From Desulfuromonadales bacterium (GTDB taxonomy: Bacteria; Desulfobacterota; Desulfuromonadia; Geobacterales; Pseudopelobacteraceae), in assembly GCA_013349325.1 (NCBI GenBank), contig DUZX01000005.1, forward strand, positions 62,001-126,000: DNA of 64,000 nt. The letters are read 5' to 3'. Below, piece by piece: positions 1 through 64,000 of the stretch. The notes beneath the pieces are model-generated. The model was given only the letters and a program-made list of their open reading frames with translations, searched no databases and was not told the origin of the DNA. Position 1 is the first letter of the stretch, and every line of letters starts with the position of its first letter. Made by a program: the position numbers and the translations under genes.

Positions 1-944
1 AATTCGGACCGCTCAACGTCGAGTTGCGCGTTGCCACCGTTCCGACCGCTGGACAGCTTGAGGATGTCGTCATGCGTGTCCTGGCATCCGGAGAGAGCGC
101 CATTCCGTTTAATAAACTGGGGCTTACGGAACGCAACGCAACGGTGCTGGATGCCTGCATCAAACAGCCCTACGGTTTGATACTTGTGGTCGGGCCGACC
201 GGTTCCGGCAAAACAACTACGCTGCACTCTGCCGTTTCGGTCATTAACACACCGGAAACCAAGATCTGGACAGCGGAAGATCCGGTCGAAATCACGCAGC
301 GCGGCCTCCGTCAGGTTCAGGTGCATCCCAAGATCGGCTTTACTTTTGCTGCCGCGCTGCGTTCATTTTTGCGAGCCGATCCGGATGTAATCATGGTTGG
401 CGAGATGCGTGATCAGGAAACCGCCGAAATCGGTGTCGAATCTTCCTTGACCGGGCATCTGGTCTTTTCAACTTTGCACACCAATTCGGCGCCGGAAACG
501 ATTACACGTCTGCTTGATATGGAGCTGGATCCGTTTTCATTTTCTGATGCAATCCTCTGCATCCTGGCTCAGCGCCTTGCGCGACGCCTCTGCTCATGTG
601 CGCAGGAATATGTTCCCGAGCAGACCGAGATCGATGAAATTCTGTACGAATATGGCGCGGAAAACTTTGCCGCAACGGGAATTAATCCGGCTGACATCCG
701 GCTTTTCAAGGCGGTTGGTTGCGAGAAGTGCGGAGATACCGGTTACAAGGGGCGTCTGGGACTTCATGAATTGCTGGAAGGAACTGATGCTATCAAATCG
801 TTAATAAAGCGGAAATCAGAAATAGAAGCTATCCGCAATCAGGCTGTACTGGATGGTATGACCACGCTCAAGCAGGATGGGATTTTAAAATGCCTACAGG
901 GATTGACCGACCTCAAAGAGGTGCGTCGGGTCTGTATCAAATAA
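1..944 (+). CDS. GspE/PilB-family secretion or pilus assembly ATPase (C-terminal part)
   Basis: Hexameric ATPase that powers type II secretion or type IV pilus assembly from the cytoplasmic face of the inner membrane. The reading frame is open from base 3, so the N-terminal part lies outside the window. Visible are the Walker A motif GPTGSGKTT (about nt 192-218), the aspartate box around TAEDPVEI, the Walker B region DPDVIMVGEMRD, the histidine box STLHTN and two cysteine pairs (LCSCAQ and CEKCGDTGYKGR) like the zinc-binding tetracysteine module of PilB/GspE proteins. Which of the pilus or secretion paralogues this is cannot be decided without the N-terminal domain or its neighbours. Confidence 0.9.
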   Translation, partial: FGPLNVELRVATVPTAGQLEDVVMRVLASGESAIPFNKLGLTERNATVLDACIKQPYGLILVVGPTGSGKTTTLHSAVSVINTPETKIWTAEDPVEITQRGLRQVQVHPKIGFTFAAALRSFLRADPDVIMVGEMRDQETAEIGVESSLTGHLVFSTLHTNSAPETITRLLDMELDPFSFSDAILCILAQRLARRLCSCAQEYVPEQTEIDEILYEYGAENFAATGINPADIRLFKAVGCEKCGDTGYKGRLGLHELLEGTDAIKSLIKRKSEIEAIRNQAVLDGMTTLKQDGILKCLQGLTDLKEVRRVCIK

Positions 945-1276
945 ATGTAAAATTTTATGAGAATCCGTTCGATATCTTTAATTTTCACCCCGCCAGCCTG
1001 TAGTTGAGCAAATCCAAACTGATAATCTGTTTATACCAGATGAGCCCATGGGTATGCAGAGTAAGCCCTTCAATATGAAGGAAGTCCTTGGTGCCTCTGA
1101 AGTTTGTAGCCAATTGGGCTGACCAGTCAAAATCATCTCGCGTACGCCTCCAGATGTGTAAAATCAGTTGTGAACCTGCACCATACAAGTTCTGCAGTCG
1201 GGTTTTTTTTATTTGTAATGCAACGCTAGTAGGTTAGTATGTCGGCACAAACAATTCACAAGGAGCAGAGCAAGCC
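945..1276. other. intergenic stretch, nothing recognised
   Basis: This 330-base gap follows the ATPase gene and precedes the S1 protein gene. A minus-strand open frame (985-1188, 67 codons) exists but has no convincing start signal and no family I recognise, so I do not call it a gene. The last 80 bases should hold the promoter of the S1 gene, but no clear consensus boxes stand out. Confidence 0.4.
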
Positions 1277-2500
1277 ATGATAGAAAACGACGATCTGGAT
1301 GAAATTGTTGAGGAAGAAAACGATGGTGAAAGTTTTGCCGAGCTGTTTGCCAAAAGCGGCGACCAGAAGAGCAGATGGCTGGAACCTGGCCAGAAGATCA
1401 GCGGACGGGTTCTGAAAGTCAGCAACGAATGGATTTTCATGGATACCGGTCAGAAAGGGGAGGGGGTTATCGACCGAAAGGAATTCCTCGACCTGGATGG
1501 AAATGTTACCGTTAATGAAGGTGATATCATTGCTGCTTATTTCCTCTCATCCGATCATGGGGAAATGCGATTTACAACCAGTGTCGGCGGGACCGCATCC
1601 GGCAGCGGTCAGCTCGAACAGGCCTGGCAGGCCGGGATTCCGGTTGAAGGTGTCGTGGAAAAAGAGATCAAGGGTGGGTACGAAATCAAGCTGGGCGGCT
1701 CTGCCCGGGCTTTTTGCCCCTATTCTCAGATAGCACTGCGTCGTGTTGAAAACCCGGAAGCGCTGATCGGAACGCGCCTGTCGTTTCAGATCAGTGAGTA
1801 TGGCGAAAACGGACGTAATATCATCGTCTCGCGCCGGTCGCTGCTGGAGGCGGAACAGCGTCTATTGAAGGATGAGGCCCAAGCCGGAATCAGCGAAGGG
1901 ATGATCGTGACCGGTACGGTTACGTCGCTACAGGAGTATGGCGCCTTTATCAATATCGGCACCCTGGAAGGGCTGCTGCCGATCTCCGAGATCGGCTGGA
2001 GCCGGGTCAAGGATGTCAAGGATGTGCTGACGGTCGGACAGCAGCTACAGGTGATGATCAAATCCATTGATCGCGAGAAGGAGCGCATCTCGCTCAGTCT
2101 CAAGGATACGCTGGCCGATCCGTGGGAACAGGCGCTGGCTGACTTTCCCGAAGGCTCGTTTCATAGCGGTTGCGTGGCCCGGCTGGATACGTTTGGAGCG
2201 TTTGTGACTCTTGCAGAAGGGATTGACGGGCTGATCCATATCTCGAAACTGGGCTCCGGCAAACGCATCAACCATCCGCGTGAGGTGCTGAAGGAGGGGG
2301 AGACGATCGAAGTCAAGATTGAAAGTGTCGATCGCGCCGCCCGTCGTATTTCGCTGGCACTTGCCGGTCCGGCGCGAGCCGCTGCCGAGGAGGAGACAAC
2401 CCTGGCAGACTATCGACGTCAGGCTGAAGGTGAACCGACCGGAATGGGGACGCTTGGAGATCTGCTCAAGGCACGTACGCAGAAAAAGGGTCGGAAGTAA
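1277..2500 (+). CDS. S1 RNA-binding repeat protein (ribosomal protein S1-like)
   Basis: A 407-residue cytoplasmic protein built from four S1-type OB folds, at roughly residues 38-105, 125-190, 206-275 and 291-363. The last two are the clearest, with motifs such as GAFINIGTLEGLLPISEI and GAFVTLAEGIDGLIHISKL. The N-terminus is acidic and the C-terminal tail is basic. S1 repeats bind single-stranded RNA, so a role in translation or mRNA binding is likely. It is shorter than a six-repeat RpsA and may be a second S1-like protein rather than the ribosomal one. The ATG start follows an AAGGAG sequence with rather long spacing. The next gene follows after 3 bases, suggesting an operon. Confidence 0.82.
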   Translation: MIENDDLDEIVEEENDGESFAELFAKSGDQKSRWLEPGQKISGRVLKVSNEWIFMDTGQKGEGVIDRKEFLDLDGNVTVNEGDIIAAYFLSSDHGEMRFTTSVGGTASGSGQLEQAWQAGIPVEGVVEKEIKGGYEIKLGGSARAFCPYSQIALRRVENPEALIGTRLSFQISEYGENGRNIIVSRRSLLEAEQRLLKDEAQAGISEGMIVTGTVTSLQEYGAFINIGTLEGLLPISEIGWSRVKDVKDVLTVGQQLQVMIKSIDREKERISLSLKDTLADPWEQALADFPEGSFHSGCVARLDTFGAFVTLAEGIDGLIHISKLGSGKRINHPREVLKEGETIEVKIESVDRAARRISLALAGPARAAAEEETTLADYRRQAEGEPTGMGTLGDLLKARTQKKGRK

Positions 2501-2503
2501 GCG

Positions 2504-2827
2504 GTGACTGATTCCAGCGTTGAAGATCCCGGCTGGGACAACCTCTGTCAGCAGTGCGGACGCTGCTGTTTTGAAAAGATCGAGGATGAACGGGGCAACA
2601 TCTTTTACACGCAGACCGCCTGTCGCTATCTGGATATCATCAGTCGCCAGTGCAAGGTCTTTGATCGCCGATTCGAGATCAACCCCAGTTGTGTCAAGCT
2701 GACGGCAGAGCTGGTTGAGACCCTGCGCTGGCTACCGCGTGATTGCGGATACCGCCGGCCGGAAGTGACAGAGTTGACGGCGCCGGTACGGTCCCGGAAA
2801 AAGCGGGGCAAGAAAGCTGGAGCGTGA
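2504..2827 (+). CDS. YkgJ-family cysteine cluster protein
   Basis: A 107-residue protein starting at GTG directly after the S1 gene. It has the CxxCGxCC signature (CQQCGRCC, residues 15-22) plus further cysteines in CRYLD, CKVFD and a late CGY, the pattern of the YkgJ/UPF0260 putative zinc or iron chelating family. The C-terminal end is Lys/Arg rich. The biochemical role of the family is not established. The short spacing to both neighbours suggests co-transcription with the S1 gene and msrB. Confidence 0.8.
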   Translation: MTDSSVEDPGWDNLCQQCGRCCFEKIEDERGNIFYTQTACRYLDIISRQCKVFDRRFEINPSCVKLTAELVETLRWLPRDCGYRRPEVTELTAPVRSRKKRGKKAGA

Positions 2828-2840
2828 AAGGAGTACGGAA

Positions 2841-3392
2841 ATGAAGATCATACCTGACGTTATATGGATATTGCTGGGCGTGGTGATTTTTTTGATCGTC
2901 ATGATGCCTGGTTATCATCAGCGCGCAGAGGCGGTGCAGCGTGCAGCTCAGATCAAAGTGTATTCGGTTGAAAAGAAAGGGTACGTCATGAGTGAGATCG
3001 TTTCAAAAACGAAGGAAGAGTGGAAAAAAACGCTCACGAAAGAACAGTATCATATACTGCGTGAAAAGGGAACCGAACCGGCTTTCAGTGGGAAGTACGC
3101 CAACCATCATGAACAGGGGGTCTACCGCTGTGCCGGCTGCGGCCTGGATCTGTTTCGCTCGGAGGATAAATTTGAATCCGGCACCGGATGGCCCAGCTTT
3201 ACTGCTCCGATCGCAGCGGAAAACGTCCGCAATCAGGCGGATAACTCACTGTTCATGCGGCGGACCGAGGTGCTCTGTCCGCGCTGTGGTGGACATTTGG
3301 GGCATGTCTTCGATGACGGCCCGAAACCGACCGGGCAGCGTTACTGCATGAATTCGGCGGCGCTGCAGTTTGCCGCGCTTCCCAAAAAATAG
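2841..3392 (+). CDS. msrB: peptide methionine-R-sulfoxide reductase MsrB with N-terminal membrane anchor
   Basis: Reduces methionine-R-sulfoxide in oxidised proteins. The 183-residue product starts with one hydrophobic segment (residues about 7-23), so the enzyme is probably tethered to the membrane facing the periplasm, unlike the usual cytosolic MsrB of about 130-145 residues. The SelR domain (about 55-180) has both zinc CxxC pairs (CAGC and CPRC), the GTGWPSF motif, GHVFDDGP and the catalytic cysteine in RYCMNSAAL. The ATG follows a good AAGGAG site. An internal ATG near residue 50 could give a cytosolic form, but the hydrophobic leader argues for the longer start. Confidence 0.92.
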   Translation: MKIIPDVIWILLGVVIFLIVMMPGYHQRAEAVQRAAQIKVYSVEKKGYVMSEIVSKTKEEWKKTLTKEQYHILREKGTEPAFSGKYANHHEQGVYRCAGCGLDLFRSEDKFESGTGWPSFTAPIAAENVRNQADNSLFMRRTEVLCPRCGGHLGHVFDDGPKPTGQRYCMNSAALQFAALPKK

Positions 3393-3396
3393 GGTT

Positions 3397-3490
3397 TATT
3401 CCACATCGCAAACGAACTGACATCAAAAAGACCTCCGAGGTTGTAAAAACCTCGGAGGTCTCTCCGTTTGTCAGGGTATCTATGATTGCA
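3397..3490. repeat. intergenic repeat, copy A
   Basis: The segment starting TTATTCCACATCGCAAACG and ending near TGATTGCAAAGTCG resembles 63093-63193 in order and spacing: a shared TTCCACAT-GCAAA start, GACATCAA-AAG, a CCCGAGGTTxxxAAAC-TTCGG hairpin core and a GATTGCAAAG end. In this copy the hairpin is perfect; in the other it is degenerate. It appears to be a dispersed intergenic hairpin element. Confidence 0.5.
3430..3460. terminator. hairpin between convergent msrB and metF
   Basis: A 13-bp perfect stem (GACCTCCGAGGTT / AACCTCGGAGGTC) with a 5-base loop lies between the convergent msrB and metF genes and could end both transcripts. T runs are weak on both sides. The surrounding 90 bases resemble a second locus near 63.1 kb. 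Confidence 0.6.
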
Positions 3491-3498
3491 AAGTCGAA

Positions 3499-4371
3499 TT
3501 ACGGCAGCAGCCCGTCGACCAGTTCCAGGACCAATTCGGAGCGATTGAGGGTGTAGATATGCACTCCCGGTACTCCGCTGGCCAGCAGTTCCTGCGCCTG
3601 GCGGCGGGCATGCGCCAGCCCGATTTTCTGCACTTCAGCCGAACCTCCGCGTTGGTCAGCTTCTTCAAGAGCCGCCAGAAATTCTGCCGGTATCGAAGCA
3701 CCGCACAACGACACAATCCGTTTGATGACTTTCAGGCTAACCACTGGCAGGATGCCGGGGATGATCGGTTTCGTGATTCCAGCTGTTGTGGCCCGGGCGA
3801 CAAAATCGTGATAGAGTTTATTATCGAAAAATAACTGGGTAATTGCAAAATCAGCCCCGTTTTCAAACTTGAGTTTCAGATACTGTAGGTCGGATTCGGG
3901 ACTCAGCGCTTCCGGGTGCGTTTCGGGATAGCCGGCGGCAGCCAGTCCAAAGCCGGGATGCGAGGAGCGGATAAATGCTGTCAGATCAGACGCATGCTGC
4001 AGAGTTGTGGCAGCAGCAGCTTCAGGCGGCATATCGGTAGGTCGGTCTCCGCGCAGCGCCAGTACGTTATCGACACCGGCATCCGCCAGGCGCTCCAGAA
4101 ACGTCAGCAATTCGTTCGGAGCGGATCCGATGCAGGTCAGATGGGCCATGGCTTCCAGGCCATGTTCGCATTTCAGCCGCGTAACGATATCGAGTGAATT
4201 ATCGTGGGTGCTTCCGCCGGCACCGTAGGTTACCGAGGCAAACAGTGGCTGCAGTGTGGCAAGCCGTTCAACAGTCTGAAAAAACGAGGGCCAGTCTTCA
4301 CGCAGCTTGGGCGGGAAGAATTCCAGCGAAATAAATTGCGTATCCGGCTTGATCCTGTCGATAATTTTCAT
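3499..4371 (-). CDS. metF: methylenetetrahydrofolate reductase
   Basis: FAD-dependent enzyme that reduces 5,10-methylene-THF to 5-methyl-THF for methionine synthesis and one-carbon flow. The 290-residue length fits bacterial MetF. Visible family motifs are the early SLEFFPPK, VTYGAGGST, AHLTCIG, LALRGDRP and the FAITQLFFDN segment, spread along a TIM-barrel fold. The ATG at 4371 is preceded by GAGGAC at correct spacing. It stands alone between convergent msrB and tRNA-Pro. No S-box riboswitch is recognisable in the roughly 270-base leader. Confidence 0.95.
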   Translation of the reverse strand: MKIIDRIKPDTQFISLEFFPPKLREDWPSFFQTVERLATLQPLFASVTYGAGGSTHDNSLDIVTRLKCEHGLEAMAHLTCIGSAPNELLTFLERLADAGVDNVLALRGDRPTDMPPEAAAATTLQHASDLTAFIRSSHPGFGLAAAGYPETHPEALSPESDLQYLKLKFENGADFAITQLFFDNKLYHDFVARATTAGITKPIIPGILPVVSLKVIKRIVSLCGASIPAEFLAALEEADQRGGSAEVQKIGLAHARRQAQELLASGVPGVHIYTLNRSELVLELVDGLLP

Positions 4372-4603
4372 GAAGTCCTCATGCGGTGCTGTCTGGTAGT
4401 GGTTCGTAAAGCGACACTCTTAATGATTTTCCGCTGGCGGCATAGAGAGTCCCCGTGACTCTTCTGGAGGTGGGCATATAAAATCGACGTTGTCAAAACG
4501 CTGGCTGCGTGAAATATCCTTAGCTGTGAAGAGCGAAATTTCATTTATGTTAAAGGAGTTGCGGCAGTTTAGCGCAAAGTATACTTTAACGTGTCTGATT
4601 TCT
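4372..4603. promoter_or_regulatory. upstream region of metF
   Basis: A leader of about 230 bases upstream of metF, read on the minus strand. It contains a short hairpin (AGAGTCAC-GGG-GACTCT type, about 4444-4466) and a TTGACA-like hexamer near 4490-4495. Neither is strong enough to name a regulator. A short minus-strand open frame (4420-4632) overlaps it but shows no family features. Confidence 0.3.
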
Positions 4604-4641
4604 ATAAAAAAGGGTTTACGGAAAACCCGCAAACCCTTTAT
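4604..4641 (-). terminator. terminator after tRNA-Pro
   Basis: Directly downstream of the tRNA 3' end, reading on the minus strand, AAAGGGTTT pairs with AAACCCTTT and is followed by a T run. Confidence 0.7.
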
Positions 4642-4644
4642 TTA

Positions 4645-4721
4645 TGGTCGGTGCGACAAGATTTGAACTTGCGACCACTAGACCCCCAGTCTAGTGCGCT
4701 ACCAGGCTGCGCTACGCACCG
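4645..4721 (-). tRNA. tRNA-Pro (anticodon GGG)
   Basis: Cloverleaf on the minus strand: acceptor CGGTGCG pairs with CGCACCG, the anticodon stem is CTAGA/TCTAG with loop CTGGGGG (anticodon GGG), the T loop is GTTCAAATC, and a CCA end is encoded in the DNA. tRNA genes are common integration sites. The decayed sequence at higher coordinates starts at its 5' side, which is not the usual side for tRNA-targeted integration. Confidence 0.95.
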
Positions 4722-4964
4722 AAATACTTTAAAATCAACAGGTTATCTTTGTTTTTCTTTCCCGCCTTAAAACTCGCTGTGCCTACTTTGTGCTAATTCT
4801 GATTTGATATCCTTTTTGCTTTGGGGAGGCAACCCTTTTTCTTACGTCAAAGGCGGCATCAAACGGACGGTGACTCTATTACATTTTGATTTCTCTGTCA
4901 AGTCAAAGGAGGAGGAGGTTCTACTTTGAATGAAACGACTTTTGGGCGGGTTTGAGGTCATTAG

Positions 4965-5180
4965 CACATATACCAGGGCACACAGGCTACAGCTCAATTT
5001 CCAAATGTTCCATTTCTTGTTGGTGGAACTAACTATCAAGACAACAAAGGGCGTCAAATGCAGCTACATTTATTGTTGGAAAAATTAGTAACAGAAGGTG
5101 AACGGTTTGATATCACACCTGTTTCAGAAGCAGTTTTTGAAAAAGCATCAGGTGTCAGCGGTTGCGTGAAAATGTCGTAA
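4965..5180 (+). pseudogene. gene remnant of unknown family
   Basis: Seventy-one open codons without a plausible start run into a TAA stop. The translation has a protein-like composition with a VPFLVGGTNYQDNKGR segment and a charged helical stretch after it. No ribosome-binding site or upstream continuation in the same frame is present, so it looks like the C-terminal piece of a lost gene. I do not recognise the family. Confidence 0.3.
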
Positions 5181-5261
5181 AACCGGCGGAATGAAAATGT
5201 ACGCATTTTATGCGTCCTCAATCTCAATTTGACGGCTCCTGGAAGGTTTCTTGTCGCCTTT

Positions 5262-5307
5262 CGTCTTTCATTGCGCTTTTGCGACCTTGCACACCTTTGC
5301 GTTAAAG
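5262..5307. repeat. dispersed CTTTGCG repeat, degenerate copy 1
   Basis: Degenerate copy of a motif with consensus near CGTCTTTGCG...CTTTGCGTTAAAG. Other copies lie at 31281-31309 and, inverted and best preserved, at 32471-32500. All three sit at edges of accessory modules. Confidence 0.5.
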
Positions 5308-5341
5308 CTTCTGACTTTGAACTTTTGCGTTAGACCTTTCC

Positions 5342-6094
5342 TCACTTCCTGTCCAGGCTTTCCAACAGGCGTATATAATCTTTCTGGCTTTCCCACACAC
5401 AGCAGGATATGAAGGCGATGAACGGTTTGTTATCACCCTTATTGGATTCCCGCAGGGCAGAGATATAGTCACCACGGATAATTGGTGTAATTATGGTGAT
5501 GGGGTAACCTGCCTGAAGCAAGGCTAGATTCATCAAAAGTCGTGCGGTTCTGCCGTTGCCGTCAATGAATGGATGGATGGTAACCAGGTTGAGGTGCAGC
5601 ATGGCGGCATATTCGACCGGATTAAGCTGCCTCAGAGAAGGCAAGTTGCCCAAGAACTCCTGCATGGCAAGCGGAACTGCGGCAGGTGTCGGTGGTGTGA
5701 AGTCGGTTCCTGTGATGATGACGTTGCGCTCCCGGTACTTGCCGGCGGTTTCAGATTCAATCCGGTAATAGAAAAGCCGGTGCAATCCAAGGATGTCGGC
5801 TTCCGTAATGTCCCGGCCATCTGACAGTTTATAAAGCAGGTCAAAAGCTTCACTGTGGCCGATAGCCTCAAAGTGGTCTTTCATCGGCTTTCCACCAATG
5901 GTGATGCCATCTTCCAGAACCACCTTGGTTTCGCTCTCGGTCAGACTGTTCCCTTCAAGAGCATTACTGGACCATGTGAGGCCGATGCGGTAATACTCCT
6001 TCAACTGCTTCACTTCATAAGAGTCAAGCGGTCGGTGTGCCCGTATCTTATCTTGGAGCTTATCGTTGTCGGTTAGTCGATTTTGGTAATTCAT
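5342..6094 (-). CDS. Fic family protein (predicted AMP-transferase), third gene of coupled cassette
   Basis: A 250-residue Fic-domain protein. Fic enzymes usually transfer AMP from ATP onto a hydroxyl group of a target protein. The catalytic motif is complete (HPFIDGNGRTARL, His near residue 172). An N-terminal inhibitory-helix motif of the S/TxxxE(G/N) type is present as SNALEGN near residues 43-49, the class II arrangement, suggesting an autoinhibited enzyme. The ATG overlaps the stop of the preceding gene by four bases (ATGA), so it is translationally coupled to the ATPase and nuclease-like genes. Target unknown; it could be a cassette effector or a toxin carried along. Confidence 0.88.
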   Translation of the reverse strand: MNYQNRLTDNDKLQDKIRAHRPLDSYEVKQLKEYYRIGLTWSSNALEGNSLTESETKVVLEDGITIGGKPMKDHFEAIGHSEAFDLLYKLSDGRDITEADILGLHRLFYYRIESETAGKYRERNVIITGTDFTPPTPAAVPLAMQEFLGNLPSLRQLNPVEYAAMLHLNLVTIHPFIDGNGRTARLLMNLALLQAGYPITIITPIIRGDYISALRESNKGDNKPFIAFISCCVWESQKDYIRLLESLDRK

Positions 6095-6636
6095 GGTGTA
6101 CTCTTTGCTGACACTCTGACAACCGGGTATTGAGGAAATATTGAAGTCCAGTTTGATTCTGTCAACACAATGCAGTCAGCCAAATAGTTGCGAGACCATG
6201 GCTGGTCTGCCTCATGCCGAATTCTTGCAAGCAATCGGTCTTTAAAACCAATCAGTAAAGCAGGGTCAAGAGTGAGCTTGTCAGCCCCAAGCAAGAACGC
6301 ATAAAGCATTGGACGACTATCTTTTTTCATCAAATGCAAATATGTGTAGCTATCCCTGGCTTTTGGTGTCAGCTCTTGCGAAATCAAAGAATCATTCTCT
6401 ATCTTCTTCGTAAAATCTGCTCTTGATTTTGCAATCGCTGCTTCGGCTTGTGGAGTTCCTCCCTTTGCGCTGCAAGAAGGGTCTTTTACTTCAATGAGCA
6501 GTAGCCTGGCATCGTCTTCTACAACAAAATCAACAAACTGCATCCCCTCAGGGAGCTTCCTTTTGGTGTCATCTAATTTATCCACTGATTTTGCCGCAGT
6601 AAAATCAAATTCCAATTCCCCTTCACGATATTTCAT
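6091..6636 (-). CDS. predicted PD-(D/E)XK-like protein, second gene of ATPase cassette
   Basis: A 181-residue protein with no family I can name. Near the N-terminus it has VDFVVEDDARLLLIEVKD, in which Asp36 and the pair Glu49/Lys51 on consecutive beta strands match the PD-(D/E)XK nuclease core (D...ExK). The C-terminal half is mixed helix and strand. The start codon overlaps the end of the ATPase gene by four bases, and its own stop overlaps the Fic start in the same way. The likely role is an effector or partner of the ATPase, possibly a nuclease. The nuclease assignment is inferred from motif spacing only. Confidence 0.55.
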   Translation of the reverse strand: MKYREGELEFDFTAAKSVDKLDDTKRKLPEGMQFVDFVVEDDARLLLIEVKDPSCSAKGGTPQAEAAIAKSRADFTKKIENDSLISQELTPKARDSYTYLHLMKKDSRPMLYAFLLGADKLTLDPALLIGFKDRLLARIRHEADQPWSRNYLADCIVLTESNWTSIFPQYPVVRVSAKSTP

Positions 6637-7667
6637 TCTTTTGCTCCCTTCAAAGCTCGAGCCATGTCACGTTGATAGAGGTCGGCAAAAGTAACCGCAA
6701 TAACATTCGGAACTATTGAAAGATATGAATTGGTTGGTTTGGCTGTGACCCCCTCAGACTCATCACGGAACAACGAGACATATTGAATTTGGTCAGTTTT
6801 TTTCTTTCGCAGGTCAAATTCTTTTAACAAGACATAATTATGGGTTGTGAGGAAAACTTGTACCCCCATCCTTTGTAGTTCAAGAATAACTTCAACAACT
6901 TCTCCCATTAGCGATGGATTAAGATTTGCTTCTGGTTCATCCCAGAAAAGAATAGAGCCATTCAAAAGAATCCCGTTTTGAATCAGCAACCATATCAATG
7001 CCAGCTTGCGCATTCCTTCTGCAAGCAGAGTAAACTCTAAATCACCCTGCTTGCTTTTGAGAAAAAAGTGTTCTCCCTTTGTTATCACTCTTCCTTCAAT
7101 CGCTTTTTGTAAGGCATTTAATAGCCGAGTGCGGTTTTTATCAATTGGTCCCATGAGTTTAGGGAGAAAAGCACGTTTGATAATGTCTATGTAAACTTCT
7201 TCAAAGGCGATTTCTCTTTTTGCCGCAGTAGCCAGAAACCCTGGTGCATGTGCAAGCATTTCCTTTACGGGGATATATGCACTTTCAAGTCGTTCTTTTT
7301 TCCATGTGGCTTCGCCAGTAGTTTTTACATCTTCAAACTTACTGGTGTGGTTAGAAAATTCGGCTGAAAGTTTTTGCCCACCCTGTCGAGTAACAAGAAC
7401 TTTTGTTGTAACGCTCTTTTTTAACCGAGAGGATAAACGTCCAATACGGCCTTCATATGGGCTAAAAGCGTTTCTTAGTTTAAGTCCAAATGGTTTCTCT
7501 TTGTCTTCACCTACTGTTATCGAACAAGCAGTGTACAGTATCTTTAATAAGTGAGTTTTACCTGAACCATTTGCCCCGATAAATACATTTATCCCGGGCG
7601 AAAAGCTCAAATCCAGACTAGAAAATGCGGTCACGTTTTCCAACTTCAATTGGGTTAATTTACTCAT
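6633..7667 (-). CDS. AAA/ABC-type ATPase (AAA_21/OLD-like), first gene of cassette
   Basis: A 344-residue ATPase with ABC-type organisation: Walker A GANGSGKTH (about residues 32-40), a long insert, a signature-like LLAEGMRKLALIW, Walker B with catalytic Glu in ILFWDEPEANLNP, and the H-loop LTTHNYVLL. There is no TOPRIM domain after it, so it is not a complete OLD nuclease. Related ATPases pair with separate nuclease or toxin subunits in phage-defence systems. I chose ATG 7667, which has a GGAGGT site at good spacing, over the GTG ten codons upstream. It heads a three-gene operon and lies 20 bases after a BrxA-like remnant. Confidence 0.85.
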   Translation of the reverse strand: MSKLTQLKLENVTAFSSLDLSFSPGINVFIGANGSGKTHLLKILYTACSITVGEDKEKPFGLKLRNAFSPYEGRIGRLSSRLKKSVTTKVLVTRQGGQKLSAEFSNHTSKFEDVKTTGEATWKKERLESAYIPVKEMLAHAPGFLATAAKREIAFEEVYIDIIKRAFLPKLMGPIDKNRTRLLNALQKAIEGRVITKGEHFFLKSKQGDLEFTLLAEGMRKLALIWLLIQNGILLNGSILFWDEPEANLNPSLMGEVVEVILELQRMGVQVFLTTHNYVLLKEFDLRKKKTDQIQYVSLFRDESEGVTAKPTNSYLSIVPNVIAVTFADLYQRDMARALKGAKE

Positions 7668-7686
7668 GTCATTACCTCCAAAAATT

Positions 7687-7920
7687 TCATAATACACCCA
7701 CTATTCTCGTGGCATAAAGCTCAAGCCGCTTCCTGATGAGTGTAGCCATGCGTTTGGCAGTAGCAGGGGATGTCCTCTGCAAGACATTGTCAACAACGAT
7801 TGCCCGCTGCCATGTCATTTTATCCGGTCCACTCAGTAGAATCCTTGCAATCTCCCTGCTCTCACGTTAAAACAATGAGCCGCCAGTAAGTTCAGCGTGG
7901 TAGATTTCTTCTGGGTTCAT
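7687..7920 (-). pseudogene. BrxA-like (DUF1819) remnant
   Basis: Reading on the minus strand from ATG 7920, the frame gives a start with YHAELTGGSLF, an in-frame TAA at codon 18 (7867-7869), then RESREIARILLSG and DNVLQRTSPATAKR before a stop at codon 78. This matches my memory of the N-terminal part of DUF1819/BrxA proteins, usually the first gene of BREX phage-defence operons and about 200 residues long. The gene is therefore both nonsense-mutated and truncated; the rest of a BREX operon is missing. The family assignment is from motif memory and needs a profile search. Confidence 0.6.
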
Positions 7921-8130
7921 ACGTGACCTATTAGAACAGTTCGGTACATGATTTTGAAGAGCTGTTAATATCACAGTTACCACCTGTCGTGCCATCTAAA
8001 TGACTTCAAAAAATTATTAGAATCATTGGATAAGGGGGCAAATATCCTTCTAGTTGAAAATGGTTTCAGTAATAACAAAGTCTGTCAAAATTGTCTAAAA
8101 TCCACTAGTGTCCGGAATAGTTGTATGTAA
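7921..8130. other. intergenic, nothing clear
   Basis: AT-rich region upstream of the BrxA-like remnant. It may keep the old promoter of that lost operon. No intact gene or recognisable site is seen. Confidence 0.35.
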
Positions 8131-8269
8131 CTATTCAGCACAGATTTTAAAAAGCTCGTCATCCCCGAGGGTTTAATCGGGAATCCAGGCTTTGACTTTT
8201 AGTGGATCCCCGATAGAATCACTCGTGGACGACAGGCTTTTTTGCTAGTTTGTTGAAAGTGCTGAATAG
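8131..8269. repeat. MITE-like repeat, copy 1 (139 bp)
   Basis: Bounded by perfect 11-bp terminal inverted repeats (CTATTCAGCAC ... GTGCTGAATAG). The interior contains AAAAAGCTCGTCATCCCCGA and ATCGGGAATCCAGGCTTTGA. A second copy in inverse orientation lies at 31050-31186 and a truncated copy at 22411-22474. It has no coding capacity. No clear target-site duplication is seen, although GTAA precedes the left end of both long copies. Confidence 0.75.
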
Positions 8270-8305
8270 GTGCGGCTAAATTACATAAGAAAGGATATAC
8301 GGAAT

Positions 8306-8668
8306 ATGACGAAACGAATATTGATTGCTGAAGATGACCTGATGAGCAGTGAAATGTTGGCCACATTTGCCAGAGGCAAAGGCTATGAGGTTGTTGCCGT
8401 CTTAGATGGTGTCGAGCTTTTAACGATGCTTGCGGAGCAGCAGTTTGATGTCATTATCACCGATCTGATGATGGCGACGCTGGATGGTGCCTCAGCCACT
8501 GAAATAATGAGGATGCTGGAGATAACAACGCCGGTTATCGCACTAACGGCACTCTCAGCTGATGAGATTGAGCTTGTCAAAGACAAATTTATTAAAGTGT
8601 ATCAAAAACCGTGTGACTTTAACGCGTTATTTGAGTGTGTGTCGTTGTTGACCGGCGAAGCAGCGTGA
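8306..8668 (+). CDS. single-domain response regulator
   Basis: A 120-residue stand-alone CheY-like receiver. The acidic pocket is EDD near residues 9-11, the phospho-acceptor Asp lies in DVIITDLMM, the switch Thr in IALTA and the conserved Lys in VYQKP. No output domain follows. ATG 8306 is chosen because AAGAAAGG precedes it; the open frame upstream reaches into the MITE-like repeat, which ends only 36 bases earlier, so the promoter may be repeat-derived. No histidine kinase is adjacent, so its partner is unknown. Confidence 0.85.
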   Translation: MTKRILIAEDDLMSSEMLATFARGKGYEVVAVLDGVELLTMLAEQQFDVIITDLMMATLDGASATEIMRMLEITTPVIALTALSADEIELVKDKFIKVYQKPCDFNALFECVSLLTGEAA

Positions 8669-8732
8669 CCCTCTTCATCCTGGATTTGAGAAATTCCCAT
8701 GCTGGTTCTGTGGTGTCCGTTTTGGCTTACAA

Positions 8733-9566
8733 TCACAATTTGAAGTTTTTTTTGAAAATATGCAGAACAGCGGCAATAAGAAGCATCAATGAAACAACAC
8801 CAGCCCCTGCCATTTTGCGTTTCCAAATAGTAGTATCCATCTGGACAAGCGCGTCCCTGATTTTATACAGTTCAGCCTGAATCACGACAGACTCCTTTGT
8901 GACTAAATCAACATTCACGTTATGAAAGAGTGAGTGGAAGTGATTCCGTACGGTAAAAAGTTCCTTCTCCAACTTTTCCGTATCAGTGCCGATACTTTTG
9001 AAAGCAATGAGCCGCATGTCAAGAGCTACAATCATTGCCTCTGTATTCTGCATGGAGGCGAGGATGGTGCGGGCGCGGTCAAAACTGTGGCAACGACTAC
9101 AGCTCTTTTCATTGATAAGTTCAAGCGATGCTTTAATGATGTGATGATTTCCGTGACAGGTGACACAGGTCGGTCCCCCTTTGCCAAGCATACGTCCATG
9201 AGCACTGGTCAGATAGTCCTTGAGCACGCCAACATGACAACGGCCACAAAAAGCCGGAATGGCAGGTTCTTTGGGTGCTCCCAGGAATCCGCGTGCAGGG
9301 CTCATGGCGTTAACGGCATCCTGCGGGTCACCTCCGTGACAGCCGCTACAAAAGATACCATTCTCCGCATGAATACTTGTCCGCCAGAGTGTGACCGGCA
9401 GGCTGTACTTTTCGGGTAGCGTGGAGTGACACGTGATGCAAACCGGCTCGGCTGCTCCCTGTGCAGAAACCTGCGTCGATACAAGACAGGCGGTGATTAC
9501 CAGGAGCAGCGCAGACAGAAGCGTGCGCGTGACATAATGTATTGTGATGAGAGTCCGGTATTTCAT
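8733..9566 (-). CDS. pentaheme c-type cytochrome with C-terminal membrane anchor
   Basis: A 277-residue exported protein with a signal segment (about 1-35), five CxxCH heme sites (residues 43-47, 73-77, 107-111, 134-138 and 156-160), and a hydrophobic segment near 250-270 followed by a basic tail. It should sit on the periplasmic side of the inner membrane. Its ATG overlaps the stop of the cytochrome b gene by four bases, so it is very likely the electron-accepting subunit of the Rieske/cytochrome b complex, taking the place of cytochrome c1. I do not recognise an exact named family. Confidence 0.88.
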   Translation of the reverse strand: MKYRTLITIHYVTRTLLSALLLVITACLVSTQVSAQGAAEPVCITCHSTLPEKYSLPVTLWRTSIHAENGIFCSGCHGGDPQDAVNAMSPARGFLGAPKEPAIPAFCGRCHVGVLKDYLTSAHGRMLGKGGPTCVTCHGNHHIIKASLELINEKSCSRCHSFDRARTILASMQNTEAMIVALDMRLIAFKSIGTDTEKLEKELFTVRNHFHSLFHNVNVDLVTKESVVIQAELYKIRDALVQMDTTIWKRKMAGAGVVSLMLLIAAVLHIFKKNFKL

Positions 9567-10666
9567 GACAAGTGCCCCCAGATACTGAATCCGATCCAGA
9601 GCAGCAGCCCCCCGAGGGAGCAGACCATAAAAAGCGGTCGTTTCAACGGATGTCGTTCATTGCCTCGATCGACAAAGGGGAGCAGAGCCAGAAAGGTCAT
9701 GGCAGCGCCTTGCAACGATAGTCCGATCAACTCATTGGAAAATGTTTTGAGGGTCTGGTAATTGGCCAGAAAGTACCATTCCGGTTTGATATGCGCCGGT
9801 GTCACGAAGGGGTTGGCCGGAATAAAAGCATCTTTGGGAAAGAACAGGTATGGGTCGAAAAAAACAACCGCCATAAGACAGGCCATATAGATGGCAATCG
9901 ATCTCAAATCATCAAGCACGAAGTTGGGGAAAAAAGGAATTCCGCCCGGATGCTCCTCATGTCGGTAACGATCCCCTTGCCAATGGTTGCTGCTGTCCTT
10001 TTGTCCGAAAGGTGGCGCCGATATACCGGTTCGTTTGATAAAGAAGAGATGTGCGCCGATCAAAGCGCCGATGACGGCAGGGATGAACGCAACGTGCAGG
10101 GCAAAGAAGCGCCCGAGTGTCGGCGGGCCGACCAGTTTACTGCCGCGCAGGAACTCAACCAGATACGGTCCGACGACCGGAATGGCGTTGGCGCTGTTGG
10201 TGGCAACGGTTGTAGCCCAGAATGAGAGCTGACTCCAGGGGAGCAGATAGCCGGTCAGCGAGATGGCCTGTACCAGGGCGAGCAGCGTAAAACCGGTCAC
10301 CCAGTTAAGTTCGCGCGGTTTCTTGTAGCTTCCCATGAACAGTACCGAGAGCATGTGCAGCAACAGTGCCAGCACCATCATGTTGGAACCAACCGCGTGG
10401 CACATGCGGATCAGCCAGCCGTAAGGCACATCATTCATGATGGCGGTAACACTTTTAAAGGCCTTGTCAGCATCCGGTACATAGTAGATTAGCAGCAGCA
10501 TGCCGCTTACTACTTGCAGAACAAAGGCAAACAGCAGGACACTTCCCATCGAGTACCAGGCATTTATGGTGCGAGGCAGGATATACTCGGTCAACTCTTT
10601 CTCTGCTACTTCGCGTATTCCGATACGAACATCGATCCAGTCGACTACTTTTTTTATTACTGCCAT
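9563..10666 (-). CDS. cytochrome b subunit of quinol oxidoreductase complex
   Basis: A 367-residue multi-spanning membrane protein that combines the cytochrome b6-like N-terminal part and a subunit IV-like C-terminal part. Heme-ligand histidines appear in MCHAVGSNMMVLALLLHML and LHVAFIPAVIGALIGAH. The Qo-site signature PEWY is present in IKPEWYFLANYQ. It oxidises menaquinol and passes electrons to the Rieske centre and through the b hemes. The start follows GGGAGG. It lies between the Rieske gene and the pentaheme cytochrome in one operon. Confidence 0.93.
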   Translation of the reverse strand: MAVIKKVVDWIDVRIGIREVAEKELTEYILPRTINAWYSMGSVLLFAFVLQVVSGMLLLIYYVPDADKAFKSVTAIMNDVPYGWLIRMCHAVGSNMMVLALLLHMLSVLFMGSYKKPRELNWVTGFTLLALVQAISLTGYLLPWSQLSFWATTVATNSANAIPVVGPYLVEFLRGSKLVGPPTLGRFFALHVAFIPAVIGALIGAHLFFIKRTGISAPPFGQKDSSNHWQGDRYRHEEHPGGIPFFPNFVLDDLRSIAIYMACLMAVVFFDPYLFFPKDAFIPANPFVTPAHIKPEWYFLANYQTLKTFSNELIGLSLQGAAMTFLALLPFVDRGNERHPLKRPLFMVCSLGGLLLWIGFSIWGHLS

Positions 10667-10690
10667 GTGGCCTCCCAGGGACAGATCAGT

Positions 10691-11113
10691 TCAGCCTACG
10701 ATGATATTTCCGCCCGTCACCGTAAAAGGGAGTTTATCCAGCGGTTTAGGAGGAGGACCTGCCGTGACAATGCCATCGGCGGAGTAATGTCCGCCATGAC
10801 AGGGGCAGAGGAAGTCCTGCTTATCCGACTCCCACTGCACAATACACCCAAGGTGCGTGCAGACAGCCGAAAGAGCGACGAGATCGCCCCCCCGCTTGCG
10901 GACCAGAACCGCTGCCGATCCGGCATATTCGATAAATCTGGCATCGCCTTCCCGAATATCAGTTACCGGTATAACGACCTTTCCGGCTGAACCGCTATTC
11001 GAGCGGGGTGCCAGGTAACGGAATATTGGCCACGAGACCATGGCAGCAGCGATGATACCCAGGCTGCCGAGGCATACTCCTAGAAACGTCCGTCTACTGT
11101 TCATCTTTTCCAT
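10691..11113 (-). CDS. Rieske [2Fe-2S] subunit
   Basis: A 140-residue protein with a twin-arginine-type N-terminus (SRRTFLGV) followed by a hydrophobic segment that likely stays as the membrane anchor. The cluster-binding boxes are CTHLGC and CPCHGG. It accepts one electron from quinol at the Qo site. The frame is open further upstream to 11143, but that would overlap the ferritin-like gene and place extra residues before the Tat motif. ATG 11113 (MEKMNSRR) is preferred although its ribosome-binding site is weak. Confidence 0.92.
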   Translation of the reverse strand: MEKMNSRRTFLGVCLGSLGIIAAAMVSWPIFRYLAPRSNSGSAGKVVIPVTDIREGDARFIEYAGSAAVLVRKRGGDLVALSAVCTHLGCIVQWESDKQDFLCPCHGGHYSADGIVTAGPPPKPLDKLPFTVTGGNIIVG

Positions 11114-11126
11114 AGCTACCCCTGGG

Positions 11127-11630
11127 TTATTCCTTGAAAGCACGCATCATGAGCTCGTAATCTTCCAGCAGTGACTGCAGATCCTCCTCATGCTCCACTT
11201 CCTGTTGCAGTATGGTCAGAACCATGTTGTAGGTAACCGGATCTTTTTCTCGGGTAATGTCCATCAGCCGTTTATACACGCCGATAGCACACTGCTCGCC
11301 TTTGATATTCTGCACCAGCAGTGTCTTGACAAACGGATCATCCGGTGCTTCATAACCGCAGTTGGTGAAGTTGTACCATTCCTCCGGTTTTGTAACCGGA
11401 CTGCCTCCGAGCTGTATGATACGCATGGCGACCATATCGGCATGCAGCAGTTCTTCAGTGGCATGCTGCAGCAATTCGGCACCAACGGCATCTTTCATCG
11501 GTCCCTTAACCAGTTTGGCTCCCAGCCAGTACTGGTAGTAAGCCAGCCATTCGTCGCAATAGGCGCTGCGCAACAGACCAAGCAGTTCATTCACGTCCAT
11601 CCCGATAATTTCGCGTCCTTTTGATCCCAT
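11127..11630 (-). CDS. ferritin-like diiron protein
   Basis: A 167-residue predicted four-helix bundle with ferritin-type metal ligands: Glu in YCDEWLAYYQY, ExxH in EELLH, and a second ExxH-like element in EVEHEED. It resembles the bacterioferritin/Dps-like ferritins found in anaerobes. The start has an AAGGAG site. It is the first gene of the operon with Rieske, cytochrome b and the pentaheme cytochrome. Possible roles are iron storage or peroxide and oxygen protection for the respiratory complex; the exact role is inferred only from position. Confidence 0.75.
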   Translation of the reverse strand: MGSKGREIIGMDVNELLGLLRSAYCDEWLAYYQYWLGAKLVKGPMKDAVGAELLQHATEELLHADMVAMRIIQLGGSPVTKPEEWYNFTNCGYEAPDDPFVKTLLVQNIKGEQCAIGVYKRLMDITREKDPVTYNMVLTILQQEVEHEEDLQSLLEDYELMMRAFKE

Positions 11631-11667
11631 GTGTATTCTCCTTTTTGTGGTGTTATTTCACGTTGGC

Positions 11668-12569
11668 TTACTTGACGAATGTTCCCTCTCTATACTCATC
11701 AAAGGCGACCTTCAATTCATCCTGGGTGTTCATGACAACCGGCCCGTACCAGGCTATCGGTTCCTCCAGCGGTTTCCCGGAAACAAACAGGAAGCGCACC
11801 GGTGTATCTACCGTTGTTATCTCAATGGCGTCGCCGGAATGTTCAAAGAGTACGACGGCTTCGGCTCCACAGTGACAGTTACGTTCGGTGTCAGACCAAC
11901 CGTGACCGACCATTTCATACGCGTACGCATCTCGCTGGTCATCAAAATAACCCTCTCCGGAGAGAATATAGGCAAAAGCGGTATGTCCGGCTGGCAGCGA
12001 GTGAGAGAATACTATCCCGGCCGGCACACTGATATCAAGCATCTCCGGTTCGATACAATATCCCCCACCGGACCCTGAATGCCTGCCACGTTGCCGGCAA
12101 TGATCCTGACGGTAACACCATTTTCAAGTGTTACGTTCGGGATATCAGCTGCTTTGACGTCACGGTAGCGGGGCGCCATCATTTTTTGGGAGGCTGGCAG
12201 ATTGGCCCAGAACTGGAATCCCCACATGGTGCCGGTCGGGCTGACCTGCGGCATCTCCTGGTGAATGATTCCGCTGCCGGCGGTCATCCACTGCACATCG
12301 CCGGCACCGATTGACCCCTTGTTGCCCATACTATCGCCATGCTCAACAAGACCTTCCAGGACATAGGTGATTGTCTCAATTCCCCGGTGAGGGTGCCAGG
12401 GAAATCCGGCCAGGTATTCATCCGGATTGGAGGAATGGAAGTCATCCAGCATCAGGAATGGATCGAACAGGGGAACCTGGGAATACCCGAAGGCCCGTTT
12501 CAGATGTACCCCCGCACCTTCGATGGTGGGACGGCTTTTGAAAATCTTTGAGATACGGCGCGTAGTCAT
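11668..12569 (-). pseudogene. pirin family protein, frameshifted
   Basis: Two overlapping frames together give a normal pirin of about 300 residues (quercetinase-like bicupin). The N-terminal frame holds the metal-binding cupin signature (FPWHPHRGIETITYVLEG, then GSGIIHQE); the C-terminal frame holds the second cupin and the pirin_C region (HTAFAYILSGEG, PIAWYGPVVMNT). The frames meet near 12054, where one base appears missing just after the GDI segment. The full length leaves a remainder of two bases, which fits a single deletion. ATG 12569 is preceded by AAAGGGGA. It is either an inactivated gene or a sequencing error. Confidence 0.8.
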
Positions 12570-12709
12570 AGAACATCCCCTTTCTCGCATGTCGTTGGAA
12601 GTGCCATTTATGTAGCAATCTTTCCAACCGATATCAATGTGATAATCGAGCAAGTACCGCTCTGAGCAACAATTGTTGCTTATAACTAAACATGCTGATC
12701 AAGGGTACC

Positions 12710-13294
12710 TCACTTTTCTGCATATTCTTTTCGAAGTCGCTCCAGACCTTTTTTGTAACTCTCCGAATCTCCATATTCAAAAAAGGTCGGATAACGTTCA
12801 TGGGCGGCCTTGATCCGACGGGCATGCTTGATCGGACACCAATATTGCTCTGTTCGCGCGGCAATCTCCCGGCCATAGGCCATGAGGCCGTTACCGTAGG
12901 AGCAGTAAAAACAGTTGAATTTTTCAATTATGTTCAGGTAGGGGAGGTCTTGCCGGTCAAAAACCAGATATACCGAACGTTTGACTTTGGGGATGCCGTA
13001 CACGGGAAAACAGATCGATTGGTAGATCCAGAGAAATATGTCCAGTATAATAAAAGGGACGAAACCGCTATAGATAAGCGGAGCGGTCAGGATATTGAGC
13101 GGCCTGGCCTTAACCAGGTATCGGACCCAGCCGGTTTTCAAACGCCTCTGCTGGCGGGCAACCTCTTCGGCAAAACGGACACGTTTCTCTTCAATGATGA
13201 ATCCGAACTCTTCCCGTTTCTTTTTGAGCTCTTCTTCGAGTTCTTCCTGTAGTCCTTTAATCCTGGTAATGAGATCGTCAATTGATTGGGGCAT
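12710..13294 (-). CDS. conserved hypothetical membrane protein with coiled-coil N-terminus
   Basis: A 194-residue protein I cannot name. The first 55 residues are highly charged and helical (probable coiled coil), residues about 65-100 are hydrophobic (one or two membrane spans), and the C-terminal part has conserved-looking aromatic and cysteine residues (FNCFYCSYGNG and a later YWCPIKHA) that could bind a metal. The start has GGAG at proper spacing. It is separate from both putA and the pirin gene. No function is assigned. Confidence 0.65.
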   Translation of the reverse strand: MPQSIDDLITRIKGLQEELEEELKKKREEFGFIIEEKRVRFAEEVARQQRRLKTGWVRYLVKARPLNILTAPLIYSGFVPFIILDIFLWIYQSICFPVYGIPKVKRSVYLVFDRQDLPYLNIIEKFNCFYCSYGNGLMAYGREIAARTEQYWCPIKHARRIKAAHERYPTFFEYGDSESYKKGLERLRKEYAEK

Positions 13295-13425
13295 GTATTT
13301 CTCCGGTCACCTTGAATTTTGCGGTCACTCCGCCTGAACCTGAATGGTGACCAGTTGTTGTTTGCCTTCCCTCTGGCTCACATTTCGATACCCTCCCGTT
13401 CAGAGTTTGAATTATTACTCACTCC

Positions 13426-16400
13426 TTATTTCGATCCTCCACTGGATCCCTCAGGCGTAAAGCCGCGTCGCATGGTGTTTTCAGTTGTTACTCGTGGAAT
13501 CATGAAGTTCAGCAGGTAATCCGGTCCACCGCTCTTGGTTCCTCCGCCAGACAGGGCTGCACCTCCGAATGGCTGTCTGCCGACCATAGCACCCGTGATA
13601 CCCCGGTTAATGTAGAGGTTGCCGACCCGGAACTCGCGTTGAGCCTGTTTTATATGTTCCGGAAATCGACTGAAAATGCCGCCGGTCAGCGCAAATACCG
13701 ATTCATTTGCCCATTGCAGAGCCTGATCGAAATCATTGGCCCGCATGATCGACAAAACCGGTCCAAAGATCTCATCCTGAGCAAGGCGGTGCTCGGGTCG
13801 GATATCACCAAAAATGGTCAGTGGCACCCAATACCCATCTCCCTGCGGCACAGGACTCTGATAGAGCAGTCGTCCCTCTTGGTTGCCGATCTCGATGTAG
13901 TTGCGTATCTTCTCCATCGCCGCCTTTTCCGCTACGGCGCCCATATTATAAGCCGGGTTCTCGGCCGGACCGATGTTCCAGGCACGGGCGGCCTGTATCA
14001 GGCGCTTTACAAAGTAGTCATAGATCGAATCCAGCACGATGAGCCGTGAACAGGCCGAGCATTTCTGACCCTGAAAACCAAATGCCGACGTTAGAACTTG
14101 CGGGATCGTTTCGTCGAAATCGGCATCTTCATCAATTATTATGGCATTCTTGCCCCCCATCTCACAGACCACTTTCTTGATCTGCTTTTGACCGGGATGG
14201 ACTACTGCAGCTCGTTGGATGATGCGCAATCCGACTTCCATTGATCCGGTGAAAACTATCAGGCTGATAGCAGGATGATCAACCAGCAGATCACCTATCG
14301 CACTGCCCTGGCCGGGAATAAAATTGAACACGCCGGGAGGCAGTCCGACTTCACGAAAAATATCAACCAATTGATGCCCGATAAGACCGGTTAACCCTGA
14401 TGGTTTAAACAGGACCGGATTACCGCTGACGATGGCGGCTGCAGACATGCCGGTGCTTATTGCCAGCGGGAAGTTCCAGGGAGCGATGACTACCGCCACG
14501 CCGCGTGCTTCATAGAAGAGCCGGTTCGACTCACCTGGTTTGCTGCCGGGTTGCCGGTCCGCACCGATCCTGATCATTGCGTCGGCATAATATTCCAGAA
14601 AGTCAATTGCCTCGGCCACATCAGCGTAGGCTTGATCCCACTGTTTACCTATCTCCAGTACCTCCCACGCTGCCAACTCGAAGATGCGTCGGCGGGCAAC
14701 GGCAGCTGCATCGATCAGATATTGTGCGCGTCGTTCGGGAGCGGTGTCCCGCCAGAGTGGAAATGCCGCTTGAGCTGCTTTGATAGCGCTGATAACTTCG
14801 GTAACGTCGGCCTGACAGACATGCCCCAGTATTTCGGACGGCCTGGCTGGGTTAATACTGGGAATGGTCTTATCGATATGAACGTCAATGCCGTTTATGA
14901 ACAGCGGTACGCTACAGCCAAATCGGGATCGTACTTGTTGGATGGCCTCCGGAAAGGCGCTCCGCTGTTCAGGATCGCTGAAATCTATCATCGGCTGGTT
15001 GATAAATGACGACAATCGGACAATTTCCCGTTCAGTGCCATGCTGCTGTGTATGTTCGGACATTACCCTCTCAAGAACTACGGCAGGATCTTCCAGTAAC
15101 CGTTCAAAATCGGTTCCGACGCTGAAGCTCTGTCGCAGAAAAGATTCATTGGCACTGTTCTCAAGCAGGCGGCGAACGAGATAACCCATACCTGGTACCA
15201 GTGCGCCGAAAGGGCAATAGAGACGTAAGCGGCCTGTCTCCTTGAGGATAGCTTGCCGGACCGGTTCGGCCATCCCGTACAGCATCTGGAATTCATAGCG
15301 AGACTCTGGAACGTTCAAGGATCGGGCTGTTTCCAGTACGGCAGATATCGTTCGGATATTATGCGAGGCACAGGCTAAATGACAGATGTGATGGTGTCTG
15401 AGAATTGCGGCTGCCATACGTTCAAAAGCGGCATCCGTGTCAGCTTTGATAGTACGGACCGGTAGCTCCCACCCCATTTGAGCAGCCACGACAGATTCGT
15501 AATCCCAATAGGCTCCTTTGACCAGACGGATCGAAATCTGGAGATTCTGTTTACGGGCCCAATCCAGCAGTTCGCTCAGGTCACGCTCGCTCTCCTTCAG
15601 GTAAGACTGTAGTACGATTCCGATGTGAGGATAATCCCTGAACTCCTGCTTTAGCCGTCGGTAAACTTCCAGGATGATCGCTGTAAAACGATGAGACTCC
15701 ATATCTATGCAAAGAAAAGCTTCTCCTTCAATGGCCCGTTCACAGATACGGCGTAACTGCTTCAGGATTCCGGTAACCGAGCCCTCGAAATCCATGGGAT
15801 TGGCCAGGCAGTAAAGCGCCGTCGGTTTCACAGATATGTTGATCAGAGGTGATGCTTCCTGACCTGATTCATTCAGATTCTGGATACCGGTGTGTGGGTG
15901 CCACTTCTGTTGCGCTGCGGAGACAACATCCAGCAGTTCCAGGTAGGTGCAGACGTACTGCTCAGCTTCTTCATGCGAGAGGGTTGCTTCGCCCAGTACA
16001 TCCACTACGGTTCTAATACCGTCAAGATGGAGATCTTCCAGACGTCGAACCAGTTCGGACACGGTTTCTGCAATGATGAACTGATGGGCCATACCGTATA
16101 TATTCGCCGAGATAGTTTTACTGAGCAGCGTCCCTCCCAATGTCCCAAACATACGGGCCACTCGTACGCCGTCGGTCAGGATTAACGGTAGATCGTTACT
16201 GTCACCGAAATACTGGTGGAGATGATCAAGCAGCTGCCGGGAAGTACGTAACGAAGGAAAAACGTCAACGAAACGGAACATGCGGGTCTTGAATTCATCG
16301 TTTTGCATGCACCACGCCATGATTTTGCCGGTCCAGGAGGAAGAGTTAAACAGAGACGGTTTTTCATCTGAAATTTGTGCGTAGAGTGATGTGCCGCGTG

Positions 16401-16434
16401 CGATGATCTGTGTATTCAATTCGACAGGCAGCAT
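13426..16434 (-). CDS. putA: bifunctional proline dehydrogenase / glutamate semialdehyde dehydrogenase
   Basis: Oxidises proline to glutamate in two steps. The 1002-residue protein has an FAD-binding proline dehydrogenase barrel in the N-terminal half (with the RLVKGAYWD and YEFQMLYGMAEP motifs) and an aldehyde dehydrogenase in the C-terminal half (catalytic Cys in FQGQKCSACSR, general-base Glu in VCEMGGKNA). It lacks the N-terminal ribbon-helix-helix DNA-binding domain of enteric PutA, so it should not be a self-regulator. The start has a GGAGTC site. It is transcribed away from the pyruvate dehydrogenase genes. Confidence 0.93.
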   Translation of the reverse strand: MLPVELNTQIIARGTSLYAQISDEKPSLFNSSSWTGKIMAWCMQNDEFKTRMFRFVDVFPSLRTSRQLLDHLHQYFGDSNDLPLILTDGVRVARMFGTLGGTLLSKTISANIYGMAHQFIIAETVSELVRRLEDLHLDGIRTVVDVLGEATLSHEEAEQYVCTYLELLDVVSAAQQKWHPHTGIQNLNESGQEASPLINISVKPTALYCLANPMDFEGSVTGILKQLRRICERAIEGEAFLCIDMESHRFTAIILEVYRRLKQEFRDYPHIGIVLQSYLKESERDLSELLDWARKQNLQISIRLVKGAYWDYESVVAAQMGWELPVRTIKADTDAAFERMAAAILRHHHICHLACASHNIRTISAVLETARSLNVPESRYEFQMLYGMAEPVRQAILKETGRLRLYCPFGALVPGMGYLVRRLLENSANESFLRQSFSVGTDFERLLEDPAVVLERVMSEHTQQHGTEREIVRLSSFINQPMIDFSDPEQRSAFPEAIQQVRSRFGCSVPLFINGIDVHIDKTIPSINPARPSEILGHVCQADVTEVISAIKAAQAAFPLWRDTAPERRAQYLIDAAAVARRRIFELAAWEVLEIGKQWDQAYADVAEAIDFLEYYADAMIRIGADRQPGSKPGESNRLFYEARGVAVVIAPWNFPLAISTGMSAAAIVSGNPVLFKPSGLTGLIGHQLVDIFREVGLPPGVFNFIPGQGSAIGDLLVDHPAISLIVFTGSMEVGLRIIQRAAVVHPGQKQIKKVVCEMGGKNAIIIDEDADFDETIPQVLTSAFGFQGQKCSACSRLIVLDSIYDYFVKRLIQAARAWNIGPAENPAYNMGAVAEKAAMEKIRNYIEIGNQEGRLLYQSPVPQGDGYWVPLTIFGDIRPEHRLAQDEIFGPVLSIMRANDFDQALQWANESVFALTGGIFSRFPEHIKQAQREFRVGNLYINRGITGAMVGRQPFGGAALSGGGTKSGGPDYLLNFMIPRVTTENTMRRGFTPEGSSGGSK

Positions 16435-16725
16435 GTACGACTCCTTCAGCGTAGCCTCGTATTAATTTTATCGGCTCATCGTGATAAAGGAAAGACTGAA
16501 CTCCATGAGTAACAGCCGGTGGTATCTGCATTATGAGTTTTACGTAGAGTAAAGGAAAAATTCAACAGAATAGATTCAGTTTGTGATGATCTTACTCGCG
16601 GGTGTATAATGAAAAAAGGAAAGCAGGGAGTAGCGGCACGCACAAACTATTGCCAGAAGGTGAAGATTTGCTCCATGTACCGGAATAGATTTTACCGGTC
16701 ATATGCCTGATGTGAGGAGGATGTC
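16435..16725. promoter_or_regulatory. divergent intergenic region putA / pdhA
   Basis: A 290-base gap between two divergent metabolic genes must hold both promoters. I see AT-rich blocks (about 16540-16620) but no site I can assign to a regulator. The pdhA end has a clear GGAGG ribosome-binding site. Confidence 0.4.
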
Positions 16726-17703
16726 ATGGAAGCCAGTTTGCGCAAGATTCTGCCGGATCAGGATTTACACAGGTTGTACGAGCAGATGTACCTGTCACGA
16801 GAATTTGAAGAGCGTTGTGCCGAGCAGTACACCAAAGGGCACATCACCGGCTTCCTGCATCTCTACAGCGGTCAGGAGGCGGTAGCTGTCGGTGCGACAG
16901 CGGGGCTGCACAGGGATGATTACATTCTCTCCGCCTATCGTGAGCATGCTCAGGCTATCGTACGTGGCGCCGAGCCGCGTCGGGTTATGGCGGAACTGTT
17001 CGGCAAAGCTACCGGCATCTGCAAAGGGAAAGGGGGCTCGATGCACCTCTTTGATCCCTCAATCAACTTCATGGGTGGCTACGCGATAGTTGGCGGACAG
17101 TTCCCCATCGCAGTCGGTCTGGCTTTTGCGGCTCGCTACCGGGGCGAAGACCGTATTGCGGCCTGTTTCTTTGGTGATGGGGCCGTCAATCAGGGTACCT
17201 TCCACGAGTCGCTTAACTGGGCACAGCTCTGGCAGTTACCGGTTCTATTTATCTGTGAGAACAATTTTTACGGCATCGGTACTGAAGTCCACCGTTCTTC
17301 TGCACTGGCATCCATTCATAAACGCACCTGCGGTTATGATATCCCCTCCGAAAAAGTAGACGGTATGGATGTGATCGCTGTTTACCGGGCCGTCAAGCAT
17401 GCCGCCGAAAAGGTCCGTGAAACAGGACGGCCCTATTTTATTGAAGCTATTACCTACCGCTTTCGGGGCCATTCCATGGCAGACCCGGCCAAATACCGCT
17501 CCGCCGCCGAACATGAGATCTGGAAAGCCCGTGATCCGCTCCCTCAATATGCCAAACGTCTGATAGATGAGGGAATTGTCAACCGAGAACGTCTTGATAA
17601 GATTGAAGCCTGTTGCCGGGCGCTTGTCGACGAAGCGGTGATATTTGCCGAGCAGTCACCCTGGCCGGCTGAGAGTGAAGTCTGGGAGGATATTTATGTC
17701 TGA
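16726..17703 (+). CDS. pdhA: pyruvate dehydrogenase E1 component, alpha subunit
   Basis: Thiamine-diphosphate-dependent subunit that decarboxylates pyruvate. The 325-residue length fits PdhA. The ThDP motif starts at GDGAVNQGTFHE and ends at ENN, and the phosphorylation-loop-like region YRFRGHSMADPAKYR is present. The start follows GGAGG. It overlaps pdhB by eight bases and is followed by E2, so this is a three-gene operon. Branched-chain or acetoin dehydrogenase E1 is possible, but the sequence reads most like pyruvate dehydrogenase. Confidence 0.88.
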   Translation: MEASLRKILPDQDLHRLYEQMYLSREFEERCAEQYTKGHITGFLHLYSGQEAVAVGATAGLHRDDYILSAYREHAQAIVRGAEPRRVMAELFGKATGICKGKGGSMHLFDPSINFMGGYAIVGGQFPIAVGLAFAARYRGEDRIAACFFGDGAVNQGTFHESLNWAQLWQLPVLFICENNFYGIGTEVHRSSALASIHKRTCGYDIPSEKVDGMDVIAVYRAVKHAAEKVRETGRPYFIEAITYRFRGHSMADPAKYRSAAEHEIWKARDPLPQYAKRLIDEGIVNRERLDKIEACCRALVDEAVIFAEQSPWPAESEVWEDIYV

Positions 17704-18683
17704 AATGACCTATCGCGATGCACTCAACCTGGCTTTAAAAGAGGAGCTGCGCCATGACCCTTCAGTAGTCGTGTTGGGTGAAGACGTAGCTCTGTACGAA
17801 GGATCATTTAAAGTCACACGGGGACTATTGGCTGAATTTGGTGAGGAACGGATCAAGGACACTCCCATTTCGGAGAACACCATCATCGGTATCTCAATCG
17901 GAGCTGCCATGGGGGGGGCTACGGCCGGTGGCCGAGCTGATGACCGTCAATTTCGCACTACTGGCGATGGATCAGATTGTTAACCACATGTCCAAGATCC
18001 GCTCCATGTTTGGCGGACAGACATTTCTTCCGATGACCATCCGTATGCCGGGTGGCGGCGGCAGTCAGTTGGGTGCCCAGCATTCACAGAGCCTCGAAAC
18101 CTACTTCATGCACTGTCCCGGTATGTACGTACTGTACCCTTCTACACCGGCAGACGCCAAAGGACTGCTGAAAAACGCCATTCGTAACAACAATCCGGTC
18201 GTTTTTCTGGAACACGAACTGCTCTACAACTGTAAGGGAGAGGTGCCTGACGATCCCGACTACCTTGTACCGATCGGGAAGGCTGATGTAAAGCGTGTCG
18301 GTGAGCAGGTAACCATTGTCGCCTATGCCCGTATGACCATATTGGCCCTGCAGGCAGCTGAACAGTTGGCCGGGGAGGGGATTTCCTGTGAAGTGGTCGA
18401 TTTGCGCAGTCTGGTTCCTCTTGATGAAGAGGCGATTCTTGAATCTGTGCGTAAAACCGGCCGGGCTGTAGTTGTTGAAGAGTGCTGGCGTACCTGCGGT
18501 CTGGGGGGGGAAATCAGCTCACGCATTTATGAGAGTTGCTTCGATATCCTCAAGGCACCGGTAAAAAGAGTCTCAGGCCTCGATGTACCTATGCCGTATT
18601 CAAGAATGATTGAAAAGATCTGTATACCGCAGACTGAATCCATCCGGCAGGCGGTGCTGGACGTCATGTCCGGCTCATATTGA
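17696..18683 (+). pseudogene. pdhB: pyruvate dehydrogenase E1 beta subunit, frameshifted at a G8 run
   Basis: The N-terminal frame (MSEMTYRDAL... to GISIGAAMGG) and the C-terminal frame (LRPVAELMTVNF... to the end) together give a complete E1 beta of about 328 residues, with GEDVALYEG and the transketolase C-terminal domain. They are joined at a run of eight G (17911-17918); seven G would restore one frame. The ORF length is one base over a multiple of three. As all other features look intact, this is either a recent mutation or a base-calling error; if real, the complex would lose E1 activity. Confidence 0.85.
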
Positions 18684-18692
18684 GGAGAAGAT

Positions 18693-19898
18693 ATGGCGAC
18701 TGAAATTATCATGCCAAAACTGTCGGACACCATGACGGAAGGTCTGTTTGCCTGCTGGAAAAAGAGCGTTGGTGACCGGATAGAGCGAGGCGACATCATC
18801 GCCGAAGTGGAAACCGACAAGGCGGTTATGGATCTGGAAGCATTTACCTCTGGTACGTTGCTCAATATTCTGGTTCATGGAGGTGAAACGGTTCCGGTCG
18901 GAACGGTACTCGGCTTGATTGGAGAAGCTGAAGAGCAGCCTGATCAACACCCCGTTACAGCTGCTGCAGAAGCGGAAATAGCAACCGTTGCCTCACCACC
19001 TTCACGAGATATTCAATTGGCGGTTGCAGCGCTGTCCGGTGGGCATGATCACGAGAAATCGTCGCCGCTGGTGCGCCGACTGGCACGCGAACAGGGGATC
19101 AATCTGGAGCGTGTAACCGGAAGCGGACCAGAGGGGCGCATCACCCAGGAAGACCTGACCATTTTCGCCGGACTTCAGAATCCGTCGAAAACGGCATCAG
19201 AACCAGGTAGCTTCCAACCGGCAATACCTGTGGTATCAGCTGAGCCTGCCACTTCCCTGTCGATGCGACAGGCTGTTGCTGCGACGGTATCCCGTTCCTG
19301 GCAAACTATCCCTCACTTCTCGGTAACCGTAGAAATTGATATGCAGGCCTGTAGTGAAATAGTTAACGAACTGAAACAGGGGCCTCACCCGGTTGGCTAC
19401 AACGCCCTGGTTATCAAGGCCTGCGCCGCGACACTTCAGAAATTCCCTCTGCTCTGCTCTGCGGACAGCTCTTCCTTGCATGAGATTAATATCAATTTCG
19501 CCGTTGCGCATCCAGAGGGTGTGATGATGCCGATCATTAGAAATTGTCAGCATTTACCGCTGGCTGAAATAGAAAATAACTGCTCCCGCTTGGCTGAAAA
19601 ATGCCAGAAAGGTCGGCTTTCTACTGATGAAATGGAACGTGGCTCGTTCTCCGTGTCAAATCTGGGAATGTACGGAGTTGATGCGTTTACTGCCCTGATC
19701 ATGCCGGGTCAGACCGCCATTCTGGCTGTCGGGGCTGTAAAACGGCGACCGGCCGTATGTAATGATCAACTTGTCGTGGCGGCAACCATGCGGGTTACGC
19801 TTTGTAGTGATCATCGTGCTATTGATGGGGCGTACGCAGCATCGTTTTTGGCTGCGTTGCGCTCTGCTCTGGAAAAGCCGGTTGCCCTGCTGATGTAG
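18693..19898 (+). CDS. pdhC: dihydrolipoamide acetyltransferase (E2)
   Basis: Core acyltransferase of the 2-oxo-acid dehydrogenase complex, 401 residues. It has a single lipoyl domain (lipoylated Lys in VETDKAVMDLEAF, about residue 42), a peripheral-subunit-binding domain (SSPLVRRLAREQGINLERV), and the catalytic domain ending in the CSDHRAIDGAYAASFL active-site region. GAGGAG precedes the ATG. No E3 (lipoamide dehydrogenase) gene follows; E3 must come from another locus. Confidence 0.92.
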   Translation: MATEIIMPKLSDTMTEGLFACWKKSVGDRIERGDIIAEVETDKAVMDLEAFTSGTLLNILVHGGETVPVGTVLGLIGEAEEQPDQHPVTAAAEAEIATVASPPSRDIQLAVAALSGGHDHEKSSPLVRRLAREQGINLERVTGSGPEGRITQEDLTIFAGLQNPSKTASEPGSFQPAIPVVSAEPATSLSMRQAVAATVSRSWQTIPHFSVTVEIDMQACSEIVNELKQGPHPVGYNALVIKACAATLQKFPLLCSADSSSLHEININFAVAHPEGVMMPIIRNCQHLPLAEIENNCSRLAEKCQKGRLSTDEMERGSFSVSNLGMYGVDAFTALIMPGQTAILAVGAVKRRPAVCNDQLVVAATMRVTLCSDHRAIDGAYAASFLAALRSALEKPVALLM

Positions 19899-19992
19899 TC
19901 TGACGCTGTATGCATGTGTGGCACATTGATCATATAATACCCAAAGAGTAGTATTAAAGAGCAGAGTATTTGATAAGAAAGAGGTGATTACA

Positions 19993-20187
19993 ATGTTGAT
20001 CCAGGTAAATTATCCCGATAATCGTTATGATTATGTGAAGGAGTTTATTTTGGATGTTTTGATAGAGAAACATAAAATCAAGAGGTTCAGGCGTTCCAGC
20101 GGATGGGTGACCTTGGGTGTAAATCCGGTTCGAGCGATCAGACGTAGCTGTTCGGGGTCCGGGAGAATGCGAGAAGATGTGAGGTGA
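19993..20187 (+). CDS. small conserved protein of a Geobacter type
   Basis: A 64-residue protein with an N-terminal pattern IQVNYPDNRYDYVKEFILD and KIKRFRRSSGWVTLG. I recall short proteins of this form recurring in Geobacter genomes ("GSU-family" hypotheticals), with no known function. ATG 19993 is chosen because AGAGGTGAT lies just before it; a GTG three codons earlier is also open. A strong hairpin follows, suggesting its own transcript. Confidence 0.65.
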   Translation: MLIQVNYPDNRYDYVKEFILDVLIEKHKIKRFRRSSGWVTLGVNPVRAIRRSCSGSGRMREDVR

Positions 20188-20247
20188 CTTTTGAGACGGG
20201 ATAATCGCCCGGCGATGTCCGGCACGAAGTTGACTTCTGAAATGTAA

Positions 20248-20283
20248 TCCGGGGTGTCACAGCAAATTCAGTGACACCTCGGA
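20248..20283. terminator. bidirectional terminator
   Basis: A stem of about 13 bp (CCGGGGTGTCAC / GTGACACCTCGG, one G-T wobble) with a 10-base loop lies between the small protein gene and the convergent aconitase gene. Confidence 0.75.
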
Positions 20284-20308
20284 TGTTTTAAAATCGGTGG
20301 TACTTGTT

Positions 20309-22249
20309 TCATGCTTTCTGCTGTTTTACAAAATTAAGTGTGCCGCCGGCCAAAAGTTCCTGGCGCTGGCGGTCGGAGACCTCCAGCAGCGTCACGACCT
20401 GTCTGCCGTTAACAACAACCGGGATTTCAACTGCGCCCTGCTCAACCAGGTGACGTAAAGCCGGTATCGAAACTTGATCCCCCTGTCTGAAAAGTTCACT
20501 ATCGGCCGACTCTTTGAGCGTCAGCGGCACAATTCCGAAGTTTACCAGATTGGCCTTGTGTATGCGGGCAAAGCTCGTCACGATCTTGGCTCGAATCCCC
20601 AGATAGCGCGGCGCAATGGCGGCATGTTCACGCGATGAACCCTGTCCGTAATTTTCACCGGCAACAATAATCCCGTTTCCGGCGGACCGTGCGCGGGCCG
20701 GGAACTCCGCATCCACCTGTTCAAAAACATGTTCGCTGATAGCCGGAATATTACTGCGCAGCGGCAAAACCTTATTGCCGGCCGGCATGATATGGTCGGT
20801 GGTAATGTTGTCACCGAGTTTGATGACGACGGTGGCATTCAGACTCTCAGGCAGTGCTTCAAAATCTGTGAGCGGCACGATATTGGGCCCGGTTTTAATC
20901 TCGACGGCTGCAGCCTCTACCGGCGGCAGCGGCGCGATGATGCCGGAATCATCCAACAGATAGCGTGCCGGGTTCTGGGCGGCCGGGTATGATTTTATTG
21001 CGCTCAGAGTGCGCGGGTCGGTGATTACGCCGTAGATTCCGGATGCGGCGGCTGTTTCCGGTGAGCAGAGATAGACCTTGTCCCCTTTTGTGCCGCTACG
21101 TCCCGGAAAGTTACGCGGGAAGGTGCGTAGACTTACCTGATCCGTTCCGGGAGCCTGTCCCATGCCGATGCATCCCAGGCAACCTGACTGGTGGATACTG
21201 ACACCGGCCATCAGCAGCATCAGCACGCCGCCATCCTGGGCAACATTTTCAAGCGCCTGACGGCTGCCCGGGTTGACATGAAAATGTACACCCGGCGCAA
21301 CCCGGTTCCCCTCCATAATCCTACAGACGGTCATCAGATCGCGGTAGGATGAGTTTACCGAACTGCCGACGATGACCTGATCGACCGTAACTCCGGCCAC
21401 CTCGCGCACCGGCACGACATTATCCGGCGACGAGGGACAGGCGATCAACGGTTCCAGTGCGGAGAGATCAATCTCCTCGTATTCATCATATTCGGCACCG
21501 GTATCTGCTGTCAGTAACTGCCAGCTTTCACAGCGCCCCTGCGAGATCAGAAAATCTCTGGTCTGTTCGTCCGATGGAAAGATGGACGACGTGGCTCCCA
21601 GTTCGGCTCCCATGTTGCCGATAGTAGCCCGGTCGGTAGCCGACAAGGTTGCCACGCCGGGTCCATAGTATTCAATGACTTTGCCGACGCCACCTTTAAC
21701 CGTGTGGCGGCGCAACATCTCCAGAATTACGTCTTTACCGGAAACCCATTCCGGAAGTTTACCGGTCAGCTTGACCCCCAGCACCGCAGGGCAGGGGAGG
21801 CTGAAGGGATGCCCGGCCATGGCCAGCGCCACATCCAGACCACCGGCACCAATCGCCAGCACCGAGAGTCCGGCAGCCGTCGGAGAATGAGAATCCGCCC
21901 CCAAAAGGGTACTACCGGGAGTTCCAAAACGTTCCAGATGTACTTGATGGGAAACACCATTGCCCGGACGGGAGAGGTAGATACCGAACCTCATGGCGGC
22001 CGAGGTTAAAAAGACATGGTCATCGGCGTTCTTGTAATCGGTCTGCAGCAGATTATGATCAATATACTGGGCTGCCAGCCCTACTTTCACGCGCGGCAGC
22101 CCCATGGCGATAAACTCAAGCATTGCCATTGTGCCGGTAGCGTCCTGCAAAAGTGTATGGTCAATTTTGATCGAAATTTCGGTTCCTGGCACCAGCTGTC
22201 CGGCAACAAGATGTGATTCAAGAATTTTGGTTGTGAGATTTTTCTTCAT
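20309..22249 (-). CDS. acn: aconitate hydratase
   Basis: Fe-S enzyme interconverting citrate and isocitrate in the TCA cycle. The product is 646 residues, the shorter aconitase type. Cluster cysteines appear in SGCLGCIGMG and in the upstream VNSSYRDLMTVC segment, and the swivel domain has GQGSSREHAA. I chose ATG 22249 with GGGGGTGG upstream rather than a start 29 codons earlier, because the upstream part overlaps a thioredoxin remnant on the other strand. It is related to 3-isopropylmalate dehydratase large subunits, but the fused swivel domain and length fit aconitase. Confidence 0.9.
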   Translation of the reverse strand: MKKNLTTKILESHLVAGQLVPGTEISIKIDHTLLQDATGTMAMLEFIAMGLPRVKVGLAAQYIDHNLLQTDYKNADDHVFLTSAAMRFGIYLSRPGNGVSHQVHLERFGTPGSTLLGADSHSPTAAGLSVLAIGAGGLDVALAMAGHPFSLPCPAVLGVKLTGKLPEWVSGKDVILEMLRRHTVKGGVGKVIEYYGPGVATLSATDRATIGNMGAELGATSSIFPSDEQTRDFLISQGRCESWQLLTADTGAEYDEYEEIDLSALEPLIACPSSPDNVVPVREVAGVTVDQVIVGSSVNSSYRDLMTVCRIMEGNRVAPGVHFHVNPGSRQALENVAQDGGVLMLLMAGVSIHQSGCLGCIGMGQAPGTDQVSLRTFPRNFPGRSGTKGDKVYLCSPETAAASGIYGVITDPRTLSAIKSYPAAQNPARYLLDDSGIIAPLPPVEAAAVEIKTGPNIVPLTDFEALPESLNATVVIKLGDNITTDHIMPAGNKVLPLRSNIPAISEHVFEQVDAEFPARARSAGNGIIVAGENYGQGSSREHAAIAPRYLGIRAKIVTSFARIHKANLVNFGIVPLTLKESADSELFRQGDQVSIPALRHLVEQGAVEIPVVVNGRQVVTLLEVSDRQRQELLAGGTLNFVKQQKA

Positions 22250-22281
22250 GATCGCCACCCCCTTTCTTTTTTTACCATTAT

Positions 22282-22410
22282 ACTCCTGCTGTACGAAAAG
22301 CGGCAGAACTTCTGGCCGGAAAAGCGGCCGTCGCACATGTAAACACGCAGGATAATCCTCGTCTTGCGGGACGTTTTGGTGTTCGTGGAGTTCCAGTTGT
22401 CTATCTGTTC
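22282..22410 (+). pseudogene. thioredoxin fragment
   Basis: Forty-three codons translate to a typical thioredoxin middle part: a helix ending AAELLAGK, then VAHVNTQDNPRLAGRFGVRG and VPVVYLF. The CGPC active site and the C-terminal helix are missing. The fragment stops exactly where a truncated MITE-like repeat begins, so it appears to be a gene cut by repeat-associated rearrangement. It lies opposite to the leader of the aconitase gene. Confidence 0.6.
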
Positions 22411-22474
22411 CTAACAGCGCAGATTTTAAAAAGCTCTTGTCATTCCCGACACAGCTCCAGGGAATACATACTCA
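22411..22474. repeat. MITE-like repeat, truncated copy 3
   Basis: The segment CAGATTTTAAAAAGCTC followed by GTCATTCCCGA matches the left half of the 139-bp repeat at 8131 and the right end of the 31050 copy in inverse. The other half is missing. It separates a thioredoxin fragment from a truncated gene downstream of hsdR. Confidence 0.6.
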
Positions 22475-22586
22475 TTGGATCGATAATTTTCAGATTTTCA
22501 AACAGGTTGTAAATAAATGTATTCATCGGCAGTGTATGAGGCAGTCCGTTTTTCGTATTGGTAATTATAAAGGATTTGTCCTTCAT
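22440..22586 (-). CDS. short ORF coupled to hsdR, probably truncated by a repeat
   Basis: A 48-codon frame starts with an ATGA overlap at the hsdR stop (reading on the minus strand) and begins MKDKSFIITNTKNG, then NTFIYNLFENLKIIDPMSM. It runs into the truncated MITE-like repeat and ends there. The composition is that of a real protein and the coupling matches the other junctions of the operon, so it is likely the N-terminal part of an additional operon gene cut off by the repeat. Family unknown. Confidence 0.5.
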   Translation of the reverse strand: MKDKSFIITNTKNGLPHTLPMNTFIYNLFENLKIIDPMSMYSLELCRE

Positions 22587-25500
22587 ATCCACATTGGCCC
22601 ATGCTGCCAGATATAGCTGTACACCTCTCGCGCCGCAGCCTGCTTGTCATCATCAGTAAAAGGGGGTGATGGCAAAAGTGGGTAGAGGTGGTCGAGGATG
22701 AACACCTCTACCTCGGCTTGAGTCTGTTCCTTCTGGGTCCACTGTTCCAATGGCGCCAGCAGTGCTTGTATCTCACGCAACAGGCTTCTGCTGGCAACCT
22801 TCACCCGTTCACGTTCTGTCTTGCTCAGATCATCCCGCAACAGCATGCTGAACAGCGCGTATTCCTCTTCTGTCAATCCTTCTTCCATCACCCGGCGCTG
22901 CACTTCATCAAGACTGGCAGCCAAGTCAACCAGTCTGGTAAAGGTATCTTCAATGCTGACGCGGTCTTTCTCGCGGTTGTAATCTGCAATGATCTCTTGA
23001 TAGCGCCTGTAGTAGTCCATACGCATCGGATTGCGCTTCAACATATCCGTCAGTTTCTGCTCCACAATCTCGCGTATATCCTGAATAGCAGTGGCCTTGC
23101 GACGTACCTTACGGGCAAACTCGTCCCGAAGTTTTTCAAGATCAATATTACTCAAATCGTAGAATGTGCTCTCTGCAGGTGGATCTGCGGCTGTTCCCTG
23201 TGCACGGATTGCTTCATTGACAATGCGGTGCAATTCCTTGAGCAAAGCTGTTACATCTGCGGTATCCCGCTTTTCCGTTAGTTTTTTGTATATTGCCTCG
23301 ATGTTGTCATGACGTTCTGCATACAGCCAGGCTGACGGCTCTGTTACCAACCCCTTGAATCGGATAAAGACCTGACGGGCCATAATCTCGAAGCGGCGCT
23401 TGGATTCGTCGGAGGTGTAAACGGCCTCCACGGCATCAGCCAAGCAGAGAATGCGAGTAAAACCTTTTGAACCGACCAGCTGCATTGCATCGAAACCGAG
23501 CGAGAGCAGATGCCGTTCGGTCTCCTCAATGGCATCCTTCAATGCAATCACCCGTTCTTCCAGTGGCGCAACGATCTCTTCGCCACTTCCCCCCTCGTCG
23601 CCAAGGGCATACTGCGCCAATGCCTCTCGCAGGCTCTTCAGCATGCCGTTGTAGTCAACGATCAAACCAAAGTCCTTGCCGGGGAAGCGTCGGTTGGCAC
23701 GGGCTATGGCTTGCATCAGGTTGTGGGCCTTCATCGGCTTGTCGATATAGAGGGTGGACAGGCACTCCACATCAAACCCGGTCAGCCACATGGCGCAGAC
23801 AATCGCTATACGGAAAGGATGATCCGGGTTCTTGAAGGCAGACTCCACATCAATACGCTTGCCGTCAGGAGTTTCAAAACCCTGCTTCATGATTGCCCGG
23901 TGGGGTATGATGTTGAAGCCCCACTCCTTGAAGGCAGCTACTTCGCCTTGGGCTTCACTGATAATTAACTCGATGATAGTGCTTTCCAGCCAGGCAGCCT
24001 GTGCAGCGAACTGATTCTTTTGATCAGTAAGCAATTGCCTTGTTTCACTGTCACACGGCACAGTCAGAGCTGCCTCACGGGCTAAGACTTCCTTCTTTAC
24101 TGCCGCCAGCTTAACCTTCCACCTCGGCATGATCAACTTGTGCATTCGGGCGCAGGTGATCTTGTCGATACAGACCAGCATCGACTTGCCAGATTCCCAG
24201 CGGGTGGCGGCATGTTCCACAAAATCATCTGCAAGTTTTTCCAGTCGGTCATCGGCAGTGATGACTTCGTAATCCTTGCCCAACAGTTTTTCCAGCAGTG
24301 CCGCCTGATCCTGATCCAGATCAGCCTTCTCCACGGCTTCAGCGATCCGGTCGTTCAAGTCCAGCCTGGCGATTCCCAGTTTTTCTCCACGATTCTCGTA
24401 AACCAGTTTGACCGTTGCCCCATCTTCTTCGGAACGCTTGAAGTCATAGCAGGAGACATAACCGCCGAATATGCGCTTGGTCAGGTTGTCGTTCTTGAAG
24501 AGTGGTGTACCGGTAAAACCGATAAAGGCAGCATTTGGGAGCGCCAAACGCATGTTACGGGCCAGCTTGCCGGCTTGGGTGCGATGGGCCTCGTCGGAGA
24601 TGACAATGATATCGTCGCGGCGGCTATAAGGTTCCTCTGGATTAACTCCCTGGTTGAACTTGTGGATCAGGCTGAAGATATAGCGGTGGTTCTCTTTAAG
24701 TAGTTGTTCCAGTTCTTTGCCGGAACCTGCCCGTGGCGTCTGTTCGTCAGCAGCACCACAACCGATGAAGGTCCGGTATATTTGAGTATCCAGATCATTG
24801 CGGTCGGTCATTATCACAAAAGTAAAGTTACCGGGCACTGTCCTACGGATCTTTTCAGTAAGAAAGGCCATAGAATAAGACTTACCTGATCCTTGCGTAT
24901 GCCAGAAAACCCCCAACTTACCGAGGTCGGGATGGGCAGCTACGGGAAATTGCAAAGTTTTGGGATCTTCTGTCGGCACCAGCTCCAGCATATCGCTGTC
25001 AATTGCCTGTTCCTGGGGTAGCTCGATCACCTTATATTTCAGGCGCTCTTCCGGTGGAAACTGTTTCTTCAGCTCCTCCTGGAGGACAACCGAGGCCACA
25101 GCAGAGTTGACCCCCATCACCTGATGATTACGGGCTACCACTTTGCGTACAGTTCCCGGCTTGCTGGCATCGAACAGGATGAAGTTTTCCAGGATGTCCA
25201 GCAGCCGATTCTTGTCCAGCATACCATACAACAGAACTTCGGCCTCGACACTCCCCTTGTCCCGCTCATCAAGACGTTTCCACTCGCCAAAATGATCCCA
25301 CTCGCTGGTGATGGAGCCATATCGTGCCCGGTGGCCATTACTGACAATCAGGAAGGCGTTGTGATGGAAGGCGTGCGCAATGACATGCTCGTCCAGATAA
25401 TCCTTCAGATTGCCGTCGAATCCGGCACGGATATTCTTGTAGATCGCCTTCAGTTCGATGAAAACCAGCGGCAAGCCATTGACGAAACAGACCAGGTCAG

Positions 25501-25972
25501 CGCGGCGGTTGTAGTTGGGGGTTCGCAGACCGGTAAGTTTCAGCTCGCGTACGGCTACAAAGCGGTTGTTCGGCTTACCGTTCGTTGTTCCGTTCTGAAA
25601 GTCGATGACTCGTGCCTGTGCATAGCGCAGGGTACCATTTTGCTCCCGGTAGCTGACCGGTACACCGTCGCGGATCATCCTGTAGAATGCTTGATTGTGC
25701 TGCAGGAGGGAACGGGTGAAGTCGTGATAGGTAAGTTTGGTAACTGCTTCGTCAACAGCCGAAGCCGGGAGTAGGGGATTCAGCGTTACAAGAGCCTGGC
25801 GCAGATCCCGCTTGAGTACCACCTCGCGGGTATCGGCACGACCCAACAGGCTGTTTGGGCCGAAGTCTTCCTGGTTCCAGGCATAGACGTTCTCCCAGCC
25901 GAGCTCTTTCTCCAGATGATCGGCAAAGGTGGTCTGTACCAGTCGGTCTTCGCTGTTGATGTCGGTTATCAT
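22583..25972 (-). CDS. hsdR: type I restriction enzyme, R (endonuclease/translocase) subunit
   Basis: The motor and nuclease subunit of a type I restriction-modification system, 1129 residues. It has an N-terminal HSDR_N nuclease domain (ELKA motif in VFIELKAIYKN), then helicase motifs: Walker A-like WHTQGSGKS, ISDEAHRTQ (DEAH box), FTGTPL, and a late QAIARANR. The C-terminal part is helical. It starts 5 bases after the small antitoxin-like gene and is the last large gene of a coupled operon. Confidence 0.95.
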   Translation of the reverse strand: MITDINSEDRLVQTTFADHLEKELGWENVYAWNQEDFGPNSLLGRADTREVVLKRDLRQALVTLNPLLPASAVDEAVTKLTYHDFTRSLLQHNQAFYRMIRDGVPVSYREQNGTLRYAQARVIDFQNGTTNGKPNNRFVAVRELKLTGLRTPNYNRRADLVCFVNGLPLVFIELKAIYKNIRAGFDGNLKDYLDEHVIAHAFHHNAFLIVSNGHRARYGSITSEWDHFGEWKRLDERDKGSVEAEVLLYGMLDKNRLLDILENFILFDASKPGTVRKVVARNHQVMGVNSAVASVVLQEELKKQFPPEERLKYKVIELPQEQAIDSDMLELVPTEDPKTLQFPVAAHPDLGKLGVFWHTQGSGKSYSMAFLTEKIRRTVPGNFTFVIMTDRNDLDTQIYRTFIGCGAADEQTPRAGSGKELEQLLKENHRYIFSLIHKFNQGVNPEEPYSRRDDIIVISDEAHRTQAGKLARNMRLALPNAAFIGFTGTPLFKNDNLTKRIFGGYVSCYDFKRSEEDGATVKLVYENRGEKLGIARLDLNDRIAEAVEKADLDQDQAALLEKLLGKDYEVITADDRLEKLADDFVEHAATRWESGKSMLVCIDKITCARMHKLIMPRWKVKLAAVKKEVLAREAALTVPCDSETRQLLTDQKNQFAAQAAWLESTIIELIISEAQGEVAAFKEWGFNIIPHRAIMKQGFETPDGKRIDVESAFKNPDHPFRIAIVCAMWLTGFDVECLSTLYIDKPMKAHNLMQAIARANRRFPGKDFGLIVDYNGMLKSLREALAQYALGDEGGSGEEIVAPLEERVIALKDAIEETERHLLSLGFDAMQLVGSKGFTRILCLADAVEAVYTSDESKRRFEIMARQVFIRFKGLVTEPSAWLYAERHDNIEAIYKKLTEKRDTADVTALLKELHRIVNEAIRAQGTAADPPAESTFYDLSNIDLEKLRDEFARKVRRKATAIQDIREIVEQKLTDMLKRNPMRMDYYRRYQEIIADYNREKDRVSIEDTFTRLVDLAASLDEVQRRVMEEGLTEEEYALFSMLLRDDLSKTERERVKVASRSLLREIQALLAPLEQWTQKEQTQAEVEVFILDHLYPLLPSPPFTDDDKQAAAREVYSYIWQHGPMWI

Positions 25973-25977
25973 ATACG

Positions 25978-26169
25978 CTAAGCCGCCTGATGTTTTATTG
26001 TCGGCGCTTTTGCCCTTGGTGCCGCAAGATCCACAATTTTGCCGTCTTTATAGACGTAGCATGGCGTGTGAGTCTTTCGAGCCAGTTTCAGAGCACTTGC
26101 TGCAGATCTTTTCAGTGCCTGAGTGGCACCGAGCAGGTCAGGGTCTTTGGGTTGCTCTTTTTTCTTCAT
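25978..26169 (-). CDS. small protein paired with zeta-like toxin (putative antitoxin)
   Basis: A 63-residue protein with a basic N-terminal helix (ALKRSAASALKLARKT) and a short C-terminal YVYKDGKIVDL strand motif. The start overlaps the stop of the zeta-like gene by four bases. Small proteins of this shape accompany zeta-toxin-family kinases in many genomes as far as I recall, so an antitoxin role is plausible. It lies just before hsdR. Confidence 0.55.
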   Translation of the reverse strand: MKKKEQPKDPDLLGATQALKRSAASALKLARKTHTPCYVYKDGKIVDLAAPRAKAPTIKHQAA

Positions 26170-26689
26170 TGTTTTTCTCCCCAGGCAACAATTTTCAGCT
26201 TGCCTCCCGAATTATCGTAGAGCATCCAGGCATTGACCAGCGGTTTATACATCCCGTCCAGATTCTCCAAACCTGCTTTAAACCGGCGACGGATGGTCTC
26301 TTCCGGCACATTGTGCCCGCCTTGAATCACACGGGCGGCAACACGAGCAACGGCCATGTCAGCATTTGGCAGACTGAGGAAGATCAGTTTAACATGATAG
26401 CCAAGTGCCTGCCATTCCCGAATTTTATGAGCATAGCCCCGACCACTCAGCGTAGTTTCAAAAGCAAAGCTACGGCGCTGAACAACACGCTGTCCAATCT
26501 CTTCCAGCATCAGTCTGCCGGCACGAATTGCAGCCGCATCCGGGTTGAATGGCGACAGCCCGGCAGCTATCAGGTCGGCATTGATGAAACGGGGCAGTTG
26601 GCTTCATTGGGGAGAAATTCACGGGCAAAGGTTGTTTTACCGGCACCGTTTGGCCCGGCAATGATAACAATTTTCAGTTCGTCGCTCAT
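26166..26689 (-). pseudogene. zeta-toxin-family kinase, frameshifted
   Basis: The N-terminal frame starts [20 protein letters not shown] (Walker A), and the rest ([37 protein letters not shown]) lies in another frame. The frames join near 26591-26594, where the minus strand reads CCCC and one further C would give a single frame of about 174 residues. Zeta toxins phosphorylate UDP-N-acetylglucosamine or similar small substrates. The start overlaps hsdS by ATGA. If the frameshift is real the toxin is inactive. Confidence 0.7.
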
Positions 26690-27822
26690 ACCGCAATCTC
26701 CCCGCTCATCAGCTTCGGCAGCAGCAGGTCACGGGCGGCACGGAGTTTTTGGTTCATCTCTTCCAACTTATAAAGCTGCTCATGAATCGGTGTCCCAATT
26801 TCGTGGAACAGGCGTAAAATGTTTGCTGTCGGCAATAATAGCTCCCGGCTGTAGGCAAAATCTCGGTTCAGTCCCGGAACAGCAACATCCGTACTTATGA
26901 AATGCATATTTTTGAGGGCATAGTACAGATACAGGCTGCTTGTTTCGGCATTGATGTAATAAACCGTGTCGATAGGGTAGCAATCTTTCCATGACCAGTA
27001 AACGCTACCTACATTGCCTTTGCGACCAACGATAATTGCAGGTCCCGGCACCAGCGCCTTTTCGTGGGTGCCGACCTCTCCACTCGAGCCATAAACCGGA
27101 TATGGCCCATCAACCCGATTATCCGCCTTCAGTGCCTTACCGTAATTCAGGGTGAGGTGCTCTCCGAGTTTTTCCCGCTCCCACCCCTCCGGCACACCAT
27201 CCACAATGCGGATATGCTCACGTCCGGGGAAGCGCAGGCGGACAAACCACTCCTGGTACAGTTGCCGCGCCGCCTCTTCCAGCAGCGCCATCCGCCGCCG
27301 GTTGTTTTCGATCAGGTCGTCGTAGGTGGAGAGGATGGAGGCGATGTCATGCTGCACTGCCAAAGAAGGTGCTAAAACTGATAGTCTCCGCAAATCCCCC
27401 AGTAGGAGATTTTTCTGAGCAGCCCCCCCAGCGGCATTTATCAGTTGAGTTGTATTGGCTGCCAAAGAATAGTAGAGGAAACTCGACAGTATCCTATCCT
27501 TATTGGGTTTAAGCACAGCAACGCTTTTCTGAAGGGTAGTTTTTGCGGTCTTTTCATCGTCATCTACTATTGCGAGACGACCGATCGTTCCGCTGTTTGT
27601 AAGGAGTATATCGCCCGGCTGTAAATCTGTTCTTCGATGTGTTTCACTAAAATCGCTTTCGATAATTTGTCTCGCGTTTTCATAACTGACACGCCCATTG
27701 TTGACGTCTTTTGCGCTAATAAAGTAATAGCCTGAATCGTCTTCATTTACGCAATCACCGTGCTTGCCGTCTGTAATTAGATTGCATAAATTACCCAACG
27801 TATCGGAGGACCATTTACTCAT
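26686..27822 (-). CDS. hsdS: type I restriction enzyme, S (specificity) subunit
   Basis: A 378-residue DNA-recognition subunit. Two target-recognition domains (about 1-150 and 205-335) alternate with two helical repeats, the first around [20 protein letters not shown] and the second around [20 protein letters not shown], the normal HsdS layout. Its start lies within a 30-bp direct repeat shared with the start of the DUF1016 gene and overlaps the DUF1016 stop by four bases. The recognised DNA sequence cannot be inferred. Confidence 0.93.
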
Positions 27823-27847
27823 ACCCCCAACTCCTCAAAATTCTCCT
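27818..27847. repeat. 30-bp direct repeat, copy 1 (operon insertion scar)
   Basis: Perfect match to 28951-28980. Read on the minus strand it encodes the terminal residues ENFEELGV of the upstream gene, the stop codon and the overlapping ATG of the next gene. Confidence 0.9.
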
Positions 27848-28955
27848 CGCGTAATTCCGCCTCTATCTCCTCAACCGTTGGCAGACTCCCTTGCATCTCC
27901 TCCGGCAACATCCCTACCAGTCTGGTTTCCCATTCCGATACACCGATCGGTTTTTTCAGGTCACGCAGGGCATACTCCACTTCAAACCTGTTCTTTGACC
28001 GGCAGAGAAGAAGGCCGATCGACGGTTTGTCATCAGGATGGCGCAACTGATCATCGACTGCGGAAAGGTACATATTCATGGTGCCGACAAAGCCGGGATC
28101 AAAAGGAACTGCTTTCAGTTCTACGACAACATAGCAACGAAGTTTAAGGTGATAAAAAAGCAGATCTACGTAGTAATCGGCGCTGGCAAACTCCAGATGA
28201 ACTTGTCGGCCAACAAAGGCAAAGCCTGCACCGAGTTCAAGCAGAAACCTCTGGATATGGTCAACCAGAGCCTGCTCTACTTCCCGCTCTCGACGCGGGT
28301 CGGCTGTGCCGAGGAAATCGAACAGATAGGGATCTTTGAAAATCTGCGCAGCCATATCAGACTCAGCAGGTGGGAGAGTATCGCGGAAGTTGGTGAGCGC
28401 CTTGCCCTGTCGTTCGTGAACTCTGGAGTCAATCTGGAAAGAAAGGATATTTCTCGACCAGCCATATTCGATTGCCGCCTTTATATACCAGATTCGAGTG
28501 GCGGCATCGTTAATGCGATCGATCAACAGACAGTTATGAAACCAGGGGATTTGTGCAGCAAGTTGCTGCATTATTTCCTTATCCGGCCAAGCTGCTGCAA
28601 AGGCACGCATATATTTAAGATTTCGTGGCGATAACCCTTTCATTTCAGGATACGACTGACGAAGGTCCGTTGACAGCCGGTCTATTACTTTTGCACCCCA
28701 GCCTTCTCGTTCCTGCCGTTCCAATATCAGCCGCCCGATCTCCCAGTAAAGCTCAACCATAGCCTTATTGGCTGCCATGGCAATCCGAAGCCGTCCTGAC
28801 TGGATACGCTGCTTGATTTCGTACAGCACCTCGGCGTAGCCGTCAGGCAACTCGGCACGAGCAGGAGCTACAGGAAAGGAGGCATCATCACGGTTTCTCC
28901 CCCGTGATTTTCTCTCAGTTGTTGGAGCAGTTTTTTTTATCCCTTTGGCGCTCAT
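27819..28955 (-). CDS. DUF1016 (YhcG-like) PD-(D/E)XK nuclease family protein
   Basis: A 378-residue protein with an N-terminal DUF1016_N helical domain (IGRLILERQEREGWGAKVID) and a C-terminal nuclease domain in which VDLLFYHLKLRCYVVVELKA supplies the Asp and ExK residues of the PD-(D/E)XK fold. The function of this family is not firmly known; members are linked to DNA cleavage and defence islands. It sits between hsdM and hsdS with ATGA overlaps on both sides and ends with the same ENFEELGV as HsdM, so the gene appears inserted into the operon. Confidence 0.9.
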   Translation of the reverse strand: MSAKGIKKTAPTTERKSRGRNRDDASFPVAPARAELPDGYAEVLYEIKQRIQSGRLRIAMAANKAMVELYWEIGRLILERQEREGWGAKVIDRLSTDLRQSYPEMKGLSPRNLKYMRAFAAAWPDKEIMQQLAAQIPWFHNCLLIDRINDAATRIWYIKAAIEYGWSRNILSFQIDSRVHERQGKALTNFRDTLPPAESDMAAQIFKDPYLFDFLGTADPRREREVEQALVDHIQRFLLELGAGFAFVGRQVHLEFASADYYVDLLFYHLKLRCYVVVELKAVPFDPGFVGTMNMYLSAVDDQLRHPDDKPSIGLLLCRSKNRFEVEYALRDLKKPIGVSEWETRLVGMLPEEMQGSLPTVEEIEAELREENFEELGV

Positions 28956-28980
28956 ACCCCCAACTCCTCAAAATTCTCCT
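28951..28980. repeat. 30-bp direct repeat, copy 2 (operon insertion scar)
   Basis: Perfect match to 27818-27847. It covers the end of hsdM (ENFEELGV, stop) and the start codon of the DUF1016 gene. Confidence 0.9.
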
Positions 28981-30925
28981 GTATCCGCGCCGCCAGCTCC
29001 ACCGCCTCGGCATTCAGGTCTTTCAGCTCCACATGAATATCCCGGATGGTTTGCTCGAAGTCGAAATCTTCATCCACCTCGGGCGGAGCAACTCCCACAT
29101 AGCGGCCAGGGGTGAGGCTCCAGTCGGCAGCCTCGATCTCTGCCCGGCTGACCACCTTGCACAGACCCGGCACCTCCGTCATGGTTGCCTCAGGGAAACG
29201 CTCCTGCAGCCAGTGAATCTGCCGGTGGTAGTAGGCTGTCAGCTTGAGCTGCTCCACGGCCTGCTTGCGCTTTTCGTCCAGTTGCTTGAGGCGCTTGCGG
29301 TCGCTGCTATCCCCATCCGCCGCAGCCAGTTTGTAGAGCAGATCAACCTGTTTCACCAATCCCCTGGCGCCTTCCGCCAGCGGATCAAAGACCAGCCGGG
29401 CGGTGTGCTGATCGGCATTGGTTGCGGGCAAGGCAATTTGGTACTGCTTCAGAAAAACTTCAAGCCTGGTTGTTAAATCGGAGCGATCGATCCGATACGC
29501 TTCATAGGCTGGATCAGCAAGTTCGCCCAAATCAGCCTCGAAAGCTCCCACGGCGCCGGCAATGGCCGCTGCCTCATCGCAGAGCGTTGCAAAGTATTCC
29601 TGAACCAGGCCAAGAAAGCGTTCCTGCTGGCCACGGTAGAGCCAGACGATGGCGGTCAGGTTGGCAAGCTGCTCTGGGCTGAAGTCGTAAATCTTGCGGG
29701 TAACCTTGCGATAGATGTTGCGGGCATCCAGCATCAGAATCTGATCGCGACGCTCTTCCGGCTTGCCTTTGTCAAAGTGCCACAGTTCGCACGGCACGGT
29801 GCGGGTGTAGAAGAAGTTTGAGCGTATGGAGATCATCACATCCACATCACCGGTCTCAACCAGCTTGCGGCGCACTTCGGCCTCGCCATGTCCACCGCTG
29901 GACGCCTGTGAAGACATGACAAACCCGGCTCTACCTTTCGGTCCGAGGTAACTGTGGAAGTAAGATATCCAGAGGTAATTGCCGTTGCTGACCTTCTTGG
30001 CCTTGTTGACTCCCGGCAAACCGAAGGGAAGACGGCGGTCGTCTTTGACCTTATCAGCATCGACCATATTCACATTGAACGGAGGATTGGCCATGACAAA
30101 GTCGCACTCTCCCCAGATCGGGTGAACATCCTCGTAGAAGGTGTTGGCTTCACGAATATGCCCTTCAAGCCCATGCACCGCCAGGTTCATCTTGGCCAGG
30201 CGGATGGTAGTGCCGGTCTTTTCCTGGCCGTAGAAAGTGACCTTGTGGCCGGTATCCTGGCCATGGCTTTCGATAAAGTGACTGGACTGGACAAACATAC
30301 CACCGGAGCCGCAGGCCGGGTCGAGAACAATGCCGTGGTCCGGCTCGATGACGTTGACGATGGTCTGCACCAGTGAAGGCGGGGTGAAAAATTCGCCGTT
30401 GTCCTGCGCCCCCTGCATGGCGAACTTCATCAGGAAGTATTCGTAGATCCGGCCAAACACATCGCCGCTGGCATTACGAAGCGCCTCCGAATCGAAGGTG
30501 CGCAGGATAACTTCCAGCAATTTGTCATCAAACTTGTCATACTCCTTGGGAAGCTGGCCCCGCAGCGGTTCGAACTCTGCCTCAATGGCCTTCATTGCCT
30601 CCACCAGCGCGGTGCCGAGACTGGCTCCGGTAGGAAGCTTCAGAAGATAGTCATAGCGACCGGATTCCGGCAGCTGTAGTGCCCGTCGCTTGATGAAATC
30701 CCCCTTCACCAGGGGGCGGCTGGGCATCTTACCGGCGGCCTGGTCGGCCTTGATCTGTGCCAGAGCGGTCTCGTAGCGGTTACTCGCATGGCGCAGGAAT
30801 ATGATTCCCAGCACCGGCATGCAGTATTCGCTGGAGGTCAATTTGGAGTTGGCGCGCAGCTGATCGGCTGCCTCCCAGAGGGTTGATTCGATTTTTTCTA
30901 TGTTTTTGAGAGTATTATTAGCCAT
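28952..30925 (-). CDS. hsdM: type I restriction enzyme, M (adenine methyltransferase) subunit
   Basis: A 657-residue modification subunit. It has an N-terminal helical HsdM_N domain, the SAM-binding motif DPACGSGGMFVQS and the catalytic NPPF motif in MANPPFNVN, as in N6-adenine methyltransferases. The C-terminal region is a long extension with coiled-coil character. It is the first gene of the operon, and its start is preceded by GAAGGT. It ends with an ATGA overlap into the DUF1016 gene. Confidence 0.95.
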   Translation of the reverse strand: MANNTLKNIEKIESTLWEAADQLRANSKLTSSEYCMPVLGIIFLRHASNRYETALAQIKADQAAGKMPSRPLVKGDFIKRRALQLPESGRYDYLLKLPTGASLGTALVEAMKAIEAEFEPLRGQLPKEYDKFDDKLLEVILRTFDSEALRNASGDVFGRIYEYFLMKFAMQGAQDNGEFFTPPSLVQTIVNVIEPDHGIVLDPACGSGGMFVQSSHFIESHGQDTGHKVTFYGQEKTGTTIRLAKMNLAVHGLEGHIREANTFYEDVHPIWGECDFVMANPPFNVNMVDADKVKDDRRLPFGLPGVNKAKKVSNGNYLWISYFHSYLGPKGRAGFVMSSQASSGGHGEAEVRRKLVETGDVDVMISIRSNFFYTRTVPCELWHFDKGKPEERRDQILMLDARNIYRKVTRKIYDFSPEQLANLTAIVWLYRGQQERFLGLVQEYFATLCDEAAAIAGAVGAFEADLGELADPAYEAYRIDRSDLTTRLEVFLKQYQIALPATNADQHTARLVFDPLAEGARGLVKQVDLLYKLAAADGDSSDRKRLKQLDEKRKQAVEQLKLTAYYHRQIHWLQERFPEATMTEVPGLCKVVSRAEIEAADWSLTPGRYVGVAPPEVDEDFDFEQTIRDIHVELKDLNAEAVELAARIQENFEELGV

Positions 30926-31049
30926 TTAGTTATTTACCTTCATCAGTTTTTAGCTGTCATTATCTGCTCAATAGTATTTCTGTCAGTATGCTCTCTGACA
31001 ATAAGTGCACAAATTGATTGAGCTATTGAGAAACCTTCTCACAATGTAA
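30926..31049 (-). promoter_or_regulatory. upstream region of hsdM operon
   Basis: About 120 bases between hsdM and the MITE-like repeat. An inverted repeat TGTCAG-N8-CTGACA lies at 30981-31000 and could be an operator. Whether any transcription factor uses it is unknown. The rest is AT-rich, as expected for a promoter. Confidence 0.35.
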
Positions 31050-31186
31050 CTATTCGGTGTTTTCAACAAACGAGCAAAAAAGCCTGTCGTCCTCGAGTGA
31101 TTCTATCGGGGATCCACGAAGTCAAAGCCTGGATTCCCGATTAAACCCTCGGGAATGACGAGCTTTTTAAAATCTGTGCTGAATAG
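31050..31186. repeat. MITE-like repeat, copy 2 (137 bp, inverted)
   Basis: Inverse-orientation copy of 8131-8269. It ends with GTGCTGAATAG; the left terminal repeat is imperfect (CTATTCGGTG). The core includes GGATTCCCGATTAAACCCTC and GGGAATGACGAGC. It lies between the restriction operon promoter region and the RES toxin gene. Confidence 0.75.
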
Positions 31187-31303
31187 ATACAATATGTTAT
31201 GGGTAAATCTTAAAGTAAAAAGCGAAAATCAGTAAAAAAGTCTTTGGGTTTTAACCCTTTTTTTCAAATTTAGAGCCTTTCCTTGCGCCCTTGCGTTTTT
31301 GCA
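31187..31303. repeat. short gap with dispersed CTTTGCG repeat, degenerate copy 2
   Basis: The gap between the MITE-like repeat and the end of the RES gene carries CCTTGCGCCCTTGCG followed by TTTTTGCATTAAAG (31281-31309), a degenerate relative of the repeat at 32471-32500. Nothing else is seen. Confidence 0.4.
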
Positions 31304-32065
31304 TTAAAGCCGTTGATTTTCTCTCCAAGGACCTGTTTTGAATGAAAATGATTCATCATCCTGGCGCATCCATATCGCTTCTTCTGTTGATATTGAAAGC
31401 ATCCAGGTCTGGGTTGCAGGGTCAGGCTTTTTAGCGGCAAATGCCAGTGGAGTTAATACCGCAACACAAAAATGCTTATCCGGGTCACGCACAGATTGAT
31501 ATTGAATGGCACCGATTTCCGCTTCTCGTACTATTCGTCCTAACGCTTGTGTCGCTGAATAATCGGTGGGATGTTGCCATCGAGCGGATTCGCTGGCAAA
31601 GAGTGGTTCACGCAAATCAATGCAGCTGGTTTTGATTGGCACTTTGAATGCGGTAAATGAGCATGGCTGAAGACGTTCCAGTCCAGCAGTATCTTGAAGA
31701 AAGCGCCATCGCCAGTGGCTGACTTCGGCAGCTGCTGTCTTAACTGTCTCGGCAGCGTAAAACACTCCTGGTTCATAAACGGCACGAAACCTGGAACCGG
31801 TTGGTTGACGGGGCTCGTAACGAAAGGGACTGAAAAGCAGAAAGTGCAGGTCGGTAGCCTCTTTTGGAATTGGAGGCTTGCTCTCCTCCAGAATATCCCC
31901 TAGCAGTTCCTGTTCTGCCATGGTATCCACAATTCTTGATGTAGATACCATGTGCTGAGCCTCAACCATACGCCAGACTTTACATGAGATGTCTCGTGCT
32001 TTAGATGACAGCTCGGCAGGCGTCAAGGTAGTTAACGACACGTACAAGTCCCTCCGTAGATTCAA
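31304..32065 (-). CDS. RES domain toxin
   Basis: RES toxins degrade NAD+ when not bound by their antitoxin. The 253-residue product has a WRMVEAQHMVSTSRIVD start, Arg in FRYEPRQPTGSRFRA, Tyr/Glu residues in PGVFYAAETVKTA, and Ser in LREPLFASES, consistent with an R-E-S site. The frame starts 65 bases inside the antitoxin gene; a later start is possible because the RES domain proper begins near residue 28. Position after an Xre/MbcA-type antitoxin supports the call. Confidence 0.87.
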   Translation of the reverse strand: MNLRRDLYVSLTTLTPAELSSKARDISCKVWRMVEAQHMVSTSRIVDTMAEQELLGDILEESKPPIPKEATDLHFLLFSPFRYEPRQPTGSRFRAVYEPGVFYAAETVKTAAAEVSHWRWRFLQDTAGLERLQPCSFTAFKVPIKTSCIDLREPLFASESARWQHPTDYSATQALGRIVREAEIGAIQYQSVRDPDKHFCVAVLTPLAFAAKKPDPATQTWMLSISTEEAIWMRQDDESFSFKTGPWRENQRL

Positions 32066-32384
32066 TCAGGTCAGACGGTTTTTTACCTGCAAACGCCTTG
32101 TTTTCGCTGGCAAGCCATTTTTTGGCGTCGTCGGCAGCACCACCTACTATGGAATCGAGTGAACGGAATAATCTGACCAGAAGAACGGCAAAATCCCATT
32201 CCTTTTTGTCAGGCGTAAGCTGGTACGAGTTGACATAGAGGCGTGTAACTGTGGAAGAGCTGACACCCAGAATATGGGCGAGTTTGTTCTTGGGTAAATC
32301 AAGATAATTTGCAGTATTAACAACCGCCTTGGTAAGTACCAGTTGTTTGTTCTGTGTCTTTTGTGCTGGTGATATGCGTGGCAT
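32001..32384 (-). CDS. Xre/MbcA/ParS-family antitoxin
   Basis: A 127-residue antitoxin with an N-terminal helix-turn-helix (NKLAHILGVSSSTVTRL) and the C-terminal toxin-binding DUF2384 domain (WLASENKAFAGKKPSDLI, then VVNYLDACR). It neutralises the RES toxin encoded next and probably represses the operon. ATG 32384 (MPRIS) is chosen; an ATG three codons upstream is also open. Confidence 0.88.
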   Translation of the reverse strand: MPRISPAQKTQNKQLVLTKAVVNTANYLDLPKNKLAHILGVSSSTVTRLYVNSYQLTPDKKEWDFAVLLVRLFRSLDSIVGGAADDAKKWLASENKAFAGKKPSDLIESTEGLVRVVNYLDACRAVI

Positions 32385-32470
32385 ACAAAACATTTCCTCT
32401 CAATCTTATTACTTTCTGTAGAAAACTTATCATATAAAAATTTCTATGGCAAATATCAAAATCAAAATCT

Positions 32471-32500
32471 TTAACGCAAAGACGCCAAGGCGCAAAGACG
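32471..32500. repeat. dispersed CAAAGACG repeat, best copy
   Basis: TTAACGCAAAGACG followed by CCAAGGCGCAAAGACG. This motif is familiar as a dispersed intergenic repeat in deltaproteobacterial genomes; degenerate relatives lie at 5262-5307 and 31281-31309. Confidence 0.6.
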
Positions 32501-32552
32501 GAAGGGAAAATCATAAAACTGGGAAATCAGAGTCTTAGGGTTAAAAGATTAA

Positions 32553-32684
32553 AACAGAAACATAATCGAAAAGTCTTTTACCTTTATCCGCAAGGCCACA
32601 GTTGACGATAAGGGTCTGCAAGATATTTACGAGAAGTTGGGTATTTCAGCAACTTTTGGAGGGATTCAAAAACTGACGATGTAG
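32553..32684 (+). pseudogene. possible transposase C-terminal remnant
   Basis: Forty-three codons ending VDDKGLQDIYEKLGI, ATFGGIQK, then TAG. The end resembles C-termini of IS4/IS1634-type transposases, but the fragment is short and the assignment weak. No start or terminal inverted repeat is seen. Confidence 0.3.
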
Positions 32685-32950
32685 CACAAAATAGCACAAA
32701 TGTAGTGCCACTCGAGGGTTTTGTGAACTGTAACTCTTTGATATCAAGATAGTTATTTTTGCAGGTGTTAAATACGGGCTAGAAAAAATCGAAAATTGAA
32801 TTTCTAAACAATCCCGTTCGGTTCCAAATGAATCTATGCAATTTATTTGGGGGTATCTTTAGGGGTATCACAGTTTTTTATAAACGCATATACCTAACCA
32901 TTACAGCTAGTTATGCGCTTAGCCAGACTGACTACCTCCAGTAAAAACAA

Positions 32951-32977
32951 TGGGTTACAGCGATAAACTGTAACCCA
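32951..32977 (-). terminator. terminator of the ackA transcription unit
   Basis: A perfect 10-bp stem TGGGTTACAG / CTGTAACCCA, followed on the minus strand by TTGTTTTTA. Confidence 0.8.
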
Positions 32978-32991
32978 TTTGTTTTTATATT

Positions 32992-33151
32992 CTAAATGCG
33001 TGAACGTTTGACATCAGTTCCATTCTCAAGAAGAATCTTACAGCACTTCTCAACCCCCCTTACCGCCACAATAGATCAGAGCAATAGTTTTTATCCTTGC
33101 CGGAATTTCTTCGGATTCGAAGAGTTTGGCCATTTGAAGCGAGTTTCCCAT
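32992..33151 (-). pseudogene. small ORF downstream of ackA, frameshifted at a 6-base run
   Basis: Two frames on the minus strand join into one protein of about 46-52 residues if a six-base run (C6 at 33054-33059 on the plus strand) is shortened by one: first MAKLFESEEIPARIKTIALI, then VEKCCKILLENGTDVKRSRI. Both halves have clear protein composition and the gene is followed by a terminator. It is on the same strand as ackA, 55 bases downstream. I do not recognise the family; it may be a small cysteine-containing regulatory protein. Confidence 0.45.
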
Positions 33152-33206
33152 CCAGAGCTGTTATGTCGGCTCTTTTAGTATGTGTATGTGAGGTGTTGGC
33201 AAGAAG

Positions 33207-34472
33207 TTATTTGCGTTCAAAATCCTTCTGTGCAAATGAATACTCGAAATTCATATGGTCGGCGTAAGTTCCATTCAGGATACCGACAACGTCTTCGGTA
33301 AAGACCAGCTCTTCATCAGTCGGGATGACGAATACTTTGACCGGCGAGTCGTCAGTGGTAATCAGGGTTTCGCGTTTACGGGTCATGGCCCCTTTGTTAC
33401 GTTCGCGGTCAAGGATGATGCCGAGATGTTCGAGCCCTTCGATTGCGCGTTCGCGGATCGGTGCACCCATTTCTCCTACACCGGCGGTAAAGACCACGGC
33501 ATCCAGTTTGCCGACGGCCGCCATGAAAGCTCCGATATATTTTTTAAGACGATAAGCTTCGATATCAAGCGCCAGTTGGCAGCGTTTGTCGCCGGCATTG
33601 GCATGTTCAATTACGTCACGGCGGTCGGTAAAACGTCCGGTAATTCCGATGACGCCACTCTTCTTGTTGAGGATGCTGTCGATTTCCTTGGCCGAGAGAT
33701 TGTCTTTCTGCATCATGAAGGCCGGGATGGCGGGATCGATATCTCCGCAGCGCGTTCCCATGACGGCCCCTTCCAGAGGAGTCAGCCCCATGGTTGTGTC
33801 AACTGAAATGCCGTTTTTAATGGCACAGTGCGAAACACCATTGCCGATATGCATGGTGACAATATTGGTGTCCTGCGCTTTTTTGCCCAGCAGGACGGCG
33901 GCGCGTTTGGAAACATACAGATGCGAGGTGCCGTGAAAACCGTAGCGGCGTACCTGGTACTTTTCGTACCATTCATATGGTAGCGGATAGATGTAGGCCA
34001 TTTCAGGCATGGTCTGATGGAAAGCCGTATCAAAAATTGCGACATGCGGAACCGTTGGCATGAGGGCCTGAGCGGCCTCAATCCCTTCAATGTTGGGAGG
34101 ATTATGAAGCGGCGCCAGATGCTGAACCTCTTTAACGGCATCCAGAACGCTTTCATCGATCATGACGGAACAGGTGAATTTTTCTCCTCCATGCACGACA
34201 CGGTGCCCGACAGCAGAAATCTGATCGACGCTCTTCAAAACACCATGAACCGGATCGGTCACCGTCTTGATGAGCAGGTCGATGGCCGCCTGGTGATTGG
34301 CACAGTCAAGCTCATGGTGGTAGTTTTCACGCCCGGGGATTTCGTGCATAATAAACGAGCCACCGATAATAACCCGTTCTACCATCCCCTTTGCAACAAC
34401 TTCCATTTTATCCCAATCAAATAACTGATACTTTACTGAAGAACTGCCACAGTTTAGAGCCATTATTATCAT
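33207..34472 (-). CDS. ackA: acetate kinase
   Basis: Converts acetyl phosphate and ADP to acetate and ATP, or the reverse for acetate activation. At 421 residues it has the N-terminal ALNCGSSSVKYQL signature, the GHRVVHGG motif, the FDTAFHQTMP region and the late FTAGVGEMG nucleotide-binding element. ATG 34472 is preceded by GGAGGT at ideal spacing. No phosphotransacetylase gene is next to it. Confidence 0.96.
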   Translation of the reverse strand: MIIMALNCGSSSVKYQLFDWDKMEVVAKGMVERVIIGGSFIMHEIPGRENYHHELDCANHQAAIDLLIKTVTDPVHGVLKSVDQISAVGHRVVHGGEKFTCSVMIDESVLDAVKEVQHLAPLHNPPNIEGIEAAQALMPTVPHVAIFDTAFHQTMPEMAYIYPLPYEWYEKYQVRRYGFHGTSHLYVSKRAAVLLGKKAQDTNIVTMHIGNGVSHCAIKNGISVDTTMGLTPLEGAVMGTRCGDIDPAIPAFMMQKDNLSAKEIDSILNKKSGVIGITGRFTDRRDVIEHANAGDKRCQLALDIEAYRLKKYIGAFMAAVGKLDAVVFTAGVGEMGAPIRERAIEGLEHLGIILDRERNKGAMTRKRETLITTDDSPVKVFVIPTDEELVFTEDVVGILNGTYADHMNFEYSFAQKDFERK

Positions 34473-34734
34473 GTACTTTTACCTCCATTACAACAGGATC
34501 GTGACTATATTACGGATAAAAAAATAACACTTATACTAAAATAACTAGCTGGAATAAAACTGTTTTTGATGTATACACTGAACGGTAATCGATTTCAACA
34601 AAATTTATATCCATCATCTCAAAAATCGTATTAAAGCGTAGGGGACATTTCTTTTTCTGGACTTTTCAAAATCAGTATGGCATTCTCAAACCGTTTTCCA
34701 GTCAGGAAGGCTAATCTAAAGAGGAGGTGAAATT

Positions 34735-34902
34735 GTGGCTCATTCAATTACCGATGATTGTACAAACTGTGGGGCTTGTGAAGATTCCTGTCCTGTGAAC
34801 GCTATCAGCGAGCAGGCAAACAAACGCGTTATTGATGCAGATACCTGCATTGATTGCGGCGCTTGTGTCGATACCTGTCCCGTAAGTGCTATCAACGCTT
34901 AA
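34735..34902 (+). CDS. 2[4Fe-4S] ferredoxin, 55 residues
   Basis: A small electron carrier missed by length cut-offs. From GTG 34735, with a strong GAGGAGGTGA site, the frame encodes two CxxCxxCxxxCP clusters: CTNCGACEDSCPVNAI and CIDCGACVDTCPVSAI. This is the clostridial-type eight-iron ferredoxin that serves low-potential electron transfer (for example pyruvate:ferredoxin oxidoreductase). A strong 16-bp hairpin terminator follows 18 bases after the stop. Confidence 0.92.
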   Translation: MAHSITDDCTNCGACEDSCPVNAISEQANKRVIDADTCIDCGACVDTCPVSAINA

Positions 34903-34920
34903 TCAGCACTGATGACAGAT

Positions 34921-34962
34921 CCGCATTAAAAAAGCCCGTGGCGACATGGGCTTTTTTAATGC
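34921..34962. terminator. bidirectional terminator
   Basis: A 16-bp perfect stem (CGCATTAAAAAAGCCC / GGGCTTTTTTAATGCG) with T runs on both strands, between the ferredoxin gene and the convergent DUF2905 gene. Confidence 0.9.
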
Positions 34963-34979
34963 GTTTTTTTATATGCAAC

Positions 34980-35192
34980 CTACCGTCGGAACAACCAGAG
35001 AATGAGTGATAGCAGAGCTGAGAGCAGGATGCTGGTGGCAAGCGGAAAGTAGAAACTGAAATTTTCTTTTTTGAGGTATATATCACCCGGCAGGCGCCCC
35101 AGCCAGGGGATGCGACCGGCATATGAAATGAGAAGCCCGACGGCGACCAACACAAGACCTGAGATAATCAGCGGTTTTCCAAGATTATTCAT
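34980..35192 (-). CDS. DUF2905 family small membrane protein
   Basis: A 70-residue protein with two hydrophobic segments (about 8-25 and 48-66) and the motif GRIPWLGRLPGDI in the loop between them, which is typical for DUF2905. Function unknown. It follows queH on the same strand and could be its operon partner. Confidence 0.82.
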   Translation of the reverse strand: MNNLGKPLIISGLVLVAVGLLISYAGRIPWLGRLPGDIYLKKENFSFYFPLATSILLSALLSLILWLFRR

Positions 35193-35257
35193 ACTGATTA
35201 ACCCTTCGACTTACTTCGACTTACTTCGGCTTCGCTCAGGGCACCGCTCCTCACCCC

Positions 35258-35797
35258 TCACTCTTCACCCTTTCGCCAGTAGCGTTCTTTCTCGCTGTAG
35301 ATACAACCACAGTACTGCTGGCGATAGAGCCCCAGTTCCTTGGAGGCTTTGATACCTTCCTGCCAGCCGGGGCGAAAGTCGTGATAGTAAAACGGAACTC
35401 TGAATTCGCTACCGAGCTGTTCACCTGACGTTTTGATCTGATCATGTTTCTGGTAGCGGCTGTATAAAAGTGATGCCGTGAATGCTTCAAAACCGGCTTC
35501 GGCAGCAGCCTGGGCGGTTGCTTTGAGCCGCGATGTATAACAGTAGCTGCAGCGATCCTGCGGCTCAGCGGCAACATGTGCCAGAAAACCCTCCAGGTCG
35601 TAGTCGTCGCGCAGTATCAGCGGCATGTTCTCCTGCTCTGCCATCTGCAGGGCGGCGTCGCGTCGGCGGGCGTACTCCTGATAGGGGTGAATATTGTGAT
35701 TGTAGAAAAAACCGCTCACGTCATGACCGGCTGCCCGCAGTGTTCGTAACGGGTACAACGCACAGGGTCCACAGCAGATGTGCAGAAGAATCCTCAT
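35258..35797 (-). CDS. queH: epoxyqueuosine reductase QueH
   Basis: Last step of queuosine tRNA modification: reduces epoxyqueuosine to queuosine. The 179-residue protein has the QueH (formerly DUF208) cysteine pattern: HICCGPC at the N-terminus, DRCSYCY in the middle and QQYCGCIYSE near the end, which together bind an iron-sulfur cluster and a second metal. The ATG shares one base with the ribBA stop (TAATG), so it is translated from the riboflavin operon messenger. Confidence 0.93.
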   Translation of the reverse strand: MRILLHICCGPCALYPLRTLRAAGHDVSGFFYNHNIHPYQEYARRRDAALQMAEQENMPLILRDDYDLEGFLAHVAAEPQDRCSYCYTSRLKATAQAAAEAGFEAFTASLLYSRYQKHDQIKTSGEQLGSEFRVPFYYHDFRPGWQEGIKASKELGLYRQQYCGCIYSEKERYWRKGEE

Positions 35798-37002
35798 TAC
35801 AGGTTTTCCAGCAGGTGCCCCATTTTTTGTTTCTTGGTCTTCAGATAGCTGCGATTACTTGCCGTAGGAACAGCCTCAATTGAGACGCGTTCAACGATGT
35901 CGATGCCGTATCCCTGCAGGCCGACCAGCTTTTTGGGGTTGTTGGTCAACAGCCGGATCTTGGTGATGCCCAGTGCCAGCAGGATCTGGGCGCCAATGCC
36001 GTATTCGCGCAGATCAGCTTTAAAGCCCAGTTCCAGATTTGCTTCGACCGTATCGCGTCCTTTATCCTGCAGCTCATAGGCCCTGAGTTTGTTGATCAGG
36101 CCGATACCGCGCCCTTCCTGACGCATATACAGAATAACGCCGCTGCCGGCGGCTGCAATCTGCTGCATGGCGCGGTGCAGTTGCTCGCCGCAGTCGCAGC
36201 GCTGACTCCCCAACACATCACCGGTCAGACATTCGGAATGTACTCTGACCAGCACCGGCTGATCCCTGCTTAGCTCTCCTTTGACCAGGGCAATATGTTC
36301 CAGCTTGTCGATGTCGTTTTCAAAGCCGATTGCCCGCCATTCTCCACCAAAAGTTGAGGGGAGGCGCGCCTCAGCAACGACTCGTACCAAACGCTCGTTT
36401 TTCAGACGGTAGGAGACCAGATCGGCAATCGTACAGATCTTAATGCCATGTTCGCGGGCAAACTCCTTAAGCTCCGGCATACGCGCCATAGAGCCGTCGT
36501 CGTTCATGATTTCGCAGATGACGCCGGCCGGCTTCTTGCCTGCCAGACGGGCCAGATCGACGGAGCCTTCGGTTTGTCCCAGACGCACAAGAACGCCTCC
36601 TGTGCGGGCCTTGAGCGGGAAAACGTGCCCCGGGCTGACGAGATCCTTCGGGCCGGCTCCATCGGCCACAGCGGTGACAATCGTATGAGCGCGGTCTGCC
36701 GCCGAAATTCCGGTGGTAACGCCATGCTTGGCTTCAATCGAGATGGTAAAGGCGGTTTCAAAAGGCGAAGTGTTGTCGCGTACCATCGGGCGCAGTCCCA
36801 ACGTATCGCATGCTTCCGAAGTCAGGGTCAGGCAGATCAGTCCACGACCGTATTTGGCCATGAAATTGATGTTTTCCGGTGTCGCAGCTTCCGCTGCCAG
36901 CGTCAGATCGCCCTCGTTTTCACGGTCTTCATCGTCAACCAGGATCACCATCTTTCCCTGGCGGATGTCTTCAATGGCTTCTTCAATAGTTGCTACGGAC
37001 AT
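35797..37002 (-). CDS. ribBA: bifunctional DHBP synthase / GTP cyclohydrolase II
   Basis: Produces both precursors of riboflavin: 3,4-dihydroxy-2-butanone 4-phosphate (N-terminal half, motif [11 protein letters not shown] and GHVFPLKAR) and the pyrimidine product from GTP (C-terminal half, with the zinc-site [18 protein letters not shown] and RQEGRGIGL). At 401 residues both domains are complete. The start has AAGGGG nearby. Operon order is comEB-nrdR-ribD-ribE-ribBA-queH. Confidence 0.96.
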
Positions 37003-37017
37003 ACTATCCCCTTCGTT

Positions 37018-37659
37018 CTATAAAAATCCATTCTCAGCAAGCGTTTTCATGCTCAAGCCACCGTCAGGTTTCCAGGGGGCTGTCAGACGTTCTACATATT
37101 TCCCGATTATGTCGGTTTCGAGGTTGACCTGATCACCAACCCGGATATGTTCAAGCGTTGTTTTTGCGTACGTATGCGGGATGATATTCACTGCAAAGCC
37201 GTCACGCGCAATGCTATTGACGGTCAGACTGATACCGTCGATGGTTACGGACCCTTTTTCAACCAGATAGCGGGCATGTTCCGGTGGCAGACTGAACTGC
37301 AGCTGATGATTGCCGGATCGGTTCTCTGCGTGGGTCAGGCGGCCACAGCAGTCGATATGTCCGCTGACGATATGCCCGCCCAGACGGTCTCCAAGCCTGA
37401 GTGCCCGCTCCAGGTTAACGCGACTGCCGTTCTTCAGCTTTCCAATGGTTGTACGGGTAATGCTTTCCGGAGAGACATCAAAGCTGAGTGCTCCGTTTCC
37501 TTTTGAAGTTACTGTCAGGCAGGCGCCGTTGACCGCAACAGAATCACCGAGGGCGATTTCTGCCGGCAGCAACGAGGTTGCGACCGTCAGTACTCCCGCT
37601 TCGGAATGCCGCGTAAAGGTCACGACCTGCCCGGTATCTTCGATCAGGCCGGTAAACAT
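37018..37659 (-). CDS. ribE: riboflavin synthase alpha chain
   Basis: Dismutates two lumazine molecules to riboflavin. The 213-residue protein shows the internal duplication of the family: [10 protein letters not shown] at the start, the first barrel with NGACLTV, and the second with GHVDxxG-like GHIDCCG and DGISLTVN. Its start lies 16 bases inside ribD, with GGAG upstream. Confidence 0.96.
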
Positions 37660-38747
37660 TTTTTCTCCGGACGAGCGGTAATCATGAGATCGGTTCCGAC
37701 CCGCCGTACGACAATATCAATGAATCGTACCGATTCTGACATTGATGTAATTCCGGTCATGGCGAACGGTGAAAAACCGTCACTGCCGATCACCTTGGGT
37801 GCATAAAAGAAGACGCATTCATCAATCAATCCCTGTTTGAGCGCTTCGCCGGCCAGGTGACTGCCCCCCTCCAGAAGGAGTGACTGAATGCCGCGCTCAC
37901 CAAGTTTGAGCAGGAGATCATGGAGATCGACCTTGCCATCCAGGGATTTACAGACAATCAGGGACGCTCCGGTATGCTGGTAGCGTAAATGAACTCTCGG
38001 GTTGGTCTCTGTGGTCGCGATTACCGTCCCCAGGGCCATACCGCAACTTAGCACAACAACGCTTTCCGGTGTGCGCAGATGTGAATCTACGATTATTCTC
38101 AGCGGGTCACTTCCGGTGACGTGGCGGACATTCAGCTGCGGATTGTCGGCGATAATGGTATCGACACCCACCATAATGGCATCGCTGGTCGCCCGCATCC
38201 GATGCACAATTTTCCGGGACGCTTCGCAGCTGATCCAGCGTGATTCGCCGGTTACCGTGGCAATCTTGGCATCTAGTGTCATGGCGCATTTGTAGGTAAC
38301 TAACGGTAGACCGGTTGTCATATGTTTGATGAAGGGGCGATTAATCGTGTGACACTGTGCTTCCAGGACCCCGCATTCCGTTTCAATCCCGGCCTGCCGC
38401 AGTGCCAGTAATCCGCCACCGTTCACGCGCGGATTCGGGTCGCTCATGCCTGCCACGACACGTTTGACCCCGGCACGGATCAGGGCATCACAACAGGGTG
38501 GAGTTTTGCCGGTATGGCTGCAAGGCTCCAGTGTGACATAGACATCAGCGCCACGGGCTGCAGTGCCAGCCATCTCCAGTGCGTGCACTTCAGCGTGATG
38601 ACCGCCGGCCCGTTTGTGCCACCCCTCGCCGATGATTGCGCCGTCCTTGACGATGACACAGCCGACAACCGGATTGGGAGAGGTCGTGCCGAGACCCTTT
38701 TTGGCCAGCGTCAACGCACGTTTCATGTATTTTGTATCGTTAGTCAT
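37644..38747 (-). CDS. ribD: bifunctional riboflavin deaminase/reductase
   Basis: Carries out the deamination and reduction steps of riboflavin synthesis. The N-terminal deaminase has the zinc site HAEVHAL and PCSHTGKTPPCCDAL; the C-terminal reductase (from about residue 147) has the TLDAKIAT and LLLEGGSHLAGE motifs. Length is 367 residues. No FMN riboswitch is recognisable upstream. Confidence 0.96.
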   Translation of the reverse strand: MTNDTKYMKRALTLAKKGLGTTSPNPVVGCVIVKDGAIIGEGWHKRAGGHHAEVHALEMAGTAARGADVYVTLEPCSHTGKTPPCCDALIRAGVKRVVAGMSDPNPRVNGGGLLALRQAGIETECGVLEAQCHTINRPFIKHMTTGLPLVTYKCAMTLDAKIATVTGESRWISCEASRKIVHRMRATSDAIMVGVDTIIADNPQLNVRHVTGSDPLRIIVDSHLRTPESVVVLSCGMALGTVIATTETNPRVHLRYQHTGASLIVCKSLDGKVDLHDLLLKLGERGIQSLLLEGGSHLAGEALKQGLIDECVFFYAPKVIGSDGFSPFAMTGITSMSESVRFIDIVVRRVGTDLMITARPEKKCLPA

Positions 38748-38763
38748 GGAAACCTGTTTTTAA

Positions 38764-38815
38764 AAGGGTCAAGTGGCAAGTGGTGTGGGCAAAGGATCCT
38801 TGCCCCTTGACCCTT
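38764..38815 (-). other. hairpin in the nrdR-ribD gap
   Basis: AAGGGTCAAG pairs with CTTGACCCTT, with additional GGCAAG/CTTGCC pairing inside. It could be an RNA processing or attenuation hairpin within the operon or a dispersed repeat. Confidence 0.45.
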
Positions 38816-38844
38816 GATTCTTGACCTGTCTATTGCCTTGGCCC

Positions 38845-39297
38845 CTATTTTTTGAGCAGCTCCTGTAGTTCCTGCATAAATTCACCGATATCACGGAACG
38901 AGCGGTAGACCGAGGCAAAACGGACGTAGGCAACTTCGTCCAGGCCGTGCAGCTCTTTCATGACCCATTCACCGATGGTTGTGGTTGAGATTTCCCGTTC
39001 GGTTGACTCCTGCAGACGTGTTTCCAGACGATCGACCAGTGACTCTATCTCCGGTTTGGAGATCGGCCGTTTCTCGCAGGCTTTCACGATGCCGTTAATG
39101 ATCTTGAGCCGGTCAAACGGTTCGCGACGACCGTCTTTCTTGCAGACCTGCGGCAACATCTCTTCAATCCGTTCAAAGGTGGTAAAACGCTTGCTGCACT
39201 GCTCGCATTCACGTCGGCGACGGATGGCTGCCCCCCCTTTATCGGGCCGTGAGTCGACAACTTTGCTGTCCAGGTTATTGCAGAAGGGGCATTTCAC
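38845..39297 (-). CDS. nrdR: transcriptional repressor NrdR
   Basis: Zinc-ribbon and ATP-cone repressor of ribonucleotide reductase genes. It has 150 residues with [16 protein letters not shown] and [13 protein letters not shown] at the N-terminus (zinc ribbon) and an ATP-cone from about residue 48 ([14 protein letters not shown]). It overlaps comEB by four bases. Confidence 0.96.
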
Positions 39298-39761
39298 GAA
39301 GCCTGTCCAGATGCGTCAGGAGTAAAGCGATGTATGATGATACCGGTCTCCGCCATCATCTCGCGTGCCAGCTCATCGGCGTAACCTTCCGCGTAGACAA
39401 CAGTTGAAATGCCTGCGTTGATCAGCATTTTGGTGCAGATAATACAGGGCATGGTTGTGCAGTAAAGTGTGGAGTTGTCGATGTTGATACCGTGTCGGGC
39501 AGCCTGGATGATGGCGTTCTGCTCGGCGTGCAACCCGCGACAGAGTTCATGGCGCTCACCGGAGGGTATCTTGAGGCGCTCGCGTAGACAGCCGACCGCT
39601 TCGCAGTGCGTTATTCCCGTTGGAACGCCGTTGTAACCGGTCGCCAGGATGTTGCGTTCTTTGACCAGTATGGCGCCGACCTGTCTGCGCATACAGGTGG
39701 AACGGGTTGCCACCAGACGGGTAATATCCATAAAATACTGATCCCAGGATGGGCGCTGCAT
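39294..39761 (-). CDS. deoxycytidylate (dCMP) deaminase family protein
   Basis: A 155-residue cytidine-deaminase-fold enzyme supplying dUMP for thymidylate synthesis. Zinc-site motifs are LHAEQNAI and [10 protein letters not shown], plus the [11 protein letters not shown] segment of the family. The open frame extends about 50 codons further upstream, but ATG 39761 ([10 protein letters not shown]) begins where the family begins, so it is preferred. It is the first gene of the operon and overlaps nrdR. Confidence 0.9.
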
Positions 39762-39937
39762 GAGAGTTGTATCCTTTACATAGTCGGTCTGAACGCGTAT
39801 GAGCAGGCAAATTACTCCACTTCTTGTGCCGAGGTCAACATGAATAGGCCTGCAAGCTCCAATTTCCTTGATTTCAGATGGTAAAGTTGTATTATCCGGT
39901 GCCGTATTTTTGCATGGCATTCCAACAGGAGATTGAA

Positions 39938-41255
39938 ATGAGAAATTCGCGTCCCAGTGATCTTGCCAGGCAGGTCCTTTTGGCTATAGACCGTCGGGAT
40001 TGTGCCAGCCCCCCCCATAAAAACGGTCATCACGCTGTTTCAGCTGATGTACCACGCCAGTATCTCACGGGAAGAATCGGAATTCATCTCATTCCACATG
40101 GTTTTTTTTAACCCGGACACCCCGGCCGTACTGAGTCCGGTAACTTCCGTGCGCGATCCCTGGCAGTTTATTCCGCTTGAACACCCCGAAGAGATGACCC
40201 TGCCGAATATCAGTAAACTTGCGCTCTGTTCCCACCCGCGCAGTTCGGCGCTGGCAGTGTACCCGAACGCAGACGGTACTCTGTTTATCTGGGGACTGAT
40301 TGACCAGCTCAACCGGTATGAAGACTTTATCCGGCTTGAAAACAGTACCGCTCCGCATCGCCCGGGACTGTTCGAAGCGCGAATTGTCGGGCCCGGACAT
40401 ATCCTGGTTTCAATTGAATATAAACAGATTGCAGAGCTGAAAATAGATGGTCTCAGTCTTGACAGTGTCGACATCTTCGAACGAGGACCGCTGTTTCAGA
40501 AGCTGGCTCAGGGTGTTGCAGCACTTCAGGATCATCTGCTGCTCCGTTTATCCCCGGATGAAGACGTGTGTATCATTCGGGAACGGGTCCGTACACTTAC
40601 TGTCGCAACGATCCAACGACTGCTGTTCCGAATCAAGGGATTTAAGCATGGCGGAGCAATCCTGATCGTTGCGGATGTCGGCAACGAAGGACTGAATACA
40701 AAATACGGACTGCATTACACTCGTCTTCACGAAGCACTCAAGCGCTATGTCGTTTCACTTTTTGATCGTGATGGAGCTGTCCGACAGATTGAATGTTCTC
40801 ATGCTGACGACAGGCCGCTCATGCGTAAAAAACTGGCACGACTTCAGGCCGAGTGTCGGGAAAATGAAAAGGAAATCGAAGCTGCCATCTGGTTTATTGC
40901 ATTGCTCACCAGAATCGATGGTCTGGTGCTGATGAATCAGTCACTGGAAGTAATCGGTTTTGGAGTGGAAATAACAACTGCGCAGGTACCGCACTCCGTC
41001 AAAAAAATCTTTGCTTCTGATGGTGCCGGAGAAACACGTAAAAAATTCAACTACACCTATTACGGGACGCGCCACAGATCAATGATGCGCCACTGCCACG
41101 CCTATCCTGGCAGCGTCGGCTTTGTTATCTCCCAGGATGGCGATGTCAGGGCCATTGCCAGGGTTGATGACGATGTCTGTTTATGGGAAAATTTCAGGCT
41201 GTTGCCGGAGATTACTCCACATGATACCTTTGAAAATGGTCTGGGGCATGATTGA
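39938..41255 (+). pseudogene. DACNV-type predicted sensor protein, frameshifted near N-terminus
   Basis: A long protein (about 438 residues when repaired) with a C-terminal domain related to the DisA diadenylate-cyclase N-terminal fold: KFNYTYYGTRHRSMMRHCH, then GSVGFVISQDGDV. NCBI calls such proteins putative sensor domain DACNV-containing. The N-terminal 26 codons from ATG 39938 (with AGGAG site) lie in one frame and the rest in another; the switch is at C8 (40009-40016), and C7 would join them. Alternatively translation starts at GTG 40002. The enzymatic status is unknown; family members are thought to be non-catalytic sensors. Confidence 0.65.
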
Positions 41256-41348
41256 AATTCGGCCACGACTTTTATTACGCCGATGCGTGACAAATCCGGT
41301 AGAAATAAGTTATGGTGCAGTCCCAAAAAATGAGGAGGCTTACATACG

Positions 41349-41819
41349 ATGAAATTTTCCGTCCTAATTCTATCCCTAATTGTACTTTTTACCGCTGCAT
41401 TCACTGCGGAGGCCGCTACTCCGGTTCTCCCCAAAGGGTATGTCACCTGGAAAAAAAGCGATCGTAAGGTGGTGACCGATAAGAGTTCACCCTTCTACGG
41501 TATTCATTATATCTATGCCGACAAAAAGGCGCAGAGCGGCTACCAGGCCGATAACCACTTTCCCGAAGGGAGCCGCATCGTCGTTGAGTTTTTCAATATC
41601 AAGGATAATCCTGCTGTCGACGGTCCCAAAAATATGATCGTGCTGATGCAGAAGGATAAACGTCAGAAAGCGACCGGTGGCTGGCTGTTTGCCGGTTTTG
41701 GTACAGACGGGAAATCAAGCGGTATTGATCCGGTCTCCACCTGTTTCGGCTGTCATCAAAAGGACGCAGCCCAGAGAGATTTTGTGATATCTACCAAGAA
41801 GGATTTTCCCGGCAAGTAA
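41349..41819 (+). CDS. cytochrome P460 family protein
   Basis: A 156-residue periplasmic c-type cytochrome with a signal peptide (about 1-22), one CxxCH heme site near the end (STCFGCHQKDA) and the family context GYVTWKK at the beginning. P460 cytochromes oxidise hydroxylamine or bind NO in some bacteria, but most members in metal reducers are uncharacterised. The start follows GAGGAGG. A V4R-domain gene starts 22 bases downstream. Confidence 0.82.
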   Translation: MKFSVLILSLIVLFTAAFTAEAATPVLPKGYVTWKKSDRKVVTDKSSPFYGIHYIYADKKAQSGYQADNHFPEGSRIVVEFFNIKDNPAVDGPKNMIVLMQKDKRQKATGGWLFAGFGTDGKSSGIDPVSTCFGCHQKDAAQRDFVISTKKDFPGK

Positions 41820-41841
41820 CTGCGCTTGAAAGGAGCCAAAA

Positions 41842-42366
41842 ATGGAAATAGATCGCAAATACAAATTTTCGTGGGAACTGCTGGGTGACATTCAGGCCGG
41901 TCGCCCCAACCTGGGTAACAGCACCAGAGTGGAAGTGTACCGTTTGCTGCAGTTTGCCTTTCGTGATGTCATCGAACAGCATGTCGGTACCGAAGCAACC
42001 GAAAAAATATTCATTGAAGCCGGTGCTTTGGCAGGAAAACAGTTTTACGAACATATGCTGACTCCGACAACAGATCTGAACGAGTTTGTCCGTCAGCTGC
42101 AGGAGGTTCTGAAAGATCTGGGGATCGGGATTTTACGGGTTGAAAAAGCGGATATGGATAAAGGGGAAATCATTCTGACCGTATCTGAAGACTTGGACTG
42201 TTCCGGTTTGCCGGAACTGGATTATGAAATCTGTAGTTACGATGAAGGCTTTATCTCGGCATTGCTGGAATGCTTTTCAGGGATAAAGTTCAAGGTTAAA
42301 GAGGTTGACTGCTGGTGTACCGGCGACCGTACCTGTCGGTTTGAAGCTCACGCGGAAATTGCGTAA
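41842..42366 (+). CDS. V4R-domain protein
   Basis: A 174-residue soluble protein whose C-terminal half ends in the V4R signature (VDCWCTGDRTCRFEA), a small-molecule-binding domain; an N-terminal helical region (YRLLQFAFRDVIEQHVG) suggests dimerisation. Ligand unknown. AAGGAG precedes the ATG. It lies between the P460 gene and the siaABCD-like module, so it may act as an input sensor. Confidence 0.8.
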   Translation: MEIDRKYKFSWELLGDIQAGRPNLGNSTRVEVYRLLQFAFRDVIEQHVGTEATEKIFIEAGALAGKQFYEHMLTPTTDLNEFVRQLQEVLKDLGIGILRVEKADMDKGEIILTVSEDLDCSGLPELDYEICSYDEGFISALLECFSGIKFKVKEVDCWCTGDRTCRFEAHAEIA

Positions 42367-42373
42367 AGGATGT

Positions 42374-42413
42374 GCTTTCAGACCGGTCAGACTCGTCAGA
42401 CCGGTCTGAAAGC
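42374..42413. other. perfect 15-bp hairpin upstream of siaA
   Basis: GCTTTCAGACCGGTC pairs with GACCGGTCTGAAAGC around a 10-base loop. There is no T run on the plus strand, so it is not a standard terminator; it may limit read-through from the V4R gene or act as an RNA or protein-binding site controlling siaA. Confidence 0.6.
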
Positions 42414-42433
42414 AAAAAACAGAAGGATTGGAC

Positions 42434-43603
42434 ATGCCGGAAAACAGCGCACAACTTCTTCAGGCGGCTATCGATAGTCTTCAGGCGCTTTTAACCGCCC
42501 GCAGCGTTCCCGCAGAACCGTCTGCGCTACTAGCTGATGTTGAGGGCTTCGAGCCGTTGTATGCAACTTTGCTGGAGGTTCGAACCGCCATCATGGCGTT
42601 TTCCGCCGGTGATCTGAGCTATCGGATTCAGAAAAAGGGATATGTGCCAGGATCGATCAAGGCGCTGCAGGGTTCACTGCATCATCTGACTTGGCAGACG
42701 AGGATGATCGCTTCCGGCGATTTCAGTCAGCGTGTCGATTTTATGGGTGATTTTTCCGAGTCATTCAACAGCATGGTCAAACAGCTGGATGAATCGATGC
42801 ACAAGCTGACGGCTGCCAATGCCCAGCTGGAAGAGTCGCAGAGACGCATACTGGAAGGGCTGAATTGTGCCCGCGTTATCCAAAATTCGATTCTGCCGCA
42901 AAGTGCGCTCTTTAGGCGGCTTTTTCCGGAATGGCTCACGATCTATCGTCCCTGTGAAATTGTCGGCGGCGATCTGTACTGGCTGCGCGAGATCAACGGA
43001 CAGATTCTGCTGGCCGTCATCGATTGTACCGGACATGGCGTTCCGGGTGCCATTATGACCATGACTGTCAACTCCGTTCTGAACCACGTCGTTGATACGA
43101 TCTGTTCGGATGACCCGGCCCGGATTCTGAAGGAAACCAACCGGGTACTTCAGGAAACATTACATTTACGTCGTGACGGCGAAAGTACCGTGGATGCGGG
43201 GCTCGACATTGTGCTCTGCTGTCTCGATCCGGCAGCGCGGATGGTGACCTCGGCCGGGGCCGGTCTTGCCCTGTATCTGCTGGACGACGGAGAGTTGGTC
43301 GAAATCAAGGGCGACCGTGCCGGAATCGGCTACAGCAGCAGTAATCCGGAGTATGCGTTCAGGAATAACGTTCGCAATCTGGGCGCGGGAACGGTCTGCT
43401 ACGCGATTACCGATGGATTCCTTGACGAAAGCGGTGGGTCGAAAGGGTACGGTTTTGGACGTCAGAACTTTAAAGAGATGTTGAAAAATGCCTCTGCGCT
43501 TTCGCTTGAACGTCAACGGGATTTTTTTGAACAGGCACTGGATACTTGGCGTGGTACGAGAAACCAGCGGGATGATATTACCATGGTCGGATTTCGGCTC
43601 TGA
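42434..43603 (+). CDS. siaA: SiaA-like PP2C/SpoIIE phosphatase
   Basis: A 389-residue cytoplasmic protein with a HAMP-like linker (about 55-125), a helical coiled region and a SpoIIE/PP2C phosphatase domain from about 165 (YRPCEIVGGDLYWL, VIDCTGHGVPGAIMT, late RDDITMVGFRL supplying the metal-binding aspartates). In Pseudomonas, SiaA dephosphorylates SiaC. Unlike that protein, no transmembrane segments are present, so the input must be cytoplasmic. ATG 42434 has AGAAGG upstream. Confidence 0.85.
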   Translation: MPENSAQLLQAAIDSLQALLTARSVPAEPSALLADVEGFEPLYATLLEVRTAIMAFSAGDLSYRIQKKGYVPGSIKALQGSLHHLTWQTRMIASGDFSQRVDFMGDFSESFNSMVKQLDESMHKLTAANAQLEESQRRILEGLNCARVIQNSILPQSALFRRLFPEWLTIYRPCEIVGGDLYWLREINGQILLAVIDCTGHGVPGAIMTMTVNSVLNHVVDTICSDDPARILKETNRVLQETLHLRRDGESTVDAGLDIVLCCLDPAARMVTSAGAGLALYLLDDGELVEIKGDRAGIGYSSSNPEYAFRNNVRNLGAGTVCYAITDGFLDESGGSKGYGFGRQNFKEMLKNASALSLERQRDFFEQALDTWRGTRNQRDDITMVGFRL

Positions 43604-43626
43604 TTGGCGATGAACAGGGAGATAGC

Positions 43627-44157
43627 ATGGATTTATATGACCTGAGGAATGAGTTTGACAAGTCCGGCATGATGATGTGTTTCAACGGTCCATTTTCGCA
43701 TAGTATTATCGAAGAAACCGGGAAAGCGATGCGTAACCATCTCGTAGCGGAAAATATTTCGCAAGCGGCGGTCCTGGATGTTTTTGCAGTATACATCGAG
43801 CTGGCTCAGAATGTGCGCAACTACATTGCTGTGCGCGCCATCTCTCCGCTCGAAGCCATGTCCTCGATTATTGCCATTGCCCGGCAGGGTGAGAAGTATG
43901 CGGTCTCATCCGGAAACATGGTGTTGAACACGGACGGGGAGGCGCTTTTGAAACGGGTCAATGAAGTCAACAGCATGACTCCCGAAGAGCAGAAACGTCA
44001 TTATCGCGAACTATTGCGTCGGGATATCGCCCCGGGCGCACTCGGCGCCGGTCTCGGTTTTCTGGAGATCGCCAAACGGACTACGGAGAAGCTGGTCAGC
44101 TCAATTCGCCCGGTTGACGATACCTACAGTTTTTTCACTCTTACTGCATATATATAG
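43627..44157 (+). CDS. siaB: SiaB-like protein kinase
   Basis: A 176-residue GHKL-type ATPase-like protein. The N-box region is IELAQNVRNYI, and SSGNMVLN and GAGLGFLEIAKR (Gly-rich ATP lid) follow the SiaB pattern. It phosphorylates SiaC in the described system. The start follows GGAGATAG. It is located between siaA and siaC. Confidence 0.82.
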   Translation: MDLYDLRNEFDKSGMMMCFNGPFSHSIIEETGKAMRNHLVAENISQAAVLDVFAVYIELAQNVRNYIAVRAISPLEAMSSIIAIARQGEKYAVSSGNMVLNTDGEALLKRVNEVNSMTPEEQKRHYRELLRRDIAPGALGAGLGFLEIAKRTTEKLVSSIRPVDDTYSFFTLTAYI

Positions 44158-44169
44158 GCCGGGGGCTAC

Positions 44170-44547
44170 ATGGAACCGCTACATATCCAACAGACTTCAT
44201 CGACACCACTGATACAATTCAATACGGGAACCGGCACGCTCCACATCAGCGGAGAGTCGTACCCGGAAAATTCATTTGATTTTTTTGAACCGGTTATTTC
44301 CTGGCTGAAAATCGCCGTGACGGAATGTAACGAATTATCTCTTGATATAGCCATAACCTACATGAACAGCAGTAGTACCAAATGCACTTTCGATATTATT
44401 GATATCCTGGAGGAGGCTTTTGAACGGGGTGTAAAAACCAGCATCGTCTGGCGTTACGATCGCGAAAATCCGCGTTCCTACGAGATGGCGGAAGATTTTC
44501 GAGATGAGGTTACCTTTCCGTTCGAGATTGAAGCGATTGAGCTTTAA
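44170..44547 (+). CDS. siaC: SiaC-like partner protein (DUF1987)
   Basis: A 125-residue DUF1987 protein. The phosphorylated residue is expected in the conserved YMNSSSTK segment (about residues 64-71), and the N-terminal TPLIQF and the SGESYPEN motif fit. Unphosphorylated SiaC activates the partner diguanylate cyclase in Pseudomonas. The position between siaB and the GGDEF gene supports the assignment. Confidence 0.88.
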   Translation: MEPLHIQQTSSTPLIQFNTGTGTLHISGESYPENSFDFFEPVISWLKIAVTECNELSLDIAITYMNSSSTKCTFDIIDILEEAFERGVKTSIVWRYDRENPRSYEMAEDFRDEVTFPFEIEAIEL

Positions 44548-44575
44548 TTGTCATTCTGATTAACAGGAGTCGGCT

Positions 44576-45748
44576 ATGGAATGCAGCAGAGCGGTTAAAA
44601 AGACGGTCAAGCGGCATTTGGCCGAGGATGCCACTCTCAAAAAAGCGTTACAGATAATCAGTGATCCTGCCGGAGCAGAGGTGGATCTTGTTGTCGAGTA
44701 TCGGGAGTTGGCCGAACGGTATCGTAAGCTTAACCGTAAACTATACAAGACGCTGGTGATCAGCGATTTATATCAGCTCGAAAGCAAGCAGCTGGCCTGC
44801 AAACTTGAAGAGACGCTCCAGAACTATCAGAAATTGAAAGATGTGGCGCTACCGATCTGCATGGTCTGCCATAAGATACATACCACCAACGATTACTGGG
44901 AACGCCTTGAGGACTATTTTGCTAAAAATGCCGATATCATGTTCAGTCACGGTATCTGTCCCGACTGCATTAAAGTAACCTATGGCAAGCTGGGTGAAAA
45001 AGTATTGGAAAAGCAGCGGTATGCTGCTGAAATTAAGAACCATGCTGTGCCGAAGGAACATCAGGAAGACGAAGCCCTGAAAGAAATGCGGCAGCTCGTG
45101 GAGCGGGCGGTACGTTCTGAAAATCCGCTCACCACGGATATTCAAAAGATTGCTAAAAATCATGCCAAGCTGCTGCGGAGATTCGATAAGATTGTTTCTT
45201 TGGGGGACTCCTACCAGTCGCAGTTGCGTGATTTTAATCTTCGGCTTGAGCTGATGGCTCACACCGACCCGCTGACGACCTGTAACAATCGCGGGTATTT
45301 TATGGAGCTGTTAGGGATTGAGTTGGAGCGTTCCCGGCGCTATGAGCGAAAATTCTCTGCTCTGATGCTCGATATTGACCACTTTAAATCTGTGAATGAT
45401 ACGCATGGGCATGCCGCCGGTGACGAGGCCTTACGCACGTTGACCAGCGTATTCAGGGAGTCGGGACTGCGTAAAAGCGATTTTTTCGGCCGTATAGGTG
45501 GTGAGGAGTTCGCCCTGGTATTGCCGGAAACCGATTTATCCGGCGCTGTTGACGTGGCGGAACGGGTACGCTGCAACCTTGAAAAAACAGCGGTCACGTT
45601 TGCAAACTGTCAGTTTTTTATAACCGCCAGCATCGGAGTCAGCGTGTATCAGAATAACGATTCAGCGGAAACGCTCCTGCAGCGAGCTGATAAAGCCATG
45701 TATGCAGCCAAGGAAACCGGCAGAAACAGAGTCTGTCGTGAGTCGTAG
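44576..45748 (+). CDS. siaD: SiaD-like diguanylate cyclase with cysteine motif
   Basis: Makes c-di-GMP from GTP. The 390-residue protein has an N-terminal helical part, a middle cysteine module (CMVCHKIHTTNDYW ... SHGICPDC, about residues 100-138), a coiled-coil stretch and a complete GGDEF domain (DxLT-type DPLT start near 233, FGRIGGEEFALVLPE). GGEEF is catalytically competent. The extra cysteine module is absent from Pseudomonas SiaD and might bind a metal or sense redox. AGGAG precedes the ATG. Confidence 0.87.
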   Translation: MECSRAVKKTVKRHLAEDATLKKALQIISDPAGAEVDLVVEYRELAERYRKLNRKLYKTLVISDLYQLESKQLACKLEETLQNYQKLKDVALPICMVCHKIHTTNDYWERLEDYFAKNADIMFSHGICPDCIKVTYGKLGEKVLEKQRYAAEIKNHAVPKEHQEDEALKEMRQLVERAVRSENPLTTDIQKIAKNHAKLLRRFDKIVSLGDSYQSQLRDFNLRLELMAHTDPLTTCNNRGYFMELLGIELERSRRYERKFSALMLDIDHFKSVNDTHGHAAGDEALRTLTSVFRESGLRKSDFFGRIGGEEFALVLPETDLSGAVDVAERVRCNLEKTAVTFANCQFFITASIGVSVYQNNDSAETLLQRADKAMYAAKETGRNRVCRES

Positions 45749-45895
45749 TCTCGTCTTGTTCGTATCTCATCAGGTTGCAGGTTGAATTCCGTTCGTGCCT
45801 TGACACCCCTCGGCTTTTGATGTAGCTTGTTACGTCCTACCAGAGGACATCAGACGTACTCGTCGTTATCCCCAATTTTCAAAGGTTGATCAGGC

Positions 45896-46660
45896 ATGAA
45901 AATTACAGCGGTAATTCCCGCCCGTTATGCTTCTACGCGTTTTCCGGGCAAAGCGCTGGCCGAAATTGACGGTCGGCCGATGATACAGCACGTCTATGAA
46001 CGCACCGCTCAGTCGCGGCTGGTCACGCGTACCATCGTTGCGACGGATGACAAACGCATCGCCGATGCCGTTACTCAAACCGGCGGCGAGGCCGTTATGA
46101 CCTCTGTCAATCATGAAACCGGAACCGACCGTCTGGCCGAGGTGGCTGCCGGTCTCGATGCCGATATTATTGTCAACGTTCAGGGCGACGAACCTTTGAT
46201 CGATCCGGCTATGATTGATGCGGCGATCCTGCCGTTCCTTGAAGAGCCGTGCCTTCGTATGGGCACGCTCAAGACGCGCATCAAATGTCTGCATGATTTT
46301 CTTTCCCCCAATGTCGTCAAGGTTGTAACCGATAATTTCGGGAATGCACTCTACTTTTCCCGCTCTCCGCTCCCGTTTTTCCGGGATAAGTGGAAAGATT
46401 TGAAAGATGAATCCTTTTGCAGCGGTAAACTGCTCTGTTACAAGCATGTCGGTCTGTATGTCTATCGGCGTGATTTTCTCCTGAGCTATGCCGTCATGCC
46501 GCCTACCTTTCTGGAAATATCTGAAAAACTTGAGCAGTTGCGGGCTCTCGAAAACGGTATCTCGATCCGGGTGGTTGAAACTGAATTCGAGTCCATCGGT
46601 GTGGATACTCCCGATGATCTGGTAAAAGCTCAGGAACGTTATATGAAACGTAATAAATAG
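45896..46660 (+). CDS. kdsB: 3-deoxy-manno-octulosonate cytidylyltransferase
   Basis: Activates KDO to CMP-KDO for lipopolysaccharide core synthesis. The 254-residue sequence contains [15 protein letters not shown], the substrate-site NVQGDEPLI and GVDTPDDL, all typical of KdsB. pyrG, which supplies CTP for the same reaction, follows after 30 bases. Confidence 0.97.
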
Positions 46661-48298
<1,638 letters not shown>

Positions 48299-48332
48299 GC
48301 ATCGTCGGAAAACAACAAGGACGCACAACTCC

Positions 48333-49217
48333 ATGTCTACACTTACAAGCATGACCGGCTATGGTAAAGGTGAAGCATCAGCCGTCGGCGGAACTGTTAC
48401 CGTTGAGATTCGAACCGTTAATCATCGCTATGGTGAAGTTTCGGTCCGGATGCCGCGTACCCTGTATGCGCTGGAAAACGAGGTTAAACGGCTTGTTTCA
48501 GCAGCGCTTAAACGTGGCAAGATCGATGTCACCGTCCAACTGGAGGAAGCGGGCGGCGCTGAATCCGTTCCGCAGCTCGATCTGGCGGTTGCCAGGGGCT
48601 ACTACGACGCCTTCAAACGTGTAGCAAAAGAGTTGAATGCGCCGCAGGATGTTCCGGTCTCCTTTATCATGAGCCAAAAAGGGGTTATGAAGGATCTGGC
48701 CGGGGCGCTGGATGAGACGGAAGTGCACCTGCGGTTGATGACGGCGGTTCAATCGGCTGTTGATGCGGTTGTCTCTATGCGCTCACTTGAAGGTCTGGCG
48801 CTGTTGAATGATCTACAGGCGCGCCGCAGGCAGGTGGCGGAGTGGGTTGATCAGATTCAACTGCGGTCACCACAGGTCGCACAGGATTACCGGCAGAAGC
48901 TGAAAGTCCGTCTTGATCAACTGCTGGACGGCATCGCGCTTGATGATGCCCGCCTGACTCAGGAAGTAGCTCTTTTGGCAGACCGCTGCGACATAACCGA
49001 AGAGCTGGTGCGTTTGGCCAGCCACTTCCGCCAGTTTGATGACGCGCTGCTCCTGGCTGAGCCGGTCGGTCGCAAGCTGGATTTTCTGATGCAGGAGATG
49101 AACCGTGAAATCAATACCATCGGTTCAAAATCCAACGATGTCGGCATCACGACACTGGTGGTACAGATCAAGGCTGAAATGGAAAAAATGCGCGAACAGG
49201 TTCAAAACGTAGAGTAG
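48333..49217 (+). CDS. yicC: YicC family endoribonuclease-like protein
   Basis: A 294-residue YicC protein, start at MSTLTSMTGYGKGEA; the frame is open further upstream into pyrG, but this ATG matches the family start. C-terminal DUF1732 region: REINTIGSKSNDV. YicC proteins are RNases acting on small RNAs in E. coli. It precedes gmk and rpoZ, the usual order. Confidence 0.92.
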   Translation: MSTLTSMTGYGKGEASAVGGTVTVEIRTVNHRYGEVSVRMPRTLYALENEVKRLVSAALKRGKIDVTVQLEEAGGAESVPQLDLAVARGYYDAFKRVAKELNAPQDVPVSFIMSQKGVMKDLAGALDETEVHLRLMTAVQSAVDAVVSMRSLEGLALLNDLQARRRQVAEWVDQIQLRSPQVAQDYRQKLKVRLDQLLDGIALDDARLTQEVALLADRCDITEELVRLASHFRQFDDALLLAEPVGRKLDFLMQEMNREINTIGSKSNDVGITTLVVQIKAEMEKMREQVQNVE

Positions 49218-49240
49218 TCATCAAAGGATATGAGGCTGTT

Positions 49241-49849
49241 ATGAAACGTGAAGGTTTGATACTGATTCTTTCTGCACCGTCGGGAGCCGGAAAAACCTCG
49301 CTCTGTCAGAAGTTGTTCACGACATTTCCTGACATGAAGGAATCGGTCAGTTATACGACTAGAACTCCGCGACCGGGTGAAGTTGAAGGTGAAGCCTATC
49401 ACTTTGTGTCCGAAGTTGAGTTTGACTGCATGATTTCTGAAGATGCCTTTGCCGAATGGGCTGTTGTGCACGGCAACAAGTATGGAACCGCTCTGAGTAC
49501 GCTGGAAGCGGCCCGCAGAAAAGGTGTTGACCTGGTTCTTGATATCGACTGCCAGGGGGCACTCAAGCTGAAGGAACAGTTTGAAGGGGGGGTCTACGTC
49601 TTTGTTGTGCCTCCCAGTATGGCCGAACTGCGCCGGCGTCTTGAACACCGCTCTGCCGATGCCCCGGATGTTATCGAGAAGCGCATAGTCCGTGCGGCTG
49701 ATGAAATCAAGGAATCGCGCTGGTATGATTACATCATTATCAACGATCAGTTTGAAGTTGCCAGCCGGGAACTTGCATCGATTGTGGTGGCCCACCGCCT
49801 GAAAACATTCAGGATGTTGGAACGGGTTGGGAAATTGTTTGATATTTAA
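49241..49849 (+). CDS. gmk: guanylate kinase
   Basis: Phosphorylates GMP to GDP. Length 202. P-loop [11 protein letters not shown], the GMP-binding [14 protein letters not shown] and the lid region are all present. It lies upstream of rpoZ and the (p)ppGpp synthetase gene, so nucleotide metabolism and stringent response are clustered. Confidence 0.97.
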
Positions 49850-49899
49850 AGAAAAATAGCGTAAAAGGGCAGTTCATTTTACGAAGCAAAGGAGTATGT

Positions 49900-50109
49900 A
49901 TGGCACGAGTCACCGTCGAAGATTGTCTTGAAAAAGTTGAAAACCGCTTCCAATTGGTGATGTTGGCCTCCAAACGGGTCAAACAGCTGTACAAAGGGGC
50001 GTTGCCCCTGATTGAGCCTAAAAACAATCGTCAGGTTGTTACCGCACTGCGTGAAATCGCTGCCGGTAAAATCAGTTTTGAAGTCGGCAAGAAGCAGCGC
50101 ACCAACTAA
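49900..50109 (+). CDS. rpoZ: RNA polymerase omega subunit
   Basis: A 69-residue omega subunit with the family start [25 protein letters not shown] and [10 protein letters not shown]. Stabilises beta prime and contributes to ppGpp binding. Confidence 0.95.
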
Positions 50110-50209
50110 TCAGTCACCCAGGGTGGGGCAGGGTTTATCTCGGCTTCACCTTTTTTTTGCCCAATTCCGGGCAGTATTCATTCAAGAGCGTACAGGCGAA
50201 CTTTAATTT

Positions 50210-52363
50210 ATGATCCGGCTTAACGATATCCTTGACAAAATAGTGGCATATAACCCGACGGCTGATCTGAATATCGTCCGTAAGGCCTATGTCTATTGTG
50301 CCAAGGTTCATCAGGGGCAGACCCGTCTTTCGGGCGAGCCGTATATTATCCACCCGATGGAGGTGGCCGGACTGCTGGCCGATCTGAAACTTGATGTCGC
50401 CAGTATCGTAACCGGTTTTTTGCATGATACCATTGAAGACACACTGGCAACTTCGGAAGAGGTTGCCGCCATGTTTGGTTCGGAAGTCGCGGCTTTGGTG
50501 GATGGCGTCACCAAGATCAGCAAAATCAATTTCAAGACCAAAGAAGAGAGCCAGGCGGAGAATTTCCGCAAAATGCTGCTCGCCATGGCGATTGATATTC
50601 GTGTCATTCTGATCAAGCTTGCTGACCGTCTGCACAATATGCGCACCTTGGAGTTTCAGGCCGAACTGAAACAGCGCAGCATCGCCCGCGAAACCATGGA
50701 TATTTACGCCCCGATTGCCAATCGTCTCGGTATTTCCTGGGTTAAGGTTGAGTTGGAAGACCTCTCTTTCCGCTATCTGCATCCCGAGATCTATTTTGAC
50801 CTGGTACGCAAGATATCTCTTAAAAAACAGGAACGTGAAGCTTTTGTTGAAGAAGCAAAGAAAATAATCCTGGAAAAGCTCACTTTTTACGGAATTAACG
50901 GCGAAATATCGGGGCGCAGCAAGCACCTCTATTCGATCTATCGCAAGATGGAGAAGCGCAACGTCGAGTTTGAAGAGATCTATGACCTGATCGCTGTCCG
51001 CATACTGGTTGATGAGATGCGTGAGTGCTATGAAGTTCTGGGAGTTATCCATTCGGCCTGGAAACCGATTCCGGGGCGCTTTAAGGATTACATCGCCATG
51101 CCGAAAGGCAACATGTATCAGTCGCTGCATACGACCGTGATCGGACCGCACGGCGACCGTCTGGAGGTGCAGATCCGCACGCATGAGATGCATCGCGTGG
51201 CCGACGCCGGCATCGCGGCGCACTGGAAGTACAAAGAGGGGGGCAAGGGGTACGACGAGAAGGATGTCAAGCGCTTTGCCTGGCTGCGTCAGCTTTTGGA
51301 ATGGCAGCAGGATCTGCAGGATTCACGCGAGTTCATGGATTCTGTCAAGTTTGAGCTTTTCCCTGAAGAGGTCTATGTTTTTACCCCCAAGGGGGATGTC
51401 AAAGGCTATCCGATCGGATCCACGCCGATCGATTTTGCCTACAGCGTTCATACCGATATCGGGCACCGCTGCGTTGGAGCCAAGGTTAACGGCAAGCTGG
51501 TGCCGCTTAAATATGAACTCAAGAACGGCGACATCGTCGAGGTCATTACCTCGCCGCACCACACCCCCAGCAAAGACTGGCTCAAAATCGTTAAAAGCTC
51601 ACGGGCCCGCAACAAGATCAGGGCTTGGATAAAGGTTGAAGAGCGCAAGCGCAGCATCGTGCTGGGGCGCGAAATCTGCGAGAAGGATTTCCGCTGCTAT
51701 TCCGTCAATATTCAAAAGATTCAGAAATCGGGCGATTTCAAGCGTGTCGCCAACGAATTCGGCTACGCCGCCGATGATGATCTTCTGGCTGCAGTCGGCT
51801 ATGGCAAGATCTCCAGCGGCCAGATTATCGGCAAACTGCTGCCGGATGAAAAGGTAAAAGAGCGCAACGAGCACAAGGAAACCCGCCTTGAAAAGGTCAT
51901 CAACAAGTTAAAGGGTAAAGGCTCAAGTGCTGTAGAAATAAGCGGAGTTGATGATGTGCTGGTTCGCTTTGGCAAATGCTGCAATCCGGTACCGGGGGAC
52001 GATATTATCGGTTTCATCACGCGCGGCAAGGGGGTTACGATACATACTTTGGATTGCCAGTTTGCCCTGGAGAGTGACCCCGCCCGCCGGATAGATGTTG
52101 CCTGGAACAAAGTCAAATCTTCGGTCTTGCCGGTTAAAATTCGGGTTCTCTGTCACGACGTCAAAGGGATACTGGCCAACATCTCCCTGGCGATCACCAA
52201 TTGCGAAGCCAATATTGCCAGTGCCCATATCCAGAGTACGGTTGACCAGCGAGGGGAAAATATTTTTGAAGTGAACGTGATTGATCTGGCACATCTGCAG
52301 AAGGTAATGAATGCGCTGATGAAAGTAAAAGGGGTCATCAAAGTGGAAAGGATTAAAAAATGA
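50210..52363 (+). CDS. relA/spoT: bifunctional (p)ppGpp synthetase/hydrolase
   Basis: A 717-residue RSH protein. The HD hydrolase domain is intact ([19 protein letters not shown]), the synthetase domain has [19 protein letters not shown] with the RxKD motif that marks bifunctional enzymes, followed by TGS ([17 protein letters not shown]) and C-terminal ACT domains. It sits directly after rpoZ. The start has no strong ribosome-binding site but agrees with the family N-terminus. Confidence 0.95.
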
Positions 52364-52743
52364 CAGTGGAAATAGTGTCAACCAACCAGGCGCCGGCCGC
52401 CATCGGGCCATATTCGCAGGCGGTTATCAGCGGAAATCTGCTGTTCTGTTCCGGGCAGATCCCGCTTGATCCTCAGAGCGGTGAAATGGTTGACGGCGAT
52501 ATTACGGTGCAAGCCGGACAGGTTATGCAAAATATTGCAGCGGTTCTGTCAGCATCAGGAACCGGTTTTGACAATGTGGTAAAAACAACCATCTATCTGG
52601 TAGACATGGCTGACTTTGCCGCTCTGAATGAGGTTTACGGGCGCTGTTTTGCGAGCCACAAACCGGCCCGTTCAACAGTAGCGGTCAGAAGTCTGCCGCG
52701 CGGAGCGCTGGTGGAGATTGAAGTGATCGCCAGTCTGACCTGA
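52360..52743 (+). CDS. ridA: RidA family enamine/imine deaminase
   Basis: A 127-residue protein that removes reactive imine intermediates. Motifs are AIGPYSQAV, the GQIPLDP loop and the [19 protein letters not shown]-terminus with the catalytic Arg. ATGA overlap with the preceding RSH gene. Confidence 0.95.
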
Positions 52744-52759
52744 TTGTGAGAACTGAAAA

Positions 52760-52788
52760 AAGCCGCATCCCGATACGGAATGCGGCTT
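52760..52788. terminator. bidirectional terminator between ridA and rpmB
   Basis: AAGCCGCATTCC-type stem (AAGCCGCATCC / GGAATGCGGCTT) with a 6-base loop and A run before it, serving the convergent rpmB as well. Confidence 0.85.
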
Positions 52789-52811
52789 GACAGCGAAACG
52801 AAAAGAAAGGG

Positions 52812-53006
52812 CTAAAGGGCTTTAGTTACGAATCCTGATCGGATGCAACGGGTACAGACCTTGACGGTCGAGATGCTGCCGTTACTCTTTACGGCCCGGA
52901 TCTTCTGCAGGTTTGGATACCAGACGGTACGCGTCTTATTGTTGGCATGACTGACGTTGTTGCCGAAACTTGGCCCTTTTCCGCAAATTTCACATTTTCT
53001 TGACAT
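52812..53006 (-). CDS. rpmB: ribosomal protein bL28
   Basis: A 64-residue L28 with four cysteines (CEICGKGP near the start, CTRCIRSG near the end), the zinc-binding form of bL28. SHANNKTRT is the family core. Confidence 0.97.
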
Positions 53007-53086
53007 ATTGTTGTCCTCCGTTGATTTCTGAAAGAAGCCTTATAACAGAGTGTGCCAGCGGTTGCAAGTAAAATATAGGAAACGGC

Positions 53087-53701
53087 ATGAACATTATCAA
53101 GGCTTTCATCACACTGGCGGTCATTGGAACCTGCGTCATCACGGCACTGTTCATTGATTTTACCTACAAAACCTTTTCATATCGCCAGGAACCGCATAAA
53201 GCTGACGCGATTGTCGTACTGGCCGGCGGTAAGGGAAGGGTTGAGGAGGGGGTCAAACTTTTCCGGAATCTGCGTGCCGCGCACCTGTTTTTTATCGGCG
53301 TTGATCCGACGGTTCGGAAATCTGACCTTTACCGTCCCGGACGTGGCGATCCATCCCCGGAAAACGTCATTCTTGAAAAAGCCTCCCGCAATACCCTCGA
53401 AAACGCCATCTACGGACGTGATCTGATTGTACGCAGCGGCGTGCGTTCCGTGCTGCTGATAACGTCACGCTATCACCTCAAACGGGCATCACTCCTGTTT
53501 CGCAATGCGCTCCCGCCGGATGTTGCGATTTATCCCTATCCGGTCGACACAAAAAATCTGAAAGAATCCTGGTGGAGTCATGGCGGCAGCTTCCAGCTGC
53601 TGTTTCGGGAGTTTTACAAATACTGCATGTTCCGACTGTTCTTCCTTCTGGCAACCGATGAGTTGCGCGCAGGTGTCATGCCGTCAGTTCCCGGAAAGTG
53701 A
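53087..53701 (+). CDS. YdcF/SanA-like DUF218 protein
   Basis: A 204-residue protein with one N-terminal membrane segment (about 5-23) and a DUF218 domain (DAIVVLAGGKGRVEEGVKL, later VLLITSRYHLKRA). The family includes ElyC and SanA, linked to envelope integrity or vancomycin sensitivity. It is likely anchored in the inner membrane with the domain outside. Confidence 0.85.
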   Translation: MNIIKAFITLAVIGTCVITALFIDFTYKTFSYRQEPHKADAIVVLAGGKGRVEEGVKLFRNLRAAHLFFIGVDPTVRKSDLYRPGRGDPSPENVILEKASRNTLENAIYGRDLIVRSGVRSVLLITSRYHLKRASLLFRNALPPDVAIYPYPVDTKNLKESWWSHGGSFQLLFREFYKYCMFRLFFLLATDELRAGVMPSVPGK

Positions 53702-53791
53702 CGTTGTGCAGAGATACAAGTTTTGTGTTCTTGAATAAAATGTGATACTCACATCGGCTGGCACCATAATCTCACGAGAAAGGTTTTTATC

Positions 53792-55177
53792 ATGCGTTAT
53801 ATAAGTACCCGTGGCGGTATTGAGCCGATCGCTTTCAAGGATGCTGTCATGATGGGGCTGGCTCCCGACGGTGGGCTGTTGCTGCCGCAGTCATATCCGC
53901 ATATCAGCAGAGAACAGCTTGAAGCGTGGCGTACACTCAGCTATCCCGAGCTGGCATATCAGATCCTCTCCCGCTTTGTCGGCGATATACCTGCCGCTGA
54001 CCTGCAGGGGCTGATTGATCGATCCTATGCGACATTTTCTCATCCGGACGTTACACCGCTCGTCAAACAGGACGGCGTTTACATCATGGAACTTTTCCAT
54101 GGCGTGACGCTTGCCTTCAAGGATGTGGCCCTGCAGTTTCTGGGCAATCTGTTTGAGTACATTCTGGCTGAACGTAACGAGTCCCTCAATATCATCGGCG
54201 CCACCTCGGGTGACACCGGCAGCGCAGCTATTCACGGTGTTCGGGGCAAAAAAGGGATCACTATCTTTATCCTGCATCCGCACGGCAAGACCTCCGCTGT
54301 GCAGGCGTTGCAGATGACGACCGTAACCGATGCCAACGTCCATAACATCGCCATTCGAGGTACGTTTGACGATTGCCAGGATATGGTCAAGGCGCTCTTC
54401 GGAGATCTTGAGTTCAAGGAAAAATATTCATTGGGGGCGGTTAACTCGATCAACTGGGCGCGCGTGCTGGCCCAGGTAGTTTACTATTTTTACGCCTGGC
54501 TGCGGGTAACTGACCAGACCGATGACAGCGTGCATTTTTCGGTACCGACCGGAAACTTTGGCGACATTTTTGCCGGGTACGTTGCCAAACGCATGGGGCT
54601 GCCGATCGGTAAACTGCTGCTGGCAACCAATGAAAACAACATCCTGACTCGTTTCGTCACAACCGGCGACTATTCACTGGGCGATGTGGTTCAAACCGTT
54701 TCCCCTTCGATGGATATTCAGATCGCATCCAACTTCGAGCGCTATTTGTTTCATCTGTACGCCGAAAACTCGGACAAGGTGCGCGCTGCCTTTGTCGAAA
54801 TGAAAGAGCAGGGGCGCATTTCATTCACTGAAGCCGAAATGCGTCAGGTACAGGCCGATCTCTGCTCCGTTTCGGTGGATCAATCCGCCACGCTGGAAAC
54901 CATCCGTTCCTTTTATGCGGAAACCGGGTATCTGCTGGATCCGCATACCGCTGTCGGCGTCAAAGCCGCTCTTGAACTCCTGCCTGCCGATTCTGCCCGC
55001 ATCTGTCTGGCAACAGCCCATCCGGCAAAGTTCAGCGAAACCATGGAACAGGCACTGGGAGCACCGGCGCCGGTGCCGGAATCAGTTCAGGCACTACAGG
55101 GCAAGCCGACCCGTTGTGACGTACTGGATGCAGATCTGAATGCGGTGCGTGAGTATATCATTGCGCAGCTCGGGTAA
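53792..55177 (+). CDS. thrC: threonine synthase
   Basis: PLP enzyme converting O-phosphohomoserine to threonine. The 461-residue protein has MRYISTRGG and GLAPDGGLLLP at the N-terminus, the PLP-lysine in TLAFKDVALQ, and the phosphate-binding SGDTGSAA. It belongs to the longer type of ThrC. AAAGG lies upstream. Confidence 0.97.
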   Translation: MRYISTRGGIEPIAFKDAVMMGLAPDGGLLLPQSYPHISREQLEAWRTLSYPELAYQILSRFVGDIPAADLQGLIDRSYATFSHPDVTPLVKQDGVYIMELFHGVTLAFKDVALQFLGNLFEYILAERNESLNIIGATSGDTGSAAIHGVRGKKGITIFILHPHGKTSAVQALQMTTVTDANVHNIAIRGTFDDCQDMVKALFGDLEFKEKYSLGAVNSINWARVLAQVVYYFYAWLRVTDQTDDSVHFSVPTGNFGDIFAGYVAKRMGLPIGKLLLATNENNILTRFVTTGDYSLGDVVQTVSPSMDIQIASNFERYLFHLYAENSDKVRAAFVEMKEQGRISFTEAEMRQVQADLCSVSVDQSATLETIRSFYAETGYLLDPHTAVGVKAALELLPADSARICLATAHPAKFSETMEQALGAPAPVPESVQALQGKPTRCDVLDADLNAVREYIIAQLG

Positions 55178-55188
55178 CCGGCCGGTAC

Positions 55189-56757
55189 ATGTCTGAAAAA
55201 CGTTCCATTGCCCGTGCCGCCGGCATCCTGGGAAGTGCCACGATGCTGTCGCGTATCATGGGAATGGTCCGGGATATGGTCGTATCACGCCTGTTCGGCG
55301 CCGGGCTGGCAACGGATGCTTTTTTTGCCGCCTTTCAGATCCCGAACATGCTGCGACGATTTTTTGCAGAGGGAGCCCTGACGGCCGCCTTTGTGCCGAC
55401 ATTTTCAGCAACACTGCATCAGCGCGGCGAGCAGGACGCCCGTGAGCTGGTCAACGTCTGTTTTACCGTGCTTACGATTGCCATGGCAGCACTTACCCTG
55501 TGCGGAATCATCTTTTCCCCGTTGATTGTCGACACCATGTTTCCCGGTTTTAAAGTTGAACCGGGTAAACTGGAACTGGCAATCCTCTTGAACCGCCTGA
55601 TGTTCCCCTACATATTTTTTATCAGCCTGGTGGCGCTCTGTATGGGAATTCTGAATACAGTGCGCCACTTTTTTACGCCGGCTATCTCGACTGTTTTCCT
55701 GAATATCTGCATGATCCTGGCCGCCCTCTGTCTGCGAGGCTATTTTGAAGCGCCGATAACCGCTCTGGCAATCGGCGTTCTGATTGGCGGCTGTGTGCAG
55801 TTGATTCTACAGCTGCCGGTGCTCTGGCATAAAGGCTTCCCGCTGCGACCCAGTTTCGCATTCGACAGCCCCGACCTGCGCCGCATCGCACTGCTGATGC
55901 TGCCGTCGCTGTTCGGTGTCGGCGTCTATTATCTGAACATCATCGTCAGTGCCGTACTGGCGTCGCAGCTGCCCCAGGGGAGCGTTTCGTACCTGTATTA
56001 CGCCCAGCGCCTGTTCGAATTTCCCCAGGGGGTCTTTACGGTATCGATCGCTCAGGCGGTGCTTCCATCGCTCAGCAAGCAGGCTGCTGCCGGAGATATG
56101 GCCGGTCTCAAGGATACGCTCTCCTTCGGTCTGCGTGTAACGCTCTTTATCACGATTCCGGCCATGGCCGGCCTGATCGTCTGTTCGACCCCGATTTTCA
56201 GTCTGATTTTTATGGGGGGTGCCTTTGATTACACAAAGGTTGTCAACTCGGCGCAGGCGTTGATGTTATATTCGCTCGGCCTGACCAGTGTCGCCATGAC
56301 CAGGGTGCTGGCGCCGGCCTTCTATGCGCTCAAAGATACAAAGACTCCGGTTGTGACAGCCTTTATTACTTTTCTGCTCAACCTGGGACTCAGTCTGGCC
56401 TTGATGGGACCACTCAAACATGGCGGTCTGGCGCTGGCGACGACGCTGTCTGCCACGGTCAACATGCTGATGCTGCTCTGGCTGATACGGCGAGCTATCG
56501 GCACTATCAATGGCCGTGCGCTGCTGGTTTCCGGCGCAAAATCCGTGACCGCATCGCTGCCGATGGCGGCTGTGGTCTGGTATGTCTGCTCATTCGTCGA
56601 TTGGTCGCACAGCGGAGAAAAATTGTTAAAGGGGAGTGTCGTCGGCGGTGCGATCGCTGCGGGAACCGTCATCTACATGTTTGTCGTTACGTTGCTGGGT
56701 TCGTCCGAGGCCAGCGATTTCAAGGCGCTGCTGCGCAAGAAAATGGGAAAGAGGTGA
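55189..56757 (+). CDS. murJ: lipid II flippase MurJ
   Basis: A 522-residue MOP-superfamily integral membrane protein with about 14 membrane segments; motifs MLSRIMGMVRDMVV, GLATDAFFAAFQIPN and LRRFFAEGALTAAF are typical of MurJ. It flips lipid II for peptidoglycan synthesis. Only 11 bases from thrC. Confidence 0.95.
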   Translation: MSEKRSIARAAGILGSATMLSRIMGMVRDMVVSRLFGAGLATDAFFAAFQIPNMLRRFFAEGALTAAFVPTFSATLHQRGEQDARELVNVCFTVLTIAMAALTLCGIIFSPLIVDTMFPGFKVEPGKLELAILLNRLMFPYIFFISLVALCMGILNTVRHFFTPAISTVFLNICMILAALCLRGYFEAPITALAIGVLIGGCVQLILQLPVLWHKGFPLRPSFAFDSPDLRRIALLMLPSLFGVGVYYLNIIVSAVLASQLPQGSVSYLYYAQRLFEFPQGVFTVSIAQAVLPSLSKQAAAGDMAGLKDTLSFGLRVTLFITIPAMAGLIVCSTPIFSLIFMGGAFDYTKVVNSAQALMLYSLGLTSVAMTRVLAPAFYALKDTKTPVVTAFITFLLNLGLSLALMGPLKHGGLALATTLSATVNMLMLLWLIRRAIGTINGRALLVSGAKSVTASLPMAAVVWYVCSFVDWSHSGEKLLKGSVVGGAIAAGTVIYMFVVTLLGSSEASDFKALLRKKMGKR

Positions 56758-56762
56758 TACGG

Positions 56763-57308
56763 ATGGAGGGTTTGTTTCAGTCACTGTTCACAACCCGTTG
56801 GGGCACGGGTGTCGTCTTGGCCACGCACATGGGGATCTGTCAGGTTGAATTACCTGATATGACCTTAACATCAGCTGTAATGCACAAAATTGAATCAGGA
56901 CGACCGGCTTCGATGCTCACGGAATCAGCTGCAGTTGCGCTGCATCGTTATTATGCCGGTGAGAATGTGCCGTTTATGGATCTGCCGGTTGATCTGGGTG
57001 CCATGACCCCCTTTCGGGTGTCAATCCTGACGGCTATTCGCCAGATACGCTATGGCGAGGTCTGGAGTTATGCCCGCGTTGCAGTCGCCTGCGGTTCACC
57101 GCAGGCTGCCCGTGCCGTGGGGGGGGCTTTGGCAGCCAATCCTGTCCCGGTGATAGTCCCCTGCCATCGCATTGTCGGTGCTGACGGAAGCCTGACCGGT
57201 TTTTCAGCAGCCGGTGGTACGGCTACAAAGAAATTCCTGCTGGAGATGGAAGGTGTTGAATTCACAGGAATGAAAGTGCCCTGTATACGGGGGGTTATGA
57301 ACAGATAA
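56763..57308 (+). CDS. ogt: methylated-DNA-[protein]-cysteine S-methyltransferase
   Basis: A 181-residue DNA repair protein that removes alkyl groups from O6-alkylguanine. Active-site PCHRIVGADG with acceptor Cys, the GAxxxxNPxPxxxPCHR context and a winged-helix region are visible. ATG 56763 follows the murJ stop by 3 bases. A G8 run inside this gene (57119-57126) stays in frame, so homopolymers are not always miscalled here. Confidence 0.93.
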   Translation: MEGLFQSLFTTRWGTGVVLATHMGICQVELPDMTLTSAVMHKIESGRPASMLTESAAVALHRYYAGENVPFMDLPVDLGAMTPFRVSILTAIRQIRYGEVWSYARVAVACGSPQAARAVGGALAANPVPVIVPCHRIVGADGSLTGFSAAGGTATKKFLLEMEGVEFTGMKVPCIRGVMNR

Positions 57309-57563
57309 TCCGATTGCAGAAAAAAGTATTTTTTGCTTGAAAATTGCTTGACAGCCTAAACCCCCATTTTTACGGCATATTAGTGTAAGATGCTTAAATC
57401 ATTTAGGTATTTATATGTATAAAAAAACGGCAAAGTGGAAAAATCTCTTGTAAAAATATCACTTTTGCATTTCGTCAACATCGTTCTCCACAAGTTATCC
57501 ACATTTTTTGTGGATAACAGTAACAACCCTGTTAAAACAGATAGATCGATGAATTTCCCCTGT
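57309..57563. other. AT-rich intergenic region with paired DnaA boxes
   Basis: About 250 bases between ogt and mazG. They hold two consensus DnaA boxes in inverted orientation (57495-57503 and 57509-57517) within an AT-rich stretch. No gene is seen. Confidence 0.6.
57495..57517. promoter_or_regulatory. inverted pair of consensus DnaA boxes
   Basis: TTATCCACA then five T then TGTGGATAA: two perfect E. coli-type DnaA boxes facing each other, also readable as a hairpin. Could titrate DnaA or mark an origin-related region; no dnaA or dnaN lies nearby. Confidence 0.6.
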
Positions 57564-58358
57564 TTATAGTGCTGATCGTTCGTTAGTTTTGGCCTGCTCC
57601 CATAAAATATCCATCTCTGCCAGCGTTGCATCCTGCATCTGAACACCTTTACTGATTAATGTGTTTTCGACATGCTCAAAACGCTTCTGGAAGCGGGAAA
57701 TCGTCTTGCGCAGCGCCTCCTCCGGGTTCAGCGATAAAAACCGTCCCAGATTGACGATTGCAAACAGCAGGTCGCCCAGTTCATCTTCCATACGGGTCGG
57801 GTCACCGCCGGCCCAGGCCTCTTCAAACTCATGCAACTCTTCAAGTACCTTGGCGTGCACCTGATCGGAATGCTCCCAGTCAAAACCGACCCGTGCAGCC
57901 TTCTCACTGACCTTGTGCGCTCTCAGCAGGGCCGGGAGACAGCTGGGCACACCCGATAGCGCTGAAGCCCGCTCCATCCCTTTCTCCTGCTTTTTAATGC
58001 GCTCCCAGTTTTCGATCTGGGCGCTACTGTCCGTGATATCCATATCCCCGAAGACATGCGGATGGCGCCGGATCAATTTTTCACACAGTGTGCTGACAAC
58101 GTCATCGATCGTAAATTCTCCCGCTTCCTCGGCGATAGCGGCGTGAAAAACCGGCTGCAACAGCAGATCTCCCAGCTCTTCCTTGAGATGCTGAGGTGAT
58201 TTTTCATCGATAGCCTCGATCACCTCGTAGGTTTCCTCCAGCAGGTAGCGGGTCAGGCTCTCATGAGTCTGCTCAGCGTCCCACGGACATCCGCCGGGAG
58301 CACGCAGTCTGCGCATAATGGCGAGTAGTTGGTCGAAGGTTGTTTTTTCAGTCTGCAT
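57564..58358 (-). CDS. mazG: nucleoside triphosphate pyrophosphohydrolase MazG
   Basis: A 264-residue protein with two MazG domains. The ExxE...ExxD motifs are in LLEETYEVIEAI with LKEELGDLLLQ, and again in VLEELHEFEEAW with MEDELGDLLFA. It hydrolyses non-canonical NTPs and can lower (p)ppGpp levels. ATG 58358 is preceded by GAGGTG. Confidence 0.95.
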   Translation of the reverse strand: MQTEKTTFDQLLAIMRRLRAPGGCPWDAEQTHESLTRYLLEETYEVIEAIDEKSPQHLKEELGDLLLQPVFHAAIAEEAGEFTIDDVVSTLCEKLIRRHPHVFGDMDITDSSAQIENWERIKKQEKGMERASALSGVPSCLPALLRAHKVSEKAARVGFDWEHSDQVHAKVLEELHEFEEAWAGGDPTRMEDELGDLLFAIVNLGRFLSLNPEEALRKTISRFQKRFEHVENTLISKGVQMQDATLAEMDILWEQAKTNERSAL

Positions 58359-58411
58359 GTGGTGCACCTCATGATCATGGAATTGTTGCGTTACGGTAAC
58401 TCCGTTGACGA

Positions 58412-59779
58412 CTATTTGTTTCGTTTCCGCTTTAAATACGCTTCCCAGCCGGGGCGTAACTCTCGTGTTGTTCGCAGGGAATCTCCAAATGGAAGATCTT
58501 CCACTCCCCGTTTTGGTGTGCCGATACGTTGTGACAGATAGATCCCGGAATGACCACTCAGCAGATACGAAACGAAACAGGCGATCGTAAAATAGATTGT
58601 ATAGTGCGACCCGAACAGTTCGATTCCCATCAACGTGCAGGCCAGCGGCGTATTGGTCGCCCCTGCAAAAACGGCGATGAAACCGAGTCCGGCGAACAGG
58701 TCAACCGGCGCCCCCAAAAGTTGCGCCAGCGAATTGCCCAGCGCCGCACCGATAAAAAACAGCGGTGTCACCTCACCTCCCTTAAAGCCACTTCCAAGCG
58801 TTACGACTGTAAAAATCAGCTTCCACCACCAACTCCAGGGATCTGCTCCCTGCGGGGAAAAACAGGAGAGAATCGTCACCGTGTCGGGGTTGGGAGAGCT
58901 GACCCCCAATCCCAGATAATCACGTGTTCCCAGCATATAGACCAGACCGATTACCAGCAGGCCGCCGACAACCGGACGCAGGTAGGGGAGTACGATGGTG
59001 CGCTTGAATACGAGGTTGATGCTGTGAATCATTTCGGCAAACAGCGCGCTGACCAAGCCGAATACAACTGCTGCAGCCGTAACCTTGACGGTCAGCAGCC
59101 AGTTGATCGAAAATCCGCCTGATGCCGCCGCTATGGAATACGGGGTATGATGTATTCCCCACGCTGTGCATGACCAGTCTCCAATGATGGCGGCAATCAG
59201 GCAGGGGATGAGCGCATCATAGTTCATGCGCCCGACGAACAGGACTTCCATTGCAAAGACGGCTCCGGTCAGCGGTGTGCCGAAAACGCCGCCAAACCCG
59301 GCAGCAATCCCGGCCAGGAGAAGTGTCCTCATATCCGTTTTGTTCAAACGAAACCATTGGCCGATGGTCGAAGCAATGCTGCCCCCCATTTGCAACGCAG
59401 TGCCTTCGCGGCCGGCCGAACCACCAAAGAGGTGCGTTGCGACAGTTGCACATAAAATCAAGGGAGCCATGCGGCGCGGAATGATGATGCCGCTATCAAC
59501 ATCTTCATGCCCGTGAATGGCGTCCATCAAAAGGTTATTGCCACCTTCGGATACACGTCCAAGGCGGCTGTAGAGCAGGCTGATGCCAGCGCCGGCCAGC
59601 GGCAGCAGAAACAGCAGCCAGGGGGATTCAATGCGTAGCTGCGTGCTGCGTTCAAGGAGCCATAAAAAGAGCGCGCAGCCCGAACCGACAACTGCAGCAA
59701 CCGGAGCGGCCAGACAAATCCACTTTACAATATAGATACCCAGTGATACGTGCTCGCGTGGACTCCAACGAAAAGGCAT
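58412..59779 (-). CDS. CLC-family antiporter, probably CLC-F (fluoride) type
   Basis: A 455-residue membrane protein with about ten hydrophobic segments. It reads like the CLC-F subgroup: ALFLWLLERSTQLR after the first span, GGNNLLMDAIHG, then RMAPLILCATVATHLFGG SAGREGTALQMGG with the gating Glu in GREGT, and GSGFKGGEVTPLFF. CLC-F proteins export fluoride in exchange for protons. Ordinary chloride transport cannot be excluded. No fluoride riboswitch is recognisable upstream. Confidence 0.8.
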   Translation of the reverse strand: MPFRWSPREHVSLGIYIVKWICLAAPVAAVVGSGCALFLWLLERSTQLRIESPWLLFLLPLAGAGISLLYSRLGRVSEGGNNLLMDAIHGHEDVDSGIIIPRRMAPLILCATVATHLFGGSAGREGTALQMGGSIASTIGQWFRLNKTDMRTLLLAGIAAGFGGVFGTPLTGAVFAMEVLFVGRMNYDALIPCLIAAIIGDWSCTAWGIHHTPYSIAAASGGFSINWLLTVKVTAAAVVFGLVSALFAEMIHSINLVFKRTIVLPYLRPVVGGLLVIGLVYMLGTRDYLGLGVSSPNPDTVTILSCFSPQGADPWSWWWKLIFTVVTLGSGFKGGEVTPLFFIGAALGNSLAQLLGAPVDLFAGLGFIAVFAGATNTPLACTLMGIELFGSHYTIYFTIACFVSYLLSGHSGIYLSQRIGTPKRGVEDLPFGDSLRTTRELRPGWEAYLKRKRNK

Positions 59780-59824
59780 GCTTTCTCCTCCGGGCGATCA
59801 AATACGGAACGGGAACAAAATAAA

Positions 59825-59846
59825 CAAAAAAACCCGCATGTGCGGG
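59825..59846 (-). terminator. terminator after purN
   Basis: CCCGCA / TGCGGG stem followed on the minus strand by a T run. Confidence 0.8.
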
Positions 59847-59890
59847 CAATCGTCGGGGTGTGCAATGGTGACGCTGGACATGCAGGAGAG

Positions 59891-60511
59891 CTAGGGCAGA
59901 ATCCGAACACTACGACCCGTCACCTGCAAGCGACCTTCAGCGAACAGCTTGACGGCAGTCGGAAAGAGGCGGTGCTCCTCGTGCTGAATTTTATGGGATA
60001 ATGTCTCTTCTGTGTCGTCCTGATCAACCGGGACAACGGCCTGCAGGATGATCGGCCCCGTGTCGGTGCCACCGTCCACAAAGTGAACCGTGCAGCCGGA
60101 AAAACGGACACCGTAGTCAAGTGCCTGCCGCTGGGCATGTAAGCCTTGAAAAGCGGGCAGCAGGGCAGGGTGGATGTTCATGATGGCATGCGGAAAGGCG
60201 TCTACCATAACGTCGCTGAGAATCCGCATGAAGCCGGCCAGCACGACCAGATTGACCTGATGGCTGCGCAGGATTTCAACCGTGGCGGCATCATAGGCCC
60301 GGCGGTCGGCAAAACCGATATTTTCATGGATGACGGTTGGAATGCCGTGCTGCCGTGCACGCTGCATCGCAAAAGCGTTTGGCTGGTTACTGATGACGCA
60401 GGTGATAACGGCATTGATCTCACCCGCAGCGATACTATCGATGATTGCCTGTAGGTTGGTGCCGTTGCCTGATACCAGTACCGCCAGTCGGCAGGTTAGT
60501 TTTTCTGCCAT
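59891..60511 (-). CDS. purN: phosphoribosylglycinamide formyltransferase
   Basis: Third step of purine synthesis using 10-formyl-THF. The 206-residue sequence shows VLVSGNGTNLQAIIDSI, the folate-site NIHPALLPAF and HFVDGGTDTGPII with catalytic residues. Follows purM by 6 bases in the same operon. Confidence 0.96.
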   Translation of the reverse strand: MAEKLTCRLAVLVSGNGTNLQAIIDSIAAGEINAVITCVISNQPNAFAMQRARQHGIPTVIHENIGFADRRAYDAATVEILRSHQVNLVVLAGFMRILSDVMVDAFPHAIMNIHPALLPAFQGLHAQRQALDYGVRFSGCTVHFVDGGTDTGPIILQAVVPVDQDDTEETLSHKIQHEEHRLFPTAVKLFAEGRLQVTGRSVRILP

Positions 60512-60517
60512 GATACC

Positions 60518-61582
60518 TTACCCTTCCACCAGCTCTACACGTTCGCTCCCCACGCTGCATGAAGCGACACTTCCAATACTCCAGGCCTGTTCTCCCAGAC
60601 CCCGCAAGCGGTCAAGCATATCTTCAGCATGCTCTTCAGACACGGCCAGCACCATGCCGATCCCCATGTTGAAGGTGCGGTACATCTCGTCACGCTCAAC
60701 GTTGCCGGCGTCACGCAGGATATCAAACAGCGCCGGGCGTTGCCAGCTGTTCAGATGAATGGTGGCTTGGCACCCCTTCGGTAGAATGCGCGGTATATTT
60801 TCCAGCAAGCCGCCGCCGGTGATGTGGGCGATACCGTTAATCGTGAAGTCTTTCAGCAGATTGAGGATAGAGCGGACATAAATGCGGGTAGGGGTTAACA
60901 GTACATCGGCAACGCTGCTGCCGGTACCGGGCAGTTCGTCGTTGACCGAGAGTCCCAGACAGTCAAAGACCAGCTTACGGGCCAGGGAGTAACCGTTACT
61001 GTGCAGACCGCTTGAAGCGATGCCGATCAAGCGATTGCCGACCGAGATGCCGGAACCGTCAATGATATTATCACGATCAACAACGCCGACGGTAAAACCG
61101 GCAACATCATATTCACCCTCTACGTAGAAACCGGGCATCTCCGCAGTTTCTCCGCCGATCAGCGCACAACCGGCCTGCTTGCACCCTTCGGCGATTCCCT
61201 TGACAACTTCGGCAGCTTTTTCGGGCACCAATTGGCCGGTGGCCAGATAGTCCAGAAAAAAGAGCGGCTCAGCTCCCTGAACGATAATGTCGTTAACGCA
61301 CATGGCCACCAGATCGATCCCGACCGTATCATGGCGGTCAGCCATAAAGGCGATCTTGAGTTTGGTGCCGACGCCATCGGTACCGGACACCAGCACCGGA
61401 TTTTTATATTTGGCACTGTTAAGCGAAAACAGGCCGCCAAAACCGCCGATATCCGCCAGAACTTCCGGCCGTGAGGTCGCCTTGACCAGCGGTTTGATCA
61501 GGTTGACAAAACTGTTGCCGACACTGATATCAACACCGGCGTCTTTATAGGTTACTCGGGTTTCGTTCAGTTTTTCATTCAT
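60518..61582 (-). CDS. purM: phosphoribosylformylglycinamidine cyclo-ligase
   Basis: Makes AIR in purine synthesis. 354 residues from ATG 61582, which has GGAGGATG upstream; the open frame continues 21 codons further but without family similarity. Motifs are [20 protein letters not shown] and the [12 protein letters not shown] loop. Confidence 0.97.
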
Positions 61583-61641
61583 GATTACATCCTCCTCCGA
61601 AAAGAGATCTTTTGTAGAGCATGACCTGAAAAATGTCAATT

Positions 61642-61896
61642 TCAAACTGTTTCCGGAGTGGATATCGTCGCGTCATCATTGCCCGCCAGCCAGTCGAGGC
61701 TCACGTTGTAGAGGTTGGCCAACAGGATAAATTCATTTGCCGTTAATCTCCGTCTTCCGCTTTCAACTTCTGACAAGGAGGGGCGCGGGATCGCCAGACG
61801 TTTTGCTACGACAGTCTGGCTCAGCCCTGCATTTTTCCGTGCGGCTGAAAGACGAGCCGCAATGCCTTTACTCAGGTGTTCATAGGTTACATTCAC
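61642..61896 (-). CDS. XRE-family transcriptional regulator
   Basis: An 84-residue helix-turn-helix protein ([25 protein letters not shown] at about 25-49). GTG start with a perfect AAAGGAGG five bases upstream. Lies 59 bases before purM on the same strand, so it may be co-transcribed with it. Target unknown. Confidence 0.85.
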
Positions 61897-61951
61897 GGGG
61901 GCCTCCTTTGTCGTTGATTTCGATGTCCGTCATGTTTCCTTTGCCATGACG

Positions 61952-61997
61952 TTCCGGGGAAAGGGTGATCGGAGCCCCTGATACCATTTCCCCGGAA
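61952..61997. terminator. hairpin downstream of the peroxidase gene
   Basis: TTCCGGGGAAA pairs with TTTCCCCGGAA over a 24-base loop. It lies just after the peroxidase stop; no T run. Confidence 0.5.
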
Positions 61998-62003
61998 TGG
62001 CAG

Positions 62004-63047
62004 CTATTTCAACAGCGGCTTCGGCGTACTGTCTGAATTTGGCGGCAGGATCGGATATGTTACGCTCGGTTGCTTGCCGTTCATGGTTTTGAGGAACGCT
62101 ACTATTTTTAATGATTCTTCATGGTCGAGGGTGACGCCGATTTGTGACGACCCCATAATCTTTACGGCATCTTCCAGTTTCCACACTTTACCGGAGTGAA
62201 AGTAGGGCGGAGTCAGCTCAATGTTGCGAAGCGATGGTGACTTGAATACATATTTGTCCCCAGCAGTATTGGTTACCTTGAAGCGCCCGAAGTCATCCGC
62301 TGGACGGACGTCGGCGGCAGGAACCTCTTTAACTCCAAAGGGAAAATAACCGGCACCACCAACATTTACGCCGTTATGGCAAACGGTACACCCTTTCGAC
62401 ATAAAAAGTTTCAACCCCTCTTTCTCATTGCTCGCGAGGGCTTTACGATCACCTTTGAGAAAGCGGTCAAAACGGGAGTCCGGTGTGGTCAGTGTTGCCT
62501 CGAACACCTCAATTGCGAGAGCCATATTGTCAAATGTGATCGGATCTTTGCTGCCGGGGAATGCTTTTTGAAATGGCTTCAGATACCCCGGAATGCTCTT
62601 GAGGGTTTCTACAACCCGCTCCGGTTTGTTGTTCATTTCAACGGAAGCCTGAACAGGTCCTTTGGCCTAAACTGCCAGATCTTCTGCCCGCCCGTCCCAG
62701 AACTGGGCAATGTTGAAGACTGCATTCAAAACAGTTGGTGCGTTACGTGGCCCCTTTTGCCAGCCGTGACCGATGGATGTCTCCTGAATGTCTACACCGC
62801 CGAGGCCGACGTTGTGGCAGGTGTTGCAACTGATCAGGTTTGAAGACGAGAGCCGGGGATCAAAAAAGAGCATTTTCCCCAGCTCGACTTTATCCGGAGT
62901 GGCCGGATTACTCTTTAAAACCGGCGGTTTTGCCGGTACCGGCTTAAAAACAGCCTTAGCCTGGCCCAGAGTATCGTCTTTTCCCCAGGCAACTCCGCTC
63001 ATAAGCAGTACTATCATGGTGCTACTTGCTATTTTAATTTTCATCAT
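62004..63047 (-). pseudogene. di-heme cytochrome c peroxidase with an in-frame amber codon
   Basis: Reduces H2O2 in the periplasm using electrons from cytochromes. The frame is continuous for 348 codons, with a signal peptide, a first heme site CNTCH and a second CTVCH (SKGCTVCHNG), but codon TAG at 62667-62669 interrupts it in WDGRAEDLAV*AKGPVQ, where related proteins have a Gln-like residue. No frameshift is involved. A single C-to-T change in CAG would explain it. Unless the stop is read through, the mature enzyme would lack its second heme. Confidence 0.85.
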
Positions 63048-63092
63048 GTCTTTCTCCTTTGTTGGTTAGGTTTCGATTCTGTAATGAATGAC

Positions 63093-63193
63093 ACTAATTC
63101 CACATTGCAAAAAAAACGGACATCAATAAGGCCCCCGAGGTTTTTGAAACTTCGGTCTCGTCGCAAGAATGTGTCATCTTGATTGCAAAGGCG
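63093..63193. repeat. intergenic repeat, copy B
   Basis: Similar in order to 3397-3490: TTCCACATTGCAAA, GACATCAATAAG, CCCGAGGTTTTTGAAAC, then GATTGCAAAGG. The hairpin in this copy is degenerate. Confidence 0.45.
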
Positions 63194-63210
63194 GATACAA
63201 GCGATACATG

Positions 63211-63759
63211 TTAAGGCGTTATTCCGGCAGCGGTCATGACCTGTTTGATTTTGGTGACGGCTGTAGATAGCTGTTCCTTTGCAAGAGCATATTTTTTTCG
63301 ATAATCAAGCAAGGCCATTGGATTCTTATCTACAATGAAATTTTTGATGGCATCAAATGATTCCGCATAGGCTTTATAGGCTGTAATCAGACCGCTTTTG
63401 CCATCAGTAAGCAGTTTTTGTGCTTCGGGCGGAAGCGCGTCCGGGATAGCTTTTTTCGCCAGTAATTCTCCCGCCTGCAGACATTCTGCTTTTGCCTTGT
63501 CAATTATCGAAGGAAGGCTGACGGATATCTCGCCACCCTTTAAAACGTTCTTCAATTCTTCAACGGCCAGCTGGACCGCTTTATCCGCCAGGTTTTCAAT
63601 GTTGAGGACATCTTTTTGAAAAGCAATCAGCTTTTCTTTATCGGCCTGGGAGAGTGTGATCGGAGGAATCAACGTTTGCGACTCCGGTGCCTTCTCGGTA
63701 GAACAGCCGCTTAAAGTCAAAATCCCGCTGATGAGTGCTATCAATATGATATATTTCAA
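63211..63759 (-). CDS. putative lipoprotein, helical
   Basis: A 182-residue protein starting at TTG (with GAGGAG seven bases upstream), with a signal peptide and a lipobox LSGC at residues 16-19. The mature part is Ala/Lys/Glu rich and helical. No family recognised; probably attached to a membrane in the periplasm. It lies upstream of the peroxidase on the same strand. Confidence 0.7.
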   Translation of the reverse strand: MKYIILIALISGILTLSGCSTEKAPESQTLIPPITLSQADKEKLIAFQKDVLNIENLADKAVQLAVEELKNVLKGGEISVSLPSIIDKAKAECLQAGELLAKKAIPDALPPEAQKLLTDGKSGLITAYKAYAESFDAIKNFIVDKNPMALLDYRKKYALAKEQLSTAVTKIKQVMTAAGITP

Positions 63760-63794
63760 TATGTTTGCTCCTCATTTGCCAAGTTCTTGCATAT

Positions 63795-63820
63795 GATGGG
63801 AGGAATTGTTTTCTCCCATC
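63795..63820 (-). terminator. hairpin after the His-rich gene
   Basis: GATGGGAG / CTCCCATC stem with a 10-base loop, just downstream of the partial gene that ends at 63833. Confidence 0.5.
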
Positions 63821-63832
63821 GCAGGGTTCCAT

Positions 63833-64000
63833 CTAGTCAAACAATTCCGTCAGCCAGCTCTTTTTCTTATGATAACCGCCATTACCGTACCCGTGGTCAT
63901 CGTGATGCGGTTTGCCATGGTGCTGCGGGCTATAGACCGGCTGCTGGTACCGAGGTTCAGGTTGTACGAACGCGGGTGTTTGCGCTCCTGAACGTTCTAT
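63833..64000 (-). CDS. C-terminal end of a His/Gly/Tyr-rich protein (partial)
   Basis: Open minus-strand frame to the window edge with a TAG at 63833-63835. The visible 55 residues are rich in Gln, Pro, Tyr, His and Gly (YQQPVYSPQHHGKPHHDDHG) and end KKKSWLTELFD. It may bind metal through the His-rich stretch. The family cannot be decided without the N-terminus. Confidence 0.55.
   Translation of the reverse strand: MERSGAQTPAFVQPEPRYQQPVYSPQHHGKPHHDDHGYGNGGYHKKKSWLTELFD

What the first reader, a model, noticed from the sequence alone, without database searches (positions are those of the whole stretch)
7687..7920. BrxA-like (DUF1819) remnant directly upstream of the ATPase cassette
A 78-codon frame with a nonsense codon at position 18 and truncation reads as the N-terminal part of BrxA, the usual first gene of BREX operons. 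The cassette may have replaced a BREX system behind its original promoter, a defence-slot exchange caught in the act.
Basis: partly seen in the sequence, partly recalled or inferred. Interest (0 to 1): 0.65.

Follow-up and report, generated by a model that had tools for sequence, protein, structure and literature searches.

The report
BREX relic beside surviving defence genes
A broken stump of a BREX anti-phage gene sits just upstream of three intact defence-type genes, which are most likely passengers that outlived the BREX system that once carried them.

Summary
On the minus strand, 7920-7690 encodes the first ~70 residues of BrxA (Pfam E 3.6e-15; PADLOC 3.3e-25), with a nonsense codon at position 18, a frame change near codon 68 and loss of the rest. 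It is the only BrxA match in this 99.96%-complete genome, and no PglZ reaches cut-off. The "ATPase cassette" is PADLOC HEC-02A/B (ABC ATPase plus a probable PD-(D/E)XK nuclease) and a Fic gene, chained by ATGA overlaps. The closest brxA and the closest Fic (95% aa) among 141 genomes of the order lie in one intact type I BREX operon (genome G107), where Fic fills the pglX-pglZ slot. HEC-02 is embedded in BREX-type operons elsewhere: a PglXI-type gene precedes it in 8 of 47 scanned upstream neighbours. I read the locus as a decayed BREX operon whose embedded cargo survived, not as a cassette that replaced BREX behind its promoter: the regulator-like gene upstream of brxA in the two nearest operons is absent. 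Independent arrival of HEC-02 and Fic beside a relic is the main rival. Modest interest; known kinds of parts.

The parts
7690..7920 (-). brxA pseudogene: N-terminal third of BrxA (DUF1819); similarity to intact brxA ends near 7697
7867..7869 (-). in-frame TAA, codon 18 of the relic
6633..7667 (-). HEC-02A, ABC/AAA_21 ATPase, 344 aa, open; GGAGG before its ATG
   Evidence: PADLOC HEC-02A 1.6e-125, AAA_21 4.2e-26; sequence
6091..6636 (-). HEC-02B, 181 aa, probable PD-(D/E)XK nuclease; overlaps HEC-02A by ATGA
   Evidence: PADLOC HEC-02B 3.7e-61; D36 and E49 invariant, K51 at least 90% in 52 sequences; model pLDDT 94.5, weak fold matches; overlap
5342..6094 (-). Fic protein, 250 aa (PADLOC PDC-S04/SoFic-like); overlaps HEC-02B by ATGA; closest relative lies in the BREX operon of G107
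8126..8269 (.). dispersed repeat of about 143 bases with inverted ends, upstream of the relic
   Evidence: 10 other copies over 100 bases in the genome, plus four shorter matches
4645..4721 (-). tRNA-Pro (GGG), on the far side of the three genes

Best explanation
The locus is the remains of a type I BREX operon. In the ancestor, HEC-02A-HEC-02B-Fic sat as embedded cargo inside the operon, most likely in the pglX-pglZ slot, in the same strand and order as now. One deletion joined brxA (about base 224 of the relic) to the stretch just before the HEC-02A ribosome-binding site, removing the rest of brxA, brxB, brxC and pglX; another loss removed pglZ and brxL downstream of Fic; the brxA stump also carries a nonsense codon and a frame change. 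The three cargo genes stayed open. Inferred function: HEC-02A (ATPase) senses or is triggered by phage activity and licenses the HEC-02B nuclease; Fic, with HPFIDGNGR and the S-x-x-x-E-G motif of self-inhibited Fic proteins (motifs recalled), is a controlled AMP-transferase that may act as a second effector. Shown: the relic, the open cargo genes, the sister operon. Inferred: the deletions, the slot, and all function.
For: Closest brxA among 141 genomes of the order is G107 (62% aa), closest Fic is also G107 (95% aa; 88.6% nt), and both are in one operon with open frames for brxA, brxB, brxC, pglX, DUF2971, Fic, pglZ, brxL. The same slot holds Fic in G122 (after a ParA-like and a RelA/SpoT-like gene; core genes confirmed) and in G045 contig 85 (pglX end, Fic, pglZ). 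Fic overlaps the gene before it by ATGA both in G107 and here. In the Fic DNA tree, window, G107 and G045C90 form one group (99/99; order inside it unresolved). HEC-02 lies directly behind a PglXI-type gene in 8 of 47 upstream neighbours scanned (each confirmed, one of them scoring higher as a type II methyltransferase) and behind BrxC in one; downstream, 6 of 44 match BrxH helicase, 1 PglZ, 1 PglX. Published precedent: the Salmonella StySA BREX has an ATPase-DUF4435 cargo between pglX and pglZ, reported on a transcript apart from brxA-pglX (PMC9009780, passages); ABC-ATPase plus PD-(D/E)XK pairs inside BREX loci are catalogued (PMC12839542, section 35 part 1 of 2).
Against: This Fic family is promiscuous: of 12 other full-length places in the order at 74% identity or more, only 3 are in BREX; others stand alone or beside restriction genes, though in four of the nine the contig ends within 400 bases of Fic. 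G045C90, in the same tree group, is not in BREX on its visible side. None of 80 HEC-02 loci has this Fic or a BrxA that my profile finds. No remnant of brxB, brxC, pglX, pglZ or brxL was found in the 64 kb window. No HEC-02 in a type I pglX-pglZ slot was found among the 80 best of 505 loci. The 5' part of the relic is no closer to G107 than to G122 (63% each), and upstream DNA is unlike G107.
Confidence: 0.6

Rival explanations
1. Independent arrivals: BREX decayed here first, leaving only a brxA stump; HEC-02 and later Fic were then added next to it in a general defence hotspot, with HEC-02 landing by chance behind the stump.
For: Fic of this kind is often alone or next to restriction genes; HEC-02 is found beside many different genes; HEC-02 came with this Fic in 0 of 80 loci.
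Against: Both the nearest brxA and the nearest Fic come from one operon; strand, order and the ATGA joint with Fic are as in G107. With 12 comparable Fic places, the nearest being that very one has a chance of about 1 in 12 (my arithmetic, treating places as equal), so this rival is not excluded.
Confidence: 0.22
2. Replacement as first proposed: HEC-02-Fic inserted into brxA of a working BREX operon and took over its promoter.
For: The end of brxA similarity lies 29 bases before the HEC-02A start.
Against: The small gene that precedes brxA in G107 and G122 is missing; HEC-02A has its own ribosome-binding site; the stump has lesions beyond truncation; promoter-like sites in 4300-8800 are at chance level (8 found, 6.8 expected).
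Confidence: 0.08
3. The cargo sat in another BREX layout, between brxC and pglX or behind PglXI of a type 3-like operon, and one deletion fused it to brxA.
For: In L071 HEC-02A lies between a BrxC and a PglX gene (its second gene does not match HEC-02B); eight loci have a PglXI-type gene directly upstream.
Against: The stump is closest to a brxA that heads a type I operon, and the BREX copies of Fic that I saw are in the pglX-pglZ slot, 3 of 3.
Confidence: 0.1

Closest known systems
Type I BREX operon of genome G107 (L212 + L215)
   Same: brxA (3' part of the stump 86 of 96 bases), Fic at 95% aa in the same strand and with the same ATGA overlap
   Different: G107 has the whole core (brxA, brxB, brxC, pglX, pglZ, brxL) and DUF2971 in the place of HEC-02; the window has no core gene but the stump
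StySA, the BREX system of Salmonella LT2 (PMC9009780)
   Same: A two-gene ATPase cargo in the pglX-pglZ slot (passages)
   Different: Cargo there is ATPase-DUF4435, not HEC-02, and the BREX core is present
HEC-02 (PADLOC embedded candidate), e.g. L044, L046
   Same: HEC-02A and HEC-02B side by side; 67% and 76% HEC-02A identity
   Different: There the pair is embedded behind a PglXI-type gene and before PglZ (L044) or a BrxH helicase (L046)

Membership tests
BrxA (PF08849) | Sequence match over the family profile | tested here: met
   N-terminal third only, 56.6 bits over cut-off 23
BrxA (PF08849) | Full-length open reading frame of about 200 residues | tested here: not met
   Nonsense codon, frame change, truncation; filed as a pseudogene
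Type I BREX system | Core genes brxB, brxC, pglX, pglZ, brxL next to brxA | tested here: not met
   None found in the window by tblastn with the G107 proteins; genome-wide only BrxA and PglZ were searched: the stump, and one PglZ match below cut-off
HEC-02 | HEC-02A ATPase followed by HEC-02B | tested here: met
   PADLOC 1.6e-125 and 3.7e-61; second gene found within 200 bases in 65 of 80 relatives
HEC-02 | Anti-phage activity | not testable with these tools
   No experiment possible
PD-(D/E)XK nuclease (HEC-02B) | D...E-x-K active-site residues | tested here: met
   D36 and E49 invariant, K51 at least 90% in 52 sequences; that this is the family's pattern is recalled
PD-(D/E)XK nuclease (HEC-02B) | Fold match to solved members | tested here: inconclusive
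   Restriction-enzyme chains among the best rows (BspD6I, BstEII, FokI, EcoO109I), but Z at most 7.3 and Foldseek E at best 0.026, none under 0.001
Fic AMP-transferase, self-inhibited class | Fic domain, HPFx[D/E]GN[G/K]R and S/TxxxE[G/N] motifs | tested here: met
   PF02661 2.7e-23; HPFIDGNGR and SNALEG present in the translation; motifs recalled
PARIS (AriA-AriB) | AriA ATPase paired with a TOPRIM AriB | tested here: not met
   HEC-02A also matches AriA, far weaker (1e-25); the partner gene's 11 matches are all HEC-02, none AriB, and it has a D...ExK pattern

The most novel reading that the evidence does not exclude
The HEC-02A-HEC-02B-Fic trio is a self-sufficient effector unit that works without BREX, was carried as a backup inside a BREX operon, and has been kept by selection after the host system was lost, so that embedded cargo outlives and moves between host defence operons.
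Probability: 0.35. Interest if true: 0.5.

Novelty: new member of a known kind. Interest (0 to 1): 0.33.

Why it matters
If right, this locus is a natural test of whether cargo embedded in BREX operons is only a helper of BREX or an independent defence: here the cargo genes remain open in a genome where the only BrxA is this stump and no PglZ reaches cut-off. It also shows how a relic of one defence gene can point to the former host operon of genes that now look unrelated.

Tried and rejected
Chance match: rejected. Assembly error as sole cause: unlikely, since a nonsense codon, a frame change and a truncation occur together. BrxA as a normal partner of HEC-02: 0 of 80 loci with my profile from eight BrxA proteins (distant type 3 BrxA could be missed, and many loci are short). 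Fic as a normal partner of HEC-02: 0 of 80. Remnants of pglZ or brxL in 4722-5341: none found; a 71-residue frame at 4965-5180 matched no Pfam or PHROGs family. Same gene order in relatives: not seen in the nine stretches read. Close copies of the stump in viral contigs: none; in E. coli genomes, near mode: none; plasmids (457 records) and phages (4) hold only matches under 60% identity. On plasmids Fic matched 55 records, each under 60%, and HEC-02A one record at 37%. Calibration of G107 divergence with cytochrome b DNA failed, no match in G107 or G122. A solved-structure profile search for HEC-02B gave one row, a ferritin at E 0.028; for HEC-02A only general ATPase rows, best E 3.7e-6. Neighbour counts: of 80 HEC-02 loci, 4 gave no HEC-02A frame in my script and were dropped, and only same-strand neighbours within 200 bases were kept, 47 upstream and 44 downstream; one of the 47 (L058) is a piece of HEC-02A itself. 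Papers: searches of the held library; none holds both HEC-02 and BREX, and Fic does not occur in the main text of PMC12839542. PMC12255303 and PMC9716671 were seen as passages.

Full report
What is there. It begins with ATG at 7920, has a TAA as codon 18 and ends in a stop at 7687-7689. With X at the internal stop it matches BrxA in Pfam (3.6e-15), in seven PADLOC models (best 3.3e-25) and two solved chains, 3bhw (deposited as uncharacterized) and 7zge (BrxA); no NCBIfam model was hit. It covers Pfam profile positions 2-64 of 184. Against the closest intact gene, DNA similarity continues past codon 68 with a one-base length difference and stops at about 7697. The relic is uneven: 56 of 89 bases agree with G107 in the 5' part and 86 of 96 in the 3' part, while two intact genes, G107 and G122, agree at 67 of 90 and 67 of 100. 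This could mean a past recombination between brxA lineages; I did not test it further.

The genome. This is the only BrxA match (E up to 0.001) in the window's own genome, which is listed as 99.96% complete, and the one PglZ match there is below the curated cut-off. The other core genes were searched in the window only. Among 58 genomes searched as relatives, own included, 9 hold BrxA; among 141 genomes of the order, 8 hold a match to the stump, own included; among 395 drawn from the phylum, 9, own included.

The cassette. The three genes downstream are HEC-02A (ATPase), HEC-02B and Fic. Each overlaps the next by ATGA. HEC-02A also matches PARIS AriA, but far more weakly (1e-25 against 1.6e-125). 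HEC-02B has invariant V35, D36, E49 and K92 and nearly invariant K51 in 52 sequences, and its predicted structure (pLDDT 94.5) resembles restriction-type nucleases only weakly (best Z 7.3; best Foldseek E 0.026). I call it a probable PD-(D/E)XK nuclease, mainly on the residues. The search for HEC-02A relatives found 505 loci and kept the best 80; 65 of the 80 have a detectable HEC-02B within 200 bases after it, and none has this Fic.

The link to BREX. The nearest brxA and the nearest Fic in the order lie in one type I operon in genome G107 with open frames throughout: a small RHH-like gene (by eye), brxA, brxB, brxC, pglX, DUF2971, Fic, pglZ, brxL. G122 has the same core, confirmed by model and by tblastn, with a ParA-like and a RelA/SpoT-like gene before Fic, and G045 contig 85 has the end of pglX, Fic and pglZ. 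Thus in these three the slot between pglX and pglZ varies in its first members and keeps Fic. In a tree of 16 Fic genes the window groups with G107 and G045C90 (99/99 on DNA, order inside unresolved; on protein only a five-row group is supported, 95/95). G045C90 is not in BREX on its visible side. Of the 12 other full-length Fic places in the order at 74% identity or more, 3 are in BREX; of the other 9, four lie within 400 bases of a contig end, so their far side is unseen; a thirteenth place, G136, is cut by a contig end. So Fic alone proves little; the argument rests on brxA and Fic pointing to the same operon, on their order and strand, and on the shared joint.

HEC-02 and BREX. Of the 80 loci, 47 gave a same-strand gene close upstream; 8 of these match PglXI (L030, L032, L041, L042, L044, L046, L049, L062; L062 scores higher as a type II methyltransferase) and one is BrxC (L071). 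Of 44 close downstream genes, 6 match the BrxH helicase model best (L030, L033, L041, L042, L046, L058), one PglZ (L044) and one PglX (L071); L030 and L058 are contigs of one strain with the same helicase. These hosts could be BREX or the BREX-related systems of PMC12839542. So HEC-02 is a recurrent passenger of such operons, but most of the 80 loci show no BREX model beside it in these scans. This is in line with the term embedded candidate (PMC12988326, passages) and with the catalogue of ABC-ATPase and PD-(D/E)XK pairs in BREX loci (PMC12839542, section 35 part 1 of 2). In Salmonella StySA the ATPase-DUF4435 pair lies between pglX and pglZ, is not needed for methylation, and is reported on a transcript apart from brxA-pglX (PMC9009780, passages).

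Why not replacement behind the promoter. The small gene before brxA in G107 and G122 is missing from the window, and the upstream DNA shows nothing better than an 18-base match at E 0.025. The nearest upstream feature is a dispersed repeat of about 143 bases. Promoter-like sites are no more frequent than in shuffled sequence.

The site. In the nine relatives read (eight of the genus, one of the order) the cytochrome genes are together, but MTHFR and the tRNA-Pro are not beside them and no BREX gene lies in the fetched stretch; in one (L140) the stretch ends just after them. So whether other strains of this species still have BREX here is open.

Selection. Fic against G107 has dS 0.62, dN 0.026 and a ratio of 0.042 by a simple count in my script, so it has been under strong purifying selection over the two lineages together; this does not show selection after BREX was lost. 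For 32 codons of the stump the ratio is 0.12, too few to date the loss.

Verdict. A real brxA pseudogene; most likely the last trace of a type I BREX operon whose embedded cargo survived (0.6).

Noticed in passing
window 8126-8269: A dispersed repeat of about 143 bases with inverted ends (CTATTCAGCAC...GTGCTGAATAG), 10 other copies over 100 bases in the genome plus four shorter matches.
   Followed up: partly
window 4645-4721; G027:C13 near 59943 and 62254; G059:C672 near 1958 and 4259: The 3' half of this tRNA-Pro recurs about 2.3 kb apart in two relatives, as attachment sites of a small integrating element might.
   Followed up: no
L030, L032, L033, L046 against L029, L031, L034: HEC-02A is equally close in both sets (74-76%) while HEC-02B is 30-33% in one and 62-69% in the other, which suggests that the nuclease partner is swapped behind a conserved ATPase.
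   Followed up: no
L217 740-7500: In the BREX operon of G037 an ATPase-like gene (351 aa, P-loop by eye) and a 271-residue gene sit between pglZ and brxL, a second cargo slot.
   Followed up: partly
window 7697-7920: The brxA stump is a mosaic: its 5' part is far less like G107 than its 3' part.
   Followed up: partly
window 4965-5180: A 71-residue open frame on the plus strand without any Pfam or PHROGs match, in the gap between the tRNA and Fic.
   Followed up: partly
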